Source: Coleofasciculus sp. FACHB-1120
GTDB lineage: Bacteria; Cyanobacteriota; Cyanobacteriia; Cyanobacteriales; FACHB-T130
NCBI RefSeq assembly: GCF_014698845.1
Contig: NZ_JACJTV010000002.1
Location: forward strand, 310,001-374,000
Direction of reading: 5' to 3'
DNA length: 64,000 nucleotides
Both the position numbers and the translations under genes were made by a program. How positions within the stretch are numbered: position 1 is the first letter of the stretch; each line of letters begins with the position of its first letter. The notes beneath the pieces are model-generated. The model was not told the origin of the DNA and made no database searches. It worked only from the letters and a program-made list of their open reading frames with translations. Positions 1 through 64,000 of this stretch are shown here, piece by piece.

Positions 1-2026
1 CGCACTCTTGTTGGCTCATCCCAATACCGTTATCCTGAAGCGTGCAACGCAGCATTTGAGTCTCGACAGTAGCGTTTAGCCGTAGGCTCAGTCTAGGCGG
101 ATTATGCTTCAAAAGATGATTGAATAAGTTTTCTAAAACTCGCTGTAACTGAGTCGGATCGACGATGACCAAGGGTAAATCAGCGGAAACAAGATTCGTC
201 AGTGTCGCTTGATTTTGCGACAGCATTGGCTCTAAGTCTTGGAGAATCTTTGCAAACAATGTCTTTATTTGAACAGGCTCACGATAGAGGACAATGCCCT
301 CTTCCTCGCTAGAATGAGTTTCTAATAAGGAATTAATCATTCCCAATTGCCGATCGTTCCCTTGAATCATGCGCTCGACAATTGAACGAGAAAGCGTAAT
401 TTTTTCCCCTGGCTGATTGAGTAAATTTTTTAGCACCATCACAGTTCCGATTACCGAAGTCCGGAGTTCGTGGGAAACTGTATGTAAAACCACGTCCTTG
501 AGTTGGTTCATTTCTTGGAGTTCTGTCACTGCCTGCTTTAGCTGGGCGGTGCGCTCCTCGACAGTGCTTTCTAGACGGGTATTCAGGGTGGATACTTGTT
601 CGTAAAGTTGTGCTTGTTGAATGGCGATCGCGACTTGGGTTGCTAGCGAACAGAGTAATTCAATTTCAAACTGCTGCCAATGGCGCGACCCACTGCATTG
701 ATTAGCGATCAACATTCCAAAAAACTCGTTTCCCACCAGAATAGGAACGCATAAACTGGCTTTAATTTGATATTCGGCGTAGTACGCAGTATGAAAGCGA
801 GATTTAACGACTTTCTGCGTATCATCAATTACCTGAACCTGACCTTGTTTAAAGAAAGATTTAAGTTCTCTAAGGTAACGGTCACTTGTCACCCAGCCGA
901 GAATTGATCGACAATCCGGTACCACTGATTCTGCTACAACCTTGCCTTGAGAATAGGCATCCAAGTGAGCGATGAAAACCCGGTCAGCTTGCAGAAATTG
1001 CCGAACCTCCCGAACGGTATTGTTGAGAATTTGATCGAGATCCAGCGATCGCCGGATTCTCAGCGCAATCTCTCCTAGTAAGCGAGCCGCGCTCAGAGCA
1101 TGGATGCTAGCGCGATCGCGTTCTCCCGCAGCCCGGATTTGAACTTCCGCCTCCTTTCGCCTGGTGATATCGAGAATATATCCTTCGTAGTGGCTGATAT
1201 TCCCTTGGTCATTGCGGACAACGCTGGTGAATTCGTGAACCCATCGCACCTGACCATCGGAGCGAATTAGGCGATAGTCCTGTTCCTGAAAATTTAAGCC
1301 AGCCGCATCATAGGCTTGAGTCTGAGCTTCAACTTGAGCTAGGTCATCGGGATGAATAACGCTACCATACGTCACCCTGCCACTAATGAAGTCATCCGGT
1401 TGATAGCCCCACTGACTGATGTTGGGCGAGACATATTCTACAGGTCGATTTTCTTGGGCAACCCAGCGGAAGACTGTAACTGGCCCTCTGATAAATAATC
1501 TGCGTTCTCGCTCTAGTGCTGCTTCGGCTCGCTTGCGTTCTGTCACTTCCATCAGCAAGCCATCCCAGAGAATATCACCGTTCGCCTGCTTTTCCGGACG
1601 GGAGGCGCATTGTACCCACTTAATTTTGCCAGTAGGCGTGATGATGCGACCTTCCCAAGCCCAAGGTTGCAGCGTGGTGGCAGAAATATCTACAGATTCT
1701 TCATACCCTTTGACATCATCGGGATGAATTAAATCCTTAAGCAGTTGAAAATTCGCCTGAATATTTTCTGGTTCTAACTCAAACAATTCTTGGTAGCCGG
1801 AACTGGCACAGACGATGGACTCACGACCATCCGGGCACCGCAGGTACTGGTAAATCATGCCCGGTATGTTGGCAACCATTCTTTGAAATCTCGACTCTTG
1901 CTGTCTGAGCTTGTCTGTTGTTTTCTGAATCGTTTCAATCTCGCCGTCAGCCAGAATTTTTTTGAGCTTTTCAAAGGCGGCTTCGTCCCGACAACACTCT
2001 CGGATGGCTTCTAGATATTCAGGCAT
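1..2026 (-). CDS. PAS-PAS-GAF sensor histidine kinase (3' end outside window)
   Basis: Cytoplasmic sensor kinase; no membrane segment is seen. The ATG at 2026 opens 675 visible codons. Domains in order: PAS about 43-165 (begins NMPGMIYQYL), PAS/PAC about 175-300 (HPDDLAQVE, ending DITRRK), GAF about 329-480, and HisKA with phospho-acceptor His519 in VSHELRTS. The HATPase domain shows its N-box (NLFNH) and G1 box (DNGIGM) and is then cut by position 1. The H-box has Ser where Pro is usual after RT. It is paralogous to the next kinase on the same strand: GAF, HisKA and HATPase align closely and differ mainly in the N-terminal sensors. No response regulator is adjacent, so its partner is unknown. 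The family is secure; the signal sensed cannot be read. Confidence 0.93.
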   Translation of the reverse strand, partial: MPEYLEAIRECCRDEAAFEKLKKILADGEIETIQKTTDKLRQQESRFQRMVANIPGMIYQYLRCPDGRESIVCASSGYQELFELEPENIQANFQLLKDLIHPDDVKGYEESVDISATTLQPWAWEGRIITPTGKIKWVQCASRPEKQANGDILWDGLLMEVTERKRAEAALERERRLFIRGPVTVFRWVAQENRPVEYVSPNISQWGYQPDDFISGRVTYGSVIHPDDLAQVEAQTQAYDAAGLNFQEQDYRLIRSDGQVRWVHEFTSVVRNDQGNISHYEGYILDITRRKEAEVQIRAAGERDRASIHALSAARLLGEIALRIRRSLDLDQILNNTVREVRQFLQADRVFIAHLDAYSQGKVVAESVVPDCRSILGWVTSDRYLRELKSFFKQGQVQVIDDTQKVVKSRFHTAYYAEYQIKASLCVPILVGNEFFGMLIANQCSGSRHWQQFEIELLCSLATQVAIAIQQAQLYEQVSTLNTRLESTVEERTAQLKQAVTELQEMNQLKDVVLHTVSHELRTSVIGTVMVLKNLLNQPGEKITLSRSIVERMIQGNDRQLGMINSLLETHSSEEEGIVLYREPVQIKTLFAKILQDLEPMLSQNQATLTNLVSADLPLVIVDPTQLQRVLENLFNHLLKHNPPRLSLRLNATVETQMLRCTLQDNGIGMSQQEC

Positions 2027-2097
2027 TAGCAATTACTTCACTTTTTTTCAACTCAACCATTTTTCAATAATTTCACCGGATGAACAGGCTGAAAACT

Positions 2098-2190
2098 CTA
2101 AAGAATGAAGTCCGAAATCTGAAGAGCCGCGCTTTGCTGTAACTTTCAACTCCTGTTATTCTTCATTTTTCTATAACCTTCATTCTTTAG
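2098..2190. repeat. Inverted repeat of the GAATGAAG family
   Basis: Perfect 13-bp arms ctaaagaatgaag (2098-2110) and cttcattctttag (2178-2190) separated by 67 bases, just upstream of the first kinase start. The same GAATGAAG/GGATGAAG wording recurs in the arms of the element at the end of rne (31611-31761), so it looks like a dispersed family rather than a kinase operator. Confidence 0.6.
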
Positions 2191-2480
2191 TATTCCCATC
2201 TCCGCTTTAAAAATGCAGTCGATAAGTGATTGTAAGTAAATTGGCACAAAAAATACAAGTTTTAATCGTTTTCCTCTGCCAAAAGGAAGAGTTTTACTGC
2301 GATCGCTCAAAGGTTTATTTTCTAATTTAAGATGATGTAAAGCATTTAAGTTTCTTTTAGCGAATCATCCAGTCGGGTGATTTTAAGCCATGCTCTAGTT
2401 ATTGGTTAGTACCCATGACAAAGGATGAATCAGCGTTATTTCATCCGGCATCTTTATCGGAGAATTGCTATTGAAGGCGA

Positions 2481-2510
2481 GATACCCGACTTCTCTCGAA
2501 GTTGGGTATC
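2481..2510. repeat. Hairpin repeat, ACCCGACTTC type
   Basis: Arms gatacccgacttc (2481-2493) and gaagttgggtatc (2498-2510) with loop tctc. Twelve of 13 pairs are Watson-Crick and one is a G-U wobble. Related hairpins occur at 44780-44809 and 57343-57375. No T-tract follows, so this copy is unlikely to be an efficient intrinsic terminator. Confidence 0.7.
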
Positions 2511-2577
2511 TGAAGGGCTAGCATCTTACAAATTAAATAGGATTACTCGATTAAGCCGACCTGAAACAGCTCTTAGA

Positions 2578-4743
2578 CTAATCAGATCCTTCTGCTTCGG
2601 GCGACATTGCAAAAGGTAAAGTAAACCAGAAAGTTGCACCGGCTCCTGGGGAGCTAGTCACGCCAATTTTGCCGCCGTGAGCTTGTACGATCTGCCGACA
2701 AAGATATAATCCCAAACCGATACCAGTTGAGCGTCTTGCTTGCGAACCACGAACATAAAGTTCAAAAGCGCGATCGCATTGTTCTGGATTCATCCCAACA
2801 CCGTTATCTTCAATGGTGCAGCGAATCACTTGTTCTTCTATAGTCGCCCTGAGAATCATCGTCAGTCCGGGCGGGTTATGGTTAAAAGCATTAGTGAGCA
2901 GATTTTCAAACACGCGCCGCATCTGAAGTGGATCGGCGTTCACTGTGGATAGTTCAGATGGAATTTGATTGATCAGAATTGCCTGATTTTTGACACACAA
3001 CGGCTCAAAATCCTCAACAATCTCTTGAATGAGAGAGTGGAGTTGGACAGGTTCGCGGTGCAAGGCAAAACCACGCACTTCGCTGGTGTGAACTTCTAAC
3101 AGGGAGTTAATCAAGCGGAGTTGGCGATCGCTACTTTGAATCATCCGCTCTAAAATTGAGCGAGAAACTGGAATTGTCCTTTGTTCATTGCTATTTGCCA
3201 ACAAATTTTGCAATACCAGTAACCAGCCAGTAAGCGGCGTCCGCAGATCGTGGGAAACGGCGTGGAGGAAGACATCCTTTAGTTCGTATAGTTCTTGAAC
3301 TTCCTGCATTTTTTGCTCTAGTTGAGCGGTGCGTTCCCGAACTTGGCATTCCAAGTTAGCATTGAGTTCCTGTACTTGTTGGAAGAGACAAGATTGCTGA
3401 ATGGCGATCGCGACTTGGGTTCCCAACTGCTCCAGTAAAGCAATTTCCATCGGTTCCCAGCGCCTCGCACCCCTACATTGATGAACAATCAATGCACCTA
3501 ATAGTCGATCGCCTTCCACGCGAATCGGGACAGCCACGACGGCTTTGACATGATAATCGCGGTAATAGGATGCGATCGCAGGGTGAACTGTCACTTGGGT
3601 TGTATCCTCAACGACTCGAACCTGATTCGCCTCAAACAAGGTTCGCATTTCCTCCAGAGAACTTTGATCGTCAAGTACCCAATCTATAATCGGCGCGTAA
3701 TTGGGTTCAACCGATTCAGCCACTACCCTGCCTTTTTCCGTCACATCTGAAGCGATGAAGACGCGATCGGCTTTCAGAAACGACCGGACTTCCGCCACAG
3801 TGGTGTTAAAAATTTCGTCCAAATCCAGGGATTTACGAATCCGCAGCGCCATTTCTGCCAACAAGCGATCGCGTTCTTGCACTAGGCGCTGCGTCATTTC
3901 TGCCTGCTTGCGCTCAGTGATGTTATTCTCCTTGCGGTCATCGGAATCAATTAACTCCCCACCACAAGCTGCCAGAATCGCTTCTAGTTCTAATTTAAAC
4001 AGTCCGCGACAATCGGAACAGGCATCGGGAAGCGCCTGGGAACCCTCTGAACGCTGAAGGAACGGAAAAATCATCCCCGGTACGTTAGCGGTAATTTGTT
4101 GCAGCCGTAATTCGCTCTGGCGTAAAGTTTCAGTTGTTTGCTGATGAGCGATCGCTTTCCCAACACTGGCTGCCATCGTTATCAAACAAGCTTCCTCATC
4201 CTTTGACCACTGGCGATCGTAGTGACGATCGTCAAAGCCAATTAAGCCCCAAAGTTTGCCATTACAAGGAATTGGGACAACTAATATAGACCGGATTTGC
4301 TTGGGTGCTAAAACTTCCGGTTCGCCGTTTGGAAGTTCGCCAATTAAACCCCGAATCGCCTTTCCAGCTTGCAGATCGTCGTACCACCGACTGATGCGAT
4401 AAGCCGTCAACGCCTGGTTTTGTAGATAGGGATTGTGAATTTGAGGCGTCACAAACTCTTTCGTCCATTCAAATCGCTGACTGAAGGTTAATTCACAGGT
4501 TTCCGAATCAGGATGAATCTCAAAAATATAAACCTGATCTGCTCCCGTTACTCTGCCTAAAGTTGCTAAAGATTGATTGACTCCGACTGCAAAATCACTA
4601 TTTGTCAGCAGTTGGTGAGTCGCTTCTGCCACACCTTGCAGGAGATTAGAGCAATACATGGGACTAGCTTTCACATACGGTGTAGTGGAAACACGCTCCT
4701 CTGGATAGGGAATTTTTTGGCTCTGACTTATCGTTTCGTTCAC
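2578..4743 (-). CDS. GAF-(PAS remnant)-GAF sensor histidine kinase
   Basis: Soluble sensor kinase, 721 residues, GTG start at 4743. GAF1 spans about 45-205. A shortened PAS spans about 208-283 (begins NVPGMIFPFL, ends ITERKQAEM). GAF2 spans about 305-460, followed by a coiled linker. HisKA carries His498 in VSHDLRTP. HATPase has ENLLTNAFNHN (N-box), DNGVGM (G1) and GIGLGLYL (G2), so all catalytic boxes are present. GAF2 onward is paralogous to the kinase at 1-2026. Between the PAS opening motif and the TERK exit this protein has about 60 residues where the paralogue has about 113, so the PAS core is deleted in frame and probably cannot fold as a sensor. GAF1 lacks an obvious chromophore cysteine context. 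No partner regulator is adjacent. Confidence 0.95.
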   Translation of the reverse strand: MNETISQSQKIPYPEERVSTTPYVKASPMYCSNLLQGVAEATHQLLTNSDFAVGVNQSLATLGRVTGADQVYIFEIHPDSETCELTFSQRFEWTKEFVTPQIHNPYLQNQALTAYRISRWYDDLQAGKAIRGLIGELPNGEPEVLAPKQIRSILVVPIPCNGKLWGLIGFDDRHYDRQWSKDEEACLITMAASVGKAIAHQQTTETLRQSELRLQQITANVPGMIFPFLQRSEGSQALPDACSDCRGLFKLELEAILAACGGELIDSDDRKENNITERKQAEMTQRLVQERDRLLAEMALRIRKSLDLDEIFNTTVAEVRSFLKADRVFIASDVTEKGRVVAESVEPNYAPIIDWVLDDQSSLEEMRTLFEANQVRVVEDTTQVTVHPAIASYYRDYHVKAVVAVPIRVEGDRLLGALIVHQCRGARRWEPMEIALLEQLGTQVAIAIQQSCLFQQVQELNANLECQVRERTAQLEQKMQEVQELYELKDVFLHAVSHDLRTPLTGWLLVLQNLLANSNEQRTIPVSRSILERMIQSSDRQLRLINSLLEVHTSEVRGFALHREPVQLHSLIQEIVEDFEPLCVKNQAILINQIPSELSTVNADPLQMRRVFENLLTNAFNHNPPGLTMILRATIEEQVIRCTIEDNGVGMNPEQCDRAFELYVRGSQARRSTGIGLGLYLCRQIVQAHGGKIGVTSSPGAGATFWFTLPFAMSPEAEGSD

Positions 4744-5042
4744 TCTTTAACCCTTTTTATTCGATTGCAGTGGAGGCTTTCATCCTTCGCTCTAAAAGTC
4801 TTTTGTTGGGTTGAAAGCCAAAGGCAGCAGTCAGAAGAATGAATCTTCCAAAGGCAGAATTAAAAATGATGAATTTGTCCCCTGATTCACCATCTAGGCT
4901 TCAAGATTTATCCTTCCTATTTCCGAAAAAATACGGAGCTATCACCCGATCGGGTTAACCATCTGTAGGAGGGCGATCGCGCCTGCGCCAAGCGATCCTA
5001 TTTATAGAGGCTCTTCACTTGAGACGCTGGCAGGCACTTCAA

Positions 5043-5573
5043 ATGGCACTAACGACTTTAATTCCCCAAAAACTCTTCTCCAAAATTGCCCCTTTTCAAC
5101 CCGTACAATTCGCCACCACTTTAGGAATTTTGTCTGCACTGCTGCTGAATACATCTACTTCGACGTTAGCTCAGCCAGCATCCGATATGTCTTCAGAACA
5201 ACCCAACCAGCAATTAACTGTAGAACGGCAATCAGGAACGTGTCCCGCATCAGTCGGAATTTGGACAGTTTTGCTGCCTTCTGAAGGTGCCGCCGATCAC
5301 ACAGTTGTCGCTGACACGAAAGCGATCGCTAGTAATGGGAAAATTTCGTCTTCAAGCAATACCTTTGTGGAATATGAAGCTCCACTGCAAGAAGCTTATG
5401 CCTCCTGTGTCGGTCTAGCAAGTTCTCCAGATTTACACTCTTATAGCTTCGAGTTTCGCAATGGTAAAGTCTATTTTCGAGTGAATCTCGATTGGGTTCC
5501 TGGCTATACCAAGATTGTTTCTAAAACCGTGGCATCTGGGCGTCCTTTCGTGCATTGGCAAGCTAGCGAATAA
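5043..5573 (+). CDS. Small secreted protein of unknown function
   Basis: About 176 residues from the ATG at 5043. A TTG 24 bases upstream is possible but the ATG places a normal signal peptide at the N-terminus: basic stretch, hydrophobic core around TLGILSALLLNT, and an Ala-X-Ala-like exit near TSTLAQP. The mature part is polar, with two cysteines (CPASVG and ASCVGLA) that could pair, and ends FVHWQASE. I recognise no family. It stands alone, convergent with the TerB/DUF1232 gene and separated from it by a strong hairpin. Export to periplasm or outside is inferred from the leader only. Confidence 0.7.
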   Translation: MALTTLIPQKLFSKIAPFQPVQFATTLGILSALLLNTSTSTLAQPASDMSSEQPNQQLTVERQSGTCPASVGIWTVLLPSEGAADHTVVADTKAIASNGKISSSSNTFVEYEAPLQEAYASCVGLASSPDLHSYSFEFRNGKVYFRVNLDWVPGYTKIVSKTVASGRPFVHWQASE

Positions 5574-5677
5574 AGGCGTGCAAAATCGCTCAAAATCGCT
5601 TTATCTATCAGCTTTTGAAATATCGCTCGTCTTTGTGAAGTCTAGTAGTAAGTGCTAGTTGCGTGCCTTTATCACTG

Positions 5678-5740
5678 AAGATTAATAATAAAGCGATCGC
5701 TTCTTGTCACATAGGAAGCGATCGCTTTATTATTAATCTT
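5678..5740. terminator. 26-bp perfect hairpin between convergent genes
   Basis: Arms 5678-5703 and 5715-5740 are exact reverse complements with an 11-base loop. Each arm contains a HIP1 octamer (GCGATCGC) next to an A/T-rich outer part (ttaataataaa). It lies between the stop at 5573 (+) and the stop at 5755 (-). The T-rich outer arm follows the stem on both strands, so a bidirectional terminator is the natural reading. Confidence 0.75.
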
Positions 5741-5754
5741 ATCAACTAATTTTA

Positions 5755-6804
5755 TTAATCCTTGGCGAACCACTCTTGCATTTTCTGCTTTGCAGCTTCT
5801 TTTACTTCAGAGTTGATATTCCAAACAATCATACCTAGGGCAGTCGTTAAGGAACCTATATCATCCCCAAATCCTACAGCAGGAAGAAAATCAGGAACAG
5901 CATCTACGGGCAATATTAAGTAAGCTAATGCTCCATATACAATTAGTTTTTGGTTAGTTGGAGTGTTTGGATGCTCAGCAGCATAGAAAAGAATTAAAGC
6001 GTTTTCAACAACATTTTTTCCAGCTTGCACTGCAAAATTTCCAAGCTTTTCCCAAAACAGATCATCTGAATAAGTAGTTTCAAAACTTGTCTGGGTATTT
6101 GCTGTTTCTGATGAAGAGAAGGGGGTGACGGGAATACCTGCTTTTACGAGAACTGAAGTTGCTTCTTTCATGGCATTAACTGCATAATCATCATTTAATC
6201 CACGTTCTCGAATCTCTCCCATCTTCTGAACAAATGCCTGTATAGCTTGCACCTGCTCATCTGTGATTTTCAGTTCTGCTTGAGCTAGCTTGATTGCTTT
6301 TGCTTCACCAGGGTTAAGAACCTTATCCACCCAAACAAGGTTCAGAATATAGAACATTAAACCAAAGCGAAGCGTATCATCTGCCTTAGACAGTTTTTTT
6401 AAAGAGTCTTCTAAAGTAGGAGGAAAAATAGCATAAGACTGCACCTGACGCTTTGTAGATTCAGACATATTATCCAGATCGGGAGTATGTAAAATTAGGT
6501 TCAACTCCTCTGGATCAATTGAGCCATCTGCTGCTGCAACTGCAAAAAGCACACCATAAAAGGCTAAGCGATCGTCCTCAGATGTTTGGGGTGAACTCGC
6601 TGGCTTTCTGGTGGTTTTTCCAACCGCCATAGCCGTTTCTGTTACTGCTTTACTCGCTTGTGATACAGCACTACTAACAGCTCCCCCAAACCCTGTCGCT
6701 GTTTCTGCTGCGGCTTGAGTTGCTTGCGATGCAGTGTTGCCGACAGCTTCTCCAAGATTTGTTGCTGTCTTAGTGATTGATTCCCAAAAATTTGGTGGGG
6801 TCAT
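5755..6804 (-). CDS. TerB-like / DUF1232 (YkvA-like) domain protein
   Basis: About 349 residues from the ATG at 6804. The frame stays open to a TTG at 6999, but that extension crosses the terminator of the neighbouring phosphoesterase gene and reads as non-protein, so I prefer 6804. Residues about 1-70 are an Ala/Thr-rich helical stretch (ETATGFGGAVSSAV). A TerB-like helical segment follows, with VAAADGSIDPEELNL as the acidic loop. The C-terminus carries the DUF1232 core: an Ile/Leu-rich helix, then LPVDAVPDFLPAVGFGDDIG. DUF1232 proteins are small membrane-associated proteins of unclear role; TerB domains are linked to metal or stress responses. The function here is unknown. Confidence 0.8.
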   Translation of the reverse strand: MTPPNFWESITKTATNLGEAVGNTASQATQAAAETATGFGGAVSSAVSQASKAVTETAMAVGKTTRKPASSPQTSEDDRLAFYGVLFAVAAADGSIDPEELNLILHTPDLDNMSESTKRQVQSYAIFPPTLEDSLKKLSKADDTLRFGLMFYILNLVWVDKVLNPGEAKAIKLAQAELKITDEQVQAIQAFVQKMGEIRERGLNDDYAVNAMKEATSVLVKAGIPVTPFSSSETANTQTSFETTYSDDLFWEKLGNFAVQAGKNVVENALILFYAAEHPNTPTNQKLIVYGALAYLILPVDAVPDFLPAVGFGDDIGSLTTALGMIVWNINSEVKEAAKQKMQEWFAKD

Positions 6805-6953
6805 GAGTAATGGGGGAGTAGAGGTGGGATGTAACCCTTGACTCAAAGGATATCTCCCTCTCAACAAACAACGGCTCAGTGTTTTTACCCATGTTGGATG
6901 CGATCGCGCAACTGTTGTAGGTAAAAATATCGCCCGAAAGCGCGATCGAATCC

Positions 6954-6988
6954 AAAAAAAACCGTTCTCTTCAAGAAAACGGGTTTTT
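6954..6988 (-). terminator. Intrinsic terminator of the phosphoesterase gene
   Basis: On the minus strand a near-perfect stem (cccgttttctt / aagagaacgg) is followed by a run of seven T. It begins about 20 bases after the stop of the gene at 7008-7805, so transcription of that gene probably ends here, before the 6804 start of the next. Confidence 0.75.
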
Positions 6989-7007
6989 AAAAATGCCAAC
7001 TTCCACC

Positions 7008-7805
7008 CTAATAACCACTCGCTGCCAAATCTAACTCATGTGCGTAAGCAACCCGTTCCACCCTAGTTTCAATCCTGCCATCTGGATACAGATTAAATAA
7101 ACGAAATCCTGGCGCTTCCTCATCTAAAGAAAACTGGTGACTGTGAGGTTCAAACTGAATTGAAGTAGAGGGACTACCCAAGTAATGAACCTCACCACGC
7201 CGCCGATAAAATTCTTGATGAATATGACCAAAAACAACCAACCGCACCTGAGAATGGCGATCGATGACAGCAAACAGTTCCTCTGAATTTTGTAATGAAC
7301 TGCCATCCAGCCAATCGGAATCAACCACAAAAGGAGGATGGTGTAAAGCAATTAGGGTAGGACGTTTATCTGCACGCTGTAGCTGATGGTCTAGCCAAGC
7401 TAAGCTTTCTGAAGAGAGTTTGCCATGTACGCAACCCGGTACGTGAGAATTGAGCAATAAAAACTGCCACCCTCCCGCTTCAAATGATTTCTCCGGACAA
7501 ATTGGAGCTTCATTTAATACTTCTTGCATGACCAATGGTTGGTCATGGTTGCCTGGTAGCCAGTAAGTCGGAATTCCTAGAGGACTCAGCAGTTCTGCCA
7601 ACCGCGTGTAAGATTGCGGCTTACCATCTTGGGACAAATCTCCTGTCAGCAGTAGCAAATCTGGCTGAGGGCGCATTCTTTGCAATTGCTCTAAAACCAC
7701 ATCAAAAGACTTGGCAGTAGGAAGCCCTAGCAATTCCTTTTTGGTATCTGCGAACAAGTGAATGTCTGTAATTTGAGCAATCAGAAGCGGGTTGGCTTGA
7801 GTCAT
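7008..7805 (-). CDS. cpdA: Metallophosphoesterase, CpdA-like cyclic-nucleotide phosphodiesterase
   Basis: 265 residues, ATG at 7805. It shows the complete calcineurin-like metal set: DIHLF near residue 14, GDLSQDG near 56, GNHD near 87, HHPP near 155 and GHIH near 194. These bind the dinuclear metal centre. Length and motif spacing match class III 3',5'-cAMP phosphodiesterases (CpdA) better than nucleases or protein phosphatases. An adenylate cyclase lies at 61953-63572, so cAMP turnover is plausible, but related enzymes hydrolyse other phosphodiesters. It is cytoplasmic, with no leader, and is transcribed alone with its own terminator. Confidence 0.88.
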   Translation of the reverse strand: MTQANPLLIAQITDIHLFADTKKELLGLPTAKSFDVVLEQLQRMRPQPDLLLLTGDLSQDGKPQSYTRLAELLSPLGIPTYWLPGNHDQPLVMQEVLNEAPICPEKSFEAGGWQFLLLNSHVPGCVHGKLSSESLAWLDHQLQRADKRPTLIALHHPPFVVDSDWLDGSSLQNSEELFAVIDRHSQVRLVVFGHIHQEFYRRRGEVHYLGSPSTSIQFEPHSHQFSLDEEAPGFRLFNLYPDGRIETRVERVAYAHELDLAASGY

Positions 7806-8168
7806 AGTTTCTGTAATGAAAAGGTATTCTGGTAGCTGCTCAAAAAATCCTTAGTAAGTAAGTTAGTACAGTTCAGTAGCTTTTTTTGCTAGAACGACGG
7901 AGATTTTTCCCTTGGGTACAACCAAAGCTGACGAACGTCCCCAGCCGGAGGCAAGCGTCAACCACTCCGTAAATACACTTACATTTGGCGATTCGTACTA
8001 GATTACCGTTTCAGATCATCAAAGACTTGCGATCTAGGAACCCCGTGTCTGTGATCCTCATCACATCAGACAACCCGAATCTGCTTTGAATACAGCGACT
8101 CACCTTTCAATTCCTACAGAGTCAATGCGCCCGGAAAAAACTTTGGTATACTAAGAATCTGCAAACGC
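7806..8168. other. 363-base divergent spacer (phosphoesterase / tRNA-Cys)
   Basis: No open frame of substance. It should hold the promoter of the phosphoesterase gene (-) and that of tRNA-Cys (+). Only the tRNA promoter has a recognisable -10. Confidence 0.6.
8144..8152 (+). promoter_or_regulatory. Extended -10 promoter of tRNA-Cys
   Basis: TGgTATACT, an extended -10 hexamer 17 bases before the tRNA 5' end. The -35 region is weak, which fits an extended -10 promoter. Confidence 0.5.
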
Positions 8169-8240
<72 letters not shown>

Positions 8241-8242
8241 TT

Positions 8243-9295
8243 TTAATCTGGGATTCCGATCAGACCCCCACTACCAGCGATCGCTTTGCCGATGGCATAG
8301 GCGGGGATATTCTGGGATTCAAACCAGTTAATGGTTCGGTCGGCTTGGTCTGGGGGCACGAGGACTACAAAACCGATCCCCATATTGAAGGTATTAAACA
8401 TATCGGCGGGTTTGACTTCACCAGCATCAGCCAGCCAGTTAAAAATAGGCGGAATCACCCACGATTTAAGATCGAGCTGGATAGATAAATCGGCACCAAT
8501 ACAGCGAGGTAAGTTTTCTGGCAAGCCGCCACCCGTGATGTGAGCCATGCTATGAATATCAAGCCCAGCCTTCCGTGCCGCTAAAACGGGTTTGACGTAA
8601 ATCCGGGTGGGAGTTAATAAAACTTCCCCAAAATTCTTACCGTCTAAGGGCGCAAAGCCTTCCCCCCTGACCGCTGTTGGGGAGGCGTGCAAGTCAACGC
8701 CGCTACGTTCGACAATCTTCCGCACCAGACTAAAACCATTGCTGTGAATCCCTTGACTGGCAAGAGCGATCGCCACATCTCCCTCTTGCACCAAAGAACC
8801 ATCCAATATCTGGCTCTTTTCTACAATCCCCACACAAAAACCCGCCAAGTCATACTCGCCTAGTTGGTAAAAACCCGGCATTTCTGCGGTTTCTCCTCCC
8901 AGTAGGGCACACCCCGACTCACGACATCCCGCAGCGATGCCATCAACCACCTGAGTCAGCTGCTCTGGATTTAGTTGCCCTGTTGCTAAATAATCTAGAA
9001 AAAATAACGGTTCTGCGCCACACGTCAACACATCGTTGACGCACATTGCTACAAGATCAATTCCGACGGTGTGGTGAAAGTTGAGCTGATGGGCGAGTTT
9101 TAGCTTGGTGCCCACTCCATCCGTCCCTGAAACCAAAACCGGCTCTTTGTATCCAGTTGGCAACTGAAACCAACCGCTAAAGCCGCCCAATCCACCTAAT
9201 ACTTCTGAGCGGTGCGTACTTTGCACCAAACTGCGGATCTTCTCTACAAAACTCCGCCCCGCCTCAACATCTACACCGGCGTCTCGATAATCCAT
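8243..9295 (-). CDS. purM: Phosphoribosylformylglycinamidine cyclo-ligase (AIR synthetase)
   Basis: Cytosolic fifth step of purine synthesis: FGAM plus ATP gives AIR. 350 residues, ATG at 9295, normal family length. Hallmarks are [12 protein letters not shown] at the N-terminus, [13 protein letters not shown] (ATP/metal loop), [32 protein letters not shown] and the late [13 protein letters not shown]. All conserved blocks are present, so it should be active. It is monocistronic here; purD is 41 kb away. The stop sits 2 bases beyond the convergent tRNA-Cys, leaving no room for a terminator between them. Confidence 0.98.
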
Positions 9296-9749
9296 GAATT
9301 CAAACCTGTTCAGCAGCGATCAAGAGACGTATTTTACTTGGCTAAGGCGACAGATGGGACAGCGATCGCAATTTTGTCCGCTTGAGCAATCTCGTATTGA
9401 GCAATCTCGTGCCCCTACTGAGTAACCAATTATCCACAAACTGGCTCAGCCGTTTATAAATCTCTGATAAAGTTCCGGAAACCTAATTTTTTTCTTAAAC
9501 CCTATTGACCTCAACATCATAACCGTATTTTTTCGGGAATTCCTATGTAAAGGTCTGATAAAGTTGTTGCTTCCTAGTGGAAATCCCCGATCCCCTTTTC
9601 AAAAACTTCATGGTAGTCTGTTGCAGTTCCACAGACCAGGGTGAACACAGAACGAGTACGAGTTATCGATTGGGCAAATGAAGCCGTCTGGCACTACCGC
9701 TAGCATTTGGCTCTACGCTCGACCCCCCAGTACTTTTCACTAAGGACTT
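9296..9749. other. 454-base divergent spacer and leader of the RlpA gene
   Basis: Carries the purM promoter (-) and a probable long 5' leader for the RlpA gene (+). No gene is visible. A small perfect hairpin, gtctgt/acagac (9616-9621/9631-9636), precedes a GGGTGAA block; see the candidate structured leader. Confidence 0.6.
9560..9740 (+). promoter_or_regulatory. Possible structured leader (c-di-AMP ydaO-type riboswitch candidate)
   Basis: Upstream of the RlpA gene: a hairpin at 9616-9636, immediately an agGGTGAAcac block (9638-9648), then a 3' block containing gccgtc and a later ctaccgctagc (9683-9704). Known ydaO/yuaA c-di-AMP riboswitches have a GGGUGAA core and a 3' GUCAGCUAACCUCG-like block and often precede cell-wall genes including RlpA. 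The resemblance is partial and by eye; P1 pairing is not convincing. Low confidence. Confidence 0.25.
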
Positions 9750-10964
9750 ATGAATCAAAGATTTTTTTTCGGAATGTTTGCAACCCTTTTAACGACTGCC
9801 CTCCTGGGTACGACTACATCCAGTTATGCGGAGTCAATCAAGGGGGTTAACCAAGCTTCCGAATCCCGGGTTTCTCAGGCGCAACAGACAAACCAATCGA
9901 GAAAGGTAACTAAAAACGACCTTCGGCAAGCAGTCTCGCCCTTACCTGCCGCAACACCGTCAAACCTTCAGCCAACTAACGGTGTCAAATTGGGAGAATA
10001 CCAGTCTCAAACCGCAATCCGTTGCTTAGTAAAACCTTGTCCAAGCGCAATGGATCGGGCGCTTGTTGCTAAAATTCTTCCCCATGAGTTAAACGGGTAT
10101 CAGGCAGCAACACTCTATGTCCGCAGTATCCCAGTCTTAACCTTTCTCGGCTCCCGTCTAGCTCCCGCAGAAAGCACAAAAGTAGGAGAAACCCGGAGAA
10201 ATTCAAACTCTCGTCAGCCAAGGTCAAACCAAGCGGCTGCTAACACTTCTCAGGACGATCCAGTTTGGCGAGCCACTGCTGTTGCTGCGAAGCTGAATCA
10301 GTTGAGCCGAGAGCAAGTGGATGCTAAAGCGATCGCAGTCGTTTGGAATGGTGATAAGAGCAACTACAGCATTAAAGTGAATGGCGAGGAACTGGTGCAG
10401 GTAAATGGAAAAACAAGACTACCTGACACCACTCGCAACGTTGCCGTCGATGCCTTACAAGCAACCAATCGACTGAGACGCCTAATGGGGAATGCGCCGC
10501 CACTACGGAAGATTGCAGGTGTGCCCGTAGCTAAGCCCAAGCCTCGCCAAATTGCCAATCGCCCTCGCTCCTCCAGAGTCGCTAACGAGCGATCGCGCAT
10601 CGTCCAACAACCATCAAACGCTATTGCCTACAGACCAGTCCTCTCCGAGATTAAGGGCATGGCATCCTGGTATGGTTACGCTGGCAATGGCACTCAAAGT
10701 GCCAGCGGTGAAAGATTCAATGAGAATGCAATGACCGCGGCTCACCGTACCTTACCTTTCGGCACCCAAGTGCGCGTGACTAACACGAACAACGGGCGTT
10801 CTGTCGTCGTGCGAATCAACGATCGGGGGCCATTTATTCGGGGTCGGATTATTGACGTATCAGCCGGTGCGGCTAGAGTTCTAGGGATGATCAGCAGTGG
10901 TGTGGCACCAGTGCGGGTAGAAATTTTAGGCAAACCGCAGAAGGTAGCAGTGGATGAAAACTAA
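9750..10964 (+). CDS. rlpA: RlpA-like septal ring lytic transglycosylase / double-psi beta-barrel protein
   Basis: 404 residues, ATG at 9750 with an AAGGA ribosome site 4 bases upstream. The signal peptide is about 1-27 (hydrophobic core [11 protein letters not shown], exit SSYAES). A long Ser/Asn/Gln-rich linker follows. The C-terminal DPBB domain is about 300-392: [44 protein letters not shown] and [14 protein letters not shown], which contains the catalytic-type Asp of RlpA folds. There is no lipobox cysteine and no SPOR domain, unlike the Gram-negative prototype. The expected role is peptidoglycan remodelling in the periplasm. Gene symbol by domain only. Confidence 0.88.
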
Positions 10965-11089
10965 CTTGTAGCCAGAAAGATACTTTTAGCCAGAAAGAGG
11001 TTAATCCCAGACTCTTGGCATTGAATGCCCTCTTTAACTAAACCACCGAATCCCCTTTTCTGGAGATAGACTACTGGGCAGAGAGTAGT

Positions 11090-11138
11090 GTTAGTGGTTA
11101 GTAGTTAATTACTCGAAAACTAACTACTAACCACTAAC
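11090..11138. repeat. Hairpin of tandem heptamer words (GTTAGTG/GTTAGTA)
   Basis: Perfect 18-bp arms gttagtggttagtagtta (11090-11107) and their complement (11121-11138), loop 13. Each arm is itself a tandem of GTTAGTR heptads, like short tandem repeats common between cyanobacterial genes. It lies 20 bases before the panC-cmk start, so it would fold in the 5' leader or terminate the upstream RlpA transcript. Confidence 0.75.
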
Positions 11139-11158
11139 AACCAAAAAAGGGGGGTTTG

Positions 11159-12745
11159 GTGCGCCTGTTTACGACAACTGCTGGATTGCACTGCTACTTG
11201 GATTTATACCGGCATCGCTTGAGAATCGGTTTTGTACCGACAATGGGAGCATTGCACGCAGGGCATCTTAGCTTAATCCAACACGCTCGACGCGAGAACG
11301 ATCGGGTCATCGTCAGCATCTTTGTCAATCCGTTACAGTTTGGTCCAACAGAGGATTTTCAACAATATCCTCGTCGGCTAGAGCAGGATTGGCAATTGTG
11401 CGAACAAGCTGGGGTAGATGCGATTTTTGCCCCCACCGCTGAAGAAATGTACGGAATGAGGAATGGGGAAAATACGCTTACACCTGCTCCCGATTCCCCA
11501 TTACCCATTTCCAAAGACTTAACTCAGGTCGTTCCACCAGAGTCTATGACCTCATTGTTGTGCGGTCGCTCTCGTCCCGGACACTTTCAGGGAGTGGCGA
11601 CAGTGGTAACAAAACTATTGAACCTAGTACAGCCGACTCATGCTTATTTTGGCGAAAAAGATGCCCAACAAGTGGCAATTATTCGCCGTCTGGTGGCGGA
11701 TCTCAATTTGCCGGTAGAGATTGTCGGGTGTTCCATCGTCAGGGAAGCGTCAGGACTGGCACTCTCGTCCCGCAATCAGTATCTGAGTGCTGAGCAGAAA
11801 GAGCAGGCATCTGTCTTGTATCGCGGCTTACGGGAAGCGCAGAAGAAATTTAAATCGGGCGATCGCGATCGCATTGTTCTCATTGAGGCAGCTCAAAAGG
11901 AATTTGCCCTCGTCCCAGAGGTACAGATCGAGTATATTGAACTGGTTCATCCAACAACTCTCATGCCATTAGAAAAAGTTGACGAGGCGGGACTGTTAAG
12001 CATCGCGGCGCGACTGGGAACAACCCGCTTGATTGATAATGTAACCCTGCGCGATCGCCAGCCGATTCTGGCGATTGATGGCCCTGCCGGAGCCGGAAAA
12101 TCAACCGTAGCCCGCACGGTTGCCCAGTCTTTAGGACTACTTTATTTAGACACAGGGGCGATGTACCGCGCCCTGACTTGGCTGGTTCTGGAATCAGGAA
12201 CCAGCGTCAAAGATGAACCTGCGATCGCCGAATTAGCGAGCAGTTCTCAGATTCAGCTAAGCACCAGTGACGACCTCCAGACGCCAGTGCGGGTTTGGAT
12301 TCATGACCGTGAAGTCACCCAGGCAATTCGCTCGCGAGAAGTCACAGCTCAAGTATCCGCGATCGCTGCCCAGCCCTATGTCCGTCGAGAACTCGTAAAA
12401 CAACAGCAGCGCTGGGGCGTAAAAGGAGGCGTCGTCGCCGAAGGACGTGACATCGGCTCCCACGTTTTTCCGGACGCGGAACTCAAAATCTTTTTAACCG
12501 CCTCCGCTCAAGCACGGGCGCAACGCCGTCAGCAAGACCTGAAAAACCAAGCTCAGCCAGAGGTCAGTTTAGATCAGTTGGAGCGGGATATTCAAGAACG
12601 CGATACTCGCGACAGTACCCGTGCCTTGGCACCCCTGCGAAAGGCAGCCGATGCCATTGAGATCCAAACCGACGGTCTGAGCATTGCCGAAGTCACTGCA
12701 CAAATTGTCAGCCTTTATCAGCAAAAGCTGTCTGTGCCTGTCTAG
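11159..12745 (+). CDS. panC/cmk: Bifunctional pantoate-beta-alanine ligase / cytidylate kinase
   Basis: A fusion typical of cyanobacteria, 528 residues. Start GTG 11159 is chosen over TTG 11156 because it gives the usual MRLFTT opening and follows a G-rich ribosome site. PanC (about 1-285) joins pantoate and beta-alanine with ATP: VPTMGALHAGHLSL (HIGH motif), FVNPLQFGPTEDF, FGEKDAQQ and LSSRNQYLS. Cmk (about 302-525) phosphorylates CMP/dCMP: IDGPAGAGKSTVA P-loop, LDTGAMYRALTW, EGRDIGSHVFPDA and RDTRDSTRALAPL. The two activities serve CoA and nucleotide supply. Oddity: an extra stretch (about residues 100-118, MRNGENTLTPAPDSPLPI) between AEEMYG and the conserved VVPPES block is encoded by a near-perfect inverted repeat (11455-11509), an apparent in-frame insertion in a surface loop. 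Confidence 0.97.
   Translation: MRLFTTTAGLHCYLDLYRHRLRIGFVPTMGALHAGHLSLIQHARRENDRVIVSIFVNPLQFGPTEDFQQYPRRLEQDWQLCEQAGVDAIFAPTAEEMYGMRNGENTLTPAPDSPLPISKDLTQVVPPESMTSLLCGRSRPGHFQGVATVVTKLLNLVQPTHAYFGEKDAQQVAIIRRLVADLNLPVEIVGCSIVREASGLALSSRNQYLSAEQKEQASVLYRGLREAQKKFKSGDRDRIVLIEAAQKEFALVPEVQIEYIELVHPTTLMPLEKVDEAGLLSIAARLGTTRLIDNVTLRDRQPILAIDGPAGAGKSTVARTVAQSLGLLYLDTGAMYRALTWLVLESGTSVKDEPAIAELASSSQIQLSTSDDLQTPVRVWIHDREVTQAIRSREVTAQVSAIAAQPYVRRELVKQQQRWGVKGGVVAEGRDIGSHVFPDAELKIFLTASAQARAQRRQQDLKNQAQPEVSLDQLERDIQERDTRDSTRALAPLRKAADAIEIQTDGLSIAEVTAQIVSLYQQKLSVPV
11455..11509. repeat. Palindromic repeat inside the panC coding region
   Basis: Arms aatgaggaatggggaa (11455-11470) and ttccccattacccatt (11494-11509) match at 14 of 16 positions, with a 23-base spacer. 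The wording (AATGGGGAA) resembles intergenic palindromes, but here it is translated in frame. Confidence 0.75.
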
Positions 12746-13119
12746 CGGCTGCTTTCCGAATTCACGGTTTCACAAAAATATCAAGGACTGTAAAAACTAA
12801 CTTTCTTCCCCGGATTAACTTCCGGTTGGTCAGTATTCTGCTGTAACCTGCAACAGGGCAGACTTCACTGCCCTGTTCAAAAAATAAGCAATTTAACGAT
12901 AAATGATATAGTTTTTAGCCTTTAGCGCTCTAGACAGGGACTCTAGAGACGAACAAAGGACAGCAGACGCACGTCCTCTAGCTAGCACAGTCATGCTCTC
13001 GCGAGTCGCGCCGCTAGCTGTGAAAAATTTTCGAGAAGAATTTTCGGGAAGTATGGTGTCTGGAAGTGGCGGAAGATGAATTGCCGCCCGGGTGAAAGGA
13101 GGAGTGGAGGGGACTTAAC
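12746..13119. other. 374-base spacer with several palindromes
   Basis: No gene. From left to right: a 10-bp hairpin (12852-12877), an inverted repeat ctctaga/tctagag (12928-12934/12942-12948) and agctagc/gctagct (12980-12986/13013-13019). The last two probably lie in the 5' leader of the deacetylase gene. Confidence 0.6.
12852..12877. terminator. Hairpin after panC-cmk
   Basis: Perfect 10-bp stem aacagggcag/ctgccctgtt with loop acttca, about 107 bases after the panC-cmk stop. It is followed by A-rich rather than T-rich sequence on the + strand, so it is a weak or factor-assisted terminator at best. Confidence 0.45.
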
Positions 13120-14106
13120 GTGGCAAAGTATGACAGATTTCTCTGGCGGGAAAAAACAACATTAATTGCTCTGGCTGCGGCTGCTAGTAGTTTTATAACT
13201 GGTCTCATGTTGCCAGTAAACCAACAAGGTAGCGATCCAGAAATTCTTCTATCCGCTACTGAAAAAATGGGGCATCACACCCCCGAAAAAAGTGGCATTG
13301 ATATCCAAGCTTTAAAGGCGCAGCGAGATGAGGCATTTGTCAAGGTATTTTCTCGATTAGAACAGGAAGCACAAGACAGACGCCTGATGCTTTCTGTACC
13401 TAAGCAGTTTCAAGGGAAAACCTTTCAGGAAGTAACACTCAGCAGCAAAGAGAAAGTCATCGCCCTGACATTTGATGACGGCCCTTGGCCTAAAAGCACG
13501 TTGGAAGTGCTGGAAATTCTTAAGAAGAATAACATTAAAGCAACGTTCTTTATGGTGGGGAAGAACGTGAAAAATTTTCCCCATTTGGCGCGGCAGGTTG
13601 GCGTGGATGGTCACGCGATTGGAAATCACACTTGGAGCCACCCTTACCAGCGCTTCAACGAAGCTGGAGCTTCCAGTGAAATTGACCGTACATCCGACAT
13701 GATTTATCAAGCTACAGGCATCAAGACAACTCTATTTCGTCCACCCGGAGGTCATCTTAACAATGGATTAGCCGCCTACGCCCATAAGAAGAACTACGCG
13801 GTTGTAATGTGGTCTTCTGACTCGAGAGACTATAGCCGCCCTTCGGTGCCAATATTCCTCAAGCACGCGCTAGCAGGAATCACACCAGGTGGAATTGTCC
13901 TGATGCACGACGGCGGCGGCAATCGCGACCATACGGTGCGGGCTTTACCCCAACTAATCACCGAATACAAAAAGCGTGGCTACAGGTTTGTCACGGTTCC
14001 TGAACTGATGGAGATGCAAGACAAAGAAGTTAAGTTAGCATCTGCTGCTAAATCAGCTCCTCCGAAAGCTCAACCGGCTAATCCAAAACTGAATAAGGGA
14101 AGATAA
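13120..14106 (+). CDS. Polysaccharide deacetylase (NodB homology, CE4)
   Basis: 328 residues from GTG 13120, preceded by purine-rich ribosome sites (aaggagg, then ggaggggac). The N-terminal hydrophobic anchor or signal is about 13-32 (LIALAAAASSFITGLMLP). The catalytic NodB domain is about 105-300 with the CE4 motifs in order: LTFDDGPWP, GNHTWSHP, RPPGGHLN, DSRDYS and VLMHDGGGN. Metal ligands (Asp-His-His) and the catalytic base are all present. It should remove acetyl groups from peptidoglycan or an extracellular polysaccharide; the substrate cannot be told from sequence. Monocistronic, with a terminator at 14315-14346. Confidence 0.93.
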   Translation: MAKYDRFLWREKTTLIALAAAASSFITGLMLPVNQQGSDPEILLSATEKMGHHTPEKSGIDIQALKAQRDEAFVKVFSRLEQEAQDRRLMLSVPKQFQGKTFQEVTLSSKEKVIALTFDDGPWPKSTLEVLEILKKNNIKATFFMVGKNVKNFPHLARQVGVDGHAIGNHTWSHPYQRFNEAGASSEIDRTSDMIYQATGIKTTLFRPPGGHLNNGLAAYAHKKNYAVVMWSSDSRDYSRPSVPIFLKHALAGITPGGIVLMHDGGGNRDHTVRALPQLITEYKKRGYRFVTVPELMEMQDKEVKLASAAKSAPPKAQPANPKLNKGR

Positions 14107-14214
14107 TATTTCCTCTTTTCAGGCCCGATACAGAGTGGCTGGAGATTAGGAAAAAATTTAAAATTTTGAGTGGTGAGTTTTGAATTCAAGAAATTTATTT
14201 TCACTCATCACTCT

Positions 14215-14264
14215 GATTACCGCTAATCTGTACGATATAGATTACCGCTAATCTGTACGATATA
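14215..14264. repeat. Perfect 25-bp tandem duplication
   Basis: Two exact head-to-tail copies (14215-14239 and 14240-14264) of a unit beginning gattaccgctaatctg. The unit contains a small palindrome gatta-ccgc-taatc. It is located between the deacetylase stop and its terminator. Confidence 0.9.
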
Positions 14265-14314
14265 GCAGGCATTTATAGAATTTATAGAGAAAATTTCTTC
14301 TCTATGATGCTGGT

Positions 14315-14346
14315 AAGGGGAACTCGATGGTTCCCCTTCACTTTTT
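14315..14346 (+). terminator. Terminator of the deacetylase gene
   Basis: Stem aaggggaac/gttcccctt (14315-14323/14330-14338), loop tcgatg, then cac and five T. It is placed between convergent genes and oriented for the + strand. Confidence 0.8.
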
Positions 14347-14351
14347 AGTGC

Positions 14352-17300
14352 TTATTGCACCGAGCTAAGCACCTTTTCGGGTGTTGCTTCAGGATTGGCT
14401 TCTGGAGAATCAGCCTCGGAGGGAGGCACGACCTGCCAGAATTTGGCTAGAGACTCAGCCCAGTTGGCTAAGATATCTTTCGCCTTCTGGCTACCTGCAC
14501 GTTCGGCGTGCAGCTCAATTAGCTCTTTGAGTTGTTGCTCACCGGCAGGGGTCCTGACTCGTTGCAGCTTGACAATTTCTGGATTTACCTTGGATGTAAA
14601 GCTGCCATCTTCATCTAGGAAGTAAGCTAAACCCCCGGTCATCCCAGCTCCCACATTGCGCCCTACTCTGCCCAAGACGACAATCACGCCGCCAGTCATG
14701 TATTCGCAACAGTGGTCGCCTGCACCTTCGATTACTGCCATGCCCTTGGAATTGCGAACGGCAAAGCGCTCACCGGCTTGACCATTGGCAAGCATGATGC
14801 CGCCCGTGGCACCGTAGAGACAGGTGTTGCCGACAATAACGTTCTGGGCAGGATCGTAGGTGGCTGATTGGGGCGGCTTGATAACAATTTCGCCACCATG
14901 CATCCCCTTGCCTACGTAGTCATTTGCTTCGCCTTCTAGGTTGAGGGTGATGCCAGGGAGGTTGAAGGCACCAAAACTTTGACCCACACTGCCTTGGAAG
15001 TTGAGGGTAATACTGCCACTCCAGCCGGTGTTGCCATATTGAGACGCGATCGCTCCCGCAATCCTTGCCCCAATCGTCCGGTCTGTATTCACCACGGTTA
15101 CAGTTTTGGTCACGCTCGACTGGTTTGCGATCGCATCCTGAACTTCCGGGTCATTAAGCAGTTGGTCATCTAAAACGGGACCATTGCTATGAACTGCGTC
15201 GTGAACCAGCCAGGAACGGTCTTCACGGGTATCAGGAAGACGAATAAGGCAATCTAGATTCAGCGCTTGTGTCTTAGTGAGTTCTGTTGGGCGCACCTTC
15301 AAGAGGTCGGCTCGACCAATGATGTCGTTGAGCGACCGATATCCTAACCGAGCCAAGAGACTCCGCACTTCTTCTGCTGCAAAGTAGAAGAAGTTGACGA
15401 CGTGTTCTGGCATTCCGGGGAAGCGCTTCCGCAAGTTTTCTTGCTGAGAAGCCACGCCTACGGGGCAGTTATTCGTGTGGCAAATCCGCGCCATAATGCA
15501 GCCTTCGGCAATCATGGCAATGGAGCCGAAGCCGTATTCTTCTCCGCCCATTAAAGCGGCGATGACGACATCCCAGCCGCTCTTAAAGCCACCATCTACT
15601 CGCAGAATCACGCGATCGCGCAAGCTGTTTTCCATCAGGACGCGATGTACTTCGGTTAACCCCAGTTCCCAAGGGCTTCCGGCGTGCTTAATCGAACTGA
15701 GTGGAGAAGCGCCTGTGCCCCCATCGTGACCGGATATCTGGATAACATCGGCATTTGCTTTGGCGACCCCAGCCGCAACCGTACCAATGCCGACTTCTGC
15801 CACCAGCTTCACCGATACCCCCGCTTTCGGGTTAATTTGGTGCAGGTCAAAAATTAACTGCGCCAAATCTTCAATTGAATAGATATCGTGGTGTGGCGGC
15901 GGCGAAATCAATGTTACCCCAGGCTTGGAACGGCGCAGCATGGCGATGTAGGGGCTAACTTTTGTCCCCGGTAGCTGACCGCCTTCTCCCGGCTTGGCAC
16001 CTTGGGCGATTTTGATTTCAATTTGCTTGGCGCTCATTAGGTACTCAGGGGTGACGCCAAAACGACCGCTAGCGACCTGCTTAATCGAAGAAGAAGCCGT
16101 ATCCCCATTCCTTAACCCTTTCAGATGTGGCAATACCTGGGAATGACCCATTTCATCGACATCATCGAGGACTTTGTAACGAACCGGGTCTTCGCCGCCT
16201 TCACCAGAGTTGGATTTACCGCCGATGCGGTTCATGGCGATCGCCAGGGTTTCGTGCGCTTCCCGCGACAACGCCCCTAAAGACATCCCACCCGTGGCGA
16301 AACGCTTGAAAATTTCCTCGACTGGCTCTACTTCTTCCAGTGGAATAGAGGGGCGATCGCTCTCCAGATCCAGCAAATCCCTAAGCGCCGTTACGGGTCG
16401 CCCTTGCAAGTGCTTTTGATACACTTCGTAGTGGTCGTACTGCGGGTTCTTCACCGCTTGATGCAGCGACTTGGCAACTTCCGGACTGTTCATGTGGTAC
16501 TCGCCCCCTGGACGGTACTGCACAAAGCCACAGTTCTCCAGCTTTTTGCGCGGCACTTCTGGGAAAGCCGCCGAATGGAAGGACATTACTTCTTGGGCTA
16601 GTTCTGCCACACTCAAGCCACCCAAGCGCGACGCCGTTCCAGCAAAGCCGAGCTTCAGTAAATCTCCTCCAATCCCAATTGCCTCAAAAATTTGTGCCCC
16701 TTGATAGCTAGATAGCAGAGAAATCCCCATTTTTGAGAGAATTTTCAACAATCCAGCTTCTACGGCTTTGCAGTAATTTTTTTGTGCCTGCTCTAAGCTG
16801 ATACTCTTGATTCTGCCCCGCTGCATCATATTTTGCGTCTTACTGTCGCTCCACCAATGACGCACGGTTTCCAGAGACAGATAAGGACAAACCGCAGAAG
16901 CACCGTAGCCAATTAGACAACCAAAGTGGTGCGTACTCCAACACTGAGCGGTATCGACAATTAGAGATGCCCTCGTCCGCAGACCCTGCTGGATCAAGTG
17001 GTGGTGTACTGCCCCTACAGCTAAGAGCGGTGGAATATAGCTAGATTCAGCACTGATACCAGTGGCGATGCGATCGCTTAAAATAATTATCTCTTTCCCA
17101 GCCCGGACTGCTTGTGCCGCTGCTTCGCATAAGCTTCTAACTGCTGCCTCTAAACCTTCTGGCCCTTTCTCAATTTCAAACAGCGTTGAGAACTGCTCTG
17201 TCTGGAAAGAGGAAGCGCAGATTTGCTCTAGTTGGGCTTCATTCAGAACCGGAGACTCTAACTTCAGCAACCGGGCATACTCTGGTTTCACTTCCAAGAG

Positions 17301-19016
17301 ATTTCCCCGCTTACCCAGAGAAACCGACAGCGACATCACCATGCCTTCGCGCAGCGGATCAATGGGCGGATTTGTCACCTGGGCGAAGCGCTGCTTGAAA
17401 TAGTCATAAAGCAAATGCGGCTTTTGTGACAGCACTGCGAGGGGAATGTCATCTCCCATGCAAAACGTCGGTTCTTTCCCAGAAGACGCCATTTCCTCAA
17501 TGACCATTTCCACATCTTCGGTGGTGTAGCCAAAGGCAATTTGCTGGCGCAGCAAGGTTTGGCTATCCAGCTTTGGTTCTGGTGCAAAAGGCTCCGCTGC
17601 CAGATTTTGTCGGTGAGACGCTAGCCACTCTCCATAAGGATGGGTAGCCGCAATCCGTTCCTTAATCTCCCAATTTTTTTGAACTTCGTGGGTTTCCAGG
17701 TCAACGGCGATCATTTGACCTGGCCCCAAGCGACCTTTTTCCAGAATCTCTGCTTCGGGCAAATCGACCACACCGGCTTCGGAAGCGACGACGACGTAGC
17801 CATCCCGCGTGATGCTGTATCGAGCCGGTCGCAGACCGTTGCGGTCGAGGGTCGCCCCTACTTTTTTCCCGTCGCTGAATACTAGCAGTGCTGGGCCATC
17901 CCAAGGTTCCTGAAGCCCGTTGTAGTATTCATAAAAATTAACAATTTCTGGACGCTCCAACAATTCCGGCTGATTTTGGTACGCCTCTGGCACCATAATC
18001 GTCAAGGCTTCCAGGGGACTCCGACCCGTGCATACCAGCAACTCTAGTACGTTGTCAAGAGTTGCCGAGTCGCTATTATCGAGATGAACGAGTGGCTTGA
18101 GGTCGTTGATGCGTTCTCCCCAAAGCGGGTGCTTCAGCTCTGCCTCTCGCGCCATCATCCAGTTAATATTCCCCAACAGCGTATTAATCTCGCCGTTGTG
18201 CCCCAAAAGCCGCATTGGCTGAGCCAGAGGCCATTTGGGCAGCGTGTTGGTGCTGAAGCGGCGGTGATAGACCGCAAAGGCGCTCTTATAAACTGGATTT
18301 TTTAAATCTGTATAAAATTCTCCCAGCACGGCGGAGCGCACCATGCCCTTATAAACGATGGTGCGGCTAGAGAACGAACAGACGTAAAAATCTTCCGACC
18401 ATTCTAGATCGAGGTCGCTATTGGCCTTGAGTGCCTTGCTGATACGGCAGCGAGCCAAATACAACTTTCGTTCCAGTTCATCTCCCTGCAAATGGGTCGA
18501 GGTACAGATCAGCTGCTCGATTCGTGGCTGGTTCTCTTTCGCCTGTACCCCTAGCACCTGGGGCTGTACCGGCACCTCTCGCCATCCCAAGACAGTTAAT
18601 TCTTCCTGCTCGAGAGTTTTCTGAACAATGTCCTTGGCTCTGCTGGCGGCTTCGGTATCTTGGGGTAGAAATACCATTGCAACCCCTGTCTGCTGAGTTG
18701 GGGGCATTTCTATGCCTTGAGTCGCCAACCATTCTCCCAGCAGTTCCCACGGAATGGCGGTCATCAAACCGGCTCCATCCCCAGAATCCTGGTCAGCACT
18801 ACAACCGCCCCGGTGTTCTAAGCAACTCAGGGCAGACAAGGACTTCTCGACTAATTCATGCTCTGGGGTTCCCTGCGGATTGGCAATGAAGCCGACGCCA
18901 CAGGCATCTCGCTCCTCTACCAACCATCGCGGGCCAGGAGAGGTTTCTGCCCCCTTTAGCGTTCCCTGTAATTGTTGATTATCATTCACACTCCTGTTGT
19001 CCATGAGCTGATCCAC
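14352..19016 (-). CDS. glsF: Ferredoxin-dependent glutamate synthase (Fd-GOGAT)
   Basis: 1554 residues, a normal length for plant and cyanobacterial Fd-GOGAT. The enzyme converts glutamine plus 2-oxoglutarate to two glutamates with electrons from ferredoxin. The N-terminal amidotransferase nucleophile is Cys39 in RDACGVGF after a short propeptide; [18 protein letters not shown] follows. The FMN synthase region has [43 protein letters not shown] and [14 protein letters not shown]. The 3Fe-4S cysteines are C1173, C1179 and C1184 (CHTNNC). The C-terminal beta-helix (gltB_C) is rich in Gly. No NADPH small-subunit gene is adjacent, consistent with the ferredoxin type. ATG 19016; an alternative ATG lies four codons in. 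It is monocistronic. Confidence 0.98.
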
Positions 19017-19790
19017 GTTTTTCCTTTACTTACTGATACAAATTTCCCGTTCTCAGGTAGTTAACCCTGTGGCAAGACTTTACTAAACAACAGGATTAAA
19101 AATTGTCAAACAATGACAAAACTCGTCATCAATGTATTTAAACACTCATTTCAGTCTTCTCTCGCCGAGACTAGGTGATGCCTCCAAAGGCTGATTTATC
19201 GAGATATAGATGCCATTTGACCATGAAGGCTGCAACTGAATGACATTACTATTTTTTCTACTTTTTTGCGCTAGAGCCAAGGGTGACAAAACTGGTTGCC
19301 AGAGCGATCGCTTCCCGCAAGGTGCTGTTAAGAACCTCGTTCTAACCCGATTCCTATCCCAGCAGCCTACAAGAGTGACGGATTAGACATCTTATCATTA
19401 TTTTCAAGATGCCTAACATAAATACCCGACGCCGGTCAAGGGACTGATAAGCATCCCCAAGACATAGAGCTAGGATAAACAAATTGTAGGGGCTATCGTC
19501 AACACCAAGTCTAGCCTGGGCTATGTCTTTAGCCGCTGCATTGAGAGCAAAGACTTCGCCTTATTGAGTTGTTGAATAAAGCGTTTTTCCGAACCCTGCG
19601 GTTATGCTTTTTATTATGAAGCTAAAAAAGCGGGCTTGAGAAGATAAAGTCATTGTTTTTTGATAGTTGTGCTGCTGACGCGCTGAGTTATTTTAGAAGT
19701 CGTGACTCTGTAGACACGCATCCAGCATTATCCAGGTGTATGGCAAATACGCCGCTACAGAAGAGCCGCCCTATTTATTGATGTTGTCGA
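19017..19790. other. 774-base divergent spacer (Fd-GOGAT / phosphodiester glycosidase)
   Basis: The longest gene-free stretch in the window. I see no open frame with coding character and no recognised RNA. It includes a 6-5-6 inverted repeat at 19103-19119. I looked for an NtcA box (GTA-N8-TAC) near the GOGAT start and found none. Confidence 0.6.
19103..19119. promoter_or_regulatory. Small inverted repeat upstream of Fd-GOGAT
   Basis: ttgtca-aacaa-tgacaa, a perfect 6-bp dyad about 87 bases upstream of the GOGAT start; a possible operator. The regulator is unknown. Confidence 0.3.
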
Positions 19791-21974
19791 ATGATCAGGA
19801 GAACGACGTCACAGAGTGAGACGTTCGATGGTGTGGCGGGCATAATTGCCCCCGGTCGCCTAATCGCTTTCTCGCTCCCGTCCATTATTGCCCTCTCAGT
19901 TTACATGGCGACTTCTTCCCCGGTCGGAAGCACTAAAGAGCCGGTGCTAAAGGTACGGGAGAGGGAAGAAAAGAGCCAGATAGCACCACCGACTGCCAAG
20001 CAGCTGCCCGTAGCCCCCCATAGGCTCCCCCCCAAAGGATTACAGTTTTATGCCGCTCTCAGCAGCTCCTCGCCCAACCAGTTGCCCCATCAAGGATTGG
20101 CTGTTGCAGCTCCCACTGGGAAACTTCAAAAATTACCGGCACCGGAATTGCCCCTAACCACACAGGCGTTGGTGCCTTCAGCATCGCCTCAGATTTCTCG
20201 GTTGGGTTATCAAGTTTCTATCAATGGTCGCACCTTGCCAGCCACTTGGAGTCAGTGGCGGCTGGGGGCATCTATCCGCACCGGAATTACCGATGCCGGA
20301 ATGGCTCAAACATTGGGGGTAGAGCTTTTAAATACTGGGGATGCCACCAGTCAGCCGGTGCAGTGGTTTTCCCAACCAGCAACGCAACCGCTAATGTTGG
20401 CGACGCAGGCACTGGGGTCGTATCGCTATCTAGATATTACCGATTTCGCCCAGAGAGCGGGTTGGCAGCTTGAGGTAAAGGGCACCAAGCTCTTAATTTC
20501 CTCTAAGCCAGCACAAGTGGCAGAGATTCAATCAACGCTGCAACCGAGGGGTTCGCGGATGACCATCGATCTCGATCGTCCGACGCCGTGGCAAGTGAGA
20601 AAAGAAGGTGAGGAATTAGTCGTCACAATCGATGCAGCGGCTGCTCCTGGTCTTCTCCAGCGTTTTTCTTCCGATCCACCAGTACCGCTGCTACAGGCTC
20701 CGAAGCAAGGGAAGGTTACAGAGAGGGACAGGGAAACAGAAGGAGAGATTCCCGCGATGGTTCCATTTCCCCATCGCTCGAAATTACCGACTCCTGTGCT
20801 GGCATCGATTCGGAACCAGACCCAAATCCGCATCAACATTCCATCTGGTCTATCTCCTCGCTTTTCCACCCTCCCCAACCCGAATCGATTGATTATCGAT
20901 TTTCTTCCAGAGGCAATGGTAGAGCGAGATATTCTCTGGGCGAAAGGCATCCGCTGGCGACAGCAATATGTGAGTTTGGGTTCTTCCCGATTTCCAGTAG
21001 TTGGGCTGACACTGAATCCTCGTCTTCAGAGGGGTGTAAACTTGCCGCTTTTTAAAATTAAACCGATCTGGAGCCATCCTTCCAAGATGGAGGGAGTCGC
21101 TCCTCTAAGCGAGACAGCCCAGATGTGGCACGCCTCGGCGGCAGTCAACGGGGGCTTTTTTAATCGCAAGAACCAGTTGCCTTTAGGCGCAATTCGGCGG
21201 GATGGGCGCTGGTTATCTGGGCCGATTCTGAATCGGGGCGCGATCGCCTGGAATGATACGGGAGCGGTGAAAATCGGGCGACTGGCGCTCCAAGAAACTT
21301 TAATTACCGCAACGGGTGCGCGGTTGCCGATTCTTTTCCTCAACAGTGGCTACGTCAAGGCAGGGATTTCCCGCTATACCCCGGAGTGGGGAGCGACCTA
21401 CACGCCTCTCATTGATGATGAAATTATTGTCGTTGTCCAGAACAAGCAAGTCACCAACCTTCTACCTGGAGGGATTGCGGGTAAAACTGCCTTCCCCATT
21501 CCTCGCGATGGTTTCTTACTTACCCTACGCGCCAACCGAGGGCCAGCCGGTTCTCTCCCGCTCGGCACAAAAGTACGGGTAGAGGGTGCAACGGTTCCTG
21601 GAGACTTTAACAGCTACCCGCAGATTGTCGGTGCTGGTCCTCTTCTGCTACAAAATCGGCAAATTGTGCTGAATGCTAAAGGCGAACAATTTAGCGACGC
21701 CTTTGATAAGCAAGCCGCAATTCGCAGTGCGATTGGAACGACCGCAGACGGCAACCTGATGATTGTTGCTGTTCACAATCGCGTCGGGGGAACCGGGCCT
21801 ACCTTGAGAGAAATGGCTGCCCTAATGCAAAAAATGGGCGTGATTGACGCCCTCAACCTCGACGGTGGCAGCTCTACCAGCCTCTACTTGGGGGGACAGC
21901 TCCTAGATCGCCCTCCCTCCAGTGCCGCCCGCGTTCACAACGGTCTTGGGATCTTCTTCCAGCCTAGCCGGTAG
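19791..21974 (+). CDS. Phosphodiester glycosidase-family (NAGPA-like) exported protein
   Basis: 727 residues, ATG 19791. The N-terminal hydrophobic segment is about 22-42 (GRLIAFSLPSIIALSVYMA), a signal or anchor. Next is a Pro/Ser-rich linker. A region at about 142-180 resembles copper-amine-oxidase N-like domains (VSINGRTLPATWSQWRL). A middle segment with AMIN-like character (MTIDLDRPTPWQV, IDFLPEAMVE) follows. The C-terminal PF09992 domain is about 440-727: AAVNGGFFNRKNQLPLGAI, RGAIAWND, GPLLLQN and DALNLDGGSSTSLYLGG. In animals this fold uncovers mannose-6-phosphate; in bacteria the role is probably envelope glycan processing. A tract around residues 300-318 (KVTERDRETEG) is low-complexity. 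The substrate is unknown. Confidence 0.88.
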   Translation: MIRRTTSQSETFDGVAGIIAPGRLIAFSLPSIIALSVYMATSSPVGSTKEPVLKVREREEKSQIAPPTAKQLPVAPHRLPPKGLQFYAALSSSSPNQLPHQGLAVAAPTGKLQKLPAPELPLTTQALVPSASPQISRLGYQVSINGRTLPATWSQWRLGASIRTGITDAGMAQTLGVELLNTGDATSQPVQWFSQPATQPLMLATQALGSYRYLDITDFAQRAGWQLEVKGTKLLISSKPAQVAEIQSTLQPRGSRMTIDLDRPTPWQVRKEGEELVVTIDAAAAPGLLQRFSSDPPVPLLQAPKQGKVTERDRETEGEIPAMVPFPHRSKLPTPVLASIRNQTQIRINIPSGLSPRFSTLPNPNRLIIDFLPEAMVERDILWAKGIRWRQQYVSLGSSRFPVVGLTLNPRLQRGVNLPLFKIKPIWSHPSKMEGVAPLSETAQMWHASAAVNGGFFNRKNQLPLGAIRRDGRWLSGPILNRGAIAWNDTGAVKIGRLALQETLITATGARLPILFLNSGYVKAGISRYTPEWGATYTPLIDDEIIVVVQNKQVTNLLPGGIAGKTAFPIPRDGFLLTLRANRGPAGSLPLGTKVRVEGATVPGDFNSYPQIVGAGPLLLQNRQIVLNAKGEQFSDAFDKQAAIRSAIGTTADGNLMIVAVHNRVGGTGPTLREMAALMQKMGVIDALNLDGGSSTSLYLGGQLLDRPPSSAARVHNGLGIFFQPSR

Positions 21975-22207
21975 CTACTGACTTAGGAATCTTTGGCGAT
22001 TTAGGCAAATTGTCAACCGTTAAAACTTCTATGAAGACTTGATGTAGATTGCTGGAATTGCGTAGTTTACGGTTACAACAGCCTGGTTTGATTTGCTATG
22101 TTTGGCAAAGATTACCTCAATGTGTCAGCGATCGCTCACCACCATCGTCCATTCTCAAAATGTATTCACCATGCTGATAAAGCAACGGTTTTAAGGAGAA
22201 ACAACCA

Positions 22208-22645
22208 ATGGCTCAGGCGCAAGAAATTTCTCAGACTTCTACCTTCCCCTTACCCAGTTCGATAGCGACCAACGGCATTGCTGCAACGGAATTGCGCCCT
22301 TGGGGTTCTTTCACGATTCTGGAAGAAGGGCGAGGCTACAAAATTAAGCGTATTGAAGTGAAGCCTGGCCACCGACTCAGCCTGCAAATGCACTACCACC
22401 GCAGCGAACACTGGATCGTGGTTTCAGGCACAGCAAAGGTTGTTTGCGGCGAGCAAGAATTGACTCTGAGCAGTAATCAATCGACCTATGTTCCTCAATG
22501 CCACACTCATCGCCTAGAAAATCCAGGTGTGATTCCCCTGATATTAATCGAGGTTCAGAATGGGGAATATCTGGGAGAAGATGACATTGTTCGTTTTCAA
22601 GATGACTACGCCCGCAGTCAGCAGGCAGCAAAAAAAGTAGGCTAG
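22208..22645 (+). CDS. Mannose-6-phosphate isomerase-like cupin protein
   Basis: 145 residues, ATG 22208 with a strong AAGGAG ribosome site. It is a stand-alone type II phosphomannose isomerase C-terminal cupin: RPWGSFTILEEG, VKPGHRLSLQMHYHRSEHWIVVSG (metal His/Glu set), TYVPQCHTHRLEN and EVQNGEYLGEDDIVRF. The nucleotidyltransferase half found in ManC enzymes is absent, as is usual for many cyanobacterial copies. The likely role is fructose-6-P/mannose-6-P interconversion feeding GDP-mannose for envelope polysaccharide. Single gene. Confidence 0.92.
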   Translation: MAQAQEISQTSTFPLPSSIATNGIAATELRPWGSFTILEEGRGYKIKRIEVKPGHRLSLQMHYHRSEHWIVVSGTAKVVCGEQELTLSSNQSTYVPQCHTHRLENPGVIPLILIEVQNGEYLGEDDIVRFQDDYARSQQAAKKVG

Positions 22646-23023
22646 CGTTAAAATTGGGTAGATCGTCGATCGACTGCCCTGTTTCAGTATTTTATTGAAA
22701 GCAAATTCCTAGGGCGTGCTTCCATAATCAGGTGGGAGTCGCCCTAGATTGTTTCCGGAAGGTGTGCGATCGCGCCGAAGTGTACAATTTATGTTTCATT
22801 CATTTGTTGCACTTCTCAGGCTGTTGTCATTCCTGGACGAGTCAGGAGTCATCTAAAGCGAGACAAGTGTTTCTACTCAGTTAGGCAATCGGTGAAACTG
22901 GAAAAGCTTCCTGATTACTCTTTCAGGGGTAGCGGTTAGGCGTTAAAACATCTAAGGCTAGCAAGCAAAACCAGAGCCTTGGGGACTAATCTAGAATAAC
23001 TGCCAGAACACTGCATCTACCTC
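22646..23023. other. 378-base spacer upstream of the first kinase-WD40 gene
   Basis: No gene. It contains an 8-bp inverted repeat ctagggcg/cgccctag (22709-22716/22740-22747) that could form a leader hairpin or end the cupin transcript. Confidence 0.55.
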
Positions 23024-25093
23024 ATGCTGGGAAAAACGCTCAGTGGTCGCTACCAAATAATCAAGCACTTGGCAGGCGGGGGGTTTGGCCAAACTTACCT
23101 TGCCGAAGATCAGCAGCTACCGGGCAATCCAAAATGTGTCGTTAAGCAACTCAAACCCAAAGCTAGCGATTCCTTAACTTTGGAGGTAGCCAGACGTTTA
23201 TTCGATCGGGAAGTTCAAGTCCTCTATCGTTTAGGCAGTCACGATCAAATTCCACAACTTTTAGCTCATTTTGAGGATGAGCAAGAGTTTTATTTAGTAC
23301 AAGAATTCATCGAAGGCGATGAACTCAAACAAGAATTACCCCTTGGGAAGCAATTAAGTGAGGACTTAGTCCTTGTCCTTTTACAAGATGTCTTAGAAAT
23401 CTTAGTGTTTGTCCATCAACAAGATGTCATTCACCGGGATATTAAGCCGTCAAATTTAATTAGGCGCAAGCAAGATGGCAAATTAGTCTTGATTGATTTT
23501 GGAGCCGTTAAAGAAGTCGGTACTCAGACAGTGAGTGCCGCAGGGGAGACAACTTTAACGGTGGTTATTGGTTCGCCCGGTTATATGGCAAATGAACAAC
23601 TCAGCGGTAAACCCCGATTTAGCAGCGATATTTATGCTGTAGGGATGCTGGGAATTCAAGCTCTCACCGGATTACCGCCATCCCAACTGCCAGAAGACTC
23701 CAAAACCAGTGAAATTTTATGGCGCGATCGCCTGTCAGTGGGGAAGCGCTATACGGTGCCCCTACTAGACGTTTTAGACAAGATGGTGCGCTATGACTAC
23801 CGCCAACGCTACCAAACAGCAATCGAAGCTTTGCAGGCGCTCCAGCAGTTCAATACTGATGTCGTAACGGAGCAGATGCCATCCCCGACTGATAATGTCA
23901 GGTCATTACCGACGGATTCTTTGGTGCCTGTCACGCAGACTGTGTCGATTCAAATCTCATCAGCAGTGCAACCGATAAACCAGAATTCTTCTGTGGCAAC
24001 ATCGGTCATGCCAAAAGCACCACCCAAGCCTGCTCAAAAAGGGATTTCTCGTATCCCAAATAAGGCTCCTCTACTAATCAGAATTGGCGCAGGTATTGCC
24101 ACGGCTCTAGTTCTGACAGTCGGAATTTTCTATTTTCAAAAATCTCCTAGCATTGGGGAAAAACCCCAAAAAATTGCTTTGATCAGGACGCTCCCCGGTC
24201 ATGCAGGCGGCGTTACATCGATTGCACTTAGCCCGGATGGTCAGTTCCTTGTCAGTAGCAGTCTCGACCAAACGATTAAGATTAGAAACCTTCGCACCAA
24301 AGAAATCATTCACACGTTGACTGGGCACTCAGGATATGTTTATTCTGTTGCCATCAGCTCGGATGGTCAGACTCTCGTTACTGGGAGTGCCGATCAAACG
24401 ATTAAGGTGTGGAACCTGCAAACGGGGGAACTGCTTCGCACTCTGGACGGCCATTCCGGGGAGGTGTATTCTGTTGCGATTAACCCCGATGGTCGGACAC
24501 TCGTTAGCGGTAGTCAGGACAAGACCATTAAGGTGTGGAACCTGCAAACGGGTGAATTGGTGCGAACGTTGACCGGGGTAAAAGAAGGGCTAGATGAGGG
24601 CGTTCGGAATGTTGCCATTAGTCCAGATGGACAAACCCTGGTCAGCAGTAACGTTTATGACATCAATGTGTGGAATTTGGAGACGGGCGAACTGCGCCGC
24701 ACCTTTGGGGGACATATCGAGGCAGTGAGGGCGATCGCAATTAGCTCGAATGGTGAGACCCTGGCGAGTGGCAGTCCAGATGGAACCACAAAATTGTGGA
24801 GTTTACAAACAGGTGAACTCCTGAATACCTTTCCTCATGGATCTCGATTGCCGAATGGCTCTTTTTCCGGGGGGGTGTATGCGGTTGCGCTCAGTCCAGA
24901 TGGTCAGATGCTCTTGAGTGGCAGTGGTATTGGGGAAAACAGTCTGAAATTGTGGAATCTGCGGACGGGAGAATTGATCCGCACTCTGACGGGGCATTCC
25001 AACACAATTTTCTCAATTGTCATTAGTCCAGATGAACAGACGATTTACAGTAGTAGCCTGGACGGAACGATTAAGGTTTGGCGCGTGCCCTAA
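23024..25093 (+). CDS. Serine/threonine protein kinase with WD40 repeats
   Basis: 689 residues, ATG 23024, no clear ribosome site. Kinase domain about 10-275: AGGGFGQTYLAED (Gly loop), Lys41 in CVVKQL, HRDIKPSN with catalytic Asp139, IDFGAVKEV (DFG) and GSPGYMANEQ in place of the usual APE. All catalytic residues are present. A Ser/Thr/Pro-rich linker leads to one membrane helix at about 347-370 (IGAGIATALVLTVGIFYF). The C-terminal half is a seven-blade-like WD40 propeller of repeats ending in IKVWNLQTGEL. The propeller should therefore lie across the membrane from the kinase, a sensor-kinase layout. It is followed 150 bases later by a close paralogue; the two genes share a near-identical start region. 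Confidence 0.95.
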   Translation: MLGKTLSGRYQIIKHLAGGGFGQTYLAEDQQLPGNPKCVVKQLKPKASDSLTLEVARRLFDREVQVLYRLGSHDQIPQLLAHFEDEQEFYLVQEFIEGDELKQELPLGKQLSEDLVLVLLQDVLEILVFVHQQDVIHRDIKPSNLIRRKQDGKLVLIDFGAVKEVGTQTVSAAGETTLTVVIGSPGYMANEQLSGKPRFSSDIYAVGMLGIQALTGLPPSQLPEDSKTSEILWRDRLSVGKRYTVPLLDVLDKMVRYDYRQRYQTAIEALQALQQFNTDVVTEQMPSPTDNVRSLPTDSLVPVTQTVSIQISSAVQPINQNSSVATSVMPKAPPKPAQKGISRIPNKAPLLIRIGAGIATALVLTVGIFYFQKSPSIGEKPQKIALIRTLPGHAGGVTSIALSPDGQFLVSSSLDQTIKIRNLRTKEIIHTLTGHSGYVYSVAISSDGQTLVTGSADQTIKVWNLQTGELLRTLDGHSGEVYSVAINPDGRTLVSGSQDKTIKVWNLQTGELVRTLTGVKEGLDEGVRNVAISPDGQTLVSSNVYDINVWNLETGELRRTFGGHIEAVRAIAISSNGETLASGSPDGTTKLWSLQTGELLNTFPHGSRLPNGSFSGGVYAVALSPDGQMLLSGSGIGENSLKLWNLRTGELIRTLTGHSNTIFSIVISPDEQTIYSSSLDGTIKVWRVP

Positions 25094-25243
25094 AGCACTC
25101 CGTGGTTGGGGAAACAAGGGGCGAATAGCGATCGCGTTAGCGAAGCGAGGCGTTAGCCTAGCGCTGACTTGTCAGTTCGCGCACTCTGTGGATTTCCCGA
25201 TTCTCAAGGCTAAACTATCAGACAACTACACTGTACAAATGTC

Positions 25244-27361
25244 ATGCTGGGAAAAACGCTCAGTGGTCGCTATTACATCGTCAAACACTTGGGAGGCGGG
25301 GGTTTTGGTCAAACTTACCTTGCTGAGGATCGGCAGCTACCCGGCAATCCACTGTGTGTTGTTAAGCAACTCAAACCCCAAACGACCGACCCCTTAACTT
25401 TGCAGGTGTCGCAACGTTTATTCGATCGAGAAGCCCAAGTCCTTTACAAGCTGGGAAAACACGATCAAATTCCCCAACTTTTGGCTCATTTTGAACAAGA
25501 GCAAGAGTTCTATTTAGTACAAGAATTTATCGAAGGGCATGAACTCAAGCAAGAATTACCTGTTGGCAAGCAGTTGAGTGAAAATCAGGTGATGACCCTC
25601 TGTGGGGGAATTTTAAAAATATTAGAATTTGTCCATCAGCAAGAGGTCATTCACCGCGATATCAAACCTTCAAATTTAATTAGACGCAAACCAGATGGAA
25701 AGATAGTTTTAATTGACTTTGGGGCAGTTAAACAAGTTAGCGCTCAACAAACTAACGCTGAAGGAAATACAACTTTAACGGTTGCGATTGGTTCGCCCGG
25801 TTACATGGCGAATGAACAACTCGGCGGCAAACCGCGATTTTGCAGCGATATCTATGCAGTGGGAATGATTGGTATCCAAGCCATTACAGGGATACCGCCC
25901 AGCCAGTTACCAGAAGATCCCATAACCAGCGAGATGATTTGGCAGGACAAGGTGCAAGTCAGCCAGCCGTTCGCAGATGTTTTGGACAAAATGGTGCACT
26001 ATGACCACCGTCAACGCTACCAAACAGCAACCGAAGCTTTGCAAGCACTTCAATGGGTCAATTCTCAACAGTCAACGAGGACTTATCATGTACCGCCCAC
26101 ACAAACCCTAACGCCACCAGCAGCCACGAATCAACCACTCGTCACCTCTACACAACCACCTCAAACCTCCCCAATTGAGTTACAAACCAACCAGGACGCG
26201 GTTGCTGAGTTATCGGTATCCCCGGCAGATGCACCCCTTGGCAATGCTGGTATTGCGACTCCTCGAAATAAATCTCGTCGGCTGATAGGAATTGGAGCCG
26301 GTATTGCCACTGCTTTCGCTCTAACAGCGGGGATTTATTACTTTCCAAAACAAAGTAATTCATTGCCATTATTACAAATCGCAAATAGTCCATCACCGTC
26401 GTTACAAAAACTGAATAGTTCTTGGGGTCGGATAGAAAATATTGCTTTAGCCAATACTTTTATTGGGAATTCAAAAAATGTTTATTCGGTTGCGATTAGC
26501 CCGGATGGTCAAACCCTCGCAAGCGGTGGTGACGACAACACTATCAAGCTGTGGAATTTAAGGACGAGACAACAACTGCAAACTTTCAAAGGTCATTCAG
26601 ACTGGGTTTATTCTATTGCCTTCAGCCCTGATGGGCAGAAGATAATAAGTAGTAGTGGTGACGGAACCATTAAAGTGTGGAATTTGCAGTCTGGGCAACT
26701 ACTGCAAACCCTCAACTCAGGATCTGAAGACCGGGTTTATTCGATTGCGATTAGCCCAGATGGACAAACTCTCGCCAGTGGGAGTAAGGACAAGACAATC
26801 AAGCTGTGGAACCTGGGTACGGGGCAACTGAAAAATACTCTTAAGGGGCATTCAGGCTTTATTTTATCGGTTGCGATCGCTCAAAATGGACAAACTCTTG
26901 TCAGTGGCAGCGATGACAAAACAATCAAAGTGTGGAATCTGTCCACAGGTACCTTGATTAGCACCGTCTCTGAGCCTTCAAACAATGGTGTTCCTGCTGT
27001 CGCTATTAGCCCAGATAGTCAGATTCTCGCCACTAGCAACATTTCCGATAAAGTTTATCTATGGAATCTGCAAGAGCTTTTGAAGGGTTGTAAAGGCGCA
27101 CAGCCATGTAGCCCTACACAAACTATCTTTGCCCATAAAGACTATGTTAATTCGGTTGCTTTCAGTCCCGATGGCCAGACTCTCGCGAGTGGGAGTCGGG
27201 ACAATACAATCAAGCTGTGGAATCCACAAACAGGAGAGCTGAAAAGCCCGATTTCTAACCGTTCAGGCGCTGTAAATTCTGTTGCTTTCAGTCCTGATGG
27301 GAAAACCCTGGTCAGCAATGGTGAGGAGGGGAAAATTGAGGTTTGGCAATCGTCGCCCTAA
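25244..27361 (+). CDS. Serine/threonine protein kinase with WD40 repeats (paralogue)
   Basis: 705 residues, ATG 25244. It has the same architecture as the preceding gene: kinase about 10-273 with GGGGFGQTYLAED, HRDIKPSN (Asp139), IDFGAVKQV and GSPGYMANEQ; a Thr/Pro-rich linker; a membrane helix at about 347-367 (IGAGIATAFALTAGIYYF); and a WD40 propeller with repeats such as VAISPDGQTLASGSKDKTIKLWNL. The kinase halves are much more alike than the linkers and blades, the pattern expected of a tandem duplication with a diverging sensor. One blade (about residues 590-625) carries an insert with two cysteines (GCKGAQPC). The 150-base spacer holds a direct repeat of gcgttagc. Confidence 0.95.
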   Translation: MLGKTLSGRYYIVKHLGGGGFGQTYLAEDRQLPGNPLCVVKQLKPQTTDPLTLQVSQRLFDREAQVLYKLGKHDQIPQLLAHFEQEQEFYLVQEFIEGHELKQELPVGKQLSENQVMTLCGGILKILEFVHQQEVIHRDIKPSNLIRRKPDGKIVLIDFGAVKQVSAQQTNAEGNTTLTVAIGSPGYMANEQLGGKPRFCSDIYAVGMIGIQAITGIPPSQLPEDPITSEMIWQDKVQVSQPFADVLDKMVHYDHRQRYQTATEALQALQWVNSQQSTRTYHVPPTQTLTPPAATNQPLVTSTQPPQTSPIELQTNQDAVAELSVSPADAPLGNAGIATPRNKSRRLIGIGAGIATAFALTAGIYYFPKQSNSLPLLQIANSPSPSLQKLNSSWGRIENIALANTFIGNSKNVYSVAISPDGQTLASGGDDNTIKLWNLRTRQQLQTFKGHSDWVYSIAFSPDGQKIISSSGDGTIKVWNLQSGQLLQTLNSGSEDRVYSIAISPDGQTLASGSKDKTIKLWNLGTGQLKNTLKGHSGFILSVAIAQNGQTLVSGSDDKTIKVWNLSTGTLISTVSEPSNNGVPAVAISPDSQILATSNISDKVYLWNLQELLKGCKGAQPCSPTQTIFAHKDYVNSVAFSPDGQTLASGSRDNTIKLWNPQTGELKSPISNRSGAVNSVAFSPDGKTLVSNGEEGKIEVWQSSP

Positions 27362-27499
27362 AATATTGAGGATCTGGGGATAATTTTTCTAGAAAGCCTA
27401 GAAAGCGATCGCCTAAAACATTCACCATTTTTCTTGCAGCTTTTCTAGATTCCGGATAGTCAGACTCATGGGAACCCTCTTCTGCACCGCTCTGAGGCG

Positions 27500-28741
27500 A
27501 TGGCTATCGTATCCTCAATTGCTGAACCGACAATTTGCCAAAATGGGATTGTGAACCATTCCCCGAAACAATTGACTCAGCGCCCTATTTATCTCGATTG
27601 CCACGCAACGACACCTCTTGATGAGCGGGTGTTAGCAGCAATGCTGCCTTACTTTACCGAGCATTTTGGCAACCCTGCCAGTATTACCCATGTCTACGGC
27701 TGGGAAGCGGAAGCTGCTGTTAAACAAGCAAGAGCAATTTTGGCAGACGCGATCAATGCCACACCGGAAGAAATTGCCTTTACTAGCGGTGCGACAGAGG
27801 CGAATAATTTAGCCATTAAGGGTGTCGCGGAAGCTTATTTTCAGAAAGGACGCCACATTATTACCGTAGAGACGGAACATAATGCGGTTCTCGATCCTTG
27901 TGATTATTTGCGATCGCTTGGTTTCGAGGTGACTTTCCTCCCAGTCCAAAGCGATGGACTTATTGATTTAACCCAGTTACAGAAAGCGATTCGTCCGGAC
28001 ACGATTTTAGTTTCGGTGATGGCGGCGAACAACGAAATTGGAGTGATACAGCCGTTAGCAGAAATTGGGGCAATTTGTCGCCAGCATCAGGTACTTTTCC
28101 ATACGGATGCAGCGCAAGCAATTGCCAAAATTCCCCTAGATGTAGCGGCGATGAACATCGGTCTGATGTCAATGACTGCCCATAAAGTCTATGGCCCTAA
28201 AGGAATCGGCGCTCTTTACGTCCGACGCCGCAACCCTAGAGTCCAAATGGCACCCCAAATGCATGGAGGCGGACATGAGCGGGGGATGCGCTCTGGTACT
28301 CTTTATACACCGCAAATTGTTGGGTTTGCCAAGGCAGTAGAACTCGGACTCACGGAACTGGAATCGCAGACGCAAAGCCTCACCGAGTTGCGGGAACGCT
28401 TGTGGAAGCAACTAAGCGGTTTGACAGGGATTCATTTAAATGGGCATCCCACCCAGCGACTATCAGGAAACCTTAATATCAGTGTCGAGGGTGTAGATGG
28501 TGCGGCGCTCTTACTAGGATTGCAACCAGTGGTAGCAGTGTCTTCTGGATCGGCTTGTACCTCTGTCAAAGTGTCTCCCTCTCACGTCCTGACGGCGCTG
28601 GGACGCTCGGAACTGCTGGCTTATGCGTCGGTGCGATTTGGGATTGGACGGCAGAATACAGCGGAGGAGATCGATCGAGTAGCACAGCACGCGATCGCTA
28701 CCATTTCTAGCTTGCGGAAGCAAGCTTCGATTGTCGGTTAG
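27500..28741 (+). CDS. Cysteine desulfurase (IscS/NifS family)
   Basis: 413 residues, ATG 27500. PLP enzyme that moves sulfur from cysteine onto its own cysteine for Fe-S clusters and thio-cofactors. Visible signatures: IYLDCHATTPLDERV, SGATEANNLAIKG, ETEHNAVLDPC, HTDAAQAIAKIPLDV, PLP lysine K229 in TAHKVYGPKG, GGGHERGMRSGT, and active Cys353 in SSGSACTS. The long loop around Cys353 is of group I (IscS/NifS) rather than SufS type. No iscU, iscA or nif genes are adjacent, so it may be a housekeeping enzyme. Symbol left empty because several paralogues are usual in cyanobacteria. Confidence 0.95.
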   Translation: MAIVSSIAEPTICQNGIVNHSPKQLTQRPIYLDCHATTPLDERVLAAMLPYFTEHFGNPASITHVYGWEAEAAVKQARAILADAINATPEEIAFTSGATEANNLAIKGVAEAYFQKGRHIITVETEHNAVLDPCDYLRSLGFEVTFLPVQSDGLIDLTQLQKAIRPDTILVSVMAANNEIGVIQPLAEIGAICRQHQVLFHTDAAQAIAKIPLDVAAMNIGLMSMTAHKVYGPKGIGALYVRRRNPRVQMAPQMHGGGHERGMRSGTLYTPQIVGFAKAVELGLTELESQTQSLTELRERLWKQLSGLTGIHLNGHPTQRLSGNLNISVEGVDGAALLLGLQPVVAVSSGSACTSVKVSPSHVLTALGRSELLAYASVRFGIGRQNTAEEIDRVAQHAIATISSLRKQASIVG

Positions 28742-29377
28742 CAATCTAATTGTGCAAGCTTAGGCTGACAATGTTCTCGCTAACGCCATTGCCAATATAA
28801 GTTACGTCCGATCGGAGTAACAGCGCGATATAATACATCACAATAGAAGCAATTGCGGATCGAGGCTCCATCGGGTTGCCCCTCGTGTGAACCTGTCATG
28901 GTGGCGCTCGCGCAGCTAGCTTTTCTTTGAGACTTTCTGTTCATTCTTGGCAAAGTCCAGCGTTCAGCCTTTTTGAAAAAGGATGGCACTGGCAACTTAA
29001 ATTCATCGGGGAAGAGTTGACCCAGCTTGTCGGTTACTGATTCCAGTGACTATGGGCGATCGCACCTTTATTCTCTCTAGGTAGGGGCGGGTTTAGAATC
29101 TATCCCTGCTGTCATTGAACCAGAAGGTAAAACAAAACCGGCCCGTACAGAGTTGTTTCTGGCTGACACTGTTATTTTTTTTGAGCAAAAGTGAGAGTCA
29201 CCTCGAAAGGATGAAGGATGTAGGGCGTAGACCGAAGGTCTTCTCGAAGAGCAGCCCTTCGTTGTACCCCGAAGGGTACGGAAGGATAAATGTATACATT
29301 CCATTCCGCCTTCTGCCAGTGAGCAACTTCCGCCTGTCTGTTGTGCCTAAGCTTGCTGCAAATTTTGAGGAAATTGA
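28742..29377. other. 636-base spacer; probable long 5' leader of rne
   Basis: No convincing gene. It contains a consensus -10 (28829-28834), a tract of nine T at 29171-29179 and small hairpins around 29238-29270 (including gtaccc/gggtac). If the promoter is right, RNase E mRNA has a leader of over 500 nt, as in other bacteria where RNase E regulates its own mRNA. Confidence 0.6.
28829..28834 (+). promoter_or_regulatory. rne: Consensus -10 (TATAAT) upstream of rne
   Basis: TATAAT in gcgcgaTATAATacatca. No good -35 at 17 bases (a ttacgt lies 21 bases upstream). It is the only consensus hexamer I noticed in the spacer; placement is inference. Confidence 0.4.
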
Positions 29378-31624
29378 ATGCCAAAGCAAATTATCATCGC
29401 AGAGCAGCATCGAATCGCTGCCGTATTTTGGGAAGATCAAATTCAAGAACTCGTCGTTGCGACTGGCAACCATCAAGTTGGAGACATTTATCTTGGTGTT
29501 GTCGAAAATGTCTTACCTGGGATAGATGCCGCCTTTGTGAACATTGGAGATACAGAGCGCAATGGCTTTATTCATGTTACAGACTTAGGGCCGTTGCGGC
29601 TAAAACGCTCTGCCGGTGCGATTACCGAACTGCTGACACCCCAGCAGAAAGTCTTAGTACAAGTAATGAAAGAGCCGACGGGCAACAAAGGACCCCGGCT
29701 TACCGGAAACGTCAGCTTACCCGGACGCTATGTAGTGTTGATGCCCTTCGGACGGGGGGTGAGTCTCTCGCGACAAATTAAGAGTGAGAGCGAACGCAAC
29801 CGGCTGAGAGCTTTAGCAGTTTTAATTAAACCCGCAGGCATGGGGCTGATCGTGCGGACAGAAGCGGAAGGACGGTCGGAAGAAGCTATCATTGAAGATT
29901 TGGAGTCCCTGCAAAAACAGTGGGAGGCAATTCAGCAAGAGGTAAACTCCACCAGGGCACCGGCACTATTGAATCGGGACGATGATTTTATTCAGCGCGT
30001 CCTGCGAGATATGTACAGTGCGGAAGTCAATCGCATCGTGGTAGATTCCCACACGGGAGTCAAACGAGTCAAGCAATACTTACTGAGCTGGAGCGGAGGG
30101 CGATCGCCTGAAGGGGTTTTGATCGACCATCACCGCGAGCGTCTGCCGATTTTAGAATACTTCCGCGTCAATGCCGCCATTCGAGAAGCCCTGAAGCCAA
30201 GAGTGGATCTTCCTTCTGGTGGCTACATTATTATTCAGCCGACGGAAGCCTTGACAGTCATCGATGTTAACTCCGGTTCCTTTACCCGCTCCGCAACAGC
30301 CCGCGAGACCGTCCTCTGGACAAACAGCGAGGCAGCCACGGAAATTGCCCGCCAACTGCGGCTTCGGAATATCGCCGGTGTCATTATTGTTGACTTTATT
30401 GACATGGATCAGCGGCGAGACCAGCTGCAAGTGCTGGAACACTTTAACAAAGCACTGAAAGTCGATAAAGCAAGACCGCAGATTGCTCAACTCTCAGAAC
30501 TCGGCTTAGTAGAACTGACCCGCAAGCGTCAAGGTCAAAATATTTACGAATTGTTTAGTCAGGCGTGCCCGACCTGCGGCGGCTTGGGACATCAGGTTCG
30601 CCTACCCGGTGAGCCTGCCCGAAATAGCGGGGAAATTGCTGAGCATTCTGTGCCAGTGCCTGTAAGGGAAGTCCGGACGGCACCTTATCGAACCGAACGA
30701 AACGAACTAGGCGTCCGGGAAATTCCTCTCCCAGATATCCGTGAAAGTCGCATTGAAAGTCGTAGTGAAGCCTTAGATCTAGCGGTTGATGAGGATGATG
30801 ACGATGCAATGGATTTGATGCATCATCCCAGTTATCAGGAACGGGGAGGAGTCAATAACAATAATCGCCGTCGTCGTCGCCGCCGTGTCGGTGAACCTCC
30901 CCTCAGAGAGGAAGTGACTAAAAATCCCGTTCGAGTCTCGACTTCCCCCCCACTGGTGAACCATTTCAGACAGAGTCCAGTGGCGGAACCCGAAGTATCT
31001 AGAGACACCGAGACATTTACAGCCTCGCCATTGCCCGTTTTACCCACTGTGGAAGAAGGTCGTCGAGGGTCAAGACCAGAGCGACCTAAGCCTTCCAGGC
31101 AGGAAGTGGAACCGCCGGAGATTGTTTCAATTGAAATGACACCAGAGCAACAAGATATCTATGCTTTGATGGGAATTTCTCCGTTGGTACTTTTGAATCG
31201 GCAGGTCAAAAATCCTAAATCAGCGATTGTCTCCGTCACTTTACCCGGAGAGTCTGCCCAAACTGCACCATCTGTAGAGTCAAGCAGAGAAGCTCTTAGC
31301 GTCATCGATAAGGATATTCCCGGCGTCGAGTCGGCGCTTGACGAGAAATTCTCTTACATATCCTCCGCCTACGAGGAAGATGAGCTAAGAGATGGGGGAG
31401 ATGAGACTGAAGCAACGGACGAGGAACCACAAATTCAGTGGGAAACGCCTGAGGTACCGGAAGACCCCAGAGAAGAAAACACTAGCCAACAAGACACCAG
31501 GATAGAAGAAACTGTGGAGATGGAGAGCGCTTCCGCTGCCTCTTCCAGTGAAGCTGAGAGTAGTCCCGCGATCAATCGGCGGCGTCGTCGTCGGTCTTCT
31601 GCAACAGATTCTTCTGAAGGATGA
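29378..31624 (+). CDS. rne: Ribonuclease E/G
   Basis: 748 residues, ATG with a GAGGA ribosome site. The endoribonuclease that initiates mRNA decay and processes stable RNA. S1 domain about 35-125 (GDIYLGVVENVLPGIDAAFVN), 5' sensor and RNase H-like region, catalytic Asp296 (IDVNSGSF) and Asp339 (IVDFIDM), and a Zn-link Cys397-x2-Cys400 (CPTCGG). The C-terminal ~300 residues are low-complexity and probably disordered. They include an internal arginine block (NRRRRRRRVGE) and, at 734-742, the exact nonapeptide RRRRRRSSA known in cyanobacterial RNase E to bind PNPase. The last codons and the stop are part of a palindromic repeat (31611-31761). Upstream of rnhB, 162 bases apart, probably co-transcribed. 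Confidence 0.98.
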   Translation: MPKQIIIAEQHRIAAVFWEDQIQELVVATGNHQVGDIYLGVVENVLPGIDAAFVNIGDTERNGFIHVTDLGPLRLKRSAGAITELLTPQQKVLVQVMKEPTGNKGPRLTGNVSLPGRYVVLMPFGRGVSLSRQIKSESERNRLRALAVLIKPAGMGLIVRTEAEGRSEEAIIEDLESLQKQWEAIQQEVNSTRAPALLNRDDDFIQRVLRDMYSAEVNRIVVDSHTGVKRVKQYLLSWSGGRSPEGVLIDHHRERLPILEYFRVNAAIREALKPRVDLPSGGYIIIQPTEALTVIDVNSGSFTRSATARETVLWTNSEAATEIARQLRLRNIAGVIIVDFIDMDQRRDQLQVLEHFNKALKVDKARPQIAQLSELGLVELTRKRQGQNIYELFSQACPTCGGLGHQVRLPGEPARNSGEIAEHSVPVPVREVRTAPYRTERNELGVREIPLPDIRESRIESRSEALDLAVDEDDDDAMDLMHHPSYQERGGVNNNNRRRRRRRVGEPPLREEVTKNPVRVSTSPPLVNHFRQSPVAEPEVSRDTETFTASPLPVLPTVEEGRRGSRPERPKPSRQEVEPPEIVSIEMTPEQQDIYALMGISPLVLLNRQVKNPKSAIVSVTLPGESAQTAPSVESSREALSVIDKDIPGVESALDEKFSYISSAYEEDELRDGGDETEATDEEPQIQWETPEVPEDPREENTSQQDTRIEETVEMESASAASSSEAESSPAINRRRRRRSSATDSSEG

Positions 31625-31761
31625 AGGGTGTTAGCGAAGCGGCGCTTTCTTCGCAGGATGATGAATGAAACCAGAAAGGATGAAACCAGAAAGCTCGTTG
31701 GGATTTACCTAAAAATTTAATCTTGTCATCCTGTTATGATTCATCCTTCATTCTTCAGAAG
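31611..31761. repeat. Palindromic element overlapping the rne stop codon
   Basis: Outer arms cttctgaaggatgaag (31611-31626) and cttcattcttcagaag (31746-31761) match at 15 of 16 positions. The interior has further GGATGAATG/CATTCATCC-like words and two copies of atgaaaccagaaag around 31664-31692. The left arm encodes the last residues of RNase E and its TGA. Confidence 0.7.
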
Positions 31762-31786
31762 CTAAATTCTCAAGGAGTCAAAGATC

Positions 31787-32458
31787 GTGTCGCCGGAAGT
31801 GCAAAATGCCCCCGCCGTCGTTAAGCGAATCCGTAAACCAAATTTTAACTTAGCGGATTTGCCAGAGTTAGCTGGCGACTGGGAACAGGTTGCCGGTGTG
31901 GATGAAGTGGGGCGCGGGGCTTTATTTGGTCCGGTGGTGGCGGCGGCTGTAATTTTACCGAAGTCTGCTTTTGAGGAACTTGCAGCCGCTGGGGTTAGAG
32001 ATAGCAAACAGCTGTCTAGCTATCGACGCAGCAAACTGGCAGAACAGATTCAAGCGATCGCGCTTGACTGGAAAATCGGCTATGCCAACAATAAGGAAAT
32101 TGACCAGATCAACATCTTGCAGGCGTCGTTGTTGGCAATGAAGCGGGCTGTCACTAAGCTAAAGGTGCAGCCGCAGATGTGTCTGGTTGATGGCAAGTGG
32201 TTGCTGCCAGAGCTGTCGATACCGCAACAAAGTCTTGTGAAGGGTGATGAGCGATCGCTGGTAATTGCTGCTGCCAGTATTGTTGCTAAAGTGTGGCGCG
32301 ACGACCTAATCATGCGTTTTGCCACCAAGTATCCTGCCTATCATTTAGCGACAAATAAAGGTTACGGTACTGCTCAGCATCTATTGGCGCTACAACAATA
32401 CGGCCCTTCAAGTTTACATCGAATGTCTTTTAGTCCTTGCCGGGTAGGGAATCAATAA
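31787..32458 (+). CDS. rnhB: Ribonuclease HII
   Basis: 223 residues, GTG 31787 chosen because AAGGAG lies 9 bases upstream. It removes RNA from RNA-DNA hybrids, including single ribonucleotides. Motifs: VAGVDEVGRGALFGPVVAAAV with the catalytic Asp-Glu pair and Gly-Arg-Gly, RDSKQLS, LVDGKW, KGDERSLVIAAASIVAKVWRD (third acidic residue) and NKGYGTAQHL. Complete and of normal length. It follows rne, an arrangement that would couple two RNA-degrading enzymes. Confidence 0.97.
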   Translation: MSPEVQNAPAVVKRIRKPNFNLADLPELAGDWEQVAGVDEVGRGALFGPVVAAAVILPKSAFEELAAAGVRDSKQLSSYRRSKLAEQIQAIALDWKIGYANNKEIDQINILQASLLAMKRAVTKLKVQPQMCLVDGKWLLPELSIPQQSLVKGDERSLVIAAASIVAKVWRDDLIMRFATKYPAYHLATNKGYGTAQHLLALQQYGPSSLHRMSFSPCRVGNQ

Positions 32459-32520
32459 AAAGAATTTACTGATGTTTTAATTCATTGCCAAATTAGGTTT
32501 GGAGTATGGCAGCGTCATGC

Positions 32521-32568
32521 CCTACAGAATGTGGATGGGTGTAATTTTTTTAATCCAAATTCTGTAGG
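32521..32568. terminator. Hairpin between convergent rnhB and DUF1997 gene
   Basis: Perfect 10-bp arms cctacagaat/attctgtagg (32521-32530/32559-32568), with an inner ggat/atcc pairing and a run of seven T in the loop region. It lies 62 bases after rnhB and 23 bases before the stop of the minus-strand gene. Probably a shared terminator. Confidence 0.55.
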
Positions 32569-32591
32569 CGAATAAACTCGCTTTAACAATT

Positions 32592-33173
32592 TTAAAATTC
32601 AAAACTTTCCGAAGGCTTATTGCTAATCGCAGGGAGCTGATGATGAGTAGCACTTGCCCACCGACGATAGTCTAAAAGCAGCTGATGCATCAATCGTTGT
32701 TTGATAGTTAGCAGTACGCTTTTGAGCAGAGCATTTCCAGTCGCTTCTAGAAACGGCTTAGGCGTAAACAAAAAAGGTGGTGGCAACTCAACTTTTACTT
32801 CTAAATCTGCTTTTCCTTTGAGATGAGTTGTTCCATTAAACTGGCATGGAGAAAGCTTACCAATTAAATTGAGCGCAAAGCGTTGGTTAATATATTCAAC
32901 ACCGCGAAGTTCGCACTTGGTGGATGTTAAATGAACCGTTCCATCCGACTCTGCCCATACTCTTAAATCCACAATCGGTTGAATGCTCAGCGTCATAAAG
33001 CTTAAGGGGCGCATTTTCAAGCGAAAAAGCTCGTCGCTGAGTTGTTCAATCCGGGTTGGATCGACCAGAGCCTGTACAAGACGTTGGGGCTGACGCAAAT
33101 AATGCTGAATGGGAACTGGTTGTTCCGGAACAGCAATTTGAACAGATTGGGAGGCAACAAATTGAGTTTGCAT
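32592..33173 (-). CDS. DUF1997 family protein
   Basis: 193 residues, ATG 33173. It matches the DUF1997 proteins of cyanobacteria and chloroplasts: QPVPIQHYLRQPQRLVQALVDPTRIEQLSDELFRLKMRPL type opening with F-x-LKMRPL-x-F, an even beta-strand pattern, PPPFLFTPKPFLEATGNALL, and LDYRRWA at the C-terminus. There is no leader or membrane helix. The fold is lipid- or SRPBCC-like in appearance, but the biochemical role is unknown. A 7-3-7 inverted repeat sits 13 bases upstream of the start. Confidence 0.85.
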   Translation of the reverse strand: MQTQFVASQSVQIAVPEQPVPIQHYLRQPQRLVQALVDPTRIEQLSDELFRLKMRPLSFMTLSIQPIVDLRVWAESDGTVHLTSTKCELRGVEYINQRFALNLIGKLSPCQFNGTTHLKGKADLEVKVELPPPFLFTPKPFLEATGNALLKSVLLTIKQRLMHQLLLDYRRWASATHHQLPAISNKPSESFEF

Positions 33174-33492
33174 GAGAGGATGGTAACAGAATGTAATTCT
33201 GTACGCTGGATTAAATTAATTTTACTTTACAGTTCTTAAAAAAGCAGACGGAATTTTTTCTGAAGCTAAAACCCGTTTTAGTCAACAATGCATCAACTAA
33301 AGCATTCTGTAATTATAAAAATTTATGAAGCAGGTCTCCTCTTTCTGAGGCATAAGAAATAGACACTGGGATAGGGCGTAAAGTAGCTCCACTCTATCCC
33401 TTGCGAGGGACAGGCTTGTTGGCACCGGCTTTCTGAGAAAGGTTAAAAAGGTGTCAGAATGACTATCACGGAAAAATAAAGGGCTAGCTTTA
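33174..33492. other. 319-base divergent spacer (DUF1997 / pheA)
   Basis: No gene. It holds the promoters of both genes and the inverted repeat at 33186-33202. AT-rich. Confidence 0.6.
33186..33202. promoter_or_regulatory. Perfect dyad acagaat-gta-attctgt upstream of DUF1997 gene
   Basis: A 7-bp perfect dyad with a 3-base centre, 13 bases before the minus-strand start; the position suits a repressor operator. The same acagaat/attctgt words form the arms of the 32521-32568 hairpin at the other end of the gene. Confidence 0.35.
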
Positions 33493-34338
33493 ATGGTCGT
33501 ATCCGTTGCACACTTAGGACCTCCTGGCACTTACGCAGAAGCCGCTGCTTTGGCTTATGTTAGCTGGCTAACCCAGATGGGAAAGGAAGCGTTGTTATGT
33601 CCCTATCCCAGCATTGCTCAGACGCTCCGAGCCGCAGCACAGGGACAAGTGGATCTAGCTGTGGTGCCGGTAGAAAATTCGGTTGAGGGCAGTGTTACGA
33701 CAACGTTGGATACCCTGTGGCAGTTGGATACGCTGCAAATTCAACAAGCTTTGGTACTGCCAATTTCTCATGCTCTGATGTCACGAGCACCGAATTTAGA
33801 GGCAATTCAGACAGTTTATTCTCACCCACAGGCTTTGGCTCAGTGTCAGGGGTGGCTGGAGCGGTTTCTGCCGCAGGTGCAGCTGGTGCCAACAAATGCA
33901 ACAACAGAGGGGCTACAGTATCTGGATGAGGACAAAACAGCGGGGGCGATCGCTTCCTCTAGAGCCGCTCAACTCTACAATCTACCGATTTTGGTTTGCC
34001 CAATTAATGATTATGTGGACAACTACACGCGATTCTGGGTGCTGAGTTTACAACCCGCTACCGGCGGCAATTGTACTTCTCTGGCGTTCAGCGTTCCTGC
34101 CAATGTACCTGGGGCACTCGCCAAACCGCTACAAGTGTTTGCCAGTCGCGACATTAACCTGAGTCGAATTGAATCTCGCCCGACGAAACGGAGTCTAGGC
34201 GACTATCTGTTCTTTGTTGACTTGGAAGCGAACACTACAGAGGTATCGGTTCAATCCGCCTTAGAAGAATTATCCACTTATACTGAAAAGCTCAAAATCT
34301 TTGGTAGCTATTCAATTCTGCCTGTAGGGAAACTCTAG
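33493..34338 (+). CDS. pheA: Prephenate dehydratase
   Basis: 281 residues, ATG 33493. It converts prephenate to phenylpyruvate in phenylalanine synthesis. Catalytic PDT domain: HLGPPGTYAEAAAL, VVPVENSVEGSVTTTLDTL, ATTEGLQYL, AIASSRAAQLY and DNYTRFWVL with the Thr-Arg-Phe triad. C-terminal ACT domain about 195-277: FSVPANVPGALAKPLQVF and INLSRIESRP (the ESRP phenylalanine-binding motif), so feedback inhibition by Phe is expected. There is no chorismate mutase domain, the usual cyanobacterial form. It is followed after 71 bases by a membrane-protein gene on the same strand. Confidence 0.97.
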   Translation: MVVSVAHLGPPGTYAEAAALAYVSWLTQMGKEALLCPYPSIAQTLRAAAQGQVDLAVVPVENSVEGSVTTTLDTLWQLDTLQIQQALVLPISHALMSRAPNLEAIQTVYSHPQALAQCQGWLERFLPQVQLVPTNATTEGLQYLDEDKTAGAIASSRAAQLYNLPILVCPINDYVDNYTRFWVLSLQPATGGNCTSLAFSVPANVPGALAKPLQVFASRDINLSRIESRPTKRSLGDYLFFVDLEANTTEVSVQSALEELSTYTEKLKIFGSYSILPVGKL

Positions 34339-34369
34339 CTTTGGGACTGTAGTCTTTAAAACTCAAACC

Positions 34370-34389
34370 AGACGCCATATCGAGCGTCT
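34370..34389. repeat. Short AGACGC...GCGTCT palindrome
   Basis: agacgc (34370-34375) and gcgtct (34384-34389), continuing ctctacaaaat. It is a worn form of the AGACGCG/CGCGTCT palindrome seen intact at 40683-40725. Located in the pheA downstream spacer. Confidence 0.5.
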
Positions 34390-34409
34390 CTACAAAATCC
34401 CAAACTTTT

Positions 34410-35810
34410 ATGTTTCAATCTGCTCAAGGCATTCCCGGATTGCCCGATTTAACGCATCCGGCTGAGCTAATGAAATTTGGGGGGCAGGTGCTCAGTACCT
34501 TCCTCATCATCGTCTTCCTGGTTGGCGCGTTGGGAATTGCGATCGCGCTACTAAGTTTCTCTCTGCGCCGAGATCAACCAGAGCAAGCGATTTTCATGGG
34601 TGAGTGGGTTGTTCGCTATTCCCGATTGCTGCGAAGTTTACCCCACGCTGCCTTAGTTTTAATTCTCATGGTGGGAGGTTTTTTTCTTAGCTCAACTTTA
34701 GGCAATCGCTACCACCACTGGGAGCAAGCACGAGTCGCTCAGGTAGCTGCCAGCGTTGCCGGTGATAGGCTAGAGCAACCCGCACCCCAAGTGCGCTACA
34801 TCCTCAAAGAGCCTTACACTTATACCACTCAAGTTGAAGGCAAAATCGTCAAAGTCAACGATACGCGGGAAGTCAGCCGTTTGCTAACCCTGAGCGAATC
34901 GCAAGTTCAGGTAAAAATTGACCAAAGCACAGATGCCCAAGATCGTCGCGCAGTTTATCGCGTTGACTACAGTGCCGATTATAAAGTTACCAATCCGCTG
35001 ACTGATGTTAGCAATTTTTTCTTTGAAGTTCCGCCGCCTGCCGGTTATTCACTGCTGCAAAGCTATAAGGTAGAGCGGGACGGGACTCGGCTTCAGCAAG
35101 CCAATCCCGGTGACTATGGTTTTCCATTCCGTCTCGAACCTGGACAAACAGCTAGTTTTAAAGTCACCTATAAAGCTCAAGGCGGGCCGCGCTGGGTTTA
35201 TAGTGCAACTGGGCAATTACTCTCCAATTTCCGCCTCACCGCGCTGGCTAACTTCCCTGGAGCGGATTTTGCTAGTGGGATTATCCCCACAGAAAGTAAG
35301 GTTGAGGGACAGGGCACCCGATTCACCTGGGTATTTGACGACAACGTTTCAGTCCAAAATCCCTTTGGTGTCTTTACTTCGACTGGCCCAATTCGCAATA
35401 CCGGCATCCTTCCCCGGTTGCTGTTACTTGCACCAGCCGTATTCTTGTGGTGGATATTATTGCTTTATCTATCGCTACCGATGAGTCTAAAAAATGTAGC
35501 GATCGCTGGCGGAATTTTCTTTGCTTGTCTGCTAACTTTAACCTATCTCAGTCGCCTGATTGATGTCAAACTGGCTTGGACTCTCATCTCTATTGTCTTG
35601 CTAGCCTTAGCGTGGGGCTTAGGGTCAAACCGCCGTGCTTCTCTTGCCGCTGTCATTTGCACGATTGCTGGTGCAGTTTTGCCAGTCTTAGGATTAGTCG
35701 TTCCTTACACTGGACTCACTCTCAGCGTAGCCGCTCTCTTAGGCGCTGTCTGGCTTGCAGTTCGTCACTGGTATGGCTTGTATGACTTGCGACCAGATGC
35801 TCGTGTTTAG
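34410..35810 (+). CDS. Conserved polytopic membrane protein of unknown function
   Basis: 466 residues, ATG 34410. Two N-terminal membrane helices (about 28-50 and 78-97) flank a short loop. A non-cytoplasmic beta-rich domain at about 110-325 follows (EPYTYTTQVEGKIVKV, VPPPAGYSLLQSY, FKVTYKAQGGPRWVY). A cluster of about six helices ends the protein (about 332-455). The layout, helix then large extracytoplasmic domain then helix bundle, recalls CreD-like inner-membrane proteins, but I see no specific signature. It may be co-transcribed with pheA, though nothing links their functions. Function unknown. Confidence 0.75.
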   Translation: MFQSAQGIPGLPDLTHPAELMKFGGQVLSTFLIIVFLVGALGIAIALLSFSLRRDQPEQAIFMGEWVVRYSRLLRSLPHAALVLILMVGGFFLSSTLGNRYHHWEQARVAQVAASVAGDRLEQPAPQVRYILKEPYTYTTQVEGKIVKVNDTREVSRLLTLSESQVQVKIDQSTDAQDRRAVYRVDYSADYKVTNPLTDVSNFFFEVPPPAGYSLLQSYKVERDGTRLQQANPGDYGFPFRLEPGQTASFKVTYKAQGGPRWVYSATGQLLSNFRLTALANFPGADFASGIIPTESKVEGQGTRFTWVFDDNVSVQNPFGVFTSTGPIRNTGILPRLLLLAPAVFLWWILLLYLSLPMSLKNVAIAGGIFFACLLTLTYLSRLIDVKLAWTLISIVLLALAWGLGSNRRASLAAVICTIAGAVLPVLGLVVPYTGLTLSVAALLGAVWLAVRHWYGLYDLRPDARV

Positions 35811-35813
35811 TCC

Positions 35814-35907
35814 TTAGTCATTAGTCTTGGACCAGTAGTCATTAGTCTTGAATCAGTGGTTAGTTAGGCCTTTTTGCGCTGAACTAATCATTGAAGACTA
35901 ATGACTA
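35814..35907. repeat. Hairpin of TTAGTCA heptamer repeats
   Basis: Left words ttagtcattagtct (35814-35827) and tagtcattagtctt (35836-35849); the right word aagactaatgacta (35894-35907) is complementary to both, so two alternative 14-bp stems are possible. It lies between convergent genes 4 bases after the membrane-protein stop. A T-run (ttttt) lies in the loop. It probably acts as a terminator as well. Confidence 0.7.
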
Positions 35908-35921
35908 ACAGCCAAGGAAGC

Positions 35922-36563
35922 TTACTGGAGGGCATCTTTGAGGACGGTACGAGCCGCGAGATGATTGCGCGTAGAAGTGAGAATTTCGGCTTCGCGCTCT
36001 AGGCGGGTTGTCGTATCTTGCATTTCCAGAAGGGCTTGCTGTTCAGATGCCACCCCGTAAAGATTACTGGCAACCCAGTAAGATAATTCTCTGGGAAGGG
36101 TCGGCAAGTCTTCTGGTAGCTCCATGTCTTGGTCGGTCAACTTGGATGAGAGACGCACCACATCTCTGAGCAGTTGTTCAACCTCAGAAGCTAAAGTTCT
36201 GAGGTCTTTTTCTGGTGGATGGTCTTCAATCCATTCCACCAAACCGACGCGATAAGGTTTTTCTCGGACGTACTCTAAGACCCTAAACCGCTGCTGTCCC
36301 AAAGTCAAGATTTTCATACGGTCATCGGGAAGACGCTGGAAGTGGATAATTTCAGCGCAGCATCCCACGGCGGCTGGTTTACTTTGAACTGGGTCCCACA
36401 TCAAAACCCCAAAACGGCGATCGCTCTCCAGAATCGTGTTCATCATGATTCGGTAGCGAAATTCAAAAATATGTAGCGGTAAAGGTCTCCCTGGAAATAG
36501 CACCACTTCGGGCAGTGGAAACAGGGGGAGTTCTCGAACTGCGATTGAGGAAGAGGATGCCAT
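35922..36563 (-). CDS. LON substrate-binding domain protein
   Basis: 213 residues, ATG 36563. It consists only of the N-terminal (LAN/PUA-like) domain of Lon protease: RELPLFPLPEVVLFPGRPLPLHIFEFRYR, FGVLMWDP and GQQRFRVLEYVREKPY, followed by a helical tail. There is no AAA+ or protease domain, so it is not a Lon protease. Stand-alone LON-domain proteins are conserved in cyanobacteria and plants with uncertain role. It is the last gene of the minus-strand str cluster, 134 bases after rpsJ with a strong hairpin between, so it probably has its own promoter or read-through. Confidence 0.9.
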   Translation of the reverse strand: MASSSSIAVRELPLFPLPEVVLFPGRPLPLHIFEFRYRIMMNTILESDRRFGVLMWDPVQSKPAAVGCCAEIIHFQRLPDDRMKILTLGQQRFRVLEYVREKPYRVGLVEWIEDHPPEKDLRTLASEVEQLLRDVVRLSSKLTDQDMELPEDLPTLPRELSYWVASNLYGVASEQQALLEMQDTTTRLEREAEILTSTRNHLAARTVLKDALQ

Positions 36564-36635
36564 TGTCCCTATAGTTGCGGTAAGTTGCGATTCTTTACTT
36601 ACTTTAACCGATCTCTTTCCTAGAATCCCAACGAC

Positions 36636-36667
36636 GAAGCCCTTTAGAAGTGTCTCTAAAGGGCTTC
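36636..36667 (-). terminator. Hairpin ending the str cluster after rpsJ
   Basis: Perfect 13-bp stem gaagccctttaga/tctaaagggcttc with a 6-base loop, 30 bases beyond the rpsJ stop. No T-tract follows on the minus strand, so termination efficiency is uncertain; it may also protect the 3' end. Confidence 0.65.
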
Positions 36668-36696
36668 ATCAAATGCAAACTCCCAAGAGTGTGTAT

Positions 36697-37014
36697 TTAA
36701 AGTTTGACTTCAATATCGACGCCTGCTGGCAAATCCAGTTTCATCAAAGCGTCAATTGTTTTGGAGGTGGGCTGATAAATGTCAATAATGCGGCGGTGAG
36801 TCCTAGTTTCAAAGTGTTCCCGCGAATCCTTATCAACGTGAGGAGAGCGCAAAAGACAGTAAATTTTCTTCCGAGTTGGTAAGGGAATAGGGCCAATCGC
36901 TGTTGCCTGTGTCCGGTTTGCAGTATCGACAATCTTTTCGCAAGAGGTGTCAAGCAAACGCCGGTCAAAAGCTTTCAAGCGAATGCGAATTTTTTGCTGC
37001 TGGATAGTTGCCAT
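36697..37014 (-). CDS. rpsJ: 30S ribosomal protein S10
   Basis: 105 residues, ATG 37014. Complete S10: [46 protein letters not shown], and the terminal [12 protein letters not shown]. It assembles in the 30S head and is also NusE in antitermination. In cyanobacteria S10 follows tuf in the str cluster rather than leading the S10 operon, as seen here. A 13-bp hairpin lies between tuf and rpsJ. Confidence 0.99.
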
Positions 37015-37138
37015 TTTTAGTTGTCCAGGTTCTAATTAGGGGTTATTTGTTAGGTTTTAGTTGTTAGGATGACGGCGGTTTTTTTACCGTACACGCACAG
37101 CTTCGGAGTTTAGCATCTGATTTCAAGGACACAGATAA

Positions 37139-37168
37139 GGAGCAGAAAAGCATCTGCTTTCCTGCTCC
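37139..37168 (-). terminator. Hairpin in the tuf-rpsJ spacer
   Basis: Stem ggagcagaaaagc/gctttcctgctcc (12 of 13 Watson-Crick pairs) with loop atct, starting about 20 bases after the tuf stop. There is no T-tract, so an attenuator or RNA-processing site that lowers rpsJ relative to tuf is more likely than full termination. Confidence 0.55.
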
Positions 37169-37187
37169 CCATTTGTTTGTCAAAATC

Positions 37188-38417
37188 CTATTTCAGGATC
37201 TTGGAGACGACGCCAGCACCGATGGTGCGACCGCCTTCACGAATCGCGAAGCGCATCCCTTGCTCAATTGCGATCGCGTTGATCAATTCAACGGTCATTT
37301 TGATCCGGTCTCCTGGCATTACCATCTCGGCATTAGAGCCATCATCCGAGGTGAAAGCTCTGATGGTTCCAGTTACGTCGGTTGTCCGCACGTAGAACTG
37401 AGGACGATAGCCAGCGAAAAACGGTGTTTTCCGACCGCCTTCCTTTTCCTGAAGGATGTACACTTCAGACTCAAACTGAGTGTGAGGAGTAATTGTACCA
37501 GGTTTAGCTAGCACCATACCCCGTTCAATATCTTCCTTCTTCAAACCCCGAAGGAGTACACCGACGTTATCGCCAGCCATCCCTTCTTCCAAGGTCTTCT
37601 GGAACATTTCCACGCCAGTTACTGTTGTGCTACGGGTGTCTCGAATTCCCACCAGTTCAACAGTTTCCCCAACTCTGACTTTGCCCCGCTCAATCCGACC
37701 AGTCGCAACGGTACCACGACCGGAGATGGAGAATACGTCTTCCACAGCCATCAGGAAGGGCTTATCAATATCCCGCTCTGGAGTAGGAATGTACTCATCT
37801 ACCTTGCCCATCAAGTCATAGATTTTATCTACCCACTCATTCTCACCGCGTGGAGTCTTGGGATTGGCAGCCATGGCGTTCAATGCTTGAAGCGCCGAGC
37901 CTGCGACGATGGGAATATTATCACCATCGAATTCGTAAGAACTTAGCAGTTCCCGGACTTCCAGTTCTACCAGTTCCAACAATTCTTCATCGTCTACCAT
38001 GTCTTGCTTGTTCAAGAAGACAACTAGCCGGGGAACGCCAACTTGCTTAGCGAGGAGGATGTGTTCCCGCGTCTGAGGCATGGGGCCGTCTGCTGCCGAC
38101 ACCACCAGAATGGCACCATCCATTTGAGCTGCACCCGTGATCATGTTCTTCACATAGTCCGCGTGGCCTGGGCAGTCCACGTGGGCATAGTGGCGAGATT
38201 CGGTTTCATACTCAACGTGGGCGGTATTGATGGTAATACCGCGAGCCTTTTCCTCCGGCGCTGCATCAATGTCGGCATAACCCTTTGCTTTCGCCCGACC
38301 CATTGCTGCCAGAGTCATCGTAATGGCAGCGGTTAAGGTCGTTTTACCGTGGTCAACGTGACCAATCGTACCGATATTAACGTGGGGTTTATTGCGTTCA
38401 AACTTTGCGCGTGCCAT
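37188..38417 (-). CDS. tuf: Translation elongation factor Tu
   Basis: 409 residues, ATG 38417 with AAGGA upstream. Brings aminoacyl-tRNA to the ribosome. GTPase motifs: [10 protein letters not shown] (G1), [13 protein letters not shown] (G2 and switch I), [12 protein letters not shown] (G3), NKQDMVDD (G4) and the SAL-like GSALQAL (G5). Domains 2 and 3 are complete to [10 protein letters not shown]. Length is typical of cyanobacterial and plastid EF-Tu, which carry a short insertion compared with E. coli. It lies 99 bases downstream of fusA; that spacer is occupied by heptamer repeats. Confidence 0.99.
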
Positions 38418-38450
38418 GTATTACCTGTTCCTTTTTCCTTTTTCCTTTGC

Positions 38451-38496
38451 CAGTTGTCAGTTGTCAGTTGTCAGTTGGCTTTTCTACCGACAACTG
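38451..38496. repeat. Tandem CAGTTGT heptads with an inverted copy, fusA-tuf spacer
   Basis: Four head-to-tail heptads (38451-38478; the last is cagttgg) and one inverted copy acaactg (38490-38496) allow a hairpin in the mRNA just upstream of the tuf ribosome site. Same design as the repeats at 11090 and 35814 with a different word. Confidence 0.75.
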
Positions 38497-38516
38497 ACCA
38501 AAGACTACAGACCAAT

Positions 38517-40592
38517 TTATGTGTTCCCTTTGCTCTTGGCGATGATGGTTTCAGCCACGTTGCGAGGAACTTCTTCGTAATGGCTAAACTCCATTGAGAA
38601 GATACCCCGCCCTTGAGTCATCGACCGGATATCCGTCGCATAGCCAAACATCTCTGCAAGTGGAACTTTGGCGGTCACTCTAGTAACGCCTTGTTCCGAG
38701 TTCATGCCTTCAATTTGACCGCGACGGGAGTTGAGGTTTCCCATCACATCCCCAAGGAAGTTTTCTGGAGCTTCCACCTCAACTTTCATCATAGGCTCCA
38801 ACAGCACGGGTGAAGCCTTCATCACAGCTTCTTTAATCGCCATTGATCCTGCGATTTTGAAAGCCATTTCTGAGGAGTCTACCTCGTGGTAAGAGCCATC
38901 CACCATCGTTGCCTTGAGGTCAATCACCGGATATCCAGCTACAATACCCGATTCGCAGGCTTCTTTCATCCCTTGCTCTGCTGGGTTAATGTACTCTTTA
39001 GGTACTATACCGCCAACAATTTTGGAGACAAACTCGAAACCAGTCCCTGGCTCTCCAGGCTCAACTTGAATCACAACGTGACCGTATTGACCTTTACCAC
39101 CACTCTGACGGATAAATTTCCCTTCAGCTTTGACAGCTTTGCGAATGGTTTCGCGGTATGCAACTTGCGGCGCACCCACGTTGGCTTCTACCTTGAATTC
39201 TCGCAACATCCGATCTACGAGAATCTCTAAGTGCAGTTCGCCCATCCCCGCAATTACTGTCTGGTTGGTTTCTGGGTCAATGTGAACTCGGAACGTCGGA
39301 TCTTCTTCCGAGAGCGATTGCAGAGCTTTGGAGAGCTTCTCCATATCCTGCTTAGTTTTGGGTTCCACTGCTACGGAGATCACGGGTTCTGGGATAAACA
39401 GTGACTCCAGAATCACTGGTGAGTGTTCGTCACAGATGGTATCGCCCGTATAGGTGTCTTTCAGACCCAAAGCTGCACCTAAATCACCAGCCCGCATTTC
39501 ATCTACTTCGATCCGTTCGTCAGCTTTGAGAACGATCAAGCGGGAGATACGTTCCTTTTTATCCTTGGTTGAGTTAAGGATGTAACTGCCCTTTTTGATT
39601 ACGCCAGAATATACCCGAATGAACGTTAAGCGTCCATAGGGATCTGCCATAATCTTGAAAGCTAAAGCAGCCGCTGGTTCGTCATCGCTGGCGTGCCTTA
39701 CCACCTCGGTTCCGTCTGCCAATAGTCCTTGAATGGGGGGAACGTCAATAGGAGCAGGTAGGTAATCTACCACTGCATCCAACAGCAGCTGAACACCCTT
39801 GTTTTTAAAGGCAGAACCACACAACAGCGGGACAATTGTGCCAGCAATTGTGCCTTTACGCAACGCCTTCCGAATTTCTAGTTCGGTGAGTTCTTCACCT
39901 TCCAGGTACTTTTCCGTCAGAGCATCATCGGTTTCTGCTACCGATTCGATGAGCTTCGTGCGGTACTCTTGGGCTATCTCCTGAAGGTTTGCAGGAATGT
40001 CTGTTTCTTCGATTTCTTTTCCTTGGTCGTCTTTGTAGAGGTAGGCTCGCATCCGAACTAGGTCTACAATTCCCTCAAAATCGCTTTCAGCGCCAATAGG
40101 AATTTGAATGGGGACAGCATTTGCCCGCATGCGATCGCGTATCTGGTTATAAACTTTGTAAAAATTCGCCCCAGTCCGATCCATTTTGTTAATAAAAGCG
40201 ATCCGAGGCACCTTATACCGATCCGCCTGTCGCCATACAGTCTCAGATTGAGGCTGCACACCTCCCACCGAGCAGAACACAGCAATCACTCCATCCAACA
40301 CCCGCATTGAACGTTCTACTTCAATCGTGAAGTCTACGTGACCGGGGGTATCAATGATGTTGATTTGGTGATTCCGCCAGCTCGTGCTAATCGCAGCGGC
40401 GGTAATGGTTATACCTCTTTCCCGCTCCTGCTCCATCCAGTCAGTCGTTGCTGTGCCTTCATGGACTTCGCCAATTTTATGAACAATCCCGGAATAGAAC
40501 AGAATCCGCTCTGTTGTTGTTGTTTTACCCGCATCAATATGTGCGGCAATTCCGATGTTACGTGTTCTCTCTAGCGGGACGGTACGTGCCAC
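38517..40592 (-). CDS. fusA: Translation elongation factor G
   Basis: 691 residues from GTG 40592. The frame is open further upstream to 40706, but an AAGGAGGT ribosome site lies 5 bases before this GTG and the usual EF-G start [14 protein letters not shown] follows it, so the 38-residue extension is rejected. GTPase motifs: [33 protein letters not shown] and NKMDRTGA. Domains II-V continue through [27 protein letters not shown] and [15 protein letters not shown]. It catalyses ribosomal translocation. Position rpsG-fusA-tuf is the standard str order. Confidence 0.98.
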
Positions 40593-40682
40593 AGCTACCT
40601 CCTTCATCTGTGCCGCATAGTAATGTGCTATGCGTTCTATCCGTTTAAAATTGTATACTTTATTTAAGATTTTCAGCTTCGT

Positions 40683-40725
40683 ACAGACGCGAGGAAAAGG
40701 TCGCAATAACCGATCTCGCGTCTGT
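40683..40725. repeat. AGACGCGAG palindrome in the rpsG-fusA spacer
   Basis: Perfect 11-bp arms acagacgcgag (40683-40693) and ctcgcgtctgt (40715-40725), loop 21. It sits between the rpsG stop and the fusA start. Same word family as 34370-34389. Confidence 0.7.
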
Positions 40726-40733
40726 CGTAGTGC

Positions 40734-41204
40734 TTAGTATCGGTAGTGGGCAAATGCCTTATTCGCTTCAGCCATCCGGTGAGTTTCTTCGCGTTTGCGA
40801 ATCGCATTCCCCGTCTCATTCGCGGCATCTAGCAGCTCATTTGCTAGCTTCCCAGCCATTGTGCGACCTGGGCGAGAACGAGCAAACTGAATCAGCCAAC
40901 GCAGCGCCAACGCAGTTCCACGGTCAGGGCGGACTTCCATTGGCACCTGATAGGTTGCACCACCCACTCGACGAGCCTTGACTTCCACCAAGGGGGTTGC
41001 ATTCCGAACTGCTTTCTCAAAAGTCTCTAGAGGATCTGCTCCAATCCGTTCTTCGATGCTTTTTAGGGCATCGTAGATAATTCCAGTGGCAATGGATTTC
41101 TTGCCACTATGCATAATCCGCCGCACCATCATACTGACAAGACGGCTGTTATACATCGAATCGGGGGGAACAGGACGCTTTTTAACAACGGTACGACGAG
41201 ACAT
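40734..41204 (-). CDS. rpsG: 30S ribosomal protein S7
   Basis: 156 residues, ATG 41204. Complete S7: [58 protein letters not shown], and C-terminal [21 protein letters not shown]. It nucleates the 30S head and contacts E-site tRNA. In the str cluster it is separated from rpsL by an unusually long 567-base spacer, so it may have its own promoter. Confidence 0.99.
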
Positions 41205-41771
41205 ACTAAGCCTTCAATGAATAAAATACAGAATTTTTACAGATCCCTCCCAATGTTCGTGCCTGAGATGGGATTTTTTTCAACAAGTCTTTGCGGGTTC
41301 TAGAGAGCCGTTTGCTACTAAGGTGGAGATTTCGCCCGACTGTGAAACTCTCCCCTACCTACAGTGAGGTTTCCCCCGACTGCAAGCAATGGCTATCTTC
41401 CCTGGTGCAGTAATTTCCCAATTTTTCGTTTTGGGGAACTTAAGCAACCTTCTCCGGATTTGGATACATCCTACTGGATTCGCACACACTCGCTTTAAAA
41501 GGTATTTCTACCGCAACGGGTGCTAATCTACGTGTTTACAACATCTCTGATGCGTCTTCCCGCACGGAATCCAGTAAAAACATCTTCTATCCAACTTTAC
41601 CATTTATACCGAGGGTTCATTGGCATCCTTTGGGAGGCAAATGATGTTTCCGCGCATTTTCTGTGCAATTGGCGCTAGATTCGGGAAGTTTTGAGCAACA
41701 TTAGCGTTTTGTCTTTTCTGCAAATCGGAAGCCATTGATCTTGACTGTACCGAGGCAGATAAACCCTCCGC
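41205..41771. other. 567-base spacer inside the str cluster (rpsL-rpsG)
   Basis: No open frame with coding character on either strand and no recognised RNA. Moderately AT-rich with several short runs (tttttttc). A TATAAA-like word occurs on the minus strand near 41604-41610 and could be a promoter for rpsG-fusA-tuf-rpsJ, but no good -35 is visible. Confidence 0.55.
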
Positions 41772-42152
41772 TTATTTTGCTGCCTTGGGACGTTTTGTGC
41801 CGTACTTAGAACGACCCTGACGGCGATCCTTAACTCCAGCGGTATCTAGGGTTCCGCGAATAATATGATAACGGACTCCGGGCAAGTCCTTAACCCGTCC
41901 GCCCCGAATCATCACAACTGAGTGTTCTTGCAAGTTGTGACCAATACCAGGGATATATGCCGTTACTTCAAAACCTGAAGTCAAACGGACTCTTGCCACT
42001 TTCCGAAGGGCTGAGTTGGGCTTTTTAGGCGTCGTCGTATACACTCTGGTGCATACTCCGCGACGCTGCGGACAGCTTTTTAGGGCTGGCGACTTGGTTT
42101 TCTTTTGGGTACTTAGGCGCTCGTTACGAATGAGCTGCTGGATTGTGGGCAT
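41772..42152 (-). CDS. rpsL: 30S ribosomal protein S12
   Basis: 126 residues, ATG 42152. Complete S12: [51 protein letters not shown] (read in parts), [14 protein letters not shown], and [19 protein letters not shown]. The decoding-site Lys residues that determine streptomycin sensitivity (KKPNS and GRVKDLPG) are wild type. First ribosomal gene of the str cluster. Confidence 0.99.
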
Positions 42153-42252
42153 GAGTTACTGGGGTTACTGAATCCTTGCTAGTTCCAAATTGCAGACAAA
42201 TTCTGAGTGTATCATCTGTCTGGGGTTCTGTCAATTTACTCTGTTTACTCTG

Positions 42253-42654
42253 TCAGTTTAAAGGATCTGGAGATGAAGCTTCTGGGGTAGCAGAGTTGGC
42301 AAGCGGCTCGTTAATAGAGAAAGAGTTACCGCAACCACAGCTTTCTTTCGCGTTGGGATTGTAGAAGCGAAACCCTCCCCCCATAAGATCCTCGGAGTAA
42401 TCTAAGGTGAGACCATTGAGGTAGGCTAGGCTTTGAGCATCAACTAATACTGCAATGCTATTGCATTCATACAGTCTATCGTCTGGCTTTACGGCTGCAT
42501 CAAAGCCGAAAGCATAGGAGATGCCAGAACAACCGCCTAATTGTACGGCTAGACGAAAGAATTGAGCGTTGGCGTTTTGACGCTTGGATTGCAAACGCTT
42601 AATCTCACTAGCTGCTGCTTGAGTAAGATTGATCGTGGACTGAGTGAGTTTCAC
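42253..42654 (-). CDS. A-type iron-sulfur cluster assembly protein (IscA/HesB family)
   Basis: About 133 residues from GTG 42654; the frame is open to a TTG at 42711, but family members start close to the INLTQAAASEIKRL block. Conserved cysteines: one in LGGCSGISYAFGFD and a CGC pair in ESCGCGNSF, the three-cysteine pattern that binds a [2Fe-2S] cluster in A-type carriers. Core phrases LTLDYSEDLMGGGFRFYNPNA are intact. The C-terminal tail (INEPLANSATPEASSPDPLN) is longer than usual. It precedes rpsL by 100 bases on the same strand, so it could share the str transcript. Confidence 0.9.
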   Translation of the reverse strand: MKLTQSTINLTQAAASEIKRLQSKRQNANAQFFRLAVQLGGCSGISYAFGFDAAVKPDDRLYECNSIAVLVDAQSLAYLNGLTLDYSEDLMGGGFRFYNPNAKESCGCGNSFSINEPLANSATPEASSPDPLN

Positions 42655-42922
42655 AGAGCTTTCATAGAGTGCTGAACCAATGCTACAGGCGGTTACGGTA
42701 AAGCTTGTCAATTTTTCAGGTTTTCAGGTAAAAAATTGAGTCATTAGTGTTCCCGCTCGGTAGTTCTGTTACATATACCGCAGGATGCTTGATTTTTATC
42801 ACTCCAATAGATAAAAACTTGGTAGCGAAGTATGTTTTTCGCTTCTTGATGAGAAAAAGCAGAACGAGAAGAAACACTGCCATAACCAAGGCATCAAGTT
42901 GTCGTCATTCCTAAAAGTTGAT

Positions 42923-43369
42923 ATGAATCCTGAAACTCCCTCTTCTGAAAGTATGCCTGAATCTGAAAAGTCCTCAGTAGAAGTCAATGTACAAAACGTA
43001 GAAGAAACCCCTTCGGAGTTGCAAGTGCCTTCTACTGAAGTCTATAGTGCAAAATTGCAGCAGGTGTGGGCACAAATCGCTAGGTTTTTAGAAAAGATGC
43101 CAAGTTATGCGGGCAACTTTTTTTCCTCCTACCAGCGATCGCTCGTTACCCTTGGACTACTCTTAGCAGTGTTAGTCACATTAAGGCTAACAGTGGCTCT
43201 GCTGGCGGCGATTCATAGCTTGCCGTTGATAGCGCCAACCCTACAGCTTATTGGCATCGGATATACGGCTTGGTTCGTTTATCGTTACCTACTTACTGCT
43301 GAAAGCCGCAAAGAACTCTCTCAAGACTTCCAGACCTTAAAACAGCAAGTTTTGGGCAGAGGAACTTAA
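42923..43369 (+). CDS. CAAD-domain protein (CURT1-like thylakoid membrane protein)
   Basis: About 148 residues from ATG 42923; the TTG 24 bases upstream is less likely. The acidic, Ser/Glu-rich N-terminus (about 1-45) precedes a CAAD domain: an amphipathic start, two membrane helices at about 76-100 and 105-125 (LVTLGLLLAVLVTLRLTVALLAAI and LIGIGYTAWFVYRYLL), and a C-terminal amphipathic helix with ESRKELSQDFQTLK. CAAD domains occur fused to cyanobacterial aminoacyl-tRNA synthetases and alone; stand-alone forms resemble CURT1 proteins that bend thylakoid membranes. Confidence 0.88.
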   Translation: MNPETPSSESMPESEKSSVEVNVQNVEETPSELQVPSTEVYSAKLQQVWAQIARFLEKMPSYAGNFFSSYQRSLVTLGLLLAVLVTLRLTVALLAAIHSLPLIAPTLQLIGIGYTAWFVYRYLLTAESRKELSQDFQTLKQQVLGRGT

Positions 43370-43471
43370 GACAGCTAACAGTCTTCATCTTCGATTCGAC
43401 TGAATTTGTTTAGCCTGTGTAGGCAGGCTAAGTTTTTTTATAGCCGCACCTAAAGGGGTCAGGCTGGAATC

Positions 43472-43993
43472 ATGACATACGCAAAAGCTGCCTTAGCAAA
43501 GGGCGGGCAAAGCGCAGTTGCTCTTGGTAGCAACCTCGGCGACTCCCGCGCCACTCTAGAGGCTGCTCTGGAAACGCTGAACCAAACTTCCGGAATTACT
43601 CTGCTAGCCCAGTCTAGGTGGTATCAAACGAAGGCTGTAGGGCCACCTCAACCAGATTATTTGAATGGTTGTGCCCTGCTGCACGTCCAGATGAAGCCTC
43701 AGCAATTGTTAGAGACGCTGTTGCAAATTGAAGATCGCTTTGGTCGTGTCCGTCAAGAGCGCTGGGCGGCGAGAACACTTGACCTTGATTTATTGCTCTT
43801 TGATGACGTCATCCTGGACACTCAGGGCGGAGAGATTCCATCTCTCCAGCTGCCTCACCCTCGGATGAGAGAAAGAGCGTTTGTGCTGGTGCCTTTAGCG
43901 GAAATTGCACCAGATTGGATCGATCCAGTTTCCGGATGTGCGATCGCGCAACTCGTTCAGGCTGTAGACTGTTCAGAAGTCCGCCGTTTGTAG
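43472..43993 (+). CDS. folK: 6-hydroxymethyl-7,8-dihydropterin pyrophosphokinase
   Basis: 173 residues, ATG 43472. HPPK transfers pyrophosphate from ATP to the dihydropterin in folate synthesis. Motifs: VALGSNLGDSRATLEAAL, SRWYQTKAVGPPQPDYLNG, LQIEDRFGRVRQERWAARTLDLDLLLFDD (the R-x-LDLD metal site) and LPHPRMRERAFVLVPL. Complete. It sits 6 bases before the NUDIX gene and 103 bases after the CAAD gene, all on one strand. Confidence 0.97.
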   Translation: MTYAKAALAKGGQSAVALGSNLGDSRATLEAALETLNQTSGITLLAQSRWYQTKAVGPPQPDYLNGCALLHVQMKPQQLLETLLQIEDRFGRVRQERWAARTLDLDLLLFDDVILDTQGGEIPSLQLPHPRMRERAFVLVPLAEIAPDWIDPVSGCAIAQLVQAVDCSEVRRL

Positions 43994-43999
43994 TTTCCT

Positions 44000-44548
44000 A
44001 TGGTACTGGGTCAAGAACCCCCTGAAGTCCTCAAACAACGCTTGTTCTACCAGGGGCGTAAATTTAATTTTGAAGTCAGCCGTCTGCGCCTCCCGAACCA
44101 AGTAGAGGGAGACTGGGAATGCATTCGGCATCCTGGTGGTGCGCTTGCTGTACCTGTAACGTCAGAAGGGAAGTTGATCCTATTGAGGCAGTATCGGTTT
44201 GCCGTACAGGGGCGTCTTTTGGAGTTTCCGGCTGGAACGATAGAACCGAATGAAGCTCCAGAGGAGACTATTAAGCGCGAAATTGAAGAAGAAACCGGAT
44301 ATCGCGCTCATAAATGGCAAAACTTAGGTAAATTTTCTCTTGCTCCCGGTTATTCAGATGAATTTATCTACGCTTTTTTAGCGCAAGATTTAGAACGTTT
44401 GGAGACACCTCCCAGTCAAGATGTTGACGAAGATATTGAAACGATTTTGATGACTCCCCAAGAATTAGAGCAAGCAATTCTGGCGGGTGAACCAGTAGAT
44501 GCTAAATCGATTTCTAGTTTTTTCTTGGCTCGTCCTTTTTTACAATAG
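44000..44548 (+). CDS. NUDIX hydrolase (ADP-ribose pyrophosphatase type)
   Basis: 182 residues, ATG 44000, six bases after folK, so an operon is likely. The Nudix box GTIEPNEAPEETIKREIEEETGY fits G-x5-E-x7-REUXEEXGU. The preceding LLRQYRFAVQGRLLEFPAG is typical of ADP-ribose pyrophosphatases, as is the later LAPGYSDEFIYAFLA. ADP-ribose or a related nucleoside diphosphate derivative is the expected substrate. Pairing with folK raises the chance of a role in pterin triphosphate hydrolysis, but the motif context favours ADP-ribose. Confidence 0.92.
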   Translation: MVLGQEPPEVLKQRLFYQGRKFNFEVSRLRLPNQVEGDWECIRHPGGALAVPVTSEGKLILLRQYRFAVQGRLLEFPAGTIEPNEAPEETIKREIEEETGYRAHKWQNLGKFSLAPGYSDEFIYAFLAQDLERLETPPSQDVDEDIETILMTPQELEQAILAGEPVDAKSISSFFLARPFLQ

Positions 44549-44575
44549 TTTGTCAAGTTAAAGTCTGCGACTACA

Positions 44576-44608
44576 AAAAATTAGCCAGTTTAGGATGGCT
44601 GATTTTTT
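44576..44608 (+). terminator. Terminator after the NUDIX gene
   Basis: aaaaaattagcca-gtttagga-tggctgatttttt: a short GC core (agcca/tggct) flanked by complementary A and T runs, ending in six T. It begins 28 bases after the NUDIX stop. Confidence 0.75.
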
Positions 44609-44735
44609 GTATTTTAATAGCCAGATATGAGATTATTTCAATCCTCAATTAGGTGCGATACATCAGGAGGGATCTGGCATTGCTATGTCTCTACCGAGCA
44701 TTAGAACTGCAATATATTCCACCCACCTGAGAAAC

Positions 44736-44843
44736 GCTATATAGCAATCTTGTTTGATTTGGAAGATATCCAGCGGTTCAGATCCCCGTCTTTAAAGAAG
44801 CCGGGATCTTGCCTTCAGGAATCATTTAGGATTGCTATAGTCG
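44736..44843. mobile_element. MITE-like nested palindrome (about 105 bp)
   Basis: Terminal inverted repeats: tatagcaatc (44740-44749) and gattgctata (44830-44839) are exact complements, and weaker similarity continues inward (about 15 of 21 positions). A second hairpin, agatccc/gggatct with tcttt/aaaga (44780-44809), is nested inside and is a worn relative of the repeats at 2481 and 57343. No coding capacity. Mobilisation is inference. Confidence 0.55.
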
Positions 44844-44938
44844 TTTAGTTTGCAGTCACTCGCGGGAGTGATACACACGGTGTTGTCAGCTTTTAAACTG
44901 TCAAACATAAGCAAGTGATTTTAAAAGCAAGGGATTGA

Positions 44939-46390
44939 ATGTCTGACCTGATTTTGTTTTGGCACCGCCGCGATTTACGCCTTTCGGACAATGTAGGATT
45001 GGCTGCTGCACGGCAGCAAAGTCCCAAGGTAGTAGGGATTTTCTGCTTAGATCCGAATATTTTGGATAGAGACGATGTGGCACCGGCAAGAGTGACTTAT
45101 ATGATTGGCAGCTTGCAGTCACTCCAAGAACGCTACGCAAAGGCTGGTAGTCAATTGTTGATCCTTCAAGGCAACCCGACTCAAGCAATTCCAGCGTTGG
45201 CGGCGGCGCTGAATGCGAAGGCTGTATTCTGGAATTGGGATGTAGAACCGTACTCCAAAGAGCGCGATCGCACTATCAGCGAAGTCCTGAAAGAAAAGGG
45301 TATTTTAGTCCAAAATCACTGGGATCAGCTATTACACGCACCAGAGGAGATTCACTCCGGTTCTAATCAGCCGTACACGGTTTATACTCCGTTCTGGAGA
45401 AATTGGAGTAATAAACCCAAGGCTAAACCCGCAGCAGAACTCCAGAATGCCGAGGGACTTACCCAAGAAGAACAGCAGAAAGCGCGACAAGCGGGTGCAG
45501 GTAAACTGCCTACGGCTAAAGATTTGGGATTTATTTGGGAAAAGGAACTGGTCAGTGCGCCAGGAGAGAAGGCGGCGCAAGAAAAACTGGCAGAATTTTG
45601 CGCTCAAGCGATCGCAGAATATAAAGAACAGCGGAATTTTCCAGCAGTTAGCGGCACCTCCCAACTCAGCGCCGCTTTGAAATTTGGTGTAATCGGCATT
45701 CGCACCGTTTGGGATGCCACGCTGAAGGTGTTAGAACATAGCCGCAGCGATGAAGAAGACACCCATATCCGCACATGGCAACAAGAACTAGCATGGCGCG
45801 AGTTTTATCAACACGCGATGTATTGGTTCCCAGAATTAGCCGAGGGTGCCTTCCGCGAAACGCTCAAAAATTTCCCTTACGACACCAATCCAGAACATTT
45901 CCAAGCTTGGTGCGAGGGGAGAACTGGCTACCCAATTGTCGATGCAGCAATGCGCCAGATGAATGAAACAGCCTGGATGCACAATCGCTGTCGGATGATT
46001 GTTGCTAGTTTTCTCACTAAAGACTTGCTGATCGATCCCCGGTTAGGGGAAAAATACTTCATGCAAAAGCTTTACGATTGGGATCTTTCTGCGAATAATG
46101 GCGGCTGGCAGTGGAGTGCTTCTAGCGGGATGGACCCCAAGCCAGTCCGAATTTTTAACCCAGCTTCTCAATCGCAGAAATTCGATCCAGACGGGGAATA
46201 TATCCGGAAATGGGTGCCAGAACTCAGGTCTGTAAATACAGAATATCTCGTCAGTGGGAAGATACCGGCGAATGAACGCGATCGCTGTAATTATCCCGCC
46301 CCGATTGTGGAACACCAGCTACAGCAGCGTCTGTTTAAACAGCGCTACCAGCAGCAAAAAGAAGCACTAGGGGCTAAAGAGAAAGAGTAA
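44939..46390 (+). CDS. phrA: Deoxyribodipyrimidine photolyase (class I CPD)
   Basis: 483 residues, ATG 44939 with AAGGGA upstream. Repairs cyclobutane pyrimidine dimers with blue light. N-terminal alpha/beta antenna domain (LILFWHRRDLRLSDN, VFWNWDVEPYSKERD). The C-terminal FAD domain has WQQELAWREFYQHAMYWFP, TGYPIVDAAMRQMNETAWMHNR, MIVASFLTKDLLIDPRLGE and WDLSANNGGWQWSASSGMDPKPVRIFNP. The Asn in the N-x-W/DLSANNGG context and the Trp electron-transfer residues are present, supporting a photolyase rather than a cryptochrome. The antenna pocket resembles 8-HDF-type enzymes. A single gene with a MITE-like repeat upstream. Confidence 0.97.
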   Translation: MSDLILFWHRRDLRLSDNVGLAAARQQSPKVVGIFCLDPNILDRDDVAPARVTYMIGSLQSLQERYAKAGSQLLILQGNPTQAIPALAAALNAKAVFWNWDVEPYSKERDRTISEVLKEKGILVQNHWDQLLHAPEEIHSGSNQPYTVYTPFWRNWSNKPKAKPAAELQNAEGLTQEEQQKARQAGAGKLPTAKDLGFIWEKELVSAPGEKAAQEKLAEFCAQAIAEYKEQRNFPAVSGTSQLSAALKFGVIGIRTVWDATLKVLEHSRSDEEDTHIRTWQQELAWREFYQHAMYWFPELAEGAFRETLKNFPYDTNPEHFQAWCEGRTGYPIVDAAMRQMNETAWMHNRCRMIVASFLTKDLLIDPRLGEKYFMQKLYDWDLSANNGGWQWSASSGMDPKPVRIFNPASQSQKFDPDGEYIRKWVPELRSVNTEYLVSGKIPANERDRCNYPAPIVEHQLQQRLFKQRYQQQKEALGAKEKE

Positions 46391-46512
46391 GAGTCGGGTG
46401 GACAGTGGACGCCGTCCAAGCGTACTTTCTATACCCTAAAGTGTCACAATCACCACAGCTAATCCTTTAATCAAGAAGATGATTTGAGTATTCATCTCTA
46501 GGGTGGCTGCCG

Positions 46513-49500
46513 ATGTCATCTTCACATGACCGCTCCATCAATATTAAAGTAACGATTAGCAACTCGCAGCCTCAGCTCTTGGAAGGTCTGGATGTTTGGC
46601 TGCGCTTGGGTTTGATTTCTGAGGGTCAGGTTAGCGATATAAGTCAAAAATACTTGGTCTGTGCGTTGCCACCCGTTGCGGTAACACCCAAACCAACGTC
46701 TCAACTAACGTCTCAAGTTACGGTATCTTCTGATTCGCAGTTACTACCAACAGCTGGTAAGACTGCTTCTCGCCAACGTCCCAAAGCGATCCCAGGGATA
46801 TTGCAGTCGCTGATGGCAGAACTCAGCGTCCGGTGGCTGCTGTTTTTGGGAGTGTTCATGGTGGTGGTGTCGTCCGGGGTGCTAGCTGCCACTCAATGGG
46901 AAAGATTTCCGGCTGCTGGGCAGTATGGGGTTTTATTAGCGTATACCTTGATTTTTTGGCGGGTAGGCGCTTGGGCGAATCGCCAACCCAGTTTGCAATT
47001 GACGGCGCAGACGTTGCAAATTGTTACCCTACTGTTAATGCCCGTGAATTTTTGGGCGATGGATAGCTTTGGGTTGTGGCAGAATCCTGTTAATCAGATA
47101 GTCGTTGCGATCGCATCTGTTCTCTTGACGGCGATTACTCTCCAATTATTGAAAAATTGGCGATTGGCGGCTTCTAGACGGCTGAAGTTACTAGAAGCGT
47201 TACCAGCATTGAATATTTTGGGACTCAGTTACCTGCATTGGGGCTGGAATTTGTCAGGATTTCCCGTCATCGCCGTTTATCTGGGAATGGTGGGAACGTC
47301 CCTCCTCGCGTTCTATCAAGTTCGTCACCGACAGCCTGCGGGGACTATCGAAAAAAAGGGAATCGGGATTGAGTTGCCAGCCGGGGTAGTGATTTATGCC
47401 TTGGTGGTGCTGCTGGTACGAGCAATTTTTATTGTCCAAGTACCTGTAACGCAGTTGGGGTTAGCCCTTGGTATCTGCGGCTGGCTGGTGGTGTGGTTAT
47501 CGCAACAGCAACCCGAAACATCCACCCAATCACCCCAATTGCCGTGGGAGAAAGTTGGCGGTAGTTTGTTGTGCCTCGGTTGGCTGGTTTCGGTAGGAAC
47601 AACGGTTCCCTGGCAAGCAACGGCGATTAGCGGATTGGGTTTGTGGTTTTTCTTCAGCCGATTGCAGCGTTTTTGGCTACAGGTTGATCTGGCAGCATTT
47701 TTAGGGATTGCCTTACAGACGATTTGGCTGGTTTGGCGGTTAGTGCCTGCTTCCGTGCAAGAATGGGCGATCGCAACTGGCACTCAACTGACGGGTTCGG
47801 AAACGGTTCCTTGGGCGTTGCTGAGCCTGGTTTTATTTCCCTACGTTGTTTTTATCGTCGGGGTGAGCGATTGGCTGCATCGAGCTGCCAAGACCGATTT
47901 AGCCACTTTTGGCGAACAACTAGCACTCACTTGTGGGACGGTACTGAGTCTAATTAGTTTACTAAATCCCACATTGCGATCGCTTAACCTGTTGTTTTCG
48001 ACTGTGACACTGGCAATTGTGACACAGCGCCGACTTCCTATTAGGGCTAATCTGGTCTATTTCACCCACTTAGTGGGGTTGCTGACGCTATTCTCTACGA
48101 TTGACCGCTTTTTTCCCAATCTGCACCAAGAAGTTTGGGCAAGCATTTTGTTGGTGGTGATGGTTGCTGAATGGACGCTTCACGTCCTCCTACCCTCTTC
48201 AGCACTTCTGTGGAAGCAAAGTGCTTGGCATCTGGGTTTAGGACTAGCGGGACTCAGTTATCAATTATTGTTAGCAAATGTTTCCTTATTCGGGAACGAT
48301 GCCTTTTGCCGTCAGCAGTGGGGCATTTTTTGGCTGATTACACCTTTGGCTTTGACGGGAGTTGCCAGCCAAACTGCTGGAAAGCAACGCACATTGGCGA
48401 GTTGGTTGAGTGTCGCCAGTTTGGGAATGGCACAAATTCTCACATTCGTGCTACCTGGAGGCAGATTAATTGGCTTAGGAATGGCAACTGGGCTGATGTT
48501 GGTGAATACGCGCTATTTACGGCATCTGGCAGCAGCCGTCATTACCGTTGGGTTTAGCTTGAGTTTTTTCAGCGTGCTGCTGGGGGATGGCGTGCCTGGA
48601 GTACCGCCTCTTTCGGTACCGGGTTGGTTTTTAGCCGGAGCGATCGCGCTGGTAGGTTTATGGCTTGCCAGAACCTGGCTGATGCGTCGTTATGGGACGT
48701 TAGCGGCACTTTATGCACAAGCGGTTGAGGGTTGGGCGATCGCGTTATGTAGTTTTGAGCTGTTGATGCTAACGCTGCATTCGCTTTTTCTCTACCAAGG
48801 GGTTGCTTCGCCCAGTGGGGAATATTTACTTGCGGTTACTTTGACAATTGGGGCGATCGCTTATCGCAGTTGGCAACAACCGAATCATTGGGCATTTTAC
48901 GGACTGGGTTGGGGTTTAGAACTGTTGACAGCCGAGACATTGGGCTTCTTTGAACGCTCGGTGATAAATTTAGCGATCGCTAATATCGTCTTAGGTTTAG
49001 GCACGCAGCTTTTGGGAGAAGCATGGCGGCGGCGATCGCAAATCGAAAGTGTTCCGAACCGTTGGCATATCCTGCCGCTACTATACGGCGTGTTGGGGGC
49101 ACTTCTGCGGTGGGATACATTTACCAGTTGGACAGGATTGTGTACGCTTGCGATCGCGTTCATTGCAATTGGAGTTGGCAGACGACGACAGGAACTCAAA
49201 CCCATTCTCTATTTGGGACTTCTGGGAGTATCAATTTCTGCCTACGAACTTTTGTTCTACCAACTTTTACAAGCATCAGGTGGAGCTTTGGGCGATGGAT
49301 TCATTGTCATGTCTGCCCTTGGCACCAGCATCATGTATGCTTATCGCTTGTTATTCCCCTGGCTGCTAAATTACTTACGCCTTACTGCTGAAGAACTGAA
49401 AGTAATTGCTCATTTTCATTGGGCTTGGAGCAGTTGCTTACTCATCGCGGCGATTGGTAATCCCATTGAAGCTAGCCGACTTCTGGGATTAGGAACCGGC

Positions 49501-50463
49501 TTGTTTTTAATCCGATATGCGATTTTTCAAGGGCGCAGATTTCCCCTTTCTTCTCCCTCAAAAAACAGGGGAGATTCACAAGACCTCTTAAAAACAGAGG
49601 AAAATTTAGCACATTCCTTATTCCGTGAAAAAAGGGGAATTAGCATTGCAGAAGTCTGGATTTACCTAGGTTTATTAGAAGTAGGTATCATCAGAATATT
49701 TTGGCTTTATACAGCCATTGGACAGTTCTGGGCTGGGCCATTAGTTCCTTGGAAAGCCCCAATTTCTTGTGTTTGGGCTTATTTTCTCTATATTTTGCCT
49801 TGGGAGAAATGGGGATGGTCTAAAAGACCTTGGCAGCACGCGGCATATATTCTGCCATTGGTGATGATTTGGGAAACCAGAGTAGAAATTCACCCAATTA
49901 GCTTGTTGATAACAGCGGCATTCTATGTCTTTATTGCCAAATTATCTAATCAAATTCGATTTACTTATCTCAGCCTAGCACTGATTAATTGGGCACTTTT
50001 TCGGTGGTTTTTGGAATTACAACTTTCCGATTACTTGTGGTACATCATGCCGGTTGGATTATCGTGGCTGTATGTTGCCCAAGTCGATTCTGATTTGACG
50101 CTACCAAGCCGCAAACAGACTCGCCATCTATTTCGTTGCCTAGGCGCTGGGGTAATTTGTGGAGCGGCATTTTTGCTACACCAAGAAACTGGATTGCTAC
50201 CGGGAATCTTGAGTATTTTATTCATTTTTGCTGGATTGGCTTTCCGAGTCCGGGCATTTCTCTACGTTGGTACCGCCACCTTTTTACTGACTGCTTTTTA
50301 TCAGTTGGTAATTTTTGTTTTCCGTTACTCCTTTTTCAAGTGGGTGATCGGGTTGATAGTCGGTATCAGTTTTATTTCGATTGCCGCTAATTTTGAAACT
50401 CGGCGCGATCGCTTTATCGCTTTGGTTCGGCACTGGCTGTCGGAATTGGAACAATGGCAATAA
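46513..50463 (+). CDS. Very large polytopic membrane protein (DUF2157-like N-terminus)
   Basis: 1316 residues, ATG 46513. The N-terminal soluble part (about 1-110) opens with LEGLDVWLRLGLISEGQV, a helix-turn motif seen at the start of DUF2157-type proteins, then a Thr/Ser/Gln-rich linker. From about residue 112 to the end it is almost continuous membrane helices (I estimate more than 30) joined by short loops; examples are WLLFLGVFMVVVSSGVLAA and LYGVLGALLRWDTF. There is no ATPase, transporter or glycosyltransferase signature. One hydrophilic loop at about 1010-1042 is encoded by a 99-bp palindromic insertion (49541-49639). Function unknown. Confidence 0.85.
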   Translation: MSSSHDRSINIKVTISNSQPQLLEGLDVWLRLGLISEGQVSDISQKYLVCALPPVAVTPKPTSQLTSQVTVSSDSQLLPTAGKTASRQRPKAIPGILQSLMAELSVRWLLFLGVFMVVVSSGVLAATQWERFPAAGQYGVLLAYTLIFWRVGAWANRQPSLQLTAQTLQIVTLLLMPVNFWAMDSFGLWQNPVNQIVVAIASVLLTAITLQLLKNWRLAASRRLKLLEALPALNILGLSYLHWGWNLSGFPVIAVYLGMVGTSLLAFYQVRHRQPAGTIEKKGIGIELPAGVVIYALVVLLVRAIFIVQVPVTQLGLALGICGWLVVWLSQQQPETSTQSPQLPWEKVGGSLLCLGWLVSVGTTVPWQATAISGLGLWFFFSRLQRFWLQVDLAAFLGIALQTIWLVWRLVPASVQEWAIATGTQLTGSETVPWALLSLVLFPYVVFIVGVSDWLHRAAKTDLATFGEQLALTCGTVLSLISLLNPTLRSLNLLFSTVTLAIVTQRRLPIRANLVYFTHLVGLLTLFSTIDRFFPNLHQEVWASILLVVMVAEWTLHVLLPSSALLWKQSAWHLGLGLAGLSYQLLLANVSLFGNDAFCRQQWGIFWLITPLALTGVASQTAGKQRTLASWLSVASLGMAQILTFVLPGGRLIGLGMATGLMLVNTRYLRHLAAAVITVGFSLSFFSVLLGDGVPGVPPLSVPGWFLAGAIALVGLWLARTWLMRRYGTLAALYAQAVEGWAIALCSFELLMLTLHSLFLYQGVASPSGEYLLAVTLTIGAIAYRSWQQPNHWAFYGLGWGLELLTAETLGFFERSVINLAIANIVLGLGTQLLGEAWRRRSQIESVPNRWHILPLLYGVLGALLRWDTFTSWTGLCTLAIAFIAIGVGRRRQELKPILYLGLLGVSISAYELLFYQLLQASGGALGDGFIVMSALGTSIMYAYRLLFPWLLNYLRLTAEELKVIAHFHWAWSSCLLIAAIGNPIEASRLLGLGTGLFLIRYAIFQGRRFPLSSPSKNRGDSQDLLKTEENLAHSLFREKRGISIAEVWIYLGLLEVGIIRIFWLYTAIGQFWAGPLVPWKAPISCVWAYFLYILPWEKWGWSKRPWQHAAYILPLVMIWETRVEIHPISLLITAAFYVFIAKLSNQIRFTYLSLALINWALFRWFLELQLSDYLWYIMPVGLSWLYVAQVDSDLTLPSRKQTRHLFRCLGAGVICGAAFLLHQETGLLPGILSILFIFAGLAFRVRAFLYVGTATFLLTAFYQLVIFVFRYSFFKWVIGLIVGISFISIAANFETRRDRFIALVRHWLSELEQWQ
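49541..49639. repeat. 99-bp palindromic insertion inside a coding region
   Basis: Outer arms ttcccctttcttc (49541-49553) and gaaaaaaggggaa (49627-49639) match at 12 of 13 positions. Inside lie two smaller hairpins, ctccc/gggag (about 49553-49574) and cctct/agagg. Span 99 bases is 33 codons, so the reading frame is kept. The encoded stretch is polar, in contrast to the hydrophobic protein around it. Confidence 0.75.
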
Positions 50464-50768
50464 TTTCCTTTCGTTCAATCCCACTCATCTAATCCTAAAA
50501 CGATTAAATTTAGGCTCGCTTTGCTCCCATCTATCAGGTATCTCTTGGCTAACTGAGACATGGCTAACTGAGACATTGGGTAATTGCGTGGCATAATGAA
50601 GTATTTGCTTGCCTTATACGATTTGCCCTGTAAATTTACTAGGTTTTCAGATGATAGATCGTCCCTGAGGATAAGGCGCTGAATTGAGGCGCTGCCCTAG
50701 TCTGGGCGGGCGTACAGCCTGCAATTTAGCAAGATTCAAGAAAACAAAAACAGGAGCGCGAGGCGAAC
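50464..50768. other. 305-base spacer upstream of purD
   Basis: No gene. It contains an exact 15-bp tandem duplication (50546-50575) and presumably the purD promoter; no convincing -35/-10 pair is visible. Confidence 0.55.
50546..50575. repeat. 15-bp tandem duplication
   Basis: Two exact copies of tggctaactgagaca, head to tail, in the spacer before purD. Confidence 0.9.
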
Positions 50769-52043
50769 GTGAAGGTTTTGGTTGTTGGCAATGGGGCACG
50801 CGAACACGCCCTGGTATGGAAACTGCTGCAATCTCAACGCATTCGGCAGATAGTCTGTGTTCCTGGAAACGGCGGCACAGCTTCTCTGGAGCGTTGTCAG
50901 AATCTCCCCTTAAGTGTTGATGATTTTGAGGGGATAGCACGATTTGCCCAAGTGAATAACATCTCGCTGGTGGTCGTTGGACCTGAAGTCCCTCTGGCTT
51001 TAGGAATCGTAGATTACTTGCAACGCCAAAATCTCAAAGTGTTTGGTCCCACCAAAGCGGGAGCGCAAATTGAGGCGAGTAAGTCTTGGGCAAAGGATTT
51101 GATGCGGGAAGCGGGTATCCCAGCCGCCAGATCGGAGGTTTTTACTGAGCCAGAGGCGGCAAAAGCTTATGTAGCAGCGCAAGGGGCACCCATTGTTGTC
51201 AAAGCTGATGGGTTGGCAGCCGGTAAGGGAGTTACGGTAGCGGCAACGGTGGAAGAGGCATACTCTGCGATCGCAGATTTATTCTCCAGTCGAGTCAAGA
51301 CTGTAGTGATTGAAGAATATTTAGCGGGTCAGGAAGTCTCGGTTTTGGCGTTGTCGGATGGCTTGACAGTTCGCCAGTTGTTACCGGCTCAAGATCATAA
51401 ACGCATCGGTGAAGGCGATACAGGGGCAAATACAGGCGGAATGGGAGCCTATTGCCCTGCTCCTATCTTGACACCTGCCTTAAGTGCGCGAGTTCAGCAA
51501 GAAATTCTGGAGCCGACTGTTGCTGCTTTAAAGGCGAGGGGCATCGACTACCGGGGTGTCCTTTACGCTGGATTAATGATTACTCCCCAAGGCGATCCGA
51601 AAGTTTTGGAATTTAACTGTCGCTTCGGCGATCCGGAAACGCAGGCGATCTTGCCTTTACTCGAAACCCCTCTAGAAGACTTACTGGTTGCCTGCGTTGG
51701 ACAAAAACTCGCCCAACAGCCTCCTATTGCCTGGAAATCAGGCGCTTCCGCCTGTGTCGTTGTAGCGGCGGGGGGTTATCCAGAAAGCTTTAAAAAGGGT
51801 CATGTCATTACTGGCATTGAGCAAGCCGAGACAGCAGGAGCGCATGTGTTTCATGCGGGCACTCAGAAGAAGCAGCAACAAGTGGTAACAGAAGGCGGTC
51901 GGGTGTTGGGAGTTACTGCGATTGGAGAGGATTTTGATGCAGCGCTCGCTCAAGCCTACACGGCGATTAATTGCATTGAGTTTGAGGGGATGTACTACCG
52001 ACGGGATATTGGTTATCGTGTCCGCACGGCAGGGAAACTTTAG
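50769..52043 (+). CDS. purD: Phosphoribosylamine-glycine ligase (GAR synthetase)
   Basis: 424 residues, GTG 50769. Second committed step of purine synthesis: phosphoribosylamine plus glycine plus ATP gives GAR. ATP-grasp features: VVGNGAREHALVW, GPEVPLALGIVDYL, GPTKAGAQIEASKSWAKDLM, VVKADGLAAGKGVTVA, TGGMGAYCPAP and KVLEFNCRFGDPETQ. Complete and single-domain. It lies upstream of nblS, a neighbourhood I recall from other cyanobacteria; a hairpin between them suggests separate control. Confidence 0.98.
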   Translation: MKVLVVGNGAREHALVWKLLQSQRIRQIVCVPGNGGTASLERCQNLPLSVDDFEGIARFAQVNNISLVVVGPEVPLALGIVDYLQRQNLKVFGPTKAGAQIEASKSWAKDLMREAGIPAARSEVFTEPEAAKAYVAAQGAPIVVKADGLAAGKGVTVAATVEEAYSAIADLFSSRVKTVVIEEYLAGQEVSVLALSDGLTVRQLLPAQDHKRIGEGDTGANTGGMGAYCPAPILTPALSARVQQEILEPTVAALKARGIDYRGVLYAGLMITPQGDPKVLEFNCRFGDPETQAILPLLETPLEDLLVACVGQKLAQQPPIAWKSGASACVVVAAGGYPESFKKGHVITGIEQAETAGAHVFHAGTQKKQQQVVTEGGRVLGVTAIGEDFDAALAQAYTAINCIEFEGMYYRRDIGYRVRTAGKL

Positions 52044-52049
52044 CGTTTA

Positions 52050-52139
52050 ACGTCATGTGCAACTAAAACCCAATCGCTCCTTAGTTTTCAGAGCATTTGT
52101 CGTCTACGCTACAGAGTTTTGGAAAGTTGCACATCACGT
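52050..52139. repeat. 15-bp inverted repeat in the purD-nblS spacer
   Basis: acgtcatgtgcaact (52050-52064) and agttgcacatcacgt (52125-52139) pair at 14 of 15 positions with a 60-base loop. It starts 7 bases after the purD stop. It may act as a long-range terminator stem or be a dispersed repeat. Confidence 0.6.
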
Positions 52140-52331
52140 AAATCTTTAAATTTCTTCAAAATCTTAATCGAGCTGCATCCAAAGATACATGAGAGTTCCA
52201 AGGGGAACATGAGAAAATAAAAGTAGATAATATAGTTGAGAAACGTTCAAAAATCCACCTCTCCTTGGTAAGAATCCTCTACAATTTTTGATAAATCTCT
52301 CATTTTTACCATTTTTAGTGGCAAATTTACC

Positions 52332-54356
52332 TTGCTGGCTCTACTAAAAACCCTTCGAGAAGTCATTGCCCATTGGTGGTCTGAGTTTACGCTTCAGACG
52401 CGCCTGATGGCGGCTGCTACCTTAGTCGTCTCCTTGGTGATGAGCGGTCTGACCTTCTGGGCAGTGAATACAATTCAGCAGGATGCTCGGCTGAATGATA
52501 CTCGCTTCGGGCGCGACCTAGGTTTGTTGTTGGCGGCGAATGTCGCGCCTCAGATTGCCGAAAACAATCTGACAGAGGTGGCACGCTTTTCTCACCGCTT
52601 TTACAGCAGCACCTCCAGCGTGCGCTATATGCTCTATGCCGACGACACTGGCAAAATCTACTTTGGAATTCCTTTCTCTGAGTCCGAGGTACAAAACTCG
52701 CTGACGATTCAGCGTCGGATTCAATTGCCAGAAGATTACGCTGATAATTCCGACTTACCAATGGTGCGACAGCACCTAAGTCCGGATGGGGAAGTTACGG
52801 ATGTCTTTGTTCCCCTGTCGCACGACGGCAAAAACTTAGGAGTTTTGGCAATTGGAATTAACGCTAATCCGACCGTGGTGGCGTCGTCCCATCTGACACG
52901 AGATGTCACGATTGCCGTATTTATTTCCATCTGGGTGATGGTGATTTTGGGGGCGGTTTTTAATGCCTTAACCATTACTCAGCCAATTAAAGAACTTCTC
53001 GTCGGGGTCAAGAATATTGCCGCTGGCAACTTTAAGCAACGAGTTGATCTGCCACTCGGAGGAGAACTGGGCGAACTGATTTACAGCTTCAACGAGATGG
53101 CAGAAAGGCTGGAGAGTTATGAAGAGCAAAATATCGAGGAACTGACAGCAGAGAAAGCCAAGCTAGAGACGTTGGTTTCTACAATTGCTGATGGAGCTGT
53201 GCTGATTGACACCAACTTTCAGGTGATCTTAGTCAACCCGACAGCGCGACGAATTTTTGGGTGGGATGGCGTTGATGTAGTGGGATCTAACGCTCTGCAT
53301 TGCCTTCCTTCTCCAGTCAACGTGGAGCTAACACGACCCCTGTATCAAATTGCTGCCGGAGAATGCGAAGGGGCAGAGTTTCGGGTGACGCTATGCCAAC
53401 CGACGAACCGCACCGTCCGCATTCTCCTAACGACCGTTCTCGACCAGTACCGGGAAACCATCAAGGGAATTGCGATGACGGTACAGGACATTACTCGTGA
53501 GGTAGAGCTGAACGAGGCGAAAAGCCACTTTATCAGCAATGTTTCCCACGAATTGAGAACGCCGCTTTTCAATATCAAGTCATTTATTGAAACGCTCCAC
53601 GAATACGGCGAAGATTTGACTGAAGAGGAACGTCGGGAATTTTTAGACACTGCGAATCGAGAAACCGACCGCCTGACTCGCTTGGTAAATGACGTTTTGG
53701 ATTTATCTAGGCTTGAGTCGCACAAGCGATATCACTTTGAGCCAGTAGAGATTGCCCAACCTGTGGAGCAAACGCTGCGTACTTACCAGCTAAATGCCCG
53801 CGATAAAGGAATTGAACTCATCCAGGAGATTGAACCGGATTTGCCAGCAGTTTGGGGCAATTATGATTTGTTGCTCCAGGTGTTTGCTAACCTAGTCGGT
53901 AATGGGCTGAAGTTTACTCAGCCGGGTGGAAAGGTGGCAATTCGCGCCTATTTGCTTGAGTTGAGAAATGAGAAGAGTCGGGATGCAGTCTCCCCGTCCG
54001 AAGCAGAGGAACACGGAAGAATTCCTGCAACTGCCAATCCCAAATTAGTCCGGATTGAAATTTCGGATACGGGAATTGGCATCGATACAGAAGACCAAGC
54101 GGCAATCTTCGATCGTTTCTTCCGAGTGGAAAACCGAGTTCATACCCTTGAAGGGACGGGTTTGGGTCTATCCATTGTTAGAAATATCATTGAGAAGCAT
54201 CACACCAGGGTTCACTTGGTTAGCGAGGTCGGAGTGGGTACGACTTTCTGGTTTGATTTGACGGTTTTTCAAGAAGCAGCACCCGTTGAGGAGTTGCCTC
54301 TAAAAGAAGCAAAAGAAGCTTCAGAAACCAGTTCGGTTACGGCTAAGGTTGTCTAG
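52332..54356 (+). CDS. nblS: Sensor histidine kinase NblS/Hik33 (DspA) type
   Basis: 674 residues. Start TTG 52332 fits the conserved N-terminus before WWSEFTLQTRLMAAATLVVS. Membrane helices at about 25-47 and 189-210 enclose a non-cytoplasmic sensor domain; then HAMP (about 205-262), coiled coil, PAS (about 275-385), HisKA with His406 in SNVSHELRTPLFNIKSFIE, and HATPase with NLVGNGLKFT, DTGIGI and GTGLGLSIVRN. NblS/Hik33 controls high-light, cold and nutrient stress genes and phycobilisome breakdown, working with RpaB-type regulators. An insert at about 545-570 (ELRNEKSRDAVSPSEAEEHG) lies in a variable HATPase loop. The stop is 2 bases from the stop of the next gene on the opposite strand. 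Confidence 0.96.
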   Translation: MLALLKTLREVIAHWWSEFTLQTRLMAAATLVVSLVMSGLTFWAVNTIQQDARLNDTRFGRDLGLLLAANVAPQIAENNLTEVARFSHRFYSSTSSVRYMLYADDTGKIYFGIPFSESEVQNSLTIQRRIQLPEDYADNSDLPMVRQHLSPDGEVTDVFVPLSHDGKNLGVLAIGINANPTVVASSHLTRDVTIAVFISIWVMVILGAVFNALTITQPIKELLVGVKNIAAGNFKQRVDLPLGGELGELIYSFNEMAERLESYEEQNIEELTAEKAKLETLVSTIADGAVLIDTNFQVILVNPTARRIFGWDGVDVVGSNALHCLPSPVNVELTRPLYQIAAGECEGAEFRVTLCQPTNRTVRILLTTVLDQYRETIKGIAMTVQDITREVELNEAKSHFISNVSHELRTPLFNIKSFIETLHEYGEDLTEEERREFLDTANRETDRLTRLVNDVLDLSRLESHKRYHFEPVEIAQPVEQTLRTYQLNARDKGIELIQEIEPDLPAVWGNYDLLLQVFANLVGNGLKFTQPGGKVAIRAYLLELRNEKSRDAVSPSEAEEHGRIPATANPKLVRIEISDTGIGIDTEDQAAIFDRFFRVENRVHTLEGTGLGLSIVRNIIEKHHTRVHLVSEVGVGTTFWFDLTVFQEAAPVEELPLKEAKEASETSSVTAKVV

Positions 54357-54358
54357 AT

Positions 54359-54727
54359 TTATTTTCTCGCATAGAAAGCGATCGCTAAACTGACGACGAT
54401 TAGACCGCATAGCAGCAGTAAAGGTTGGTTTCGTTGGCACCAAAGCTGAAGCGAGTGACGCCAGCCGAGACTGTAGCGAGTGGCAGTTATCTGCTGAGAT
54501 TCTTGAGAGCGATCGCTATACATCGTACATTCCTTGGCGTAAGGACGCTTGGAAAAGGTACAGGTATCATCTTCGTGGTAAGTGCAGGTATTGCACAGAA
54601 ATTCCTCCCCCGTTGCTCGATGTAGGGGAATGCCAGGATGACCGTAGGCTTTTAGCTCGGTTCGGCAATAAGGACAGGTCGTTACCTGGGCATTGACGGG
54701 TTGATGGCACTTAGGACAGTTCGGCAT
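54359..54727 (-). CDS. Zinc-ribbon protein with C-terminal membrane anchor
   Basis: About 122 residues from ATG 54727 (a GTG 12 bases upstream is possible). Zinc ribbon at 1-25: CPKCHQPVNAQVTTCPYC. A second cysteine cluster (CNTCTYHEDDTCTF, then KECTMY) could bind another metal. A single hydrophobic helix at the extreme C-terminus (PLLLLCGLIVVSLAIAFYA) makes it a tail-anchored candidate with the ribbons in the cytoplasm. It converges on nblS with 2 bases between stops, so the two transcripts must overlap. Function unknown. Confidence 0.8.
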   Translation of the reverse strand: MPNCPKCHQPVNAQVTTCPYCRTELKAYGHPGIPLHRATGEEFLCNTCTYHEDDTCTFSKRPYAKECTMYSDRSQESQQITATRYSLGWRHSLQLWCQRNQPLLLLCGLIVVSLAIAFYARK

Positions 54728-54801
54728 GGATAGCAGCACGGTAATTCTGGGCCTGTATCCGGTCTAGCAAGTCGCAATCTAGAAAGACCTCTAGATCCAG
54801 T

Positions 54802-55110
54802 TTAAGCCTGGGGAAACTTTCGGATTTGATATTCTGCTAACTGAACGATGGGGAAAGCCTCTCCCATCGCTTGGACAAACTGCCGCTCGATTTCTTCCAG
54901 GCTTTCTGGTGGAACAGACTTCCACTGTTCCCGCGTCGCCCAGCGAATGACTAAAATAACCTCTGTTGGGTCGTTCGGGTTGAGCCAGACTTCTTTACCC
55001 AAAAAACCCGGACATCTGGCGAGGAAAGCCGTCCAGATTTCGCCATCCTTCTGAATGTATTTTTCCCGCAGTTCGGGGGCGACTCTTACCTGAAGCCACT
55101 CAATGACCAT
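54802..55110 (-). CDS. Antibiotic biosynthesis monooxygenase-like (TIGR03792) small protein
   Basis: About 102 residues from ATG 55110; an upstream ATG at 55155 would add a hydrophobic, atypical 15-residue extension. It begins MVIEWLQVRVAPE, with FLARCPGFLGKEVW and VILVIRWATREQWKSVP, the dimeric alpha-beta (ABM-like) ferredoxin-fold pattern of the cyanobacterial TIGR03792 family. No catalytic site can be named and the function is unknown. Same strand as the zinc-ribbon gene. Confidence 0.8.
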   Translation of the reverse strand: MVIEWLQVRVAPELREKYIQKDGEIWTAFLARCPGFLGKEVWLNPNDPTEVILVIRWATREQWKSVPPESLEEIERQFVQAMGEAFPIVQLAEYQIRKFPQA

Positions 55111-55327
55111 GAGCTGGAGTATAAGCTGCTTTGAAGCTGTAAATAGACTCTTCAATCATCCATCAGACAGATTGATTTTGCCACAAGCAACGTCTGGAAG
55201 ATGGGCGGCAGTTGTTGAGAGAATGTCACAAAATAGAACTGTAGGTGAAAAATCGGTAAGATTTTAGCACCGCTTTATGATACGTGTTTAGCCGCTCAAA
55301 GTCGCGGCGGAGTGACAGGAAGGGAAA

Positions 55328-55651
55328 ATGGATAATAACAACTGGCTTAAGCAGCTACTAATGATGGGTGTGGGGACTACGTCTTTAGTAGCGGACAAAA
55401 TCCGCGAAGTGAGCGATGAATGGGTCAAGGAAGGCAAGATCAACCCCGATCAAGCTAAGGGGATGGTGGATGATTTGATGCAGCAGCTCAAGTCAGATCA
55501 GGGGAACTTGGAGATCCAGATGCAACGGCAAATGCGGAATATGTTGCAGGATCTGGGGGTTCCTCGCCAGTCGGAAATGGATGAACTGCGGGGACGCATC
55601 GACCGCCTGGAACGTCAGGTGCGTGACATGGAAAATAAGCTCTGGCGGTAA
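55328..55651 (+). CDS. Phasin-like helical protein
   Basis: 107 residues, ATG 55328 with AGGAAGGG upstream. Almost wholly alpha-helical: a hydrophobic N-terminal helix (WLKQLLMMGVGTTSLVADK), an acidic middle (EGKINPDQAKGMVDDLMQQL), and a C-terminal heptad coiled coil (LRGRIDRLERQVRDMENKLW). This matches small phasin-family/polyhydroxyalkanoate granule-like proteins common in cyanobacteria. No PHA synthesis genes are nearby, so the family name should not be read as function. Confidence 0.8.
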   Translation: MDNNNWLKQLLMMGVGTTSLVADKIREVSDEWVKEGKINPDQAKGMVDDLMQQLKSDQGNLEIQMQRQMRNMLQDLGVPRQSEMDELRGRIDRLERQVRDMENKLWR

Positions 55652-55786
55652 GTAAAGCTGATAGGATTGAGAATCTAGTTAGGCAATCAATTTTAGATTT
55701 TGGATGGGGAATTTTGGATGGAATCGAAAATTCTCTCAATCTAAAATCTAAAGTTTTGAGGTCTTAGAGGTACGGAGAATGGATGC

Positions 55787-56350
55787 ATGAGAGAAATTCT
55801 AATCAGCGTTGGGGTAATGTTTACCTGTGTGGTACTCCTGATTTTTGCTCAAGTTACCAGCAGCAATCAAGGAGATGCAAAAGCAGCTGAACTAACCAAA
55901 ACTGAAACCGCAGTTGTTGCAAAAACTCCCAGTAACGATCCTACTGCTGATATTACAAGGCTTATAACGATGAATACCAACCCAGGAAGTGATGAAACTG
56001 CCAGTGGCGAAGTGAAGACTACGCCTTCTGGTCTTAAGTACACTGAGTTAAAGGAAGGCGAAGGGGCAACTCCTAAAACAGGTCAAACGGTGGTAGTGCA
56101 TTACACCGGCACTCTAGAGGATGGCACGAAGTTTGATAGTTCGCGCGATCGCAATCAACCCTTCCAGTTCAAACTCGGCGTTGGACAAGTCATCAAAGGC
56201 TGGGACGAAGGACTCAGCACCATGAAAGTCGGCGGACGCCGCCAGTTAATTATCCCTCCTGACTTGGGATATGGCGCTCGTGGTGCGGGTGGAGTCATTC
56301 CTCCCAACGCGACTCTAATTTTCGACGTAGAACTGTTGAAAATTAGCTAA
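55787..56350 (+). CDS. FKBP-type peptidyl-prolyl cis-trans isomerase
   Basis: 187 residues, ATG 55787 with GGAG upstream. The N-terminal hydrophobic segment at about 3-20 ([20 protein letters not shown]) is a signal peptide or anchor. The FKBP domain is about 80-187: [72 protein letters not shown] (read in parts) and [14 protein letters not shown]. Active-site aromatic residues are present. It should assist folding of thylakoid-lumen or periplasmic proteins. The stop codon directly abuts a decayed IS982-type element, and the hairpin at 57343-57380 is probably its former terminator. Confidence 0.96.
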
Positions 56351-56352
56351 CT

Positions 56353-57323
56353 AACGTCAGTTCGGGTTAAGCCGAAGGCAGCAAGTTGTGGTCAATGGCA
56401 ATCGCCGGCTTCTTCGGTTGATGGCAGTAGGCAATCAATCCGCAGAGAATGTTGACTCTTCAGTTGACCGGCGAACGGTGACGAGAATGCTCAATCTGAG
56501 AAATGTTCTTCAACTGGTCAATCACCGATTCAATGATGGCTCGTCGCCGCAGGAGCAGCTTATCAGCCAAGCTCATCAAGCGGTTTTTCATGTTCCGTTT
56601 GAGCTTGGTCACCAGGTGAATGCCCCAGTCTTGCCATAGCTGAAGGGCGAGTTTTTGGGAGATATAACCCCGGTCACCAAACACCTTACCCTCATAGCTG
56701 TTGCAGCAATTGGGGGACAGGCTGACGGTCATCCACATTGCCCGGAGTGAGGATCGCATTTAGCAACTCCCCATGCTCGTTGACCACTAGGTGCAGCTTA
56801 AACCCAAAGAACCAGTCCACCGACGTTTTGCCTCTTGCGGCTAGGGCCTTGAACACTTTGTGGGAGGCGATGCGACGGTTGTGGCAGACCTTGATGCTGG
56901 TCGAATCGATAAAGCTGATGCCTGTACAGTTGCCTTCTTCAGTGGCGCAGGTAGGCGCACAGTGGAATCAGGGTGGAGGGCATCCATTCCACGAAGCGTT
57001 GGTAGCTGACTAATTGAGGAAAGGCGTTGCGCCAGTAACGACAGACTAACTGGGTATAGAACCACTTGAAGTTACGATACGCCGATTGATGGAAGGCAAT
57101 CAAGATGGTCATGATCTCGCTTAAGCTGAGGCTGCGGGAGCGGGAACGACGCTGTAACCCTTCCCCCAATAGGCGTTGCCGCCAGAGCGGTTCAAACCAT
57201 CGGCAAAAATCATCGACATGGCAAAACAAGGCTTCTAGACTAAGCATAGGGTGGTCAGATGTGTTGAGAATTAGGTACTTTCAACTGTATCTGTTCCACC
57301 CTTCCTTATCCCGAACTCACGTT
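56353..57323 (-). mobile_element. IS982-family insertion sequence, decayed
   Basis: About 971 bp. Terminal inverted repeats: left aacgtcagttcgggttaag (56353-56371) and right, on the opposite strand, aacgtgagttcgggataag (57323-57305), 17 of 19 identical. Flanked by AACT on both sides (56349-56352 and 57324-57327), extendable to AACTAA if the ends are trimmed, so a short target duplication. The target overlaps the FKBP stop codon. The only gene is the broken transposase. Confidence 0.85.
56367..57247 (-). pseudogene. IS982-family transposase, two frameshifts and one stop
   Basis: Reading down the minus strand: frame 1 from ATG 57247 (EALFCHVDDFCRWFEPLW, SLSEIMTILIAFHQSAYRNFKWFY) ends at a TGA near 56939. 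The protein resumes one base over with ATEEGNCTGISFIDST and GKTSVDWFFGFKLHLVV up to QLLQQL. A second shift near 56700 leads to YEGKVFGDRGYISQKLALQL and RRRAIIESVIDQLKNIS. An in-frame TGA after RSPVN precedes VNILCGLIAYCHQPKKPAIAID. The DDE residues (FIDST, GDRG, IIESV) survive but in different frames. Total length, about 293 codons, equals a full IS982 transposase, so this is recent decay rather than truncation. Confidence 0.9.
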
Positions 57324-57342
57324 AACTAAATCCTCAGTTTTT

Positions 57343-57380
57343 AGAACCCCGATTTCTCCAAGAAATCGGGGTTCTTTTTA
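57343..57380 (+). terminator. Hairpin repeat with T-tract, former FKBP terminator
   Basis: Perfect 15-bp arms agaaccccgatttct/agaaatcggggttct (57343-57357/57361-57375), loop cca, then TTTTA. It belongs to the same hairpin family as 2481 and 44780. Removing the IS puts it about 20 bases after the FKBP stop, the usual terminator position. Confidence 0.8.
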
Positions 57381-57552
57381 GCATAATCAACAAGAGTATA
57401 TGTTGAACTTCTTCTTGGTAGGAGAATATACAATTACTCGCTGGGCAAAAATGTAGTATTTAAACAACCTCCAGCGTAAATTCAGCCAGCATTATCAGCA
57501 TTTACGTGACAAAATTCATTAGGAATGCCAAAAAGTGTGAGGAGAGACCGTC

Positions 57553-59247
57553 TTGAAGCTGTTTCAGACCCCTCTAAAATTTTGCCTCGCAGTGCTGGTT
57601 AACGCTTTAGCGATCGCTAGCATTGCCCAAGCAGCAGAATTTCCAACTGTCTTAGAGGAAACCGTTGATCCCTTCCCCCAGGATACTGATGCTCTAGTTG
57701 GGACAGATGCCGTTTCTCAGGGAACTGAAGAGACTGATGCGATGGATCAAGTCAGCAATGTGTCGCAGTTGCGAGATGTAGAACCGACGGATTGGGCGTA
57801 TGAAGCACTGCGATCGCTTGTTGAACGTTATGGCTGTATTGCAGGATATCCGAATGGCACCTTTCGTGGCAATCGGGCGCTGAGTCGTTATGAATTTGCG
57901 GCTGGGTTAAATACCTGCTTGCAGCAAATTGAGAAATTGATTGCTGCTAGTTCAGCAGATTTTGTCACCAAAGACGATTTAGGAACCTTACAACGGCTGA
58001 TTGATGAATTTGGAACGGAATTGACGGCGCTGCGGGGTCGAGTGGATACTTTGGAAGCTCGGACAACCCAACTGGAAGCTCACCAATTTTCTACAACCAC
58101 TAAATTAGGCGGTGAGGTGATCACCTATGCAGGTGATGCTTTTGGTGAGAATGCTAGCGATGTAAATAACGCTACTCTCGGTCATCGGACTCGCATTGAT
58201 TTTAATACTAGCTTCACTGGAAAAGACCGTTTAAGAACTCGTTTTCAAATCACTAACTTAAGACAGTTTGACACTGGGGCAACATTTGGTGGAGGACCAG
58301 ATCCAGGCTTAACAGGTGAAACTCGGTTTACTCCCAGTAGCGTATCTCAAAATAATGAAGCCAGAATTAGCCAGTTAGAGTATCGCTTTCCAGTTGGAGA
58401 CAAACTCACAATTTATATTGAAGCAGGTTCCATCGATCCATCCTACACAACGGATACAGTTAGTCCTTTTATCGATACCTCTACGGGGGCAATATCTAAT
58501 TTTGGTCAAGTCAATCCTGTATATTTTCCGCTAGGAAATCGAGCGGGGATTGCGACAAATTATGCCCTTAGCGAAGCCCTCAGTTTAGATTTTGGTTACT
58601 TTGGTGAAGACGCCCCTAACGGCCCTAGTAACCCAGGCAGAGATTCAGGTATATTTAATGGTGGTTACAGTGCTTTTGCCCAGTTGGTTTATAGTGGCGA
58701 TCGCTTGAAACTTGGCTTGCTTTATCTGAACTCTTTTTCTCAAGCTTTTGGCGTCGATACTCTCGCAGGTAGCAACGCCGCCAAAGTCATCGATCTCACC
58801 GATCCTGATGGAAATCCTGTGGTAGGTAACGGTTACGGTGCACAAGTTAATTACCGATTTAGTCCCCGCTTTGAACTCGGTGGCTGGGTGGGTTACACTG
58901 CCGCCCGCGCTCTTGGTAATATCAAGGGGGATGCCGATGTCTGGAACTATGCGGTGACACTGGCTTTCCCTGATTTGGGCAAAAAGGGAAATTTAGGTGG
59001 CATTGTGTTAGGGATGCAACCGAAGTTAACAGGGACTAGCAATCGTGCTTTAGCAGAGGCGATTGGTTTGCCTCCCGGACAAAGAAGCGATCGCGATACT
59101 GGATATCACATCGAAGCTTTCTACAGATATCAATTAACCGAAAATATTTCGATTACTCCTGGTTTCTTTTGGCTAACAGCACCCAACCATGATGAGCGGA
59201 ATCCTGATGCTGTGATTGGTGTGGTGAGAACAAGTTTCGTTTTTTAG
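57553..59247 (+). CDS. SLH-domain OprB-type outer-membrane porin
   Basis: 564 residues, TTG 57553 with AGGAGA 10 bases upstream. Signal peptide about 1-28 (LAVLVNALAIASIAQAAE). One SLH domain at about 75-130 (DVEPTDWAYEALRSLVERYGCIAGYPNGTFRGNRALSRYEFAAGLN in parts) that tethers to peptidoglycan-linked polymer. A coiled coil at about 135-180 follows, then a beta-barrel ending in aromatic Phe (VVRTSFVF), the outer-membrane insertion signal. This is the standard major cyanobacterial porin; relatives are implicated in inorganic ion or iron uptake rather than sugars. Single gene. Confidence 0.95.
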   Translation: MKLFQTPLKFCLAVLVNALAIASIAQAAEFPTVLEETVDPFPQDTDALVGTDAVSQGTEETDAMDQVSNVSQLRDVEPTDWAYEALRSLVERYGCIAGYPNGTFRGNRALSRYEFAAGLNTCLQQIEKLIAASSADFVTKDDLGTLQRLIDEFGTELTALRGRVDTLEARTTQLEAHQFSTTTKLGGEVITYAGDAFGENASDVNNATLGHRTRIDFNTSFTGKDRLRTRFQITNLRQFDTGATFGGGPDPGLTGETRFTPSSVSQNNEARISQLEYRFPVGDKLTIYIEAGSIDPSYTTDTVSPFIDTSTGAISNFGQVNPVYFPLGNRAGIATNYALSEALSLDFGYFGEDAPNGPSNPGRDSGIFNGGYSAFAQLVYSGDRLKLGLLYLNSFSQAFGVDTLAGSNAAKVIDLTDPDGNPVVGNGYGAQVNYRFSPRFELGGWVGYTAARALGNIKGDADVWNYAVTLAFPDLGKKGNLGGIVLGMQPKLTGTSNRALAEAIGLPPGQRSDRDTGYHIEAFYRYQLTENISITPGFFWLTAPNHDERNPDAVIGVVRTSFVF

Positions 59248-59538
59248 AATTCAACAGACCTAACCCGCTAACTCTCTTCATTCCGAAGGCAGTAGGGAAG
59301 TAATGAAAGACCCTCTCCTGTAAAAAAAAATCTTACTTTTTCCTCTTTTATACGGAGAGGATTAGCCAGAAGTGGAGAGGAGTTCGGGCAAGGTCAACAA
59401 ACCCATGTTTTTTATAACTATATCTATTATAAAAATGTAACTTCATGCAAGCAGAATCTCATCCTTAAGATAGTAGGAATCATCCTATCGTTAAAGAGTT
59501 AAATATTAATAATCAAAACGATTAAGGAATTACTAGCC

Positions 59539-61032
59539 ATGCCAAAAGGGAAATGGCTCTTCGCCATCCTCTTTTCTATTGCGTTGTCGATAAGTTTGCT
59601 TTTTGGAGGTTGGAGAAGCGATCGCGTCTTAGCCCAATCGCCCCCATATCAAGGTAAAAAATTTGTGATGGTCACGTCAGCAGACTATCCACCTTATGAA
59701 TTTCGAGATACGGCTAGCGGTAGCGCTGATATTGTAGGTTTTGACGTAGACATTGCCAACTATATTGCCAAAGAGCTAGGGTTTCAACTTGAGATTAAAG
59801 ATACAGATTTTAGTGGCATAATTCCGGCTGTGCAATCCGGTCGGGCTGACTTTGCGATGGCTGGGATGACACCGACAGCAGAACGGAGAAAAAATGTTGA
59901 TTTTTCCGATATTTACTATGAAGCTAAAAACACAATTGTTGCTAGAAAGGGTAGTAACCTAACCACCCCTGAAAGTTTAGCGGGAAAAAAAGTCGGCGTT
60001 CAGTTGGGTTCAACTCAAGAAAAAGCTGCTAAAGAAATAAAGGGCACAAATCTGGTAGCCCTTAATAAGACTGGTGAGATTATCCAAGAAGTTAAATCAA
60101 ATCGTATCGACGCTGCAATCATCGAAGATACTATCGCCAAAGGTTTTATTGCCAATAACCCAGATTTGGAATTTAATACGGTTCCCAATACCGGGGAAGC
60201 AGGGAGTGCGATCGCTTTCGCCAAAGGTTCGCCTCTTGTCAATGACTTCAACCGCGTTCTGGCAGAAATGAAACAGAACGGGCAAATAGAAAGTTTAGTG
60301 ACAAAGTGGTTTGAAAATAACGGAAAAGCTGAAACTTCCGCCAACGGAAAAGCTGAAACTCCCGCCAGCAGTTCCAGCTTATCTTTTGCTAAGATAACGC
60401 CTCGGATTCCTTTTATTCTAAAAGGAATATTAGTGACTCTCCAATTTACTGCTATTTCAGCAATTTTGGGCTTCATTTGGGGGACGATCCTCTCTTTATT
60501 TAAGATTTCCACCTTCAAGCCGCTGGTTTGGTTTGCAACAGCCTACACCTCTATCTTCCGAGGCACACCGTTACTATTGCAAATCGCTTTAGTTTATTAC
60601 GCAACCCCTCAATTGATTGGCTACAATATTCCGGCATTATTAGCCGGTGTCATTACCTTTACTCTCAACTCAGGTGCTTACATTTCTGAGACAATCCGCG
60701 GCGGTATTCTTGCAGTTGATAAAGGGCAACAGGAAGCTGCTTTGTCCTTGGGAGTTCCCTACAGACCGATGATGCTGGATATTATCTTGCCACAGGCGAT
60801 AAAAAACATTTTGCCAGCATTGGTGAATGAGAGTATTGCACTACTGAAAGATTCAGCATTAGTCTCTACAATTGGCGTAACGGATTTGTTACGTCGTGCC
60901 CAAATCGTGGGCGCAGAACAATATATCTACTTTGAACCTCTGCTATTTGCAGGCGCGATTTACTATTTAATGGTCATGAGTTTAACATGGGGGGGTTATG
61001 TACTCGAACGAAGATTACAACGCAGCAGTTAA
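59539..61032 (+). CDS. bgtB: Fused substrate-binding protein and permease, amino-acid ABC transporter
   Basis: 497 residues, ATG 59539. Signal peptide about 1-33 ([19 protein letters not shown]). Family 3 solute-binding domain about 40-265: [54 protein letters not shown] short linker contains a tandem [16 protein letters not shown] repeat. The HisM/GlnP-type permease is about 285-490, with [10 protein letters not shown] and the EAA loop [24 protein letters not shown]. Binding protein plus permease in one chain matches Synechocystis BgtB for glutamine and basic amino acids. The ATPase gene overlaps its 3' end. Confidence 0.93.
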
Positions 61033-61747
61033 GGTAGAAAATTTGCATAAATCTTTTGGTAACCTCAAGGTTTTGCAAGGAATTTCGACTGAGATTGGAC
61101 ATGGGGAAGTTGTAGCGGTAATTGGCCCTTCGGGTTCTGGAAAGTCCACTTTCTTGAGGTGCATGAATTTACTGGAAGTGCCCACTTCGGGTAAGATTTA
61201 TATTCAGGGGGCAGACATCACCTCGCGGAAAACCGACATTATGAAGGTTCGCCAGAATGTTGGAATGGTGTTTCAACATTTCCATCTATTTCCTCATAAA
61301 ACTGTCCTTTCTAATGTGACGTATGCGCCTAAAAAGGTGAAGGGCATTTCTTCAGAGGAGGCGCGGCGAGAAGGAATGGAACTGCTGAATAAAGTAGGTT
61401 TATCAGAAAAGGCTGATGTTTATCCTTCTAAGCTGTCAGGGGGACAAAAGCAACGGGTAGCGATCGCGCGTTCCTTGGCAATGAAGCCAGATATCATGTT
61501 GTTTGACGAACCGACCTCCGCACTTGACCCGGAAATGGTGAAAGAGGTGCTGGAGGTGATGAAAGACCTCACAAAAACTGGTATCACAATGGCAATTGTC
61601 ACCCATGAAATGGGGTTCGCGCGAGAAGTCGCCGACCGCATTTTGTTTCTTGATGGCGGAAAACTGGCTGAAGATTCACCGCCTAGTAAGTTCTTTACAA
61701 ATCCAGACTGCGATCGCGCTAAGCAATTCTTGGATAAAATCTTGTAA
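60998..61747 (+). CDS. bgtA: ABC transporter ATP-binding protein, polar amino acids
   Basis: 249 residues, ATG 60998, overlapping the permease gene by 35 bases in another frame, so translation is coupled. Walker [11 protein letters not shown]-loop [19 protein letters not shown], signature [17 protein letters not shown], Walker [15 protein letters not shown] and switch His in [11 protein letters not shown]. GlnQ/HisP family. With the upstream fused protein it forms a complete importer; in Synechocystis the two genes are unlinked, whereas here they are adjacent. Confidence 0.96.
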
Positions 61748-61952
61748 AAGATAATCGTTGAAGGCTGTAATCTTTCTGTAGAAATTTCAGCTAATCTATA
61801 GGGATACGCAGAAATTTAAGCAGCCTTGTTCAATCATTTGAGCCATAATAGGAATTTTCGATAAATTATCCTTAATCATCGCCGATGTCATGTTAAGGAC
61901 AAACACAAGGTTGAAAGGAATTGGATTTTTCAATTTTAGATTTTTGCTTCAA

Positions 61953-63572
61953 TTAATCACCACTTAGGCTGAAAGTAGGAGATGAAAATTGACATCGTTC
62001 TAAATATATTTTAGCAACTTTATCCATCGGGTTATAGTAAAGACAATCTTGAAAGAGTTGTGCGGCATCACTAAATTTTTGGTTTTTGTAGAGTAACAAA
62101 GCTTTTTCAAAGATTGTTTTCGCGCTCAATTTAGCATCTTTTAATTCCCCTACATCTCCGTCAAATACTTCATAAACAGTCACCTCTTCGGATTTCCCTT
62201 TAATTTTCACCCGGTCGATAATGCGGATGAAATAATCAGATGAGTTCTGTAACTGTAAAAAAGTCTGGTGACTGATTAATAAAGATACTCCATACTCTTT
62301 CGTCAATCCTTCAATTCGGGCAGCTAAATTTACGGCATCGCTGATAACAGTGCCCTGCATCCGGGTTTTTCCTCCCACCGTACCCAACATCAAAGAGCCT
62401 GTATTGATACCAATCCCAATCTGAATTGGGAAATAACCAGCTTGGACGCGATGCTGATTATATTCGGCAAGATTATGGAGCATGGCAATCGCTGCTTTAA
62501 TCGCATCATCTGCACCGCCGCTAAACAGTGCCATAATCCCATCACCGATATATTTATCAATAAAGCCATGATTATCGGTAATCGCAGGCTCCATGCGGCT
62601 CAAAAAGGCATTAATAAATTTAAAATTGTCTGACGGTGTCATCTTTTCCGAAAGCGCCGTAAAGTCTCGAATATCGGCAAATAACACCGACATTTCCTGC
62701 TGTACTTGGTCGCCTAAGGTAACATCGACAATCGTTTCCTTCTTTAAAAACTGAAGAAATTCACGGGGTACAAACCGTTCGTAGGCGATGTTTAGTTGAG
62801 AAAGTTGATTAATCAATTTTATTCGGTCTGCTTCTGCCTGTTTGCGTTGAGTAATATCTTGAAAGGCAGCGATCGCGTACACAATTTCACCCTTTTCATC
62901 AAAAATTGGCGTTGCCCACACCTCTATTGGGATAATCTTGTCTGCTTGGTGAACCTCCATATCATCAACAGTCGAGCAACAGCCGCTCAACGCCAGCATG
63001 AGCGGTTGTTGAGCAGTCGGGTACAACTGATGTGTCCCTGCTACATAAGCCTGGTAACGTTCTGGAAGTTGAGCCGCGGTGTCTTCCGGGGCAATCCCCT
63101 TGCCGAGTATCCGCTGTGCCGTATGATTTGCGTAGTAGGATTTTCCGCTCGCATCAATCACGAACACGCCTACCGGCACGGCTTCTAGAAATTGAGCCAA
63201 TCTTCTCTCGCTGGCACGCACTGCCTCCTCTGCCTTGTTATGCAACTCAGCTTCCACCGTATCGGAGTGTTCCGTCGTCGTCTCTAGCAAAATTTCCAAA
63301 TCGCTCTTATCTCGAGTAAGAATCGTCAAAAGCGATTGGAGCGTGTCTTGACTAGCTTGTAGAGCTTCTTCAGTACGCTGGCGTTCGGCAATTTCGGCTT
63401 GTAGTTGTTGATTCGACTGATGCAGCTGAGCTTCAACCGTATCGGAGTGTTCTGTCGTCATCTCCAACAAGATTTCCAAGTCAGCCTTTTTGTTTTTCAA
63501 GTCTTCTAGTTCCCGACGCAGACTTGCGATTTCTAAAAGCAGCTGTTCCCTTGAGGGTTGTTCTTCCTGCAT
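61953..63572 (-). CDS. Adenylate cyclase (class III) with duplicated coiled coil and PAS domain
   Basis: 539 residues, ATG 63572. The N-terminal coiled coil at about 10-118 contains two copies, 60 residues apart, of a 23-residue block: K29-H51 and K89-H111, core LEILLETTTEHSDTVE. PAS about 122-245 (LEAVPVGVFVIDASG, ending DITQRKQAE). Cyclase homology domain about 285-465: SVLFADIRDFTALSEKM (metal Asp), DKYIGDGIMALF (second metal Asp; the Lys recognises adenine), GIGINTGSLMLG and GTVISDAVNLAARIEG. The Lys/Thr pair supports ATP over GTP. The C-terminal tail has a TPR-like helix pair. No membrane helix. It is 76 bases downstream of a STAS gene and probably in one operon. Confidence 0.94.
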   Translation of the reverse strand: MQEEQPSREQLLLEIASLRRELEDLKNKKADLEILLEMTTEHSDTVEAQLHQSNQQLQAEIAERQRTEEALQASQDTLQSLLTILTRDKSDLEILLETTTEHSDTVEAELHNKAEEAVRASERRLAQFLEAVPVGVFVIDASGKSYYANHTAQRILGKGIAPEDTAAQLPERYQAYVAGTHQLYPTAQQPLMLALSGCCSTVDDMEVHQADKIIPIEVWATPIFDEKGEIVYAIAAFQDITQRKQAEADRIKLINQLSQLNIAYERFVPREFLQFLKKETIVDVTLGDQVQQEMSVLFADIRDFTALSEKMTPSDNFKFINAFLSRMEPAITDNHGFIDKYIGDGIMALFSGGADDAIKAAIAMLHNLAEYNQHRVQAGYFPIQIGIGINTGSLMLGTVGGKTRMQGTVISDAVNLAARIEGLTKEYGVSLLISHQTFLQLQNSSDYFIRIIDRVKIKGKSEEVTVYEVFDGDVGELKDAKLSAKTIFEKALLLYKNQKFSDAAQLFQDCLYYNPMDKVAKIYLERCQFSSPTFSLSGD

Positions 63573-63648
63573 CGTCTTAGGATTTGCACTTTGAGGAAAA
63601 TTAACTTATCTAGTTTTAAAGGCTATTACCCTATTGTTGTAGGATTTC

Positions 63649-63993
63649 TTATTCAAATTCCAGATGCAAGGAAGGCATGAGCCGCTGCAAATTCTTCAAG
63701 GACTTACTTTGCCAGGGAATGTTCTTAGAGCCTTGTACAATCATCTGAATTTTTTCTTTTTGACGCACATTGATGACAAATTTCGACAGAACATTAATTC
63801 CCGAACTATTGAGAAATTCTAATTCCCGCAAGTTCAGGGTAATGGTTGGTGGTTCTGAGTCAACTAAATCATTGAGTAACTTCACGATTGGTGCATATTC
63901 CTCCATTCCACTCAGGCGGAGGGAACCCTGGAAGTTCGCTGTTTCAGTAACTGAGTCGTACCAAATGCTGTAATCTTCGGTCTTAATTTCCAT
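63649..63993 (-). CDS. STAS-domain protein (anti-sigma-factor-antagonist-like)
   Basis: 114 residues, ATG 63993, seven bases from the window edge. STAS fold: TANFQGSLRLSGMEEY, ITLNLRELEFLNSSGINVLSKFV with Ser residues at the usual phosphorylation site (LNSSG), and a C-terminal helix. In cyanobacteria such proteins form partner-switch modules with PP2C phosphatases and HPK-like kinases, which could lie just outside the window. It is transcribed toward the adenylate cyclase gene, suggesting that a partner-switch input meets cAMP output. The pairing is inference. Confidence 0.88.
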   Translation of the reverse strand: MEIKTEDYSIWYDSVTETANFQGSLRLSGMEEYAPIVKLLNDLVDSEPPTITLNLRELEFLNSSGINVLSKFVINVRQKEKIQMIVQGSKNIPWQSKSLKNLQRLMPSLHLEFE

Positions 63994-64000
63994 TACGCAT

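Follow-up and report, generated by a model that had tools for sequence, protein, structure and literature searches.

The window analysed here, a 64,000-nucleotide stretch of the genome of Coleofasciculus sp. FACHB-1120 (G000), contains a gene for a multi-helix membrane protein of 1316 amino acids, whose reading frame runs uninterrupted across an imperfect palindrome of 99 nucleotides (Table 1). The protein has no Pfam or NCBIfam match at E 0.001, and relatives of its C-terminal part are present in 188 of the 291 genomes of the order. The product of the 99-nucleotide segment is the polar stretch FPLSSPSKNRGDSQDLLKTEENLAHSLFREKRGI, which lies inside a hydrophobic protein, as the initial annotation of this DNA had proposed.

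Table 1. Position of the gene, the linker and the parts of the palindrome in the window
Feature	Position	Strand	Remarks
Membrane-protein gene	46513..50463	+	1316-aa multi-helix protein
Insertion-tolerant linker between two predicted helices	49531..49644	+	residues 177-214 of the C-terminal 486; from pLDDT and length variation
Imperfect palindrome, 99 nt	49541..49639	+	codes for most of the polar linker
Left outer arm, 13 nt	49541..49553	+	12/13 paired with 49627-49639; 13/13 in the sister species
Inner hairpin 1 (TCTCCCT / AGGGGAGA)	49552..49574	+	same sequence in the sister species
Inner hairpin 2 (CCTCT / AGAGG)	49584..49600	+	stem the same in the sister species
Right outer arm, 13 nt	49627..49639	+	partner of the left arm

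The outer arms are 92% complementary with 73 nt between them, and the palindrome ends in TTCCCC and GGGGAA. The 13-bp arms and the inner stems that had been described at the outset were confirmed. Folded as RNA, as had been suggested for a check, the segment reaches a modest -26.4 kcal/mol, compared with a mean of -18.9 for shuffled sequences (z -2.3), and 5 of 200 dinucleotide shuffles do as well. When the protein is held fixed, 259 of 2000 synonymous shuffles equal or exceed the window copy; for the copy in the sister species (G001) the corresponding number is 19 of 2000. When the whole gene was shuffled synonymously, 7 of 60 versions contained arms of at least 12/13 with 20 to 100 nt between them. 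The palindrome is genuine but modest, and chance could yield such arms. The further statement that exactly 33 codons keep the frame holds for the length and for the open reading frame, yet the 99 nt begin at the second base of a codon and are not 33 whole codons.

Structure prediction gives a view of where these residues would lie. An AlphaFold2 run with 22 sequences reached a mean pLDDT of 75.5 and a pTM of 0.65, while a run without an alignment was poor (mean pLDDT 46.9) and was set aside. In the numbering of the C-terminal 486 residues, pLDDT is below 50 at residues 182-197 and 199-210, and the flanking helices (159-176 and 215-234) have ten-residue block means of 80 to 94. The palindromic insert, corresponding to residues 180-213, is therefore predicted to sit in a disordered linker, flanked on either side by a helix that is itself predicted with confidence. 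Together with its edges the linker carries 8 Lys/Arg and 6 Asp/Glu and is the most charged of the tabulated segments; when a charged linker of this sort is placed by the positive-inside rule, its charge suggests a position on the cytoplasmic side.

Comparison of orthologues shows that this linker varies greatly in length. It was aligned between the conserved QGR and WVYLG motifs, and its length was counted from the residue before QGR through the end of WVYLG. A set of 135 loci (30 drawn from 41 matching genomes, the 80 best among 140 relatives, and 25 more) was extended by 80 further places to 215 tails, the weaker matches of that search being left out, and removal of nine tails with identical DNA from each set left 126 and 206 distinct ones. 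Among the 206, the linker is 19 residues long in 76, at most 29 in 174 and at least 37 in 13. It has 49 residues in the window and in G001. Within the same family it has 29 in G002 and G005, 45 in G004, and 19 in G003, whose version of the protein is only 46-49% identical. The usual short form has 30 codons fewer than the window linker, G002 and G005 are shorter by 20 and G004 by 4, and the only tail that is exactly 33 codons shorter is L239 (16 residues), a distant one. The gene is open, and 76 of the 206 linkers lack 30 of its codons, but the clean empty site expected of a 99-bp insertion was not found, no near relative having a clean 99-bp gap. The initial annotation had also named an observation that would count against it, namely orthologues with the same loop at the protein level and without the palindrome. 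Here the outcome is divided: the short orthologues lack the polar insert, which is in favour of the annotation, whereas G002 and G005, with 29 residues, and G004, with a linker of 45 without notable folding (z 0.06), go partly against it.

Searches for homologous 99-bp elements elsewhere, by blastn, by two shorter words and by a covariance model, found no convincing copy apart from the orthologue in the sister species. Against its own genome the 99-bp segment had no other significant blastn match (next best E 0.53), and a 34-mer allowing up to 3 mismatches occurred once. A 23-mer searched at the same tolerance in seven genomes was found once each in G000 and G001, at the own and sister locus, and once with 3 mismatches in G006; the reversed 23-mer used as a control likewise gave three matches (two in G001, one in G004). 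A covariance model built from the two sequences and run over the seven genomes found no further convincing member, the next match in the own genome having E 0.7. Orthologues aside, its best match was L168 in G006 (E 0.037), where CCCCCTTTTTTAAGGGGGG units follow one another about every 29 nt by hand count, and the inner repeats of the window segment, AAAAACAGGGGA and AAAAACAGAGGA, are likewise 29 nt apart; at E 0.037 across seven genomes this shared spacing is a hint only. As the element is single copy in its own genome, these searches give no evidence of a dispersed or mobile family.

The strongest result came from the same linker in relatives. In four other cyanobacterial lineages palindromic repeats lie in frame within it, and they belong to at least two unrelated kinds, repeat-holding linkers being judged by eye from sequence; L142 and L145, which look like remnants of the kind in L015, were not counted, and neither were L067, L074 and L078. 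The first kind, of CTCTCCCGTGGGAGAG type, occurs in one genus, where L015 has one unit, L136 two and L137 about four, spaced by 36 nt. The second is a C6/G6 palindrome, CCCCCCTTAATAAGGGGGG, in two Scytonema records (L072 and L084). The third, or GTAG kind, is a GTAGAGACGTTCCNNTGGAACGTCTCTAC / GTAGAGACGTTCC palindrome in L070, L081 and L087, with 24-nt rounds in L087, and the fourth is CCCCCTTCCCTACGAGGGAAGGGGG in L096. Two of these repeats are now in-frame tandem arrays, with 36-nt units in L137 and 24-nt units in L087. When compared pair by pair, the first, second and fourth kinds are alike (0 or 1 of 300 shuffles as good) but the GTAG kind is like none of the other linker palindromes, hence the count of at least two unrelated kinds. 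The window segment showed no likeness to the palindromes of the other linkers beyond that of shuffles (33 to 174 of 300 as good). The linker of L084, with 59 residues, has a further strong hairpin within its C6/G6 palindrome, as in nested insertions.

Three of the four kinds were counted in their host genomes, with up to 3 mismatches and the linker's own copies included, and all three are multicopy. Sequences of CTCTCCCGTGGGAGAG type number 38, 75 and 55 in G038, G060 and G140; the congeners G078 and G094 have 1 and 2 matches, and linkers of 29 residues. The C6/G6 type has 7 and 12 matches in the genomes of L072 and L084 and 16 in the window's genome, so that such repeats are present there, with no recognisable copy in the window linker. 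For the GTAG kind the L070, L081 and L087 genomes have about 190, 190 and 650 places (each place counted on both strands) and the window's own genome has none, while the genome of L116 has 42-43 matches and yet no such repeat in its linker. In a FastTree tree calculated with the linker columns left out, and viewed as the smallest clade of at least five tips around each carrier, the carriers fall in separate clades, except that support is lacking for the position of L096 (0.018) and for the node that surrounds L013 (0.043). The neighbours of L072 and L084 in their smallest five-tip clade (support 0.865), L065, L082 and L124, have 19-residue linkers.

Whether the linker is special in this respect was examined by counts of stable folds. 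Across the 126 distinct C-terminal stretches, 27 segments of 60 nt reach -28 kcal/mol or lower, while a synonymous shuffle set has 8.5; such a segment lies at the linker in 8 carrier sequences, and others lie near residues 558, 726 and 790 and at further single places. A count of perfect stems of at least 11 bp in the 126 tails gave 7 against 2.0 per shuffle set and is too strict for use, because it misses repeats made of G/C runs. Among 112 linkers of at least 45 nt, 7 have a z-score of -2.5 or below, as have 19 of 560 control segments of the same length, a mild enrichment, and several long linkers have no notable folding: besides G004 these are L045 (62 residues, z 0.21), L017 (38, z 0.44), L237 (41, z 0.81) and L078 (40, z -0.83). 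The slight enrichment and the long unfolded linkers lead us to claim tolerance with repeated capture and no proven hot spot. A true hot spot, where palindromes of different kinds enter or stay far more often than in comparable loops and where units of 36 and 24 nt, by multiplying in frame, continually supply new linker length, seems to us unlikely. Strong palindromes were also seen in other linkers of relatives, near residue 556 in L014, L132 and L150, near 726 in L019, L096 and L148, and near 790 in L015, L136 and L137 (all in window protein numbering).

The reading that we favour, with a probability of roughly 0.53, is that an insertion-tolerant linker has been colonised several times by small cyanobacterial palindromes and that the one in the window is an old example in decay. 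A small palindromic repeat, or a short array of repeats, would have settled in frame in the disordered linker between membrane helices, the window segment being a partly decayed remnant of it, while in other lineages some of the repeats have since multiplied in frame; the hairpin need have no function in DNA or RNA. The gene would have stayed intact because the added residues lie outside the folded part. Since the linker takes very different in-frame polar sequences, lineages rich in repeats would have had different palindromes caught there, and the presence of other palindromic repeats in the same loop of relatives suggests that it is able to house them without breakage of the gene. We infer that the palindrome of the window is itself derived from such a repeat.

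The main rival, which we regard as a real if less than even possibility, is that a fast disordered loop was lengthened by ordinary small insertions and that its palindrome is a chance pairing between C/T-rich codons (Pro, Ser, Leu) and G/A-rich ones (Arg, Gly, Glu, Lys). The frequency with which synonymous shuffling reproduces both the folding (259 of 2000) and the arms (7 of 60) agrees with this, as do the single copy of the element, its lack of likeness to the palindromes of other linkers and the several long linkers without notable folding. What argues against chance is the stronger palindrome of the sister copy, with arms of 13/13 and only 19 of 2000 shuffles as good, and the presence of multicopy palindromic repeats at the same place in other lineages.

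The two available copies of the segment also bear on its age. They differ at 7 of 99 bases, and where columns 10 and 90 of the alignment face each other in the outer arms, the sister species has C-G and the window has C-A. As the arms are paired at 12/13 here and 13/13 there, the palindrome is older than the split of the two species, and we infer from this pair, without an outgroup, that the paired C-G state, and with it the perfect-arm form, is nearer the ancestral condition. Between G000 and G001 there are 7 non-synonymous differences in the 34 codons of the linker (pN 0.089; the remaining 952 compared codons have 0.021), so that amino-acid change is about four times as fast as in the rest of the compared stretch, and no synonymous difference in 23.2 synonymous sites. 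The linker therefore appears to be under relaxed constraint. It is also conceivable that selection maintains the hairpin because it is active in the mRNA, for example as a pause that helps the next helix to enter the membrane, and the missing synonymous changes (about 2.9 would be expected at the rate of the rest) and the unchanged stems of both inner hairpins could be read in this way. However, the 7 amino-acid changes and the outer-arm pair that is C-G in one species and C-A in the other do not fit such a role, and 174 of 206 linkers have at most 29 residues, those of 19 that were viewed folding at -7.6 kcal/mol or weaker. We consider it very improbable.

Another in-frame palindrome lies in the panC part of the panC-cmk gene, and with it the segment had been taken to suggest a type of element that is tolerated inside genes. 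Tolerance is borne out insofar as the same linker of relatives holds other palindromes; a common element is not, since the 99 bp have no blastn match at panC. The panC loop is variable, with 40 to 58 residues from VDAIFAP to LLCGRSR in 16 loci, and its palindromes fold at -43.8 kcal/mol in G005 and -32.2 in G002, and more weakly in G000 (-24.9) and G001 (-19.4), all four being figures without a shuffled control. It looks like the same habit in a different sequence. A palindromic element that is still mobile, belongs to a separate family targeting coding regions and is common to both genes would account for two in-frame palindromic loops within one 64-kb window but is scarcely credible when the 99 bp match nothing at panC, have no further copies and were already present in the sister species.

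Several other repeats were noticed in the window. The variable loop of panC-cmk lies at 11456-11533, and G002 and G005 have GGGGACTGGGG-type palindromes in it. A near-perfect palindrome with arms of about 30 nt containing GCGATCGC lies between two ORFs at 5677-5741 (-41.9 kcal/mol), a nested palindrome of TTAGTCATTAGTC-like words follows directly after an ORF at 35807-35908 (-42.4 kcal/mol), and two more strong palindromes, at 11088-11140 and 55689-55755, are outside ORFs of at least 150 aa. At 14215-14264 a 25-bp unit is exactly duplicated in tandem, and at 23008-27317 two ORFs next to each other have stretches in common that are 77-84% identical, with internal repeats mostly 126 nt apart, as after gene duplication.

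The small dispersed repeats (SDR) of cyanobacteria treated by Elhai and others in 2008 are reportedly very small mobile repeats with nested insertions and families of 21-27 nt. The window element may be likened to them as a small palindromic sequence of a cyanobacterium. PMC4390886 has the study of Elhai and others among its references. Rickettsia palindromic elements, in the excerpts of two papers (PMC10969869, PMC3733652), are about 150 bp long and lie in frame inside otherwise ordinary genes. Like them the window element is palindromic (arms of 12/13, or 13/13 in the sister copy), although synonymous shuffling shows this to be a weak signal, and the gene around it is open, but near relatives have no clean 99-bp gap; they form many-copy families, whereas it is a single copy with no dispersed family. 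GTAG-type REPs are short palindromes that include the cyanobacterial GTAG-12, -15 and -16 and are reported inside ORFs, and intragenic REPs lie at about the same site of recB in X. campestris and X. oryzae, according to parts of PMC3733652. The linker repeats of L081 and L087 start with GTAG, as these do, but the window element, with its ends TTCCCC / GGGGAA, is not a 20-40 bp palindrome ending in GTAG on one side. A further comparison is with MITEs, among them Nezha and those of Anabaena, and their in-frame fusions with host ORFs are described in the portions cited (PMC3733652, PMC10969869). Inverted arms and small size are common to both, but unlike MITEs the window element has no second copy and no target duplication visible by eye between 49531-49540 and 49640-49649. 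With the whole 99 bp as query, no related sequence, such as a parent transposon, was seen in the genome. In-frame palindromic insertions are, by these sources, an already known kind. In a literature search that covered papers outside subscription, none of the titles and abstracts listed dealt with in-frame palindromic repeats in this protein.

A palindrome within a gene need not be a working structure, and the case described here is a caution in this regard. A single orthologous loop shows palindromic repeats of at least two unrelated kinds as coding sequence, in four lineages besides that of the window. It thereby becomes possible to compare directly, from lineage to lineage, how tiny repeats are captured as protein linkers and how they decay.
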